This document shows, one piece after another, positions 1 to 32,064 of a DNA stretch of 32,064 nucleotides. The stretch spans positions 1-32,064 of the forward strand of contig ONTJ01000009.1 of the NCBI GenBank assembly GCA_900320735.1. Reading direction: 5' to 3'. The position numbers and the translations under genes were made by a program. This DNA comes from an uncultured Eubacteriales bacterium (lineage in GTDB: Bacteria; Bacillota_I; Bacilli_A; RF39; UBA660). The stretch's first letter is position 1. The number at the start of each line of letters is the position of its first letter. The notes beneath the pieces were generated by a model. That model was given only the letters and a program-made list of their open reading frames with translations. It did no database searches and was not told where the DNA came from.

Positions 1-938
1 CTGAATCTATTGAATTATCTAAACAAATAGCAAGTGATAAAAAGATTGTTTCAAATATACAAACTTTAAAGGAAAATCTAAATTCATATATTGAAATAAT
101 TGATAGCAATGACTTAGAACTTATTAATGAAATAAGTGATGAGATTGATATTATAACCAAAGAAATAAATAATTTAGAATTAGAGACTAAATTAAGTGGG
201 AAAAATGATAGTAAGAATGCAATTGTAGAGATCCATTCTGGTGCAGGTGGAACTGAAAGTTGTGATTGGGCTGATATGTTACTTAGAATGTATCTTAGAT
301 ATTTTGATAAGAAAGGATTTAAATATGAAATATTAGATACACTATCTGGGGAAGAAGCTGGAATTAAAAAAGTAATAATAATGGTCAAGGGTATAAATGC
401 ATATGGTTATTTAAAGGGTGAAAACGGTGTTCATAGATTAGTCAGAATTTCACCATTTGATTCAAATAATAGAAGACATACCTCGTTTGCAGCGGTTCAA
501 GTCATTCCGGAAGCAGATGATAATATTGATATTAAAATAAATGAAAATGATTTACGAATTGATGTATATAGGTCATCTGGTGCAGGTGGTCAAGGAGTAA
601 ATACGACTGATTCGGCTGTAAGAATAACACATATACCAACTAACATAGTTGTGACATGTCAAAATGAAAGAAGTCAATTAAAAAATAAAGAACAAGCAAT
701 GAAAGTACTTAAAAGTAAATTATATGCACTAGAAGAAGAAAGAAAAGCTAAGGAAGCAAAAGAAAATAATAAAAATCAAAGTTCAATTAATTTTGGCTCA
801 CAAATAAGAAGTTACGTAATGCATCCATATTCTATGGTAAAAGATCATAGAACAAATTATGAAACAAGTAATGTAGATAAAGTCATGGATGGTGATATAG
901 AAGAATTTATTGAAAGTTATTTAAATATGAAAGAGTAA
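1..938 (+). CDS. prfB: Peptide chain release factor 2 (RF2), 5' end outside window
   Basis: RF2 reads UGA and UAA stop codons in the ribosomal A site and triggers peptide release. The reading frame is open from base 3 to the TAA at 936-938, giving 311 visible residues; the family is about 365 long, so roughly the first 55 residues, including any programmed frameshift site, lie upstream of the window. The first part is the acidic helical domain, followed by GAGGTES and CDWADM, which are typical of RF2. The stop-recognition tripeptide is SPF (bases 450-458), which marks RF2 rather than RF1 (PxT). The catalytic GGQ is at bases 585-593. The stop overlaps the AGGAGG ribosome site of ftsE, so it is probably cotranscribed with the division genes that follow. 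Identification is very secure. Confidence 0.97.
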
Positions 939-949
939 GGAGGATTGAA

Positions 950-1648
950 ATGGAATTTATAAAAATAACAGATGTAGAAAAAGTATATCCAACTGGGGTA
1001 ACTGCTCTATACGGGATAAATTTAAGAATAAAAAAAGGTGATTTTGTATTTATAATAGGAGCATCAGGAAGTGGTAAATCTACTTTAATGAAAATGCTAT
1101 ATAGAGAAGAGAAACCTACACAAGGTGAAATAGTAATAGGTGGAGTTAGAGTAGATAAATTAAAAAATAGAAAAATATATAAATTAAGAAGAAAAATAGG
1201 TATAGTTTTCCAAGACTTTAAACTTTTACCAAAATTAACTGTATATGAAAATGTAGCATTTGTACTTGAAATGTATGGTTATGATAAATCTGAGGTAAGA
1301 GCAAAGACAATCAAAGCATTAGACTTAGTAGGATTAAAAGAAAAAGTAAAGAGTTATCCTGATCAATTATCTGGTGGAGAGCAACAAAGAGTAGCAATTG
1401 CAAGAGCTATAGTTAATGCACCTAAACTAGTTATATGTGATGAACCAACAGGAAACTTGGACCCTGATACTTCATTGGAAATAATGAAAGTATTAGAAGT
1501 AATTAATAATTTAGGAACAACTGTAATAGTAGTTACACACGATAGAGATATAGTAAATAAGATGAAGAAGAGAGTTATATTACTTGATAAAGGTAGACTA
1601 AAAAAAGATTTTGAGAAAGGAACTTATGATAAGAATGAGAAACATTAG
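950..1648 (+). CDS. ftsE: Cell-division ABC transporter ATP-binding protein FtsE
   Basis: FtsE is the cytoplasmic ATPase of the FtsEX complex, which uses ATP hydrolysis to switch periplasmic or extracellular wall hydrolases on at the septum. The 232-residue protein has Walker A GASGSGKST at residues 37-45, a Q-loop (VFQDFKLLP), the ABC signature LSGGEQQRVAIARA, and Walker B LVICDEPTGNLD followed by a switch histidine (VVTHD). The start has a strong AGGAGG about 8 bases upstream, and the gene sits 11 bases after prfB. The membrane partner ftsX overlaps its 3' end, and an M23 hydrolase follows, which confirms FtsE rather than a generic LolD-like ATPase. The prfB-ftsE-ftsX order is common in Bacillota. 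Confidence 0.96.
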   Translation: MEFIKITDVEKVYPTGVTALYGINLRIKKGDFVFIIGASGSGKSTLMKMLYREEKPTQGEIVIGGVRVDKLKNRKIYKLRRKIGIVFQDFKLLPKLTVYENVAFVLEMYGYDKSEVRAKTIKALDLVGLKEKVKSYPDQLSGGEQQRVAIARAIVNAPKLVICDEPTGNLDPDTSLEIMKVLEVINNLGTTVIVVTHDRDIVNKMKKRVILLDKGRLKKDFEKGTYDKNEKH

Positions 1649-2534
1649 GATATTATTAAAAAATATAAGAGATGGTCTTAAAAATGTAGTTAGAAATTTT
1701 AGTCTATCACTAGCATCAATATCATGTATAACAGTAACTCTATTAATAGTTTCAGTGGCACTAATTGGTTCATTAAATGTAGAAAATTTTACTAAGATAA
1801 TAAAAGATGATTTTACTATAGTGACATATATAAAAACAGATGTAGATAAAGACGGTGAAGCAAAAATAAAATCTTCAATACAATCATTAGATAACATAGA
1901 ATCAATAACATTTGATTCAAAACATGAAATTGCAAAGAGAATGAAAAAAGAATCAGAAATATTTAATGAAATCATATCATCTTGGTCTGAAGAAGAAAAT
2001 CCATTATATGATACATATTTAGTAAAAGTAGTAGACTCATCTAAAATATCACAAACTGCTAATAATATAAAGAAAATAGAAGGTATACAAATGGTTAAAT
2101 ATGGAGAAGGGATGATTGATTCTCTAATATCTATATTTAATATACTTGAAAAAATATTAATAGTTATAGTTATATCATTAATTGTAGTAACAGCTTTCTT
2201 AATAGTAAATACAATAAAAATAACTATTTTCTCAAGACAAGAAGAAATAGAAATAAAAAGATTAGTTGGAGCATCTAACTTTTCGATAAAGCAACCTTTT
2301 GTTATTGAAGGATTGTTTATAGGTATTATAGGTTCAATAATTCCTGTAGTCGCAACTATATATGGATATTCATTCTTGTATGAAAAAACAGGTGGTGTAA
2401 TATTCTCACAATTTATAAGATTGATTAAACCTTATCCATTTACATTTATACTTTCAGGATTATTAATTGGAATTGGTATTATAGTAGGTATGTTTGGAAG
2501 TAGTAGAGCTGTAAGGAAGTATTTAAAGATATAA
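1626..2534 (+). CDS. ftsX: Cell-division membrane protein FtsX
   Basis: FtsX is the membrane half of FtsEX and passes the ATPase signal to a wall hydrolase outside the cell. The protein has an N-terminal cytoplasmic segment, a first TM helix near residues 25-50, an extracellular loop of about 110 residues, and three TM helices in the C-terminal half, the usual FtsX topology. The typical cytoplasmic motif is seen as RQEEIEIKRLVGAS. I chose the ATG at 1626 (302 aa) because GAGAAAGG lies about 6 bases upstream; a TTG at 1611 is in frame but lacks a ribosome site. It overlaps ftsE by 23 bases, so translation is likely coupled. Confidence 0.94.
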   Translation: MIRMRNIRILLKNIRDGLKNVVRNFSLSLASISCITVTLLIVSVALIGSLNVENFTKIIKDDFTIVTYIKTDVDKDGEAKIKSSIQSLDNIESITFDSKHEIAKRMKKESEIFNEIISSWSEEENPLYDTYLVKVVDSSKISQTANNIKKIEGIQMVKYGEGMIDSLISIFNILEKILIVIVISLIVVTAFLIVNTIKITIFSRQEEIEIKRLVGASNFSIKQPFVIEGLFIGIIGSIIPVVATIYGYSFLYEKTGGVIFSQFIRLIKPYPFTFILSGLLIGIGIIVGMFGSSRAVRKYLKI

Positions 2535-3748
2535 TGAAGAAATATATAAGTTATGTAATATTAATATTAGTTATATTTATAGTAATACCTATTAAAGCTG
2601 ATGCGAAGACATTAGGCCAATTAAAATCAGAACTTCAAGCAGTAAAAGATGAGCAATCATCTATAAATGATAAGAAAAATCAAAGTCAAAATCAGATAAA
2701 GCAAAATGAAAGTTCAGTAAATCAAAAACAACAAGAAATCAATACTAATAAACAAAAAATAGAGGAAGCAATTAAAAAAATAGAAGAATTAAAAGTAGAA
2801 ATTGCTGACACAAAAGAGCAGATAAAAGAAGTAATGAAAACAGAGCAAATATCAGAAGGTACAAATGCTTACCTTGAATATATATTTGGTGCTAAAAGCA
2901 TATCTGATTTTATAATAAGAGTGAGTATGAGTTCTCAATTAGTTGATTACAATAAGAGGCTAATTGAAAAATACAGATCAAATATAAAACAGCAAGAAGA
3001 ACTTCAAAAAGAGTTAAAAGAAAGACAAGTTTCACTTGAAAAACAAATAGCAGATTTAGAAGCTCAAATAGCTAAATTAAATGTTGATGTTTCAAAATAT
3101 GCAGAAGAGGGAGCCTCTCTAACAGAAGAAATCAAGGCTAAACAAGAAGCTATAAACGAATATATAAAAATAGGATGTAAAGATAATCAAGAAATATCTA
3201 GTTGTATAGGTCCAAATGATGTGATTAGTGCTTCTGGATTTAGAAGACCAATTAATAGTGGTACAATAACTAGTGAATATGGTTGGAGATATCATCCAAC
3301 ACTTGGTTATAGTAGATTACATGCAGGAATAGATATAGGTGTAAGTGAAGGAACACCAGTATATCCAGCAGCTGCAGGTAAAGTAACTATGATAATTTAT
3401 AGGTCTAGTTGTGGTGGTAACCAAGTATTTGTAACTCATAAAGTAGGTGGAAAACAATATACAACAGTATATATGCATCTATTATCTGTAAATACTAGTG
3501 TAGGACAAACAGTAACAACTTCATCAGTAATCGCTTATTCTGGTGGTGGTCGATCAACATCAAGTTATTATGGTGGTTATGATGGATGTACTACAGGTGC
3601 CCATCTTCACTTTGGTATAGCAACAGGTTGGTATTGTGTTGATTCAAGTATTTGTTATACTAGTTATTCTGGATGGACAAATAGATCACAAAATCCAAGA
3701 AATTATGTTAATTTTCCATCACTTGGAAGTTCATTCTATGGAAGATAA
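2534..3748 (+). CDS. Secreted coiled-coil M23 peptidoglycan endopeptidase (EnvC/PcsB-type FtsEX partner)
   Basis: Probable extracellular peptidoglycan hydrolase activated by FtsEX. The 404-residue product starts with a signal peptide (residues 1 to about 24, ending AKADA-like IKADA). Residues about 25-215 are a long Q/E/K-rich coiled coil, the part that in EnvC and PcsB contacts FtsX. The C-terminal M23/LytM domain (about 240-380) keeps the zinc and catalytic motifs: HAGID, YMHL and HLHFG, so it should be an active metalloendopeptidase, unlike EnvC itself, which only activates amidases. The ATG overlaps the ftsX stop (TAATG), indicating translational coupling. Several cysteines occur in the C-terminal third (CGG, GCT, YCVDSSIC), unusual for this family and possibly disulfide-forming. 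Confidence 0.9.
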   Translation: MKKYISYVILILVIFIVIPIKADAKTLGQLKSELQAVKDEQSSINDKKNQSQNQIKQNESSVNQKQQEINTNKQKIEEAIKKIEELKVEIADTKEQIKEVMKTEQISEGTNAYLEYIFGAKSISDFIIRVSMSSQLVDYNKRLIEKYRSNIKQQEELQKELKERQVSLEKQIADLEAQIAKLNVDVSKYAEEGASLTEEIKAKQEAINEYIKIGCKDNQEISSCIGPNDVISASGFRRPINSGTITSEYGWRYHPTLGYSRLHAGIDIGVSEGTPVYPAAAGKVTMIIYRSSCGGNQVFVTHKVGGKQYTTVYMHLLSVNTSVGQTVTTSSVIAYSGGGRSTSSYYGGYDGCTTGAHLHFGIATGWYCVDSSICYTSYSGWTNRSQNPRNYVNFPSLGSSFYGR

Positions 3749-3750
3749 TA

Positions 3751-3780
3751 AAAAATATCTAAAAAATTAGATATTTTTTT
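3751..3780 (+). terminator. Intrinsic terminator after the ftsEX-M23 operon
   Basis: Arms AAAAATATCTA (3751-3761) and TAGATATTTTT (3768-3778) form an 11-bp hairpin with a 6-base loop, followed by more T residues. A-rich on the left and T-rich on the right, it can also serve the convergent DUF2752 gene on the minus strand, whose stop lies at its edge. Confidence 0.85.
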
Positions 3781-4153
3781 ATATTTTATGAATAATATTA
3801 AATATTTCACTTATTATTAAGAGTATTATCAATACTACATAAAATTTTTTACTAGTTATTAAATTTAAAATTTTAGTTTCATTTTTTCGTATATCACTTA
3901 TAAATAGTATAATAGAATAAATTATAAATAATATTAGCGGTATGGTTAAAAAATTATAATATAAGGCACCTCTAATATTAAATCTAATTAGTTCATGAAA
4001 ACTTCTAGTCATTCCACAAAAAGGACATGGTATTTTAAAAATAATTTTAAAAAAACATGGTATTTTCTTAAGTAATATTAATAATAAAATTAGTGTAATA
4101 AAAAAAATTAAATATATATAAATTAATATATTTAATTTTTTGTTTTTAGTCAA
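3779..4153 (-). CDS. DUF2752 membrane protein
   Basis: Small membrane protein of 124 residues with the DUF2752 hallmark CPFCGMTRSF near the middle and three hydrophobic helices (about residues 8-28, 60-85 and 105-122). The family function is unknown; it is often found beside TM2-domain genes, as here. The only plausible start is TTG at 4153, which overlaps the upstream TM2 gene by 8 bases and has AAGGA about 10 bases before it, so translation probably depends on coupling with the TM2 gene. No other initiator exists before the conserved motif. Confidence 0.8.
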   Translation of the reverse strand: MTKNKKLNILIYIYLIFFITLILLLILLKKIPCFFKIIFKIPCPFCGMTRSFHELIRFNIRGALYYNFLTIPLILFIIYSIILFISDIRKNETKILNLITSKKFYVVLIILLIISEIFNIIHKI

Positions 4154-4505
4154 CTAAATCGTTTCCTTCAGCATCTTTATTAATACTACCACATAAAATC
4201 ATGATACCTTCAATTAATCCCCAAATGGATGCTGCTATTGGACCTAATCCACATGCTATCCAGCCAACTAAAGTAAGTAATAATTGTCCAACTGCTTTAC
4301 CAGTATATCCTAAATAAAAATTATGAACACCAAGTGCTCCCAAGAATATACCAAGAAGACCAGCTGCTATTTTAGATTTAGAATTACCACTATTAACAGG
4401 ACTAGTTGCAACAGCTTTAGTTCCATTTACAGAATTACCACAGTTACTGCAAAAAGTATCATCTTTTTTTAACTCAGTACCACATTTTTCACAAAATTTA
4501 GCCAT
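4146..4505 (-). CDS. Zinc-ribbon TM2-domain membrane protein
   Basis: A 119-residue protein with an N-terminal zinc ribbon (C5-x2-C8 and C19-x2-C22), a Ser/Asn-rich linker, and a C-terminal TM2 domain with two TM helices (FLGALGVHNFYLG motif, then a Gly-rich helix). TM2 proteins are found in many bacteria but no biochemical role is settled. The ATG at 4505 is chosen because GGAGGTG lies about 8 bases upstream; a TTG at 4520 would remove the ribosome site. It is first in a two-gene unit with the DUF2752 gene and is divergent from uvrB across a 115-bp gap. Confidence 0.88.
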   Translation of the reverse strand: MAKFCEKCGTELKKDDTFCSNCGNSVNGTKAVATSPVNSGNSKSKIAAGLLGIFLGALGVHNFYLGYTGKAVGQLLLTLVGWIACGLGPIAASIWGLIEGIMILCGSINKDAEGNDLVD

Positions 4506-4561
4506 TATAAACACCTCCAATATAAAAATAATAGCATAAATTTTAATAAAATAAAAGTATA

Positions 4562-4590
4562 TTTACATAAATAATTATAAATGTTAAAAT
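4562..4590 (+). promoter_or_regulatory. uvrB promoter, sigma-A type with extended -10
   Basis: TTTACA (4562-4567), 17-bp spacer, TAAAAT (4585-4590) preceded by TG at 4582-4583. AAAGAGG at 4606-4612 is the ribosome site before the ATG at 4621. No consensus Bacillus LexA box (CGAACnnnnGTTCG type) is visible. Confidence 0.65.
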
Positions 4591-4620
4591 ATCAACTAGA
4601 TATGAAAAGAGGTTTTAACT

Positions 4621-6579
4621 ATGTCACAATTTAAACTTGTTTCAAATTATGTGCCATCTGGGGATCAACCAAAAGCAATTGATAAATTAGTAGATGGTAT
4701 AAAAAAAGGTAACAAAAATCAAGTATTACTTGGTGCTACAGGTACAGGTAAAACATTTACTATAGCTAATGTAATTGAGAAAGTGGGTAAACCTACATTA
4801 ATACTTGCACATAATAAAACACTCGCAGGGCAACTATACTCTGAATTTAAAGAATTATTTCCTGAAAACAGAGTAGAATATTTTGTTAGCTATTATGACT
4901 ACTATCAACCAGAAGCATATGTTCCTTCATCTGATACTTTTATTGAAAAGGATGCTTCGATAAATGATGAAATAGATGAATTAAGACATAGTGCTACTTC
5001 AGCATTAATATCAAGAGATGACGTAATTGTAGTAGCTTCAGTATCATGTATATATGGTCTAGGTGAAAAAGAAGAATATGAAAATCAAATATTGTCTTTA
5101 AAAGTAGGAGATATTATTGATAGAGACGATATACTAAAAAAACTAGTAGATATGTTATACGAAAGAAATAACATCGATTTAGTAAGAGGTACATTTAGAA
5201 CTAAAGGAGATACTATAGAAGTAGTTCCAGCATATTCAAGGACAAGTGCATATAGGATTGATTTATTTGGAGATGAAATAGAAAGATTAATAGAATTTGA
5301 TATTACTACTGGTAGTGTCATATCTAGCAAAGATACAATAACAATATTTGCTGCATCCCATTTTGTAACAAGTGAAGAAAAACTAAAACGTGCAGTGTCT
5401 ACTATAAGAGAAGAATTAAATGATAGACTTAGATATTTTAAAGCAAACAATAAACTACTTGAGTTACAACGATTAGAACAAAGAACAAATTATGATTTAG
5501 AAATGCTTAGTGAAACAGGTTTTTGTAAAGGAATTGAGAATTATTCTAGACATTTAACCGGCAAGAAAGAAGGTGAAACACCTACAACTTTAATAGACTT
5601 CTTTCCAAAAGATTTTTTACTTGTAATTGATGAATCCCATGTCACTATTCCACAAGTTAGAGCAATGTATAATGGAGACAGAATGAGAAAAGAAACACTC
5701 GTTGAATATGGATTTAGACTACCTAGTGCACTAGATAATAGACCGCTTAAGTTTAATGAATTTGAAGAAAAAATAAATGATGTCATATATGTTTCAGCAA
5801 CACCAGGTGATTATGAACTTTCTAAAACTAATGGTGAGGTAACAGAACAAATAATAAGACCAACTGGCTTGCTTGATCCAACTATAGAAGTCAAACCTAC
5901 AGTTAATCAAGTAGATGATTTAATTAGCCAAATACAAGAGAGAATAGATAAGAATGAGAGAACGTTAGTAACAACATTGACCATTAGGATGAGTGAAGAG
6001 CTCACAAATTATTTAAAAAATGTAGGAATAAAAGTTGCATATCTTCATAATGAAATAAAAACTCTTGAGAGACTTGAAATAATTAGAAATTTAAGATTAG
6101 GCAAATATGATGTAGTAGTAGGTGTAAACTTACTTAGAGAAGGAATAGACATACCAGAAGTATCTTTAATTGCAATATTAGATGCGGATAAACAAGGTTT
6201 CCTTAGAAGTGAGAGAAGTTTAATACAGACAATAGGAAGAGCGGCACGTAATGAAAATGGACATGTAATAATGTACGCAGATACAATGAGTGATGCAATG
6301 AAAAAAGCGATAGATGAAACATATAGAAGAAGAAATATTCAGATAAAATACAATGAAAAAAATAATATAATACCAAAGACAATAAAGAAAGAAATAAGAG
6401 ATGTAATTAAAAATGTAGGAAAGAAAAAAGAAGAAGACATCAGTAATACATATTCTAAGATGGAAAAAACAAAATTGATGGAGAAAATTGAAAAAGAAAT
6501 GATGCAGGCTGCTAAAGAATTAGACTTTGAAAGAGCTACAGAACTTAGAGATATATTATTCGAAATGAAAATGAACTAA
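4621..6579 (+). CDS. uvrB: Excinuclease ABC subunit B
   Basis: UvrB is the damage-verifying helicase of nucleotide excision repair; it is loaded by UvrA and recruits UvrC. The full-length 652-residue protein has Walker A GATGTGKT at residues 38-45, the beta-hairpin region ([12 protein letters not shown]) that probes the DNA strand, the DEAD-type box DESH, helicase motifs V and VI ([18 protein letters not shown]), and a C-terminal UVR motif ([13 protein letters not shown]) that binds UvrC. uvrA lies 0.8 kb downstream on the same strand, separated by two small unknown genes with their own promoter. Confidence 0.98.
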
Positions 6580-6584
6580 ATTCA

Positions 6585-6613
6585 TTGACATATCAAACCG
6601 TAAAAAATATAAT
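6585..6613 (+). promoter_or_regulatory. Perfect consensus sigma-A promoter
   Basis: TTGACA (6585-6590), exactly 17 bp, TATAAT (6608-6613). This is the only exact -35/-10 consensus pair I found in the window. It begins 5 bases after the uvrB stop and predicts a start around 6618-6621, almost on top of the AAGGGGATG ribosome site of the next gene. Confidence 0.85.
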
Positions 6614-6631
6614 GTTTAAGGGGATGATAAT

Positions 6632-7084
6632 ATGAAAAAATTTCTAAGTGATGATACAGCAGTATTAGTACAAGTAAAAGATATAATATTTATGAGAAAT
6701 AATGGTAAATTACCAAAAAGAATAAATGAAGATATAATTCAAAATATAGATGAATTAAATGCGGATGATTTCATAAAATTAGAAAATGAGCTTGCGGTAT
6801 GTTATATGCGCAATCAAGATTATATTTTAAATTCAAATCAATTTAATGATTTATCAATTGATGATATTAAAAAAGTTTATTATGATAATCAATTAAGAAT
6901 AAGAAATATGCTTAAAGCAAAAAAACAAATGCTAAAAAAAGAAAGAGATACAAATCATATAGATGATTTGCTTAACTGTTTAAAATATTATCAAAGTGAC
7001 ATAAAAAATTATATTAAAAGTAATAAAGAAAATAAAAAATTGAAATATGAAATAGGAGAAAAAAATAATGGAAAAGAAATTTGA
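6632..7084 (+). CDS. Uncharacterised helical protein between uvrB and uvrA
   Basis: I do not recognise this 150-residue protein. It is predicted to be soluble and mainly helical, with a Lys/Asn/Asp-rich composition like its neighbours, no signal peptide and no TM helix. The N-terminal part contains a stretch of hydrophobic positions (TAVLVQVKDIIFM); the C-terminal third is a Lys/Asn-rich probable coiled coil. The ATG is supported by GGGGATGA 8 bases upstream and by a perfect promoter immediately before it. Its 3' end overlaps the next small gene by 17 bases, so the two are very likely cotranslated. Position suggests, but does not prove, a link to excision repair. Confidence 0.8.
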   Translation: MKKFLSDDTAVLVQVKDIIFMRNNGKLPKRINEDIIQNIDELNADDFIKLENELAVCYMRNQDYILNSNQFNDLSIDDIKKVYYDNQLRIRNMLKAKKQMLKKERDTNHIDDLLNCLKYYQSDIKNYIKSNKENKKLKYEIGEKNNGKEI

Positions 7085-7274
7085 ATATTTAAAAGAAATA
7101 TCTACCGAAGAATTAAAAAAAGAATTGACTAAAACGAAAGAAGATTTAGAATATTTAAAAGAAGAATTAAAAAAACAATCAGGTGAACAAAAATCAGAAA
7201 CTATTAATTCAGATATACCATATGATAATGCAAAAATAAAATACATAGAAGAAGAATTAGAAAGAAGAATATAA
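7068..7274 (+). CDS. Short charged coiled-coil protein
   Basis: A 68-residue, highly charged protein dominated by heptad-like repeats of Glu, Lys and Leu (EELKKELTKTKEDLEYLKE), so probably one or two coiled-coil helices. No family recognised. AGGAG lies about 10 bases upstream of the ATG, and the gene starts within the preceding 150-residue gene, 17 bases before its stop. A hairpin terminator follows directly. The pair forms a closed transcription unit between uvrB and uvrA; a coiled-coil partner of the larger protein is the simplest guess. Confidence 0.75.
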   Translation: MEKKFEYLKEISTEELKKELTKTKEDLEYLKEELKKQSGEQKSETINSDIPYDNAKIKYIEEELERRI

Positions 7275-7275
7275 T

Positions 7276-7299
7276 AAGACTACTTTATGTAGTTTTTTA
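7276..7299 (+). terminator. Intrinsic terminator after the small-gene pair
   Basis: Arms AAGACTAC (7276-7283) and GTAGTTTT (7289-7296), one G-U pair, 5-base loop TTTAT, followed by T residues. Confidence 0.75.
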
Positions 7300-7329
7300 T
7301 TTTGTTCGCTATTATTATTTTTTAAAATG

Positions 7330-7338
7330 TGTTAAAAT
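7330..7338 (+). promoter_or_regulatory. Probable extended -10 of uvrA
   Basis: TGTTAAAAT, the same nine bases as the extended -10 of uvrB. No convincing -35 is seen 17 bp upstream. Transcription would begin near 7345, with AAGGGAGTG as ribosome site before the ATG at 7365. Confidence 0.5.
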
Positions 7339-7364
7339 AATTTCGATCAAAAGGGAGTGACAAT

Positions 7365-10175
7365 ATGGACAATATAATAATTAGAGGTGCTAGAGAAAAT
7401 AATTTAAAAAATATAGATATAGATTTACCAAAAAATAAACTCATTGTAATGACTGGTGTATCGGGTTCAGGTAAATCTTCTTTGGCGTTCGACACTATAT
7501 ATGCAGAAGGTCAACGAAGATACGTAGAAAGTCTAAGCAGCTATGCAAGACAATTTTTAGGAATAGCTGAAAAACCTGATGTTGATTTAATTGAAGGATT
7601 ATCTCCAGCGATTAGTATTGACCAAAAAACAACAAATAGAAATCCTAGAAGTACCGTTGGAACTGTTACTGAAATATATGATTATCTAAGATTGTTATTT
7701 GCTAGAGTGGGAATTCCTTATTGTCCTAATCATCATATACCAATAACAAGCCAATCTATTGAAGAGATGACAAACAAAATATTAAAATTAGATCCAAATA
7801 CTAAGATAATGATATTATCACCTATGGTTGAAGGTGAAAAAGGTACGCACATAGATTTGCTTGATAAACTTAGAAAAGATGGATATTCCAGAGTAAAAAT
7901 AAATGGTGAAGTTAAAGATTTATCCGAAGATATAATCTTAGAAAAAAATAAAAAAGACAATATATCTGTTGTGGTCGATAGGTTAATAATTAAAGAGGAT
8001 ATTAGAAGTAGGTTATATGAATCACTTGAGACAGCATCTAAGCTTTCAAATGGAAAAATAATCGTAGATGTAATTGGAGGAGAAGAAATAATATTATCTG
8101 AAAATTTTGCATGTCCTTATTGTAATTACTCATTAAAAGAATTAGAACCTAGAATATTCTCTTTTAATGCACCATATGGCGCATGCCCTGAATGTAAGGG
8201 GTTAGGATTTCACCTTAGGATAGATGAAGATTTACTTATTCCTGATAAAAGTAAATCGTTAAATGAAAATGCGATTGCACCACTTAAAAATATGGAAGAT
8301 ACAAATATATATATTAGAAAACTTGAAATAGTATGTAAAAAATATAAAATAGATATGAGTAAGCCTATAGAAAAATTAAAACGATGCGAACTAGATATTA
8401 TATTATATGGATCTCCTGAAGAGATAAGATTTCAATTTAGTACAAAAAATGGTCATCCATATGACAAAACAGAATATTACGAGGGAATATCTAATTTGTT
8501 CGAAAGAAGATATAGAGAAACAACTAGTACTATTATAAGGCAATGGTTAGAAGGGTACATGGTTGAACAAGAATGTTCGGTATGCCATGGTGCAAGACTT
8601 AATGAAAGTGTACTTAATATATTTATAGATGATAAAAATATTTATGACGTATGTAATTTAAGTATAAAAAAACTATATGAATTTATAAGTAATTTGAAAT
8701 TAACACAAGAAGAGAAAAAAATAACAGAGATAATAATAAAGGATATAAAAGATAGATTATCATTTTTAATAAATGTAGGGTTAGAATATCTTACACTTAA
8801 TAGAAGTGCATCTACGTTATCAGGTGGTGAAAGTCAAAGAATAAGGCTTGCAACTCAAATAGGTTCTAGGCTAACAGGTATTTTATATGTACTAGATGAA
8901 CCAAGCATAGGTCTTCACCAAAAAGACAATGAAAAATTAATAAATTCACTAAAAGAAATGAGAGATTTAGGTAATACACTAGTGGTTGTGGAACATGATA
9001 CTGATACAATGTTAGAAGCAGATTATTTAGTAGATATAGGTCCAGTTGCGGGATTAAACGGGGGATATGTAGTTGCAAAAGGTACACCTAAAGAAGTAAT
9101 GGAAAATGAAAATAGTATTACAGGTAAATATTTATCTGGAAAAGAAAAAATAGAAGTGCCTAAAAAAGGAAGAAAAGGAAATGGACTATATTTACAAGTA
9201 AAAGGTGCTAAAGAAAATAATCTAAAAAACATAGATGTAAAATTTCCACTTGGAAAGTTTATTTGTGTAACAGGTGTATCAGGTTCTGGTAAGTCTTCAC
9301 TAGTTAATCAAATAGTATATAAAGTAATTAAAAATAAATTATATAAATCTAAAGAAAAACCAGGTAAATATAAAGAGATGATAGGAACTGATAATATAGA
9401 TAAAGTTATAGATATATCTCAAGAACCAATTGGTAAGACACCAAGAAGTAATCCAGCTACTTACACAGGAGTATTTGATGATATTAGAGATGTATTTGCA
9501 AATACAAAAGAAGCAAAGATAAGAGGTTATGATAAAGGCAGATTTTCATTCAACGTAAAAGGTGGTAGATGTGAAGCTTGCTGGGGAGATGGTGTTAAGA
9601 AAATAGAAATGCATTTTTTACCTGATGTATATGTTCCTTGTGAAATATGTCACGGTACAAGATATAATAGTGAAACTTTAGGAATTAAATTCAAAGGTAA
9701 AAATATAAGTGAAGTACTTGATATGACCGTAGAAGAAGCACTTATCTTCTTTGAAAATATACCAAAAGTAAAAAGAAAATTAGAAGTTATGATGGAAGTA
9801 GGCCTTAGTTATATAAAACTTGGTCAAAGTGCAACTACACTATCAGGTGGAGAGGCATCAAGAGTTAAACTTGCTAAAGAATTACAAAAAAAACCTACAG
9901 GTAAGAGTTTATTTATATTAGATGAACCAACTACTGGACTTCATACACATGATATTAAAAAATTAGTTAAAATACTTGATAAAATAGTAGATAATGGCGA
10001 CACTGTAATTGTAATTGAACATAATTTGGATGTAATAAAATGTGCAGATCATATTATTGACTTAGGTCCAGATGGTGGAGATGGTGGTGGTAGTATCATC
10101 GCTAGTGGTACACCAGAAGCAATTGCAAAAAATAAGAATAGTTATACTGGAGAGTATCTAAGGAGGTATTTGTAG
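7365..10175 (+). CDS. uvrA: Excinuclease ABC subunit A
   Basis: UvrA is the dimeric ABC-type ATPase that first senses bulky DNA lesions and loads UvrB. The 936-residue length is normal. Visible features: first Walker A GVSGSGKS (residues 31-38), a CPYC...CPEC zinc module, first ABC signature LSGGESQRIRLA with Walker B VLDEPSIGLH, second Walker A GVSGSGKS near the middle, a second zinc module (CEAC...CEIC), second signature LSGGEASRVKLAKEL and Walker B ILDEPTTGLH. Both ATP sites and both zinc sites look intact. The ribosome site of the following gene is embedded in its last codons. Confidence 0.98.
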   Translation: MDNIIIRGARENNLKNIDIDLPKNKLIVMTGVSGSGKSSLAFDTIYAEGQRRYVESLSSYARQFLGIAEKPDVDLIEGLSPAISIDQKTTNRNPRSTVGTVTEIYDYLRLLFARVGIPYCPNHHIPITSQSIEEMTNKILKLDPNTKIMILSPMVEGEKGTHIDLLDKLRKDGYSRVKINGEVKDLSEDIILEKNKKDNISVVVDRLIIKEDIRSRLYESLETASKLSNGKIIVDVIGGEEIILSENFACPYCNYSLKELEPRIFSFNAPYGACPECKGLGFHLRIDEDLLIPDKSKSLNENAIAPLKNMEDTNIYIRKLEIVCKKYKIDMSKPIEKLKRCELDIILYGSPEEIRFQFSTKNGHPYDKTEYYEGISNLFERRYRETTSTIIRQWLEGYMVEQECSVCHGARLNESVLNIFIDDKNIYDVCNLSIKKLYEFISNLKLTQEEKKITEIIIKDIKDRLSFLINVGLEYLTLNRSASTLSGGESQRIRLATQIGSRLTGILYVLDEPSIGLHQKDNEKLINSLKEMRDLGNTLVVVEHDTDTMLEADYLVDIGPVAGLNGGYVVAKGTPKEVMENENSITGKYLSGKEKIEVPKKGRKGNGLYLQVKGAKENNLKNIDVKFPLGKFICVTGVSGSGKSSLVNQIVYKVIKNKLYKSKEKPGKYKEMIGTDNIDKVIDISQEPIGKTPRSNPATYTGVFDDIRDVFANTKEAKIRGYDKGRFSFNVKGGRCEACWGDGVKKIEMHFLPDVYVPCEICHGTRYNSETLGIKFKGKNISEVLDMTVEEALIFFENIPKVKRKLEVMMEVGLSYIKLGQSATTLSGGEASRVKLAKELQKKPTGKSLFILDEPTTGLHTHDIKKLVKILDKIVDNGDTVIVIEHNLDVIKCADHIIDLGPDGGDGGGSIIASGTPEAIAKNKNSYTGEYLRRYL

Positions 10176-10176
10176 T

Positions 10177-10698
10177 ATGGATGGTTATGAACAAAAATGT
10201 AATGAAAACATGATAATTGGCTACAAATTATTTAATAAAGATTTTACTAACAGATATGGCATGAAATTTGAAATTGGACAAAAATATATAAAAGAAGGAA
10301 ATGTAAGATTTGGGGTACATGGTAGTGGATTTCATTTTTGTAAAAATTTCGAAGATACTTTTAGATATTTTGATTCAAGTGAAGGGTTCATTTTAGCTCA
10401 AGTAATTGGATCTGGCGATATTGTAGAATATAATGACGATTATTATGAATTTTATGACATGTATGCATCCTCTGAGTTGACTATAATAAAAATAATAAGT
10501 AGAGAAGAAATTATGGAAATGGCAAAAGATATATGCAACATAGAATATAAAATAAGAAGATTTATTCAATTGTTCCATATGACAGACGATGAGGAAAAAC
10601 AATTAATAAAAGTAAATCCATCATTAGAAGATACCATAAATTTATATAAATCTTACAAAAAAGAGTATATTCTCAACAAAAAATATAGAAAAATGTGA
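10177..10698 (+). CDS. DUF7666-like protein downstream of uvrA
   Basis: A 173-residue soluble protein resembling the DUF7666 domain: GYKLFNKDFTNRYGMKFEIG, then a GSGFHFCKN segment and a later acidic strand pair. The family is of unknown function and is often seen in mobile or phage-rich regions; I make the match from memory of the KxFxxD...GFHxC pattern, so it needs a profile search. It starts one base after the uvrA stop, using AGGAGG at 10161-10166 inside uvrA, and ends with TGA. A very strong terminator follows 43 bases later. The C-terminal half is helical and Lys-rich. Function cannot be assigned. Confidence 0.7.
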   Translation: MDGYEQKCNENMIIGYKLFNKDFTNRYGMKFEIGQKYIKEGNVRFGVHGSGFHFCKNFEDTFRYFDSSEGFILAQVIGSGDIVEYNDDYYEFYDMYASSELTIIKIISREEIMEMAKDICNIEYKIRRFIQLFHMTDDEEKQLIKVNPSLEDTINLYKSYKKEYILNKKYRKM

Positions 10699-10740
10699 AC
10701 ACCAGAGAAGATTGTACGAAACATATAGAAAAAACTTTAT

Positions 10741-10780
10741 AAAAATAGGAAGATATTTTAGTAAATATCTTCCTATTTTT
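10741..10780 (+). terminator. Strong intrinsic terminator after uvrA unit
   Basis: A perfect 18-bp stem: left arm 10741-10758 and right arm 10763-10780 around loop TAGT, core AGGAAGATATTT / AAATATCTTCCT. It is the longest perfect hairpin in the window. Confidence 0.92.
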
Positions 10781-10789
10781 ATATGTTTC

Positions 10790-10798
10790 TGATATAAT
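10790..10798 (+). promoter_or_regulatory. Extended -10 promoter of the holin-like/lgt/whiA operon
   Basis: TGATATAAT, matching the extended -10 exactly; the region 17 bp upstream (TTCCTA) lies inside the preceding terminator and is a poor -35. AGAAAGGA at 10804-10811 is the ribosome site. Confidence 0.6.
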
Positions 10799-10820
10799 TT
10801 AGTAGAAAGGAATAAAAAAT

Positions 10821-11237
10821 ATGAAATATATTACAAAAGAAAAAAATGAATATAGATTAAATAAAGTATTGGACTCAATCTTATATATAACAGGATATAC
10901 AATAGTACTATTTTTAGTAGATTATATTTTTAATTCATTTGATATAGATAATTACTGGTACTTTCTCTTAACAGTATTAATAATATATGTATTAAACAAA
11001 ACAATAAAACCAATAATAGTACGATTGACACTTCCTATTACAGCAATTACATTTGGTTTATTTTACCCATTCATTAATTTCTTTATATTAAAATTTGTTG
11101 ATTTTTTACTTGGAACACATTTTCAGATATATGGCTTTTGGAGTGCTCTTTTAATATCAATTGTAATAAGTGTAATGAATTTTTTTGTAGATAATATGAT
11201 AATTAAACCTATTATAAGGAGGTGCGATAATGAATAG
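10821..11237 (+). CDS. Phage holin family 4 / YvlD-like membrane protein
   Basis: A 138-residue membrane protein with four hydrophobic helices (about residues 20-37, 46-60, 70-95 and 105-125). The segment TIKPIIVRLTLPITAITFGL and the following GFWSALLISIVIS match the Phage_holin_4_2 (YvlD) family pattern of N-x-x-I-x-P-x-x-x-x-L-T-L-P. Despite the name these are chromosomal membrane proteins of unclear role, not lysis holins. It shares an 8-base overlap with lgt, whose AAGGAGGTG sits in its last codons, so it is the first gene of the lgt-whiA operon and may be coupled to membrane/lipoprotein functions. Confidence 0.82.
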   Translation: MKYITKEKNEYRLNKVLDSILYITGYTIVLFLVDYIFNSFDIDNYWYFLLTVLIIYVLNKTIKPIIVRLTLPITAITFGLFYPFINFFILKFVDFLLGTHFQIYGFWSALLISIVISVMNFFVDNMIIKPIIRRCDNE

Positions 11238-12009
11238 AGTTGCATTTACTATATTTAATTTTAACGTTTATTATTACTCATTATGTATTTTATGTGGCGT
11301 GATAGTCGCATATACTCTCATTAGATATGAAGTAAGAAAACATAGAATTAATAAAAATTTAATATCCGATTTAATGTTTTACACATTATTAATTGGAATA
11401 TTAGGCGCTAGGATTTATTATGTTTTATTTAATTTAGATTACTATTTGATGCATAAAAGTGAGATATTTATGATACACAATGGTGGACTTGCTATACATG
11501 GTGGAATAATATTTGGATTAATCTTTTCTTACTTATATTGTAAGAAAAAAGAAATTAATTATTTAAGGTTTTTAGATATATGTGCACCTGCATTAATGCT
11601 TGCACAAGCAATAGGAAGATGGGGTAATTTCTTTAATAGTGAAGCACATGGTAGTATTACAACATTAGTTAAGTTAAAAGAATTACACATACCTGATTTT
11701 ATAATTAATGGCATGTATATAGATGGTAATTATTACTACCCAACATTCTTTTTTGAAAGTATATGGTGCGTAATTGGGTTTATAATAATAATGCTATTAA
11801 GAAAAAATAAAAATATAAAGTTAGGAACACAAATTGGCTTTTACTTTATATTTTATGGAATAGGTAGATTCTTTATTGAAAATATTAGAACAGATAGTCT
11901 AATGCTTTTAAATTTAAAGGTCGCAATGATAATATCAGTAATTGGAATAATATTTGGAATAATTTTATTGGTGTTTTCTAGACGACAAGAAAGATATTAT
12001 AGGGAGTAA
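11230..12009 (+). CDS. lgt: Prolipoprotein diacylglyceryl transferase
   Basis: Lgt transfers diacylglycerol from phosphatidylglycerol to the lipobox cysteine of prolipoproteins, the first step of lipoprotein maturation at the membrane. The 259-residue protein has the seven-helix layout, the HGG motif (LAIHGGIIFG), the signature GRWGNFFNSEAHG, which holds the essential Arg, Asn and Glu, and the late motif GRFFIENIRTDS. The ATG has AAGGAGGTG upstream and overlaps the holin-like gene. It is followed 6 bases later by whiA. Confidence 0.96.
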   Translation: MNRVAFTIFNFNVYYYSLCILCGVIVAYTLIRYEVRKHRINKNLISDLMFYTLLIGILGARIYYVLFNLDYYLMHKSEIFMIHNGGLAIHGGIIFGLIFSYLYCKKKEINYLRFLDICAPALMLAQAIGRWGNFFNSEAHGSITTLVKLKELHIPDFIINGMYIDGNYYYPTFFFESIWCVIGFIIIMLLRKNKNIKLGTQIGFYFIFYGIGRFFIENIRTDSLMLLNLKVAMIISVIGIIFGIILLVFSRRQERYYRE

Positions 12010-12015
12010 GATAGT

Positions 12016-12951
12016 ATGACTTTTTCGGGTAAAATAAAAAAAACAATATCAGCTTTAGATGAATCAAAACTAGAATATATATCTGAATTATCAGGTATAT
12101 TATTAACAAATGCTGATATAAAATTATATGCTATTAGAGTACAAACAGAAAATGTTAATACTGCAAATAGAATATTTAAAATAGTAAAAAATATATATGG
12201 AGTGACATCAAATATAATCATTAAGAAAAACTATAATTTTAAGAAAAATGAATTATATATAATTGAAATAAAAAAAGATGTTCCTAAAATAATTAAAGAC
12301 CTAGGATTATTAAATGAAAAAGGTTTTCATTTATTGAATGTTCCAAGTGAATTTATCATATCTGATGATGAACTAAAAAAAGCTTTTATACGAGGTTGCT
12401 TCTTAATAAGTGGAAGTGTGAATGACCCAAAAACATCAAGATATCATTTAGAAATATTAATAAATAATTTAGAATTTACTAATTTCTTATGCAATTTATT
12501 GAATGAATATAATTTAAATGCAAAAATACATAGAAGAAAAAAAGGATATATGATATACATTAAGGAATCAGAAAAAATAAGTGAATTTCTAACAATAATA
12601 AAAGCATATGATGAAGTTCTGTATTTTGAAGATATAAGGACATATAGAGAAAAAATAAATATGAATAATAGACTTAATAATTGTGAACAAGCAAATGTGG
12701 AAAAGAGTATGAAATCTGCTCAATCACAAATAGAAGATATCAAGTATCTAAAAGAGATAGATGCATATGAATTACTTGATGAAAAGGTAAGAGAAGTAGC
12801 AGAATACAGAATAAAATATCCAGAAAGTTCCTTAATTGAATTAAGTGAAATAATTAGTGTTGAAACAAATAATAAAGTAACTAAATCATGTATAAATCAT
12901 AGACTTAGAAAAATAAAAGAACTTGCTGATAAAGCAAGAAATAAGGATTAA
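12016..12951 (+). CDS. whiA: DNA-binding protein WhiA
   Basis: WhiA binds DNA and, in Gram-positive bacteria, affects cell division and chromosome segregation (in Streptomyces it controls sporulation division). The 311-residue length fits. The N-terminal part is the degenerate LAGLIDADG homing-endonuclease-like fold (FIRGCFLISGSVNDP near residue 125), and the C-terminal helix-turn-helix is marked by SLIELSEIIS...VTKSCINHRLRKIKELA. In Bacillus it lies with yvcJ-yvcK; here it follows lgt. Its TAA is interlocked with the stop of the convergent RNHCP gene. Confidence 0.93.
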   Translation: MTFSGKIKKTISALDESKLEYISELSGILLTNADIKLYAIRVQTENVNTANRIFKIVKNIYGVTSNIIIKKNYNFKKNELYIIEIKKDVPKIIKDLGLLNEKGFHLLNVPSEFIISDDELKKAFIRGCFLISGSVNDPKTSRYHLEILINNLEFTNFLCNLLNEYNLNAKIHRRKKGYMIYIKESEKISEFLTIIKAYDEVLYFEDIRTYREKINMNNRLNNCEQANVEKSMKSAQSQIEDIKYLKEIDAYELLDEKVREVAEYRIKYPESSLIELSEIISVETNNKVTKSCINHRLRKIKELADKARNKD

Positions 12952-13250
12952 TCTATTTTAGAAAGTTCAATAATTATATCAAAATTATCATCAATGGCCA
13001 TAATATTTTTATGAATCATTTTACATTTTTGACACTTATAAATAATTTTATAGGTGTTTTTAAATTTCTCTATTCCAATTGGTTTAAGTAAACCCTGACA
13101 CGTATTTGATCTATCCCCAGGATTTATATCAACGTGCTTAGAATATAAACAATAATTACAATGATCTCTCGCACTATATAAAAGAGGTTTAACCTCATTT
13201 TTACAATGTTCACAAATAAATGGTTCATCAATCATATTAAATTTTTTCAT
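12948..13250 (-). CDS. RNHCP domain zinc protein
   Basis: A 100-residue cysteine-rich protein of the RNHCP family. It shows C13-x2-C16, the signature YSARDHCNYCLYSKHVD, INPGDR, CQGLLKPI, and a C-terminal pair C-x2-C (YKCQKC). The conserved cysteines and histidines suggest two zinc sites; the molecular role is unknown and often guessed to involve RNA. The ATG is preceded by GGTGA. The stop overlaps the whiA stop without a visible terminator between the convergent genes. A divergent 45-residue gene lies upstream. Confidence 0.88.
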   Translation of the reverse strand: MKKFNMIDEPFICEHCKNEVKPLLYSARDHCNYCLYSKHVDINPGDRSNTCQGLLKPIGIEKFKNTYKIIYKCQKCKMIHKNIMAIDDNFDIIIELSKID

Positions 13251-13290
13251 AAAATCACCTATAAATAATATATCATATTTTTAAAATAAA

Positions 13291-13299
13291 TGTTATAAT
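13291..13299 (+). promoter_or_regulatory. Extended -10 promoter of the 45-residue gene
   Basis: TGTTATAAT, with AGGAGG at 13309-13314 about 8 bases before the ATG. On the minus strand TGATATATT (13275-13267) is a likely -10 for the divergent RNHCP gene. Confidence 0.6.
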
Positions 13300-13322
13300 T
13301 ATAATAACAGGAGGATTGTAGT

Positions 13323-13460
13323 ATGGCATGTGATAAAAATAAAAAAACTGAATATGAAGTAATATATAAGAGTAATGATGAAGGATATACAAATATAATA
13401 CTATTATCAATTGCGTTAGTGGTTATTGCAGTAATTATATTTTTAGTAGCGAGAATATAA
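13323..13460 (+). CDS. Small tail-anchored single-TM protein, 45 aa
   Basis: A short gene with a full expression cassette: extended -10, AGGAGG, ATG, and a terminator right after the TAA. The product begins with a charged, Lys-rich segment (MACDKNKKTEYEV), has a loop, and ends in a 20-residue hydrophobic helix (NIILLSIALVVIAVIIFLVA) plus a final Arg-Ile, so it should be a C-terminal tail anchor with the N-terminus in the cytoplasm. No family recognised. It sits between two minus-strand genes and is monocistronic. Confidence 0.75.
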   Translation: MACDKNKKTEYEVIYKSNDEGYTNIILLSIALVVIAVIIFLVARI

Positions 13461-13487
13461 AAATATCATTTTAAATGATATTTTTTT
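13459..13487 (+). terminator. Bidirectional terminator after the 45-aa gene
   Basis: Arms AAATATCATT (13461-13470) and AATGATATTT (13474-13483), extended by A/T pairs on both sides and followed by T residues. The convergent phospholipase-family gene ends inside it. Confidence 0.8.
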
Positions 13488-14457
13488 AATATTCAAAGTA
13501 TTTATTTTTTGTTTTATCATCACAACTTTTTCCACTGGAAAAAGATAAATTCAAAAATATTTTATCCAAGTTTTTAAGTGGATAATTACTATATAGTATT
13601 TTGTTAACATTATTTATTATATCAAGTGCCATATCAATCGCATTATTATATAGATCAATAAAGGAATAATTATAAGTCTCATTTTTATATCTAGGATGGC
13701 ACCATTTTTTATGATCTAAATTTAAATAATCTAAATTTAAATCAATATCATATGCATAGCTAATTGGAGCCATTTTTTTACATTTTTTAGGAGTTATTCT
13801 ATCAAATAATCTGTATATAGTCTTTTTTATTTTAAATGGATCATATCTAAGTATCCTATATGAAGTTTTCATGTTCAAAATTCCTTCTTTAAAATAAATA
13901 GAAATATGATCAAAATTATATGTTTTTTTATAAACGTTGTCTATCAAATTAGATAATTCCTTTGATATTTTTGTATTAAAACAAAATTTATGTATCTTAA
14001 ATTTATTTGGTGATAAATTTTCTCTTTTATATATCATATATGCATCAATATAACTTTCTAAATCACTATGTTTTGAATTATATTTATATGTTTTTTTATC
14101 ATCTTTTTTGAATATACCTGTTTTGTATGTGACATAAGGGTGTACTGTTGAGTCAAGCGCATAATGACATATGTATCCATATAGAAATGACATTATTTCA
14201 TAATTGCATTCAAGATTATTTTCCTTTATGTAAGTAACAATATTTTTAAAGAAATCTCTGGTATTATTTTTATGCATGTAACTACCAATTTTTTTTGTTT
14301 TATGATTTATAAAATTAAAAGTAAAGAAAAATATATCGTGACCTTGTGCATATGTTTTTAAATTTTCTTTATAATCTTTTAAATTTTCTTTTGTTTTATT
14401 ATCTAATCTATTGTATAAATCCTCAGCAAAATAAGCATGAGTAATTGTTCCTGCCAT
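13486..14457 (-). CDS. Zinc-dependent phospholipase C family protein
   Basis: A 323-residue protein of the PF00882 family. Conserved metal-ligand patterns are present: THAYFAEDL near the N-terminus, AQGHDIFFF, GYICHYALDSTVHPYV and KHSDLESYID, all containing the histidines and aspartates expected to bind zinc. There is no signal peptide, so unlike secreted clostridial phospholipase C it looks cytoplasmic; the actual substrate of this short bacterial subgroup is not known. The last 30 residues are Lys/Ser-rich and not conserved. It is divergent from parA and convergent with the 45-residue gene. GGTGAG lies 5 bases before the ATG, and a TGATATAAT extended -10 (14481-14473) precedes it. Confidence 0.87.
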   Translation of the reverse strand: MAGTITHAYFAEDLYNRLDNKTKENLKDYKENLKTYAQGHDIFFFTFNFINHKTKKIGSYMHKNNTRDFFKNIVTYIKENNLECNYEIMSFLYGYICHYALDSTVHPYVTYKTGIFKKDDKKTYKYNSKHSDLESYIDAYMIYKRENLSPNKFKIHKFCFNTKISKELSNLIDNVYKKTYNFDHISIYFKEGILNMKTSYRILRYDPFKIKKTIYRLFDRITPKKCKKMAPISYAYDIDLNLDYLNLDHKKWCHPRYKNETYNYSFIDLYNNAIDMALDIINNVNKILYSNYPLKNLDKIFLNLSFSSGKSCDDKTKNKYFEY

Positions 14458-14472
14458 GATCTCACCAATAAA

Positions 14473-14481
14473 ATTATATCA
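14473..14481 (-). promoter_or_regulatory. Extended -10 promoter of the phospholipase-family gene
   Basis: Reading the minus strand, TGATATAAT occupies 14481-14473; the transcript would start about 10 bases before the coding region's GGTGAG site. No strong -35 is seen. Confidence 0.55.
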
Positions 14482-14529
14482 TCAAAATAAAAAAATATTA
14501 TAATATTTTCTTTTTTTTAATCTAAACCA

Positions 14530-14558
14530 TTTAAAAAAAATGTATTTTCTGATAAAAT
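14530..14558 (+). promoter_or_regulatory. Candidate parA operon promoter
   Basis: TTTAAA (14530-14535), 17 bp, TAAAAT (14553-14558) preceded by TG. A TATAAT at 14558-14563 is an alternative -10 without a -35. AGGAAG at 14581-14586 is the ribosome site. Confidence 0.45.
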
Positions 14559-14593
14559 ATAATGTAGCAATTAAATAGTTAGGAAGTGGTTTG

Positions 14594-15376
14594 ATGGGTA
14601 AAATTATTTCATTAGTAAATCAAAAAGGTGGGGTAGGAAAAACAACAACTAGCATAAATTTAGCGGCATCTTTAGGGATTTTAGGCAAACGAGTATTACT
14701 TGTAGATTTAGACCCACAAGGCAATTCTACAACAGGTCTTGGAATCGAAAAAGGTGATTTAAAAGCGAGCATATATGAGGCACTAAATTTATCTGTTACA
14801 CCATTAGAATCAGTTAGAAAAACAAAATTCAAAAATTTAGATATAATGCCATCAACAATAACACTTGCCGGTATTGAAGTTGAATTTTTAGATAAGGCTA
14901 AAGAAGATCCTACATTTGTAAGAAGTGCGCAGCTTAAACGAGTATTAGGTGAGGTAAGGGATAACTATGATTACATATTAATCGATTGTCCACCATCACT
15001 AACAGTTTTAACAATAAATGCTTTAACAGCAAGCGATTCTGTACTTATACCAGTTCAATGCGAATATTTTGCGCTTGAAGGAATAATGCAACTACTTAAT
15101 ACAATTAAACAAGCAAGAAAAGGATTGAATCCAACACTTGATATTGAGGGTGTTGTACTTACTATGCTAGATTCAAGAACTAATTTAGGACTTGAAGTAG
15201 TAGAAAATGTAAGAGGATTTTTTAGAGAAAAAGTATATGATACAATTATACCAAGATTAATTAGATTAACAGAGGCTCCTTCTCATGGAAAACCTATTGC
15301 AAACTATGATCCAAATAGTAGAGGGACTGAAGCATATATTAATTTAGCAAAGGAGGTTATTGCTAGAAATGAGTAA
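14594..15376 (+). CDS. parA: Chromosome-partitioning ATPase ParA/Soj
   Basis: ParA-type ATPase that cooperates with ParB at parS sites in origin segregation and, in Bacillus, regulates DnaA. The deviant Walker A motif KGGVGKTT spans residues 11-18, followed by the switch DLDPQGN and the Walker B-like DYILIDCPPS. I chose the ATG at 14594 (260 aa) over TTG at 14591, because the AGGAAG site is then better placed. It overlaps parB by 8 bases and starts a run of five same-strand genes. The length and the parB partner next to a replication gene cluster fit a chromosomal Soj rather than a plasmid ParA. Confidence 0.96.
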   Translation: MGKIISLVNQKGGVGKTTTSINLAASLGILGKRVLLVDLDPQGNSTTGLGIEKGDLKASIYEALNLSVTPLESVRKTKFKNLDIMPSTITLAGIEVEFLDKAKEDPTFVRSAQLKRVLGEVRDNYDYILIDCPPSLTVLTINALTASDSVLIPVQCEYFALEGIMQLLNTIKQARKGLNPTLDIEGVVLTMLDSRTNLGLEVVENVRGFFREKVYDTIIPRLIRLTEAPSHGKPIANYDPNSRGTEAYINLAKEVIARNE

Positions 15377-16241
15377 AGCATTAGGAAAAGGATTAGAACA
15401 ATTATTTAATGAAGACGTTGCCAGCTTTGAGGAATTTGAAAATAGAGTTATAGAAGAAGCTAAAAATAATGACTCAATTGTGCAAATTTCTTTATCGGAA
15501 TTAAGAGCAAATCCTTATCAACCAAGAAAGAATTTTGATGAAGAGGCACTTAATGAACTTGCAGCGTCAATTAAGGAACATGGTGTATTTCAACCAATTA
15601 TCGTTAAAAAAAGTGTTAAAGGGTATGAAATAATAGCAGGTGAAAGAAGATTTAGAGCTTCTAAATTAGCAGGGCTTACAACAATCCCAGCAATAATTAA
15701 AGATTTTTCTGATGAAGAGATGATGCAAATTGCACTTCTTGAAAATTTACAAAGGGAAAATTTGACTGCAATAGAAGAAGCAAAAGCATATAAATCAATA
15801 ATAGAATCAATGAATATTACACAAGATGAACTAGCTAAAAAAGTAGGAAAAAGTAGAAGTCATATTACTAATATATTAGGTCTTTTAAAGCTTCCTACAT
15901 CTGTTCAAGATATGGTTTTATTCAATAAAATATCAATGGGGCACGCAAGAGTACTTAGTAAATTAGATGATGCAGAAAAACAAGAAGAATTAGCACAAAA
16001 GGTATTAGACGAAGATTTAAGTGTAAGGAATTTAGAAAGTTTAATATATGATAATAATACAACAAAGAAAGCAAAAGCTAAAATACAAGACGATAGTGAA
16101 TATAAATATATCGAAAATTATTTAAAAGAAAAATTAGGAACAACTGTAAAGATTTCTAATAATAAGATTAATATTAAATTTTCATCAGTACACGATTTAA
16201 ATAGAATATTAGAAATTATGAATATTAATATTGATGAATAG
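15369..16241 (+). CDS. parB: Chromosome-partitioning protein ParB/Spo0J
   Basis: CTP-dependent clamp that loads at parS sites and spreads to organise the origin region. The 290-residue protein has the N-terminal tail MSKALGKGLEQLF that contacts ParA, the ParB/Srx-type CTPase core (NPYQPRKNFDEEALNELAASI, then GERRFRA), the helix-turn-helix (TQDELAKKVGKSRSHITNIL) and a C-terminal dimer domain. ATG at 15369 preferred over TTG at 15360: family members begin MxKxLGKGL, although the AGGAGG at 15351-15356 is nearer the TTG. No consensus parS is visible in the window. Confidence 0.95.
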   Translation: MSKALGKGLEQLFNEDVASFEEFENRVIEEAKNNDSIVQISLSELRANPYQPRKNFDEEALNELAASIKEHGVFQPIIVKKSVKGYEIIAGERRFRASKLAGLTTIPAIIKDFSDEEMMQIALLENLQRENLTAIEEAKAYKSIIESMNITQDELAKKVGKSRSHITNILGLLKLPTSVQDMVLFNKISMGHARVLSKLDDAEKQEELAQKVLDEDLSVRNLESLIYDNNTTKKAKAKIQDDSEYKYIENYLKEKLGTTVKISNNKINIKFSSVHDLNRILEIMNINIDE

Positions 16242-16250
16242 GGTGAAAAT

Positions 16251-17057
16251 ATGGATTTATTTGGATTAAAAATATCTGAAAAAATATACATGCCAATTAT
16301 AATAATATTAGTTTCTTTAATTGTATATGCCATATTAAATATAATACTAGGTAGTAAAATAACAATAAATAAAAATTTGTCAAAGCATGAAAAAAGAAGT
16401 AGAGAAACTGTGTTATTACTCATAAATAATATGATTAAAGTAGCTATAATAGTTATTGCAGCTTTTGGTATACTCCAAGTATTTGGAGTTAATACTAGTG
16501 CACTTGTAGCAGGCGCAACTGCCATCTCACTAGTTGTTGGACTTGCCTTTCAAGATATACTAAAAGATTTATTAGTTGGTGCAGCAATAATATTAGAAAG
16601 TCAATATGCTATTGGTGAAGTTGTTAGTATAAATGGATTTAAGGGAGAAGTAATATCATTAAATTTAAGATCAACAAGACTTAAATCTATGTCGGGTGAA
16701 GTTAGGATAATCGCAAACAGAAATATTAGTGAAGTAACTAATTATAGTTTGGGAAATGTAATAGTAAAAGTATTAGTTTCTATTTCATATGAAACAGATA
16801 TAAAGAAAGCTGAAAAAGTATTAGGTGAAACAATTGAAAAATTAAATTCCAATATAGAAGAATTAAATACACCTATTACAATTGCAGGGTTAGATAGTCT
16901 TTCGTCATCATCTGTTGACTATTTGTTAACAGCAGGTGCAAGTGCGAAGAATGAATATATTATAAAAAGAAAAATTTTGAGAGAAGTTAAACTGGCATTT
17001 GATAATAATAATATCAAAATACCTTATCCACAATTAGAGGTACACTATGATAAATAA
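16251..17057 (+). CDS. mscS: Small-conductance mechanosensitive channel, MscS family
   Basis: Membrane channel of 268 residues that opens on tension to release solutes during osmotic downshock. Three TM helices precede the beta domain: about residues 14-34, 58-78, and the pore helix region GATAISLVVGLAFQDILKDLLVGAAIILE, which carries the Gly/Ala-rich packing pattern. The MscS-fold segment follows (YAIGEVVSINGFKGEVISL, then RLKSMSGEVRIIANR). The C-terminus ends IPYPQLEVH, the usual IPFPQ motif. A short GGTGA ribosome site precedes the ATG, 9 bases after parB. In Bacillus, yyaD/yyaE-region genes occupy this interval. Confidence 0.92.
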   Translation: MDLFGLKISEKIYMPIIIILVSLIVYAILNIILGSKITINKNLSKHEKRSRETVLLLINNMIKVAIIVIAAFGILQVFGVNTSALVAGATAISLVVGLAFQDILKDLLVGAAIILESQYAIGEVVSINGFKGEVISLNLRSTRLKSMSGEVRIIANRNISEVTNYSLGNVIVKVLVSISYETDIKKAEKVLGETIEKLNSNIEELNTPITIAGLDSLSSSSVDYLLTAGASAKNEYIIKRKILREVKLAFDNNNIKIPYPQLEVHYDK

Positions 17058-17232
17058 CTATAAATTAGGCGATAAAGTGATAATGAAAAAAGGTCATCCA
17101 TGTGGAACTAACCTATGGGAAATAGTACGTATTGGCGTAGACATAAAATTAAAATGTATAAATTGTGGTAGAATAGTAATGCTACCACGTGTAGAGTTTA
17201 ACAAAAAAATTAAAAAAGTAGTGGAGGATTAA
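17047..17232 (+). CDS. DUF951 protein (YyzM-like)
   Basis: A 61-residue protein of the DUF951 family, found next to parB-ychF in many Bacilli (YyzM in B. subtilis). It has the family pattern YKLGDKVIMKKGHPCGTNLWEI...DIKLKCINCGR, with three cysteines (GHPCG and CINC) that could form a nucleic-acid-binding zinc site, and an SH3-like beta-rich fold is likely. Its ATG overlaps the end of mscS by 11 bases. Function is not established. Confidence 0.93.
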   Translation: MINNYKLGDKVIMKKGHPCGTNLWEIVRIGVDIKLKCINCGRIVMLPRVEFNKKIKKVVED

Positions 17233-17233
17233 A

Positions 17234-18745
17234 ATGGATAAAGAAAATAAAAAATTTAATTTACATCCAGTTTGGTTTTTTATAATTTTAATTGTTGCGA
17301 CAGTATTACTAAGTGTAATATTATCAATTTTAAATTTTCAAGGAACACAAATAGAAATTTCATCAGGAAGTACATCAACTTCACTTATTACAGTAGAATC
17401 ACTTTTAAGTTTTAATGGAATAAAATTTATGATTTCAGAGAGCTTAAATAATTTCTTAAAATTTGCACCATTAGGTACACTTATAATTGGCCTTCTTGGT
17501 GTAGGTATTGGTGTTAAAGTTGGCTTATTTAAATCGATATTTAATAAATTGACAAAGATAATTCCAAGAAAGACAATGTTTTTTATATTTTCGTTGTTAT
17601 GTATAGTTATGGGATTTTCTTCGGACATGGCATTTGTTATTATGATACCGCTTTCTGCAATATTATTTACTGAATACAAGCGAAGTCAAGTTGTTGGTAT
17701 GACAATGGCATTTGTATCAGTAGCCGCAGGAGCTAATATAAATTTATTCATAACATCACTTGATTATAGCTTACTTGAAATTGCCAAACCAGCTGTTAAC
17801 ATAGTTGATTCCAATTATAGTATAAGTTATAGTGGTAATTTATATTTTATTGTAATATCGTCACTATTACTAGCACTTATAATATCTATAGTTACAAATA
17901 TAGTTAGTAAAAATAAACCTGTAAGAATTGGTAATGATGAGAACGAAATAAGCGAAAAACTTGATAGACGTGGTCTAAGAAAAGCTCTATTTGCGTTAAT
18001 TATAATGGCATTAGTATTTATATATTCTATAATTCCGGGATTACCATTATCTGGATTCTTACTTGATTCATCACAAGAATTTTATGTAAATAAATTATTT
18101 GGAGCAAATGCACCTTTTGTTAGTGGTATATTATATATTGTATCTTTTGCTTTCATAGTTTGTTCTATAATATATGGTGTAACTACAAAACAATTAAAAA
18201 ATGAAAAAGATGTTATTAAGAATCTTTCAAATAGTTTAAATTGTATTGGCGAAATTCTTTTATTAGTATTTGTGGCTTCGCAATTTACAGCAATGTTTAG
18301 ATATACTAATATAGGTAATATTGTATGTGCTAATTTATTTAGTTTAATTGAAGGTAGTAATGCTTCATTTATATTATTAATAATATTTTCAATATTAGCT
18401 ATTGCAATTGGCAATATTTTCTTACCATCTACAAGTGCTAAATGGAGTTTATTTGCACCTACTTTAATACCACTATTTATGAAATCGAATATTACTCCAG
18501 AATTTACAGAAGCTATATTTAGATTATCATCGTCAATAACTAATATAATTACTCCTGTATTTTCATACTTTGTTATATTCTTAGGATTTATTGGTCTTTA
18601 TAGTAAAAGTGATTTTAGTATAAATAAATGTTATAAATTATTATGGCCATATTTCATTGCAATAGCCATACTATGGATATTTATAATATTTGGTTGGTAT
18701 GTATTAAAAGCACCAATTGGTCCTAATGTATTTCCAACAATATAA
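17234..18745 (+). CDS. AbgT-family transporter
   Basis: A 503-residue inner-membrane protein with about 10-12 TM helices and AbgT-family motifs: HPVWFFIIL at the N-terminus, NNFLKFAPLGTLIIGLLGVG, the SSDMAFVIMIPLSA segment, VSVAAGANINLFI, and a late Pro/Ser-rich re-entrant part (NIFLPSTSAKWSLFAP). Family members include the p-aminobenzoyl-glutamate importer AbgT and the antimetabolite exporter MtrF; which direction or substrate applies here cannot be told. It starts 1 base after DUF951 with GGAGG at 17222-17226, so it is the last gene of the parAB operon, an uncommon place for it. A terminator follows. Confidence 0.87.
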   Translation: MDKENKKFNLHPVWFFIILIVATVLLSVILSILNFQGTQIEISSGSTSTSLITVESLLSFNGIKFMISESLNNFLKFAPLGTLIIGLLGVGIGVKVGLFKSIFNKLTKIIPRKTMFFIFSLLCIVMGFSSDMAFVIMIPLSAILFTEYKRSQVVGMTMAFVSVAAGANINLFITSLDYSLLEIAKPAVNIVDSNYSISYSGNLYFIVISSLLLALIISIVTNIVSKNKPVRIGNDENEISEKLDRRGLRKALFALIIMALVFIYSIIPGLPLSGFLLDSSQEFYVNKLFGANAPFVSGILYIVSFAFIVCSIIYGVTTKQLKNEKDVIKNLSNSLNCIGEILLLVFVASQFTAMFRYTNIGNIVCANLFSLIEGSNASFILLIIFSILAIAIGNIFLPSTSAKWSLFAPTLIPLFMKSNITPEFTEAIFRLSSSITNIITPVFSYFVIFLGFIGLYSKSDFSINKCYKLLWPYFIAIAILWIFIIFGWYVLKAPIGPNVFPTI

Positions 18746-18773
18746 AATACACTATTTAATAGTGTATTTTTTA
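18744..18773 (+). terminator. Intrinsic terminator after the parAB-abgT unit
   Basis: Arms AAAATACACTAT (18744-18755) and ATAGTGTATTTT (18759-18770), a perfect 12-bp stem with a 3-base loop and trailing T residues; the first base overlaps the gene's stop codon. Confidence 0.88.
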
Positions 18774-18783
18774 ATAAAATAAA

Positions 18784-18812
18784 TTGAATAAATTAAAATA
18801 TAATGATATACT
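18784..18812 (+). promoter_or_regulatory. ychF promoter
   Basis: TTGAAT (18784-18789), 17 bp, TATACT (18807-18812) with TG at 18804-18805. An overlapping TATAAT at 18799-18804 has the wrong spacing to the same -35. Confidence 0.7.
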
Positions 18813-18839
18813 ATTTAATGTGAAAAAAGAGGTGTTATT

Positions 18840-19937
18840 ATGGGATTAACTGCAGGTATAGTAGGTCTTCCTAATGTAGGAAAATCAACTTTATTTAACG
18901 CAATAACCAAAAAAAATATACTAGCGGCAAATTATCCATTTGCCACTATTGATCCAAATGTAGGTGTAGTTATTGTTCCTGATAAAAGATTGGCTAAATT
19001 AGAGGAAATGGTTACCCCTGAAAATACTGTTCCAACATCATATGAGTTCATAGATATTGCTGGTTTAGTAAAAGGAGCATCTAAAGGTGAAGGACTTGGT
19101 AATAAATTTTTGTCACACATAAGAGATGTAGACGCTATTGTAGAGGTAGTTAGATGCTTTGATGATGAGAATATTACCCATGTTGAAGGTAGTACTGATC
19201 CTATAAGAGATATAGAAATAATAAATTTAGAGTTGATATTTTCTGATTTAGAAATCATTAATAATAGATTAGGCAAGATAGAAAAAAAAGCAGTATCCAC
19301 TAAAGATAAAGAAGCTCTTTTAGAAGTAGAATTAATTAAAAAAATAAAAGATGCGCTAGAAAAAAATATTCCAGCAAGACGTCTAGAATACACCGAAGAT
19401 GACGAGAAATTGTTAAAATCGTTTAATTTACTTACAAAAAAGCCATTAATTTATGCAGCCAATGTTTCAGAAGAAGATATAAATACAGGTAATAAGTATG
19501 TTGATTTAGTCAAAGATTATGCCTCTAAGGAATCTTCAGAGGTTGTTGTAATATGTGCAAAAATAGAAAGCGAATTATCAGAGTTAGAAGAAGAAGAAAA
19601 AAATATATTTTTAAGTGAACTTGGAATAGATGATAGTGGATTGAATAAATTAATAAATGCCACTTATTCCCTTTTAGGCTTGGCAACATATTTTACTGCA
19701 GGACCAAAAGAAGTTAAGGCATGGACATTTAAAAAAGGAATGAAAGCACCTGCTTGTGCTGGAATAATTCATAGTGATTTTGAAAGAGGCTTTATAAAAG
19801 CAGAAGTAATTTCATATGAAGACTATGTTAAATATGATGGGGAAAAGGGCGCTAAAGAAAACGGAAAACTTCGTGTAGAAGGTAAAGAATATGAAATGCA
19901 AGATGGAGATATTTGCTTATTTAGATTCAATGTATAA
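18840..19937 (+). CDS. ychF: Redox-regulated ATPase YchF/Obg-like
   Basis: Ribosome-associated P-loop NTPase of the Obg group that prefers ATP. The 365 residues hold G1 GLPNVGKST (residues 8-16), the switch and G3 segment DIAGLVKGASKGEGLGN, and, in place of the GTPase NKxD, the YchF-specific NVSE (YAANVSEED), which explains ATP preference. The C-terminal TGS domain ends GDICLFRFNV as usual. GAGGTG precedes the ATG. In Bacillus this is yyaF, immediately upstream of rpsF as here, except for an inserted minus-strand gene. Confidence 0.97.
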   Translation: MGLTAGIVGLPNVGKSTLFNAITKKNILAANYPFATIDPNVGVVIVPDKRLAKLEEMVTPENTVPTSYEFIDIAGLVKGASKGEGLGNKFLSHIRDVDAIVEVVRCFDDENITHVEGSTDPIRDIEIINLELIFSDLEIINNRLGKIEKKAVSTKDKEALLEVELIKKIKDALEKNIPARRLEYTEDDEKLLKSFNLLTKKPLIYAANVSEEDINTGNKYVDLVKDYASKESSEVVVICAKIESELSELEEEEKNIFLSELGIDDSGLNKLINATYSLLGLATYFTAGPKEVKAWTFKKGMKAPACAGIIHSDFERGFIKAEVISYEDYVKYDGEKGAKENGKLRVEGKEYEMQDGDICLFRFNV

Positions 19938-19972
19938 AAAAAGAAAGATCAAATTTGACCTTTCTTTTTTAC
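19938..19972 (+). terminator. Bidirectional terminator between ychF and a minus-strand gene
   Basis: A near-perfect hairpin: AAAAAAGAAAG...TCAAA pairs with TTTGA...CTTTCTTTTTT with one A-C mismatch and almost no loop. The convergent 88-residue gene uses part of the stem for its last codons. Confidence 0.8.
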
Positions 19973-20215
19973 ATATACCCATATGCCAACACCAATTATA
20001 ACAAATGTGAATACACTCAAATATACAAAAGTATTACTCTTTTTTAGTTCATAATCATAATCATACTTATAATTTTGGTAATTGAAGGTACCATTTATGC
20101 TATCATAACTATTATTTTTTGATATATTTGCCCGTGTCGCAATAGCTATTATTATACTTATTACAATTGGTACAACTATCAAAATAATTAAATATTTAAT
20201 TGCTTTCTTACTCAT
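19949..20215 (-). CDS. Small two-TM membrane protein, 88 aa
   Basis: An unrecognised 88-residue protein with two TM helices (about residues 6-27 and 62-81). Between them is a Tyr/Asn/Asp-rich loop (NYQNYKYDYDYELKK) that would face outside if both ends are cytoplasmic; the C-terminus is Lys-rich (VKKKGQI), consistent with that. AAAGGAAG lies about 8 bases upstream of the ATG, and a good divergent promoter is present. The gene interrupts the otherwise standard ychF-rpsF neighbourhood. No function can be proposed. Confidence 0.75.
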   Translation of the reverse strand: MSKKAIKYLIILIVVPIVISIIIAIATRANISKNNSYDSINGTFNYQNYKYDYDYELKKSNTFVYLSVFTFVIIGVGIWVYVKKKGQI

Positions 20216-20241
20216 AATAATACTTCCTTTAACTACTTAAA

Positions 20242-20270
20242 AGTATAACACCACACAAAATAAAAATCAA
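20242..20270 (-). promoter_or_regulatory. Promoter of the two-TM protein gene
   Basis: On the minus strand: TTGATT (20270-20265), 17 bp, TATACT (20247-20242) with TG just upstream. It is divergent from and about 24 bp away from the rpsF -35. Confidence 0.68.
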
Positions 20271-20293
20271 TAATAATAAATTTAACTTTTTTA

Positions 20294-20322
20294 TTTACAT
20301 TTAATTAGCTTTTTGTTATAAT
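20294..20322 (+). promoter_or_regulatory. rpsF operon promoter
   Basis: TTTACA (20294-20299), 17 bp, TATAAT (20317-20322) with TG at 20314-20315. Predicted start near 20329 gives a leader of about 60 bases. Confidence 0.78.
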
Positions 20323-20330
20323 ACTTTTGC

Positions 20331-20384
20331 GAGTATTAATTTACTCTCTGCCTATTTATAGGCCAATAGTCCAAAGGGAGGTGC
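20331..20384 (+). promoter_or_regulatory. Candidate autoregulatory leader of rpsF-ssb-rpsR
   Basis: The leader can form two incompatible pairings. Hairpin A: GAGTA (20331-20335) with TACTC (20342-20346). Alternative: CTCTC (20344-20348) with the Shine-Dalgarno GGGAG (20376-20380), enclosing an inner hairpin GCCTA/TAGGC (20350-20354, 20359-20363). The second hides the ribosome site. The S6:S18 complex is known to bind rpsF leaders in many bacteria; I could not confirm the published consensus here. Confidence 0.5.
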
Positions 20385-20389
20385 AAAAA

Positions 20390-20674
20390 ATGAATTATGA
20401 ATTATTATTCATTGTTAGACCTGATTTAGAAGAAAAAGTTATTAAGGATACTTTCAAAAAAATTGAAAAAGTATTAGTTGATAACGGAGCAAAAGTATTA
20501 AGCTCAAAAGAACTAGGTCAAAAAGAATTAGCATATGAAATAAAAAATCATAAATCTGGTTATTACTTCTTAATAAACGTAGAATCAGATGCTAAAGCAA
20601 TTGATGAATATAACAGAGTATCTACACTTAGTGAAGATATTATAAGACACATAGCAATTAAATTAGAAAAATAG
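20390..20674 (+). CDS. rpsF: 30S ribosomal protein S6
   Basis: S6 binds S18 in the platform of the small subunit. The 94-residue product starts MNYELLFIVRPDLEE and contains GQKELAYEIKNHKSGYYF, both typical of bacterial S6. The ATG at 20390 is supported by AAAGGGAGGTG at 20373-20383; an in-frame start at 20327 would place translation at the transcription start and is rejected. It leads the rpsF-ssb-rpsR operon. Confidence 0.97.
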   Translation: MNYELLFIVRPDLEEKVIKDTFKKIEKVLVDNGAKVLSSKELGQKELAYEIKNHKSGYYFLINVESDAKAIDEYNRVSTLSEDIIRHIAIKLEK

Positions 20675-20694
20675 TTAATAAGGAGTAGTACATT

Positions 20695-21159
20695 ATGAAT
20701 AGAGTAGAATTAATTGGAAGAATAACTAAAGATCCAGAACTAAGATACACAAGTGCAAATGTAGCAACTTGTAGATTTACACTTGCGGTAAATAGAAATT
20801 TTTCAAATCAAAACGGAGAAAGAGAAGCAGATTTTATTAATATAGTTGCTTGGAGAAATCAAGCTGAAAACATTAAAAAATATGTTTCCAAAGGAAGCTT
20901 AGTTGCAGTTGAAGGTAGAATTCAAACTGGTAGCTATGATAGAGATGGACAAAGGGTTTATACGACTGATGTAATTGCAGATAATGTTCAATTTTTAGAG
21001 TCAAAAAGTCAATCTCAAACTAGACAAACTGAAATGACTCCAGCAGATTTCGCAAATGATACTAAATCTGATAATGTACAAACTACTGACATAAATGAAG
21101 AAGTATTTGCTGATTTTGGTGATTCCATTGAAATTAGTGATGACGATATAGCATTTTAA
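20695..21159 (+). CDS. ssb: Single-stranded DNA-binding protein
   Basis: SSB coats single-stranded DNA in replication, recombination and repair. The 154-residue protein has the N-terminal OB fold ([44 protein letters not shown]) and a disordered, acidic tail ending SDDDIAF, the partner-binding tip present in nearly all bacterial SSBs (usually DDDIPF). Its position between rpsF and rpsR is the standard Firmicute arrangement. Confidence 0.97.
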
Positions 21160-21177
21160 AAAAGGAGGTATATTACG

Positions 21178-21393
21178 ATGGCAGAATTCAGAAAGAAAAG
21201 AAAAAAAGTATGCCAATTATGTGCTGGTAAAGAATTAGATTATAAAGATACAGAAGCATTACATAGATATATTAATGAAAAAGGTAAAATATTACCAAGA
21301 AGAGTTACTGGTACATGTGCTAAGCATCAAAGAGAAGTAGCAAAACAAATTAAAAGAGCAAGAATGATGGCTTTATTGCCATTTACTAAATAA
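21178..21393 (+). CDS. rpsR: 30S ribosomal protein S18, zinc-binding form
   Basis: S18 of 71 residues, partner of S6. It retains the putative zinc ligands C12-x2-C15 and C47-x2-H50, so it is the zinc-binding (C+) version; many bacteria carry a zinc-free paralogue used under zinc starvation, not seen in this window. The motif [16 protein letters not shown] is characteristic. AAAGGAGG lies about 8 bases upstream; a terminator follows at once. Confidence 0.97.
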
Positions 21394-21418
21394 GGATTAA
21401 TGTCCTTATTTTTTTATT
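21388..21418 (+). terminator. Terminator of rpsF-ssb-rpsR
   Basis: Arms AATAAGGA (21389-21396) and TCCTTATT (21403-21410), 6-base loop, then a T run. The stop codon is inside the left arm. Confidence 0.85.
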
Positions 21419-21427
21419 GCTTAAATA

Positions 21428-21456
21428 CTGACATATGTTAAAAAATATAGTATAAT
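21428..21456 (+). promoter_or_regulatory. rplI-dnaB promoter
   Basis: CTGACA (21428-21433), 17 bp, TATAAT (21451-21456): a 5/6 match at -35 and a perfect -10. Confidence 0.75.
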
Positions 21457-21491
21457 ATATATGCATAAGTATCTGAAAGAAGGTTTTAAAA

Positions 21492-21935
21492 ATGAAAGTA
21501 ATATTTTTAAAAGATTTAAAGGGACAAGGCAAAAAAGATGAAATAAAAGAAGTTAAAGATGGTTATGCAGAAAATTTCTTAATCAAGAATGGATATGCAA
21601 TAAAATATACACAAAAATCAGGTGAAATTTTAAATAAACAAATAGAAAAAAGAAGTGAGGACGAAAAAATACTAATTAAAAAATGTGAAGAAATAAAGAA
21701 GCAACTAGAAAATATCGAAATTAAATTTAAAGTAAAGACAGGCAAGGATGACAAAGTATTTGGAAATATATCAAGTAAACAAATATCAGAGGAGTTATCT
21801 AAAAATGGCTTTAACATCGATAAGAAAAAAATAATAATAAAGGATCAAATTAATACTTTAGGTATAACAAATGTACAAGTTTTTCTTCACTCTAAGGTAA
21901 TGGCCACATTAAAAATTAATTTGATAAAGGAGTAG
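21492..21935 (+). CDS. rplI: 50S ribosomal protein L9
   Basis: L9 of 147 residues: N-terminal rRNA-binding domain [31 protein letters not shown], a long charged connecting helix (about 40-75), and the C-terminal domain ([11 protein letters not shown] onward). AGAAGG precedes the ATG. It overlaps none of its neighbours but lies only 2 bases from dnaB, the usual rplI-dnaB coupling in Bacillota. Confidence 0.96.
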
Positions 21936-21937
21936 TT

Positions 21938-23278
21938 ATGGATAAGAGAAATATGCCATTTAGTTTAGAAGCAGAGCAATCTGCACTTGGTGCAGCATTT
22001 TTATCTAAATATGCACTTCAAAAAATATGTGATGAGCTTACTAGAGATGATTTTTATCTTGACTCTCACATGAAGATCTATGATGCCTTAAGTGAATTAA
22101 ATGAAGAGGGTAAACCTATTGATATAACAATAGTAACTGATAGACTAGAAAAAAATAAAACATTAGCTAGTGCGGGTAATATAGAGTATTTACTTGAAAT
22201 AATTAATTCTGTTCCTTCTGCATCTAATATTGATTATTATGTTAATATTGTTCATGAAAAAGCTATACTTAGAAGACTGATTAATGTATCAAATGAAATT
22301 GCTTCTGAAAGTTATTTAGAAAATGGTAATGTTAATGATATATTAGATAGTGCAGAAATGAAGGTATTCAATGTTGTAAAAACAAGAAAGTCTTCTGAGT
22401 TTCATAGAGTACAAGATGTTGTATTTAAAGCTCAAGAAAATCTAGAAAAATTATGTAATCAAAAAGGTGAGATAACAGGATTATCAACAGGTTTTTATGA
22501 AATTGATAAGCTAACAAGTGGACTTCATGAGAATGAGCTAATAATAATTGCAGCAAGACCTGCTATGGGTAAGACTGCATTTGCACTTAACATAGCAACT
22601 AATGTAGCAAAAACAACTGATAAAGCAGTTGCATTATTCAATTTAGAGATGAGTGCAGAACAATTAGTTATGAGAATGTTCTCATCACTTGCTCAAATAG
22701 ATGGAAATAAAATTAAGACAGGTAGACTAGATAATAATGACTGGGCAAAATTAAGCGAAGGAATAAGTAGACTTGCGGATACAAATATTTTTATTGATGA
22801 TACTCCTGGGTTGACTATTGGAGATATAAGAAGTAAATGTAGAAGACTTGCAGCGTCTAAAGAAGGTTTAGCACTTGTCGTAATAGATTACTTACAACTT
22901 ATTTCTGGTAGTAGTAGGTATGCTGGAAATAGACAACAAGAAGTATCTGAAATATCTAGAAGTTTAAAAACAATGGCACTTGAATTAGGTGTTCCTGTCA
23001 TTGCACTTGCACAACTTTCACGTGCTGTTGAAGGAAGAGATGATAAGAGACCTCTTATGAGTGACTTAAGAGAATCAGGTTCAATAGAACAAGATGCTGA
23101 TATCGTTGCATTTCTTTATAGAGATGATTATTATAATAAAGAGGCAAGAATGGAAGGAAATATAAGTATTAGTGAATTTATTGTAGCTAAACATCGTAAT
23201 GGTCCTACAGCTACTATAGAATTATTATTTAAAAAGAATACTAGTACTTTTGCTAATTACAGTAAGGATGAAGCATAA
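21938..23278 (+). CDS. dnaB: Replicative DNA helicase
   Basis: Hexameric 5'-3' helicase of the replication fork (called DnaC in Bacillus). The 446-residue protein has the N-terminal helical domain (NMPFSLEAEQSALGA), a linker, and the RecA-like domain with Walker A ARPAMGKTA around residue 210, NLEMSAEQLVMRM, Walker B LVVIDYLQLI, and SDLRESGSIEQDADIV. No intein or insertion is seen. GGAGT precedes the ATG; the stop is part of the AAGGAGG used by the next gene. Confidence 0.98.
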   Translation: MDKRNMPFSLEAEQSALGAAFLSKYALQKICDELTRDDFYLDSHMKIYDALSELNEEGKPIDITIVTDRLEKNKTLASAGNIEYLLEIINSVPSASNIDYYVNIVHEKAILRRLINVSNEIASESYLENGNVNDILDSAEMKVFNVVKTRKSSEFHRVQDVVFKAQENLEKLCNQKGEITGLSTGFYEIDKLTSGLHENELIIIAARPAMGKTAFALNIATNVAKTTDKAVALFNLEMSAEQLVMRMFSSLAQIDGNKIKTGRLDNNDWAKLSEGISRLADTNIFIDDTPGLTIGDIRSKCRRLAASKEGLALVVIDYLQLISGSSRYAGNRQQEVSEISRSLKTMALELGVPVIALAQLSRAVEGRDDKRPLMSDLRESGSIEQDADIVAFLYRDDYYNKEARMEGNISISEFIVAKHRNGPTATIELLFKKNTSTFANYSKDEA

Positions 23279-23290
23279 GGAGGTAAATAA

Positions 23291-24796
23291 GTGGATAGAT
23301 TTAAAAAAAATATTCCAATTATAATTTCTTTATTAGTTGCACTAATATTTATATTGGCAACTGGTTTTATTACTCCGAAAGAAGAAAGTATTAAAGAAGT
23401 ATACAATGTTTATTTAGATGGTAATTTAATTGGAGCTATAAAATCTAAATCAGCCTTAGAAAGATATATAGACAAGGAACAAAAAGAATTAAAAGAGGAA
23501 TTTGATGTTGATAAAGTATATAAACCAAATGGGTTGGATATTCAAAAATGTCTAACATATAATGGCAAAATACTTAGTGAAAAAGAAATATATAAAAAAA
23601 TCAAAAAGAAAAAAAGTTTTACAATAAAGGGATATACGGCTACTATAAAATATTCAGATGGTACTGAGAAAAAAGTAAATTTTTTAAAGAAAAAAATGTT
23701 TGATGAAGCTGTTAATAAAGTTCTTAATGTATTTGTGAATAAAACAGAAGTTGATAATTATAAAAATGATACGCAAAAAGAAATAGAAACAACAGGTAGC
23801 ATTATTGAAAAAATTTATATAAGCGAAGATGTAACGATTTCGGAAAATTATGTATCGACTGATGAACTAATTTTTACAGATGTTACCAACTTAACAAAGT
23901 ATTTATTATTTGGAAGTTTAGACAAAGATGAAGAATATACAGTAAAACCTGGAGATACTATCGAAACAGTGGCATTTAATAATAGACTTGGTGTAGAAGA
24001 ATTTTTAATAGTTAATCCAGAATTTACTAGTGCTAATAATTTGCTAAGTGTAGGTCAAAAAGTAAGTATTGCTCTTATTGATCCTATGTTTAAAATAGTT
24101 GTTCAAAAACACGTTGTTGAAGATATTGATAAACCATTTGAAACAGTCTATAAAGATGATTCTAGTATGTATACTGGAACTACTAAAACAGAAACTGAAG
24201 GTGTGAATGGTGTACAAAGAATAACTGAAAAAGTACAATATATAAATGGGGAAGCTCAACCAACAGTCATAACTAATGCAGTCGTAATAACAGAACCTAT
24301 TAATAAAGTTGTTCTTAAGGGAACAAAACAACGTTCTAATACTGAAGTATATACAGGGCCAATTGTAGCAGCTGATGTGTCTGGTAGCTGGGGATGGCCA
24401 ACAATTTCTAAATATAAGGTAACAAGTAAATTTGGATATCGCTGGGGTAGATTACATGCAGGTATAGATATATCTGGTTCTGGATTTGGTTCACCAATAT
24501 TCTCAATAGGTAGTGGAACAGTTATAAAAATAACTAGTGGATGTGCTGATAATGGTTATTATGGAAATAGTTGTGGTGGACAACTTGGTAATGCAGTATA
24601 TGTTCAGTATAGTGGAGGAGTTATGGTAAAATATGCCCATTTACGAAGTAATATACCAGTATATGTAGGTCAAATTGTATCTAAGGGTCAAGTAATTGGT
24701 TATATGGGTAATAGTGGATCTTCTACAGGTACGCACTTGCACTTTGAGATAAGGATTAATGGATCACCTGTAAATCCATATTCACTATACCAATGA
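23291..24796 (+). CDS. Membrane-anchored M23 endopeptidase with LysM and G5 domains
   Basis: Peptidoglycan endopeptidase acting outside the cell. The 501-residue protein starts at GTG with AAGGAGG about 8 bases upstream. N-terminal TM helix or signal anchor at about residues 9-27; a 180-residue charged region of unknown fold; LysM near 215-262 (YTVKPGDTIETVA...LLSVGQKVSI) for wall binding; a G5-type domain (about 265-345, TTKTETEGVNGVQRITEKVQY); and a C-terminal M23 domain with HAGIDISG and HLHFEIRING, keeping its zinc ligands. It overlaps walJ by 4 bases (ATGA). In Bacillus the walRK-yycHI genes sit between dnaB and walJ; here this hydrolase does. Confidence 0.9.
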   Translation: MDRFKKNIPIIISLLVALIFILATGFITPKEESIKEVYNVYLDGNLIGAIKSKSALERYIDKEQKELKEEFDVDKVYKPNGLDIQKCLTYNGKILSEKEIYKKIKKKKSFTIKGYTATIKYSDGTEKKVNFLKKKMFDEAVNKVLNVFVNKTEVDNYKNDTQKEIETTGSIIEKIYISEDVTISENYVSTDELIFTDVTNLTKYLLFGSLDKDEEYTVKPGDTIETVAFNNRLGVEEFLIVNPEFTSANNLLSVGQKVSIALIDPMFKIVVQKHVVEDIDKPFETVYKDDSSMYTGTTKTETEGVNGVQRITEKVQYINGEAQPTVITNAVVITEPINKVVLKGTKQRSNTEVYTGPIVAADVSGSWGWPTISKYKVTSKFGYRWGRLHAGIDISGSGFGSPIFSIGSGTVIKITSGCADNGYYGNSCGGQLGNAVYVQYSGGVMVKYAHLRSNIPVYVGQIVSKGQVIGYMGNSGSSTGTHLHFEIRINGSPVNPYSLYQ

Positions 24797-25560
24797 AAAT
24801 AAAAGTATTATCTAGTGGTAGTAAGGGTAATTCTACTATCATTATAACTAATAAAGTTAAGGTATTAATCGACATAGGTACTACATGTGCTTATGTCGAA
24901 TCTGCCTTAAGAGACATCGATATTGATCCAAACGATATTACCCACATACTAATAACTCATGACCATGTAGATCACATAAAAGGCCTAAAGGTATTTGCTA
25001 AAAAATATAATCCTATAATTCATGTAACAGAAAAATTAAAAGATGCACTTGAAAAACAAGTAGGTAATTTTAATTATGAAATATATGATGATAAAAAGAG
25101 TATTATAGAAGATATTGTTGTTGATATTATTAAAACTTCTCATGATGCAACAGATTCAGTTGGTTTTATAATTAAACATAAGGCATCTTCCTTAGTATAT
25201 ATTACGGATACTGGTTATATCAATAGCAAATATTATGAACAATTATCAAATAATACAGTTTATATACTAGAAAGTAATCATGATGTTAAAATGTTAAGAG
25301 AAGGTCCTTATCCTTACTATCTACAACAAAGAGTAATAAGTGATAATGGACATTTATCTAATAGACAGGCAAGTTCGTATCTATGCAAGTTTATAGGAGC
25401 GAATACTAAAAAAATAGTATTTGCTCATATAAGTGAACACAATAATACAGAGGAAAAAGTTATAGATACTTTTAATGATGAACTAAATAAGAATAATATG
25501 AAATTTAAAAATATTATGATTGCTAGACAAAATGAATGTACGGAGTTTATTGAAATATGA
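24793..25560 (+). CDS. walJ: WalJ/YycJ-type metallo-beta-lactamase-fold hydrolase
   Basis: Cytoplasmic two-metal hydrolase of 255 residues, linked in Gram-positives to coordination of division and replication and reported to have exonuclease activity. Motif THDHVDHIKGL gives the HxHxDH metal site, SHDATDSVGF and YITDTGYIN the further ligands, and a late AHISEHNN the last histidine. GNSTIIITNKVKVLIDIG is the usual N-terminal strand-loop. It overlaps both neighbours by 4 bases (ATGA), so it is cotranslated with the M23 gene and rlmH. The neighbouring rlmH supports the WalJ identification. Confidence 0.9.
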   Translation: MKIKVLSSGSKGNSTIIITNKVKVLIDIGTTCAYVESALRDIDIDPNDITHILITHDHVDHIKGLKVFAKKYNPIIHVTEKLKDALEKQVGNFNYEIYDDKKSIIEDIVVDIIKTSHDATDSVGFIIKHKASSLVYITDTGYINSKYYEQLSNNTVYILESNHDVKMLREGPYPYYLQQRVISDNGHLSNRQASSYLCKFIGANTKKIVFAHISEHNNTEEKVIDTFNDELNKNNMKFKNIMIARQNECTEFIEI

Positions 25561-26009
25561 TTAAAGTAATTGCACCTGGTAAGGTGAAAGAAAAGTATTT
25601 GAAAGATGCAATTGATGAGTATGTAAAGCGAATAAGTAAGTATACTAAAATCGATATAATAGAAGTAAAAGATGAAGATTTTGATATAAATAAGACTCTA
25701 GAAAAAGAACGAGATAATATTTTAAAATATGTATCAGATAAAGATTACATTATTACGTTAGACATAGAGGGTAATGAATTATCAAGTATACATTTTGCAA
25801 GCAAAATGAATGAAATATTCAATCACAATAGTAATATTACTTTTATAATTGGGGGTTCATATGGACTTCACAATGACATAAAAAAAATAAGTAATTATAG
25901 CTTATCTTTTTCTAAAATGACTTTTCCACATCAATTGTTTAGAGTAATGTTGCTTGAACAAATATATAGAACATATAAGATAAATAATAATGAAACCTAT
26001 CATAAATGA
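25557..26009 (+). CDS. rlmH: 23S rRNA pseudouridine-1915 N3-methyltransferase
   Basis: SPOUT methyltransferase that uses SAM to methylate pseudouridine 1915 in helix 69 of 23S rRNA, working on the assembled 70S ribosome. The 150-residue length is normal. LDIEGNELSS, the SAM-binding knot loop FIIGGSYGLHNDI, and the tail MTFPHQLFRVMLLEQIYRTY...YHK are conserved; the final Tyr-His is functionally important in the family. It ends with TGA inside a terminator hairpin. Confidence 0.97.
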   Translation: MIKVIAPGKVKEKYLKDAIDEYVKRISKYTKIDIIEVKDEDFDINKTLEKERDNILKYVSDKDYIITLDIEGNELSSIHFASKMNEIFNHNSNITFIIGGSYGLHNDIKKISNYSLSFSKMTFPHQLFRVMLLEQIYRTYKINNNETYHK

Positions 26010-26018
26010 TAGGTTTTA
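25993..26018 (+). terminator. Terminator overlapping the end of rlmH
   Basis: Arms AAACCTATCA (25993-26002) and TGATAGGTTT (26007-26016) with loop TAAA, then TTATT. The hairpin includes the last codons and the TGA of rlmH and can serve the convergent HD gene too. Confidence 0.85.
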
Positions 26019-26606
26019 TTATTCAATTTTTAAAATTTTTTTCTTTGGCCTCATATTTAATTTTGAGATTCCTGCTACTTTAGTTTCCATTAACATAATC
26101 TCATTGATTAATTTCAAATGAGTTAGACCTAAACTCCTATTTAAGAGTAGGCAATTTAGTATAAATGTAGTTTCTTGCATATACTTTTTTACGAAATCAT
26201 TATCACCGATTAATAAATCTTTTACATTATCTAATCTGTCACATAATTTTAAAGTTAGTGTCTTATCTTCCATATTTAGAAGTTTATTTGCAAGATAAAT
26301 ATTCTTACCATATTTTTTAATTTTATCTTTATCATTAGTTAAACGTAGGACTATATCTGCTATTTCATCGCCAAATAACTTTTTTTCTTCATCATAAGTC
26401 GCATCAGTATCCTCTAGTGTATCATGCAATAGAGCTGCAATTTTGTATTTTTCTTTTTCAATATCACCCATCATATATTCTTCTACTAATTTTGAAACTG
26501 CAATTGGATGTTCAATATATGGCTTAATTATCTTTCCTTTTCTAAATTGATTTTTGTGTTTTTTAATCGCGTACATAAGTGCTTCTTCATATATATCGTA
26601 TATCAT
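26019..26606 (-). CDS. HD-domain phosphohydrolase, small SpoT/MESH1-like
   Basis: A 195-residue HD-superfamily protein. It has the pattern of the (p)ppGpp hydrolase half of RelA/SpoT: AIKKHKNQFRKG, KPYIEHPIAVSKLV (His ligand), AALLHDTLEDTDA (HD plus ED), FGDEIADIVLRLTNDKD, and KLCDRLDNVKDL (Asp ligand). No synthetase, TGS or ACT domain follows, so it is a stand-alone small hydrolase. Whether it acts on alarmones, NADPH (as reported for MESH1) or other nucleotides is open. It is divergent from ung and shares its promoter region. GGTAGG is the only, weak, ribosome site. Confidence 0.88.
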   Translation of the reverse strand: MIYDIYEEALMYAIKKHKNQFRKGKIIKPYIEHPIAVSKLVEEYMMGDIEKEKYKIAALLHDTLEDTDATYDEEKKLFGDEIADIVLRLTNDKDKIKKYGKNIYLANKLLNMEDKTLTLKLCDRLDNVKDLLIGDNDFVKKYMQETTFILNCLLLNRSLGLTHLKLINEIMLMETKVAGISKLNMRPKKKILKIE

Positions 26607-26623
26607 ATTAGTACCTACCTTAC

Positions 26624-26656
26624 TTGAATTATATCATAAATTATAATATAATTAAA
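26624..26656. promoter_or_regulatory. Face-to-face overlapping promoters of ung and the HD gene
   Basis: Plus strand (ung): TTGAAT at 26624-26629, 17 bp, TATAAT at 26647-26652. Minus strand (HD gene): TTTAAT at 26656-26651, 17 bp, TATAAT at 26633-26628 with TG upstream. Each -10 lies on the other's -35, so polymerase can probably use only one at a time. Confidence 0.65.
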
Positions 26657-26677
26657 GTATAGAATAAGGGTGATATC

Positions 26678-27334
26678 ATGCTAGAATTTCATAATGACTG
26701 GGATAATATATTAAAAGATGAAATAAGTAAAGAATACTTTAATAATTTATTAAGCGAGGTAAATAATTTGTATAAGGAAAAAATAATTTATCCGCCGAAG
26801 AAAGATGTATTTAATGCATTTAGATTATCATATAGTGATATAAAGGTTGTAATATTAGGACAAGATCCATACCATGGTGAAGGTGAAGCCCATGGATTTG
26901 CATTTTCATGCTTAAAAAAACCAATTCCACCATCACTAAAAAATATATATAAAGAATTATATAGTGATTTACAAATACAGAAGGATATGACTGATGGCAA
27001 TCTTATGCCGTGGGTAAAACAAGGCGTACTACTACTAAATACGGGTTTGACTGTGGAAAAAGATAAGCCTAATTCACATAAGGACATTGGGTGGCATAAA
27101 TTTACTGATACGGTTATACAAAAATTAAATGAAAGAGAAAAACCTATAGTATTTATACTTTGGGGAAATAATGCTAGAGAAAAGAAAAAGTATATAACTA
27201 ATCCACGTCATTTAGTAATTGAATCTGCGCATCCATCACCATTTTCCGCTAACAATGGTTTTTTTGGAAGTAGACCTTTTTCTAGAACAAATGATTTTTT
27301 AATTAAAAACAATATAAATAAAATTAATTGGTAA
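26678..27334 (+). CDS. ung: Uracil-DNA glycosylase, family 1
   Basis: Removes uracil from DNA to start base excision repair. The 218-residue protein has motif A GQDPYHGEGEAHGFAFS, with the catalytic aspartate at residue 63, the LLLNTGLTV strand, VFILWGN, and motif B HPSPFSANNGFFGSRPFS, with the catalytic histidine and minor-groove loop. AAGGGTG precedes the ATG. It is monocistronic, with a terminator immediately after. Confidence 0.97.
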   Translation: MLEFHNDWDNILKDEISKEYFNNLLSEVNNLYKEKIIYPPKKDVFNAFRLSYSDIKVVILGQDPYHGEGEAHGFAFSCLKKPIPPSLKNIYKELYSDLQIQKDMTDGNLMPWVKQGVLLLNTGLTVEKDKPNSHKDIGWHKFTDTVIQKLNEREKPIVFILWGNNAREKKKYITNPRHLVIESAHPSPFSANNGFFGSRPFSRTNDFLIKNNINKINW

Positions 27335-27361
27335 AACTGCACAGACAGTTTTATTTTTTTT
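27333..27361 (+). terminator. Terminator after ung
   Basis: Arms AAAACTG (27333-27339) and CAGTTTT (27346-27352), 6-base loop, then a T run of 8 or more. Confidence 0.75.
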
Positions 27362-27385
27362 ACATAATATATAGTGGTGAATAAT

Positions 27386-27643
27386 ATGAAAAGTATTAAA
27401 ATAAGTGAGCTTAAACCTGAGTATAATATAATTGATATCAGAAGTAAGAGAAAGTATATTAAGTCACATATATATAATGCTATAAATATAGATGAAAATA
27501 ACTTGATAGATATGCCATATATGTATTTAAATAAGGATGAAATATATTATATCTATTGCTCAACAGGATATCATAGTTTACGATGTTGTAAATTATTACA
27601 GGCTCAAGGATATAACGTTGTAAATGTAGAAGGTGGTTATTAA
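27386..27643 (+). CDS. Rhodanese-like domain protein
   Basis: A single short rhodanese domain of 85 residues. YNIIDIRSKRKYIKSHIYNAINI is the typical first half (D-x-R then HI-x-x-A-I-N-I), and C58 lies in the active-site loop YCSTGYHS, so sulfur transfer is plausible; physiological donor and acceptor are unknown. The ATG at 27386 has GGTGA about 5 bases upstream; GTG at 27374 would place the start before the ribosome site. It is slightly shorter than the usual 100 residues but keeps the closing NVEGG motif. Confidence 0.9.
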   Translation: MKSIKISELKPEYNIIDIRSKRKYIKSHIYNAINIDENNLIDMPYMYLNKDEIYYIYCSTGYHSLRCCKLLQAQGYNVVNVEGGY

Positions 27644-27672
27644 AATAAAGTTTAAAATACTTTATTTTTTTT
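27642..27672 (+). terminator. Terminator after the rhodanese gene
   Basis: Arms AAAATAAAGT (27642-27651) and ACTTTATTTT (27659-27668), 7-base loop and T run. A TATAAT at 27684-27689, just downstream, is a possible -10 for the DedA gene. Confidence 0.78.
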
Positions 27673-27706
27673 AACGTTAAGGTTATAATATTAATGGAGG
27701 CTACAA

Positions 27707-28273
27707 ATGGAAGAGATGATAAATCAAATAGTAGATACAGTAACAACTTTTATGGGTAATTTTGGATATCTATCAGGATTTCTACTTATAATTATAGAAT
27801 CTATGTTGCCTATATTACCACTTGCTGTTTTTATAGCGCTTAATATAATAACATTTGGAGAAGTTGCAGGATTTTTGATATCTTGGATTGCCACAGTAAC
27901 TGGATGTATGTTATCGTTTTGCATATGCAGAAAATTAAAATATAAATTTGAAAAAAAATATAAGAATAATAAACAGGTAGATAAGGTAAAAAAATATATT
28001 AATAAATTATCATTTAGTAATTTAGTTATTATACTTGCTGTACCATTTACACCTGCTTTTGTAATTAATATAGGAGCAGGATTATCGGAAATAGATAAAA
28101 AGAAATTCTTCACAGCATTAGTAATAGGTAAAGCTCCTATGGTATATTTTTGGGGATTTATAGGAAAGAGTTTACTTGAGAGTATTTCAGATCCATATAC
28201 AATAGCCCAAATAATTGCTATGGTGATTGCCGCTTATTTAGTATCAAAATTAGTAAATAAATTAATTAAGTAG
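27707..28273 (+). CDS. DedA/VTT-domain membrane protein
   Basis: A 188-residue membrane protein of the DedA/TVP38 (VTT, formerly SNARE-associated) group. Visible parts: FLLIIIESMLPILPLAVFIALN, with the conserved glutamate and prolines in a re-entrant loop; a cationic cytoplasmic loop (RKLKYKFEKKYKNNK); and LVIILAVPFTPAFVINIGAGLSEI, the second re-entrant motif (R in many relatives, here absent before the FTP). Members have been linked to lipid flipping, including undecaprenyl phosphate. GGAGG sits 6 bases before the ATG. rmuC follows 8 bases later, so the two share a transcript. Confidence 0.87.
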   Translation: MEEMINQIVDTVTTFMGNFGYLSGFLLIIIESMLPILPLAVFIALNIITFGEVAGFLISWIATVTGCMLSFCICRKLKYKFEKKYKNNKQVDKVKKYINKLSFSNLVIILAVPFTPAFVINIGAGLSEIDKKKFFTALVIGKAPMVYFWGFIGKSLLESISDPYTIAQIIAMVIAAYLVSKLVNKLIK

Positions 28274-28281
28274 GAGGATAT

Positions 28282-29349
28282 ATGGAGTATATAATAATAG
28301 GTATATTAGTAGTAATTTTAATATTAGTTACAATTAGTCTTTTTAAAAACATAAATGAAGGTAGAATTACTGAAAGATTAGGCAAACTTGAAACTAACAT
28401 GACCAAAGAATTAGGTGAATTTAAACTTGATGTAAATAGAAATATATCTGAAGATATAAATAAACTTAATGAGAGAATAGAATCAAGACTTGATATTATT
28501 AATAATCGAGTTAATGAAAGACTAGATGAAAATTTTGAAAAAACCAATAAAACGTTTACATCAGTTTTAGAAAGACTTTCTAAGATAGATGAAGCTCAAA
28601 AGAAAATAGATAGTCTATCAAGTGATATAGTATCTCTTCAAGGAATTCTTACAGATAAGAAGTCAAGAGGTATATTTGGAGAAATAAATTTAAAACAAAT
28701 ATTATCAAGTGTATTTGGAGATAATAATGAAAAGGTATATAGACTTCAATATTCATTTAATAATGGCACAATAGCGGATGCAGTGTTGTTTGCACCAGAA
28801 CCACTTGGAACAGTAGCTATAGATTCTAAATTTCCACTTGAAAATTATAGAATAATGGTTGATAAGAATTATAGTAATGCGCAAAGAGAGAGTGCTGCTA
28901 AACTATTTAAAACAGATGTTAAAAAGCATATTGATGCAATAAGTAGTAAATACATAATTGAAGGTGTTACATCTAATCAAGCTATTATGTTTTTACCTGC
29001 CGAAGCAATATTTGCAGAATTAAATGCATATCACAACGATATTATAGAGTATGCATATAAGAAAAGAGTTTGGATAACATCACCAACTACTTTAATGAGT
29101 ACTCTTACAACAATACAAGTAATAATTAAGAATATTGAAAGAGATAAATACGCTAAAGTAATAGGAGAAGAATTAAATAAATTATCTGTGGAATTTGCTA
29201 GGTATAAAGAAAGATGGGATAAACTATCTAGAAGTATACAAACAGTTAGTAAAGATGTTGAAGATATTCATACCACAACAGATAAAATTACTAAAAGATT
29301 TAATAGTATAAATAGTGTTGAGATAGACAAAATAGAATATTTAGAATAA
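28282..29349 (+). CDS. rmuC: DNA recombination protein RmuC
   Basis: RmuC family protein, associated in E. coli with limiting inversion between short inverted repeats; a nuclease-like fold has been proposed. The 355 residues comprise an N-terminal TM helix (about 2-20), a coiled coil (about 25-110, with repeated NERIESRLD/NERLDENF units), and the RmuC domain, with KSRGIFGEINLKQIL, AVLFAPEPLGTVAIDSKFPLENY, FLPAEAIFAELNAY and RVWITSPTTLMSTL. AGGAGG precedes the ATG at 28282. Confidence 0.95.
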   Translation: MEYIIIGILVVILILVTISLFKNINEGRITERLGKLETNMTKELGEFKLDVNRNISEDINKLNERIESRLDIINNRVNERLDENFEKTNKTFTSVLERLSKIDEAQKKIDSLSSDIVSLQGILTDKKSRGIFGEINLKQILSSVFGDNNEKVYRLQYSFNNGTIADAVLFAPEPLGTVAIDSKFPLENYRIMVDKNYSNAQRESAAKLFKTDVKKHIDAISSKYIIEGVTSNQAIMFLPAEAIFAELNAYHNDIIEYAYKKRVWITSPTTLMSTLTTIQVIIKNIERDKYAKVIGEELNKLSVEFARYKERWDKLSRSIQTVSKDVEDIHTTTDKITKRFNSINSVEIDKIEYLE

Positions 29350-29382
29350 AAAAACATATTCTTTATTGAATATGTTTTTTAT
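29349..29382 (+). terminator. Bidirectional terminator after rmuC
   Basis: Arms AAAAAACATATTC (29349-29361) and GAATATGTTTTTT (29368-29380), 13 bp, loop TTTATT. The convergent 84-residue gene ends inside it. Confidence 0.88.
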
Positions 29383-29617
29383 TTATACTACCTTCAATAT
29401 CAATATAGCTATTTAGAAGTTTTTTGTAAGAATTATCTAATTTACTCAAAATACAATTATATTCATTTTCCCATTTTTTATGCTTTCGCCTTAATATTTT
29501 TAAAGGTTCTTTATCTAATAATTGTGATAATTTATTCATATAGATTTCACAATTAATTTCATAAAAGTTGGTCATTATTTCATTCTCGTCATTGGGTAAA
29601 TTTTTTAAATTCTTCAT
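29363..29617 (-). CDS. Small helical protein of unknown function, 84 aa
   Basis: An 84-residue soluble, charged and probably all-helical protein; no family recognised. It has a Lys/Arg-rich middle (KILRRKHKKWENEYN) and no cysteine pair motif or membrane helix. AAGGAG lies 6 bases before the ATG. It is divergent from the Xre-type regulator, and the operator-like repeats between them could control both genes. Confidence 0.68.
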   Translation of the reverse strand: MKNLKNLPNDENEIMTNFYEINCEIYMNKLSQLLDKEPLKILRRKHKKWENEYNCILSKLDNSYKKLLNSYIDIEGSINKKHIQ

Positions 29618-29669
29618 ACTAACTCCTTAATAACAAACTGTACAACGGTCCTGAAACCTTAATATAACT

Positions 29670-29721
29670 TACTACATAATTAGTATGGTTAATCTATATT
29701 AAACTTATTACAATATTAGTA
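29670..29721. promoter_or_regulatory. Two operator-like inverted repeats before the Xre-type gene
   Basis: Copy 1: TACTA-CATAAT-TAGTA (29670-29685), perfect 5-bp arms. Copy 2: TATTA-CAATAT-TAGTA (29706-29721), one mismatch. The 18-base segments around them match at 15 positions. Spacing is 36 bp. A probable -10, TATATT (29695-29700), lies between, so copy 2 covers the expected start site. Confidence 0.55.
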
Positions 29722-29736
29722 AATTATAGGAAGGCA

Positions 29737-30006
29737 GTGATATCTATCAATATTAAATATGAAAATCATGCTCGTAAAATATTAGCAAACAATATTAAAT
29801 ATTTTAGAATTAAACATAATTGGTCACAAGAAGATTTTGCAGAAGAACTTGGGACAACAACTACATATGTATCAAATTTAGAAAATGCTAAAAGGAACAT
29901 GAGAGTAGATTACATTGGTCATATTGCGGATACATTCGGTATAGGGGTCGAAGACTTATTCGTTGATAGACCAAAAGTAACACTACATAGAATTCCAAGA
30001 CGATAA
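29737..30006 (+). CDS. Xre/Cro-CI-type helix-turn-helix regulator
   Basis: An 89-residue single-domain DNA-binding protein (HTH_3). The five-helix fold spans about residues 15-72: NNIKYFRIKHNWSQEDFAEEL, the turn GTTTTYVSNLENAKRN with the recognition helix, and ADTFGIGVEDLF. The C-terminal tail is basic (HRIPRR). The start is GTG at 29737 with AGGAAGG only 2-5 bases upstream; no ATG exists before the domain. It is followed at once by a terminator, so it is monocistronic, and it probably binds the two repeats in front of it and represses itself. Confidence 0.85.
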   Translation: MISINIKYENHARKILANNIKYFRIKHNWSQEDFAEELGTTTTYVSNLENAKRNMRVDYIGHIADTFGIGVEDLFVDRPKVTLHRIPRR

Positions 30007-30030
30007 GAATATACAATATATTCTTTTTTT
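30005..30030 (+). terminator. Terminator after the Xre-type gene
   Basis: Arms AAGAATATA (30005-30013) and TATATTCTT (30017-30025), 3-base loop, followed by five more T residues. The stop codon overlaps the left arm. Confidence 0.8.
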
Positions 30031-30069
30031 GTACTATTTAATTATAACATAGAATTAACAGTAAATTAA

Positions 30070-30123
30070 TTATATTAATTTTCTTATTATGTTAAATAAC
30101 CATTTAATATACATAAATATCAT
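30070..30123 (-). CDS. Possible 17-residue cationic hydrophobic peptide
   Basis: On the minus strand an ATG at 30123 has a near-ideal ribosome site (AGGAGGTGAT, 30137-30128) four bases upstream and opens a frame for MIFMYIKWLFNIIRKLI before TAA. The peptide is hydrophobic with three or four basic residues and one Trp, so it could insert in or lie on a membrane. Such peptides occur as type I toxins, leader peptides and small membrane modulators; nothing here decides between them. It lies in the otherwise gene-free 214 bases between the regulator and the zinc-ribbon gene. Possible promoter: TTTACA-17-TATAGT (30165-30137), but it would make the message almost leaderless. Confidence 0.4.
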   Translation of the reverse strand: MIFMYIKWLFNIIRKLI

Positions 30124-30190
30124 TTTATCACCTCCTACTATATATATTCGCTATAAAAATGTAAATTCCCCTAAAAATAATAAAAAAATA

Positions 30191-30199
30191 TGATATACT
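30191..30199 (+). promoter_or_regulatory. Extended -10 promoter of the zinc-ribbon/SWIM cluster
   Basis: TGATATACT with no good -35. AAAGGAG (30207-30212 region) precedes the ATG at 30221. Confidence 0.55.
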
Positions 30200-30220
30200 T
30201 AAATAAAAGGAGTACTAACT

Positions 30221-30442
30221 ATGAATGATGATTTATTTAGTTATTTAATGGCAAATGATATGCTTAATAATAGACTTGGACTAAAAAAAATAGTATATTG
30301 TCCAGTTTGTAACAGTGAACTTTATATTTACGATAAATATCATTTATACTGCATGATGTGTATGTGTCTATATGAAAGTGATATTAATGAACAAATAGAT
30401 AATAAAGTATTAACTTATACTGATAAAAGGAAGATTAAATAG
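30221..30442 (+). CDS. Small zinc-ribbon protein, 73 aa
   Basis: A 73-residue protein with C27-x2-C30 and C44-x2-C47 (plus C49), a compact zinc ribbon framed by an N-terminal helix (MNDDLFSYLMANDMLNNRL) and a charged C-terminus. Family not recognised. It is the first gene of a likely three-gene unit, 9 bases before the SWIM gene. The short motif LFSY recurs in the third gene's product, which may be chance. A role in nucleic-acid or protein contacts is typical of such ribbons, but nothing more specific is supported. Confidence 0.75.
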   Translation: MNDDLFSYLMANDMLNNRLGLKKIVYCPVCNSELYIYDKYHLYCMMCMCLYESDINEQIDNKVLTYTDKRKIK

Positions 30443-30451
30443 GGAGTATTT

Positions 30452-31351
30452 ATGAAAAATAAAGAAAAAGAATATATTGAAGATTATAATTTAATTGATT
30501 TCATAAAATATAATTCATTATTTAAAGAAAAAATAAGAGCAAGGGGTGATAAAGTATTTAAATCGGATAGTATACTTGACTATAGCTTTGAAAATAATAG
30601 GGCAACATGCAAGCTAAGTGGAACAGACACATATGAATTATCAATTAAATTTGATAAAAATGATAATATTACTAAGATGAGTTGTACTTGTCCTTACTAT
30701 AAAAAAGGTAATAATTGTAAACACTTATATGCACTTTTAATTAAAGCTAAATTAGAAGATAACTATGATAAATTAATAGGCCTTCAAAGCAGGAAATTAA
30801 TAGAATATTCTAGTTTATTAGATAGATGCAGCGATTATTTTGAAGAAAATATAATTAAATATTCTAGTGAAGATATTGATAATATAAATAAATTTCTATC
30901 TTATTATAAAGATTATAGAATACCTACTCTTAATAAAATGATTAGTAAAGATTCAAGCCAAGAGAAATATTTACAAAATGTCATTAAAGTGCAAGAAGAA
31001 AAACAAGATATAATTGATTGGTTCAATAAAATAAAATCAAATGAGAAGAAAGTAGAATACTATAATACAAATGATACAAGTGATACTAATAATGTTAGAC
31101 ATAAGAAAGTAAATAAGTCAAATCATAAAAGTAATGCTCTATTATATTTAGGATCTATATTGCGTGGTTTATGCGATGGATTAAGCAGTAAAAGTGAAGA
31201 AGAAGAAAGAAAAAGAAAGCATGAAAATGCAATAAGAGAACTTGAAAAGGGTAATCCAGAAGATTATGTTAATCTATATGGCTATATAGATGATTATGTT
31301 ATAGATAAACAATACCCAATAGAGCAAGAAGATGAAGATGAATATGATTAA
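30452..31351 (+). CDS. SWIM zinc-finger protein with acidic tail
   Basis: A 299-residue protein. The SWIM motif is C78-x-C80...C89-x-H91 (CTCPYYKKGNNCKH), preceded by beta strands (ATCKLSGTDTYELSIKF). SWIM fingers bind DNA or protein and usually accompany a helicase or nuclease; here no such domain follows. Residues about 100-195 are helical, about 200-230 are Asn/Lys/Ser-rich, then a short amphipathic helix (NALLYLGSILRGLCDGL), a charged helix and a Glu/Asp tail. GGGAG precedes the ATG. It is 26 bases from the acidic-protein gene. Confidence 0.82.
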   Translation: MKNKEKEYIEDYNLIDFIKYNSLFKEKIRARGDKVFKSDSILDYSFENNRATCKLSGTDTYELSIKFDKNDNITKMSCTCPYYKKGNNCKHLYALLIKAKLEDNYDKLIGLQSRKLIEYSSLLDRCSDYFEENIIKYSSEDIDNINKFLSYYKDYRIPTLNKMISKDSSQEKYLQNVIKVQEEKQDIIDWFNKIKSNEKKVEYYNTNDTSDTNNVRHKKVNKSNHKSNALLYLGSILRGLCDGLSSKSEEEERKRKHENAIRELEKGNPEDYVNLYGYIDDYVIDKQYPIEQEDEDEYD

Positions 31352-31377
31352 AATATAATAGTGAAAGGAATGAAAAT

Positions 31378-31620
31378 ATGGGATTATTTAATGATTTATT
31401 TGGACACGATAAAAAGAAAGGCAGTCAAGCTTATGGATTATTTTCTTATATGGAAGAAGAGCAAAAAGATGATAATAATGAATATACAGATGAAGAACTT
31501 AAAGATTATGAATTAGATGATCTACAAAAAGAAGAAGTAAAAAAAGGTAATTATGATCCTTGGAATTTTGAAGAAGAAGATCTTGAAGACGATGATTATT
31601 ATAGTGAAGATGACGAATAA
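31378..31620 (+). CDS. Very acidic small protein, 80 aa
   Basis: An 80-residue protein starting MGLFNDLFGHDKKKG and then almost wholly acidic (Asp/Glu runs such as EEEDLEDDDYYSEDDE at the end). Probably largely disordered outside the N-terminal amphipathic part. AAAGGA lies about 10 bases upstream. No family recognised. Its extreme charge suggests a partner with a basic surface, or DNA mimicry, but there is no direct evidence. Last gene before a terminator. Confidence 0.72.
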   Translation: MGLFNDLFGHDKKKGSQAYGLFSYMEEEQKDDNNEYTDEELKDYELDDLQKEEVKKGNYDPWNFEEEDLEDDDYYSEDDE

Positions 31621-31643
31621 AAATAATTAATAATTAACATTTT

Positions 31644-31676
31644 AAATGGATACCTTAATGGCATCCATTTTTGTTT
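31644..31676 (+). terminator. Terminator of the zinc-ribbon/SWIM/acidic cluster
   Basis: Arms AAATGGATACC (31644-31654) and GGCATCCATTT (31660-31670), one A-C mismatch, 5-base loop, then TTTGTTTT. Confidence 0.85.
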
Positions 31677-31905
31677 TCTTCCCCCTGGACCCAAAGCGGT
31701 GTCTTAAGAATCCTTATTTTATAAGGATTCTCTTTATTTTTAGGTACCATTCTAGATACCAGCTAGATATCACTTTTTGAAGAGAGCATACAATTTGTTC
31801 ACGCCAGTTCATCTCAGTACACATTTAAGGTAACATAATAGCAAAAAATTTCAAAATCATTTTAACTGATTTTTGATTAATTCAGTAAGAAAACTAATCA
31901 TATTA
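31677..31905. other. Non-coding stretch, G+C-richer than its surroundings
   Basis: No convincing gene. Bases about 31678-31822 are near 39% G+C by hand count, clearly above the window. It contains a GC-rich patch (CCCCCTGGACCCAAAGCGG), an orphan terminator, a direct repeat CTAGATA (around 31752 and 31764), and a 36-codon minus-strand frame with four Trp (31824-31714) that lacks a ribosome site. It may be a remnant or a repeat belonging to the restriction locus that follows. The part after 31830 is ordinary AT-rich promoter DNA. Confidence 0.5.
31707..31741 (+). terminator. Orphan terminator hairpin before hsdM
   Basis: Arms AGAATCCTTAT (31707-31717) and ATAAGGATTCT (31721-31731), a perfect 11-bp stem with loop TTT, followed by CTTTATTTTT. 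No gene lies between it and the terminator just upstream, so it is either a tandem backup or the end of an unseen small RNA. Confidence 0.75.
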
Positions 31906-31914
31906 TGATATAAT
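31906..31914 (+). promoter_or_regulatory. Extended -10 promoter of hsdM
   Basis: TGATATAAT with a weak -35 (TAAGAA at 31886-31891). The predicted start is near 31921. GGAGG at 31940-31944 is the ribosome site. Confidence 0.6.
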
Positions 31915-31953
31915 AATTATGAGGGATAGTTATGATGTTGGAGGTAGTTAGAT

Positions 31954-32064
31954 ATGAACAATAAAAAAGAAAGAGAAAGAGAAGAACTTCATAAAACTAT
32001 TTGGAAAATAGCAAATGAGTTAAGAGGTTCTGTAGATGGATGGGATTTTAAACAATACGTTTTA
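31954..32064 (+). CDS. hsdM: Type I restriction-modification methyltransferase subunit HsdM, cut by window end
   Basis: Only the first 37 codons are visible. They show the HsdM N-terminal helical domain signature LHKTIWKIANELRGSVDGWD followed by FKQYVL, shared by most HsdM proteins and not known elsewhere. HsdM is the adenine-N6 methyltransferase of the HsdRMS complex; HsdS gives specificity and HsdR cleaves. The catalytic motifs, hsdS and hsdR would lie beyond the window. GGAGG stands 9 bases before the ATG. As an accessory locus it suggests this edge is a variable region of the chromosome. Confidence 0.9.
   Translation, partial: MNNKKEREREELHKTIWKIANELRGSVDGWDFKQYVL

Follow-up and report, generated by a model that had tools for sequence, protein, structure and literature searches.

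The window, by which we mean the whole stretch of 32,064 nucleotides that was analyzed, carries the gene row rpsF, ssb, rpsR, rplI, and dnaB (Pfam search), and the leader described here lies 5' of rpsF in what appears from the sequence to be an operon with rpsR (Table 1). A candidate sigma-70-type promoter precedes it. Promoter-like sites numbered 13 in the 1.6 kb scanned, compared with 11.0 expected, so that agreement with the consensus carries little weight by itself. Within the family of the window, the 5' arm of the first leader hairpin (P0) starts 6 to 8 nt past the -10 element in 112 of the 120 leaders with a recognizable -10. We infer that transcription starts near position 20329, which would give a leader of about 60 nt. 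Transcription attenuation was rejected as a mode of control on the strength of a terminator scan, which found no terminator-like site in the leader.

The gap between rpsR and rplI has features of its own. At 21392-21416, a small stem-loop (AAGGA/TCCTT) with a T run behind it was seen by eye, though it is absent from the terminator-scan list, and a promoter match, CTGACA-17-TATAAT, lies between the two genes at 21428-21456. Judged from this hairpin and this promoter match, rplI and dnaB may form a separate transcription unit. On the other side of the leader, the ychF-rpsF gap holds an 88-amino-acid open frame at 19949-20215 on the minus strand, opposite to both neighboring genes and with no Pfam match.

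Table 1. Features of the rpsF locus, in window coordinates
Feature	Position	Strand	Motif or basis
Candidate promoter, sigma-70 type	20294-20322	+	TTTACA-17-TATAAT, TG before -10; 11/12 consensus match
P0, upstream hairpin GAGUA/UACUC	20331-20335 / 20342-20346	+	Sequence; conserved in relatives
P1 5' arm CUCUCU, anti-Shine-Dalgarno	20344-20349	+	Sequence and relatives
P2, nested hairpin GCCUA/UAGGC, loop UUUA	20350-20363 (20350-20354 / 20359-20363)	+	Sequence and covariation
3' bulge CAAUAGUCCAA, with C20371-C20372	20364-20374	+	Corresponds to the conserved cytosines, equivalent to C719/C720 of 16S, that S18 contacts (PMC4647458)
P1 3' arm AGGGAG, most of Shine-Dalgarno inside	20375-20380	+	Sequence and relatives
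rpsF, ribosomal protein S6	20390-20674	+	Pfam PF01250 (Ribosomal_S6), E 1e-27; start ATG 20390
ssb, single-strand binding protein	20695-21159	+	Pfam PF00436, E 1.8e-36
rpsR, ribosomal protein S18, S6 partner in repressor complex	21178-21393	+	Pfam PF01084, E 1.9e-27

Anatomy and conservation of the leader core

An earlier note on this DNA had described an rpsF leader with two mutually exclusive hairpins, one of them taking up the ribosome site. Direct inspection of the sequence bore out both hairpins and their coordinates, and the outer stem, P1, does take in most of the Shine-Dalgarno, GGGAGG at 20376-20381. P1 comprises 6 bp, namely, CTCTC (20344-20348) with GGGAG (20376-20380) plus the pair T20349-A20375, and bases 20344-20346 (CTC) are common to P0 and P1. 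Folding of the single sequence was unremarkable; when five segments were each compared with 200 dinucleotide shuffles, 20 to 37 of the shuffles folded at least as well (z from -0.8 to -1.4). The comparison with relatives, in contrast, exceeded chance by a wide margin.

Related leaders were gathered by searching for S6 in 60 relatives, 117 genomes of the family, and 247 genomes of the class (overlapping samples), with matches in 57, 112, and 239, respectively, and the set also drew on 80 loci of a second collection and 120 more upstream stretches. The resulting 269 leader rows reduced to 258 distinct ones, of which 251 were placed, and the final set held 254. Manual placement was used for L117 and L132 and manual re-placement for L214 and L247, and L135 and L147 entered once their orientation had been corrected; rows L242, L245, L256, and L258 were dropped, and all four likewise show CC before the Shine-Dalgarno. 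Leaving L036, L162, L193, L264, L265, and L268 out of the pairing and CC counts gave 246 distinct leaders; rows L036 and L162 were wrongly segmented and were scored against P0 within the family, to which L034 and L036 to L038 had been assigned from S6 identity. Here, "Bacillales" denotes 66 rows (the named loci L040 to L110 plus L112), and "other Bacilli" denotes 65, the remainder except L113. Two smaller sets, of 48 and of 19 leaders with similar bulge lengths and including that of the window, were chosen from the collection, and the 19-leader set was aligned.

The core is kept throughout Bacilli, and compensatory changes in rpsF leaders, which the earlier note had named as a check, were found for P1 and P2. 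In the MAFFT alignment of the 19 leaders, the covariation score of the two stems was 0.388, compared with 0.159 in shuffles, and 0 of 500 shuffles reached 0.388; paired alignment cells came to 95.7%, compared with 84.2% in shuffles, and moving the partner by one to three columns brought the score down to 0.173 or less. Four of the five pairs of the nested hairpin, P2, had changed on both sides in this alignment, and each P2 pair showed 8 to 65 double-changed sequences among the 118 distinct family leaders, the rows having been placed by pairing. With the same reservation about placement, all 118 of these leaders formed P1 pairs 2 to 5. The fifth P1 pair was U-A in 104 of them, C-G in 9, and U-G in 5, C-G (with AGGGAG) being the state of the window's genus. 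Every one of the 246 distinct leaders had the cytosine pair in the bulge 3' of the nested hairpin, with A as the next base in 239 and G in 7. Row placement had used CC together with P1/P2 pairing, and the counts on the 246 leaders are therefore biased toward these features, with P1 and P2 overstated.

Relation to the S6:S18 leaders

According to the available part of PMC4647458, S6 and S18 jointly repress through the E. coli rpsF leader about fourfold; a stem of that leader holds the putative Shine-Dalgarno, a cytosine pair mimicking C719/C720 of 16S rRNA is required, and K60 and R63 of S18 matter, with R61 having a modest effect. Binding of the B. subtilis rpsF leader RNA by S6:S18 is reported in the available parts of PMC4647458 and PMC10931766, both of which cite earlier work. 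Over 66 aligned positions, S18 of the window and S18 of E. coli share 53% identity, and the segment IKRAR, which holds K60, R61, and R63 of the E. coli protein (residues as given in PMC4647458), is identical in the two.

The earlier note had also proposed a covariance search with the Rfam S6:S18 leader model, and this did not recover the window: RF02893 (RpsF_leader) stayed below its gathering threshold, and relaxing the E value to 10 brought no Rfam match to the window either; the leader is accordingly not assigned to this Rfam entry. The same model gave 110.1 bits for the E. coli leader, which served as the control, and at E <= 1 it matched none of 10 other Bacilli and Clostridia loci (8 + 2), so that the nonmatch of the window says little against membership. 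An absence of Rfam matches is what might be expected if P1 belonged to another kind of Shine-Dalgarno-masking device, such as a thermosensor or the target of another regulator. We consider this reading highly unlikely and the least probable of those weighed here, since RF02893 misses the other loci as well, and since the leader tested in E. coli (PMC4647458) has matching core anatomy and a matching CC, with the same core present in B. velezensis.

From the 19 Bacilli leaders we built a covariance model comprising P1, P2, and the bulge, which scored 59.6 bits for the window and 51.5 bits for P. megaterium, both of them training rows; outside the training set it scored 40.7 bits for B. velezensis and 32.1 bits for C. 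difficile, and it gave no match to the E. coli leader even at an E value of 10. The window's own genome contained one significant site, the second match having an E value of 0.51. Matches at E <= 0.1 were obtained in 170 of the 195 genomes of a phylum sample, a tally that includes genomes which had contributed training rows and matches whose position at rpsF was not individually confirmed.

The 16S gene of the window's own genome, which is incomplete, was sought and not found. Among 58 family genomes, 8 matched a 16S pattern, and in all 8 the site reads ACCA; the CCA of the leader therefore fits the rRNA found in its lineage. In E. coli, by contrast, the leader has CCG, and so does the matching site in 16S. 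Since the B. velezensis leader and the 16S of the 8 relatives have A after CC, we do not take G as defining the conserved leader motif, for which "CCG" is the wording of a review. As for individual genomes, one (G308, row L242) reads CCG in its leader and likewise in its 16S, and another (G200, row L247) has CCG in the leader and CCA in 16S.

Whether this was the same motif as in other bacteria or a divergent one had been left open in the earlier note. The comparison with E. coli and Bacillus leaders and the S18 contact residues identify the anatomy as that of the established S6:S18 leader and not of a divergent one. The core is most probably a Bacilli-type S6:S18 leader of rpsF, at which S6:S18 would bind and repress as reported for other bacteria.

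The P0 hairpin and its predicted competition with P1

P0 was scanned for in a 30-nt box, which replaced a first scan that had reached far into the promoter; the box may hold part of the -10, which applies equally to the shuffles. The P0 place held a hairpin of -3 kcal/mol or lower in 91% of 254 leaders, compared with 17% of dinucleotide shuffles (4 per leader). In the family, 113 of 122 leaders have a P0 whose 3' arm extends exactly 3 nt into a contiguous P1. One of these 113, the window's own row, rests on a choice made by hand, in that the scan preferred an arm reaching into the -10 and P0 was set as in the earlier note; with P1 fixed at 6 nt, the count is 111 of 122, and the window is not among them. 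Overlap differed elsewhere. In Bacillales it was 1 nt in 45 of 66 leaders and 3 nt in 20 of 66, and among the 65 other Bacilli it was 1 to 3 nt in 31 and absent in 29, with P0 not found in the remaining 5. Given the 1-nt overlap in 45 of 66 Bacillales and its absence in 29 of 65 other Bacilli, the two hairpins can largely coexist there. The mutual exclusivity claimed in the earlier note thus stands for the window, at full length of the hairpins, and for the 113 family leaders, and fails as a general rule across Bacilli. The C. difficile leader (L113, 1419-1486) has another upstream hairpin, AUGAGA/UCUCAU, which by eye seems to lie beside P1, not inside it; the automatic scan of that row picked a different hairpin, with a 4-nt overlap with P1.

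The sequences of P0 vary in ways that keep it paired. Among the distinct family P0 sequences with a 3-nt overlap, 71 of 72 have GAG in the 5' arm, as pairing with the shared CUC demands. When GAG was the sole criterion for locating the 5' arm, which succeeded for 113 of 122 family rows (9 were ambiguous or lacked CUC), P0 pair 4 formed in 111 of 113 leaders, compared with 95 expected, and pair 5 formed in 102 of 113, compared with 96 expected. In leader L176, P0 and the shared strand changed together, from GAG/CUC to GAA/UUC, with both helices kept. Pairs 5 and 6 were within the range of shuffles and pairs 7 and 8 were no better than shuffles, in counts that are biased because the helices were picked for pairing; a phylogenetic tree with 60 members of the family required at least five changes at pair 4, with only 1 or 2 independent pairs and no significance. 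Covariation of P0 within the family is modest.

These observations bear on the reading in which P0 pairing is fortuitous and P1, P2, and the bulge alone matter. The unremarkable folding of the single sequence and the 5 other Bacilli in which P0 was not found are compatible with it, but we regard it as very improbable in view of the excess of hairpins over shuffles and the pairing kept by differing sequences (GAGC/GCUC in L010, AUGGUU/AACCAU in L235, and AUAGUAAU/AUUACUAU in L243). P0 is real and widespread, but a conflict over 3 nt characterizes the window's family and some others.

We then compared predicted folding with the P0 5' arm free and with it held open, using nearest-neighbor energies in a calculation that leaves out protein, ribosome, and co-transcriptional order. 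For the window, predicted full P1 rose from 0.02 with P0 to 0.88 with the arm held open. The median for 112 family leaders with a 3-nt overlap rose from 0.06 to 0.74; P0 lowered predicted full P1 in 109 of these 112, by fivefold or more in 77, and the P1 state was predicted to be more stable than the P0 state in 16. The 20 Bacillales leaders with a 3-nt overlap behaved similarly in the prediction (0.03 to 0.76). In the 45 Bacillales leaders with a 1-nt overlap, the predicted median went from 0.31 to 0.80, with a fivefold or greater effect in 3, and in 7 leaders with no overlap, predicted full P1 did not rise on opening of the arm (0.45 to 0.30). Predicted availability of the whole Shine-Dalgarno was low in the window in either case, 0.019 with P0 versus 0.001 without it.

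We hypothesize that the window carries a Bacilli-type S6:S18 feedback leader in which P0 competes against the Shine-Dalgarno-hiding P1, a reading that we hold at about two chances in three. Judging by folding and conservation, P0 is probably an anti-sequestering hairpin in the window's lineage. In the free mRNA, the first structures to fold as the message emerges would be P2 and the 5'-terminal P0; P0 would tie up part of the P1 5' arm, leaving the Shine-Dalgarno more available, and S6, SSB, and S18 would be made. Once S6:S18 exceeded free 16S rRNA, the dimer would bind P2, the bulged CC, and the base of P1, and its binding would stabilize P1 at the cost of P0 and hide the Shine-Dalgarno. Translation of rpsF would then be shut off, and that of its neighbors too by coupling. 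If P0 is functional in this way, it would explain translation without repressor despite an intrinsically stable masking stem, and it would provide a simple switch for a ribosomal-protein operon.

The main rival accepts the core as an S6:S18 leader and gives P0 another job, such as protecting the 5' end from decay or stacking on P1, the 3-nt conflict being incidental to the sharing of CUC. P0 is kept across Bacilli though its overlap with P1 varies from 3 nt to none, it sits at the inferred transcription start, and in the 45 Bacillales with a 1-nt overlap it lowers predicted full P1 only from a median of 0.80 to 0.31; all of this suits the rival. The overlap of exactly 3 nt in nearly all family leaders, the strong competition predicted there, and the near-universal GAG in the 5' arm argue against it, and we judge it possible but on balance doubtful. 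To competition between P0 and P1, the reading that we prefer, we tentatively add a more specific proposal, close to an even bet though on the doubtful side of it: that Bacilli S6:S18 leaders have an expression platform of their own, in which a hairpin at the start of the message invades the anti-Shine-Dalgarno strand with its 3' arm. In the window's family the two states would be exclusive, with free RNA mostly in P0 until S6:S18 shifts the balance, giving a two-state, riboswitch-like device.

Comparison with known systems

In the available parts of PMC4647458, PMC7247131, and PMC10931766, a competing hairpin is not mentioned; the founding papers (Matelska 2013, Fu 2014) lay outside the scope of the comparison, and we do not claim that P0 is unreported. 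The E. coli rpsF leader (RF02893) resembles that of the window in lying 5' of rpsF and in having a stem, H1, with the putative Shine-Dalgarno, a nested hairpin, H2, and, within the region that binds the proteins, the conserved cytosine pair that mimics C719/C720 (PMC4647458). As read from the sequence, it differs in its longer H2 region and in a bulge with CCG rather than CCA; the E. coli operon has priB where the window has ssb, and just as RF02893 misses the window, the Bacilli model misses E. coli.

The B. velezensis leader (L271; B. subtilis group) is closer. It has the core CUCCUUGC...GGGCCGCUUAGACCAAAAGGAGG, to which the Bacilli model gave the score above, with CCA in the bulge, and GUGAGUAAU lies upstream of the core with its partner strand just before P1. 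Its P1 is CUCCUU/AAGGAG, in contrast to CUCUCU/AGGGAG in the window, and, by eye, about 1 nt is shared between its upstream hairpin and P1, in contrast to 3 nt in the window. The S6:S18 leader of Chlorobi has the same predicted ligand and an rpsF-ssbA-rpsR operon; its motif is reported to be unlike the rRNA site (PMC7247131), whereas the CC in the bulge of the window's leader resembles that site.

None of the Bacilli or Clostridia leaders examined here was recovered by the current Rfam model. Set beside these systems, the leader is of a known kind, newly placed in the window's lineage, and with it a small-genome lineage of Bacilli takes its place within the S6:S18 feedback system.
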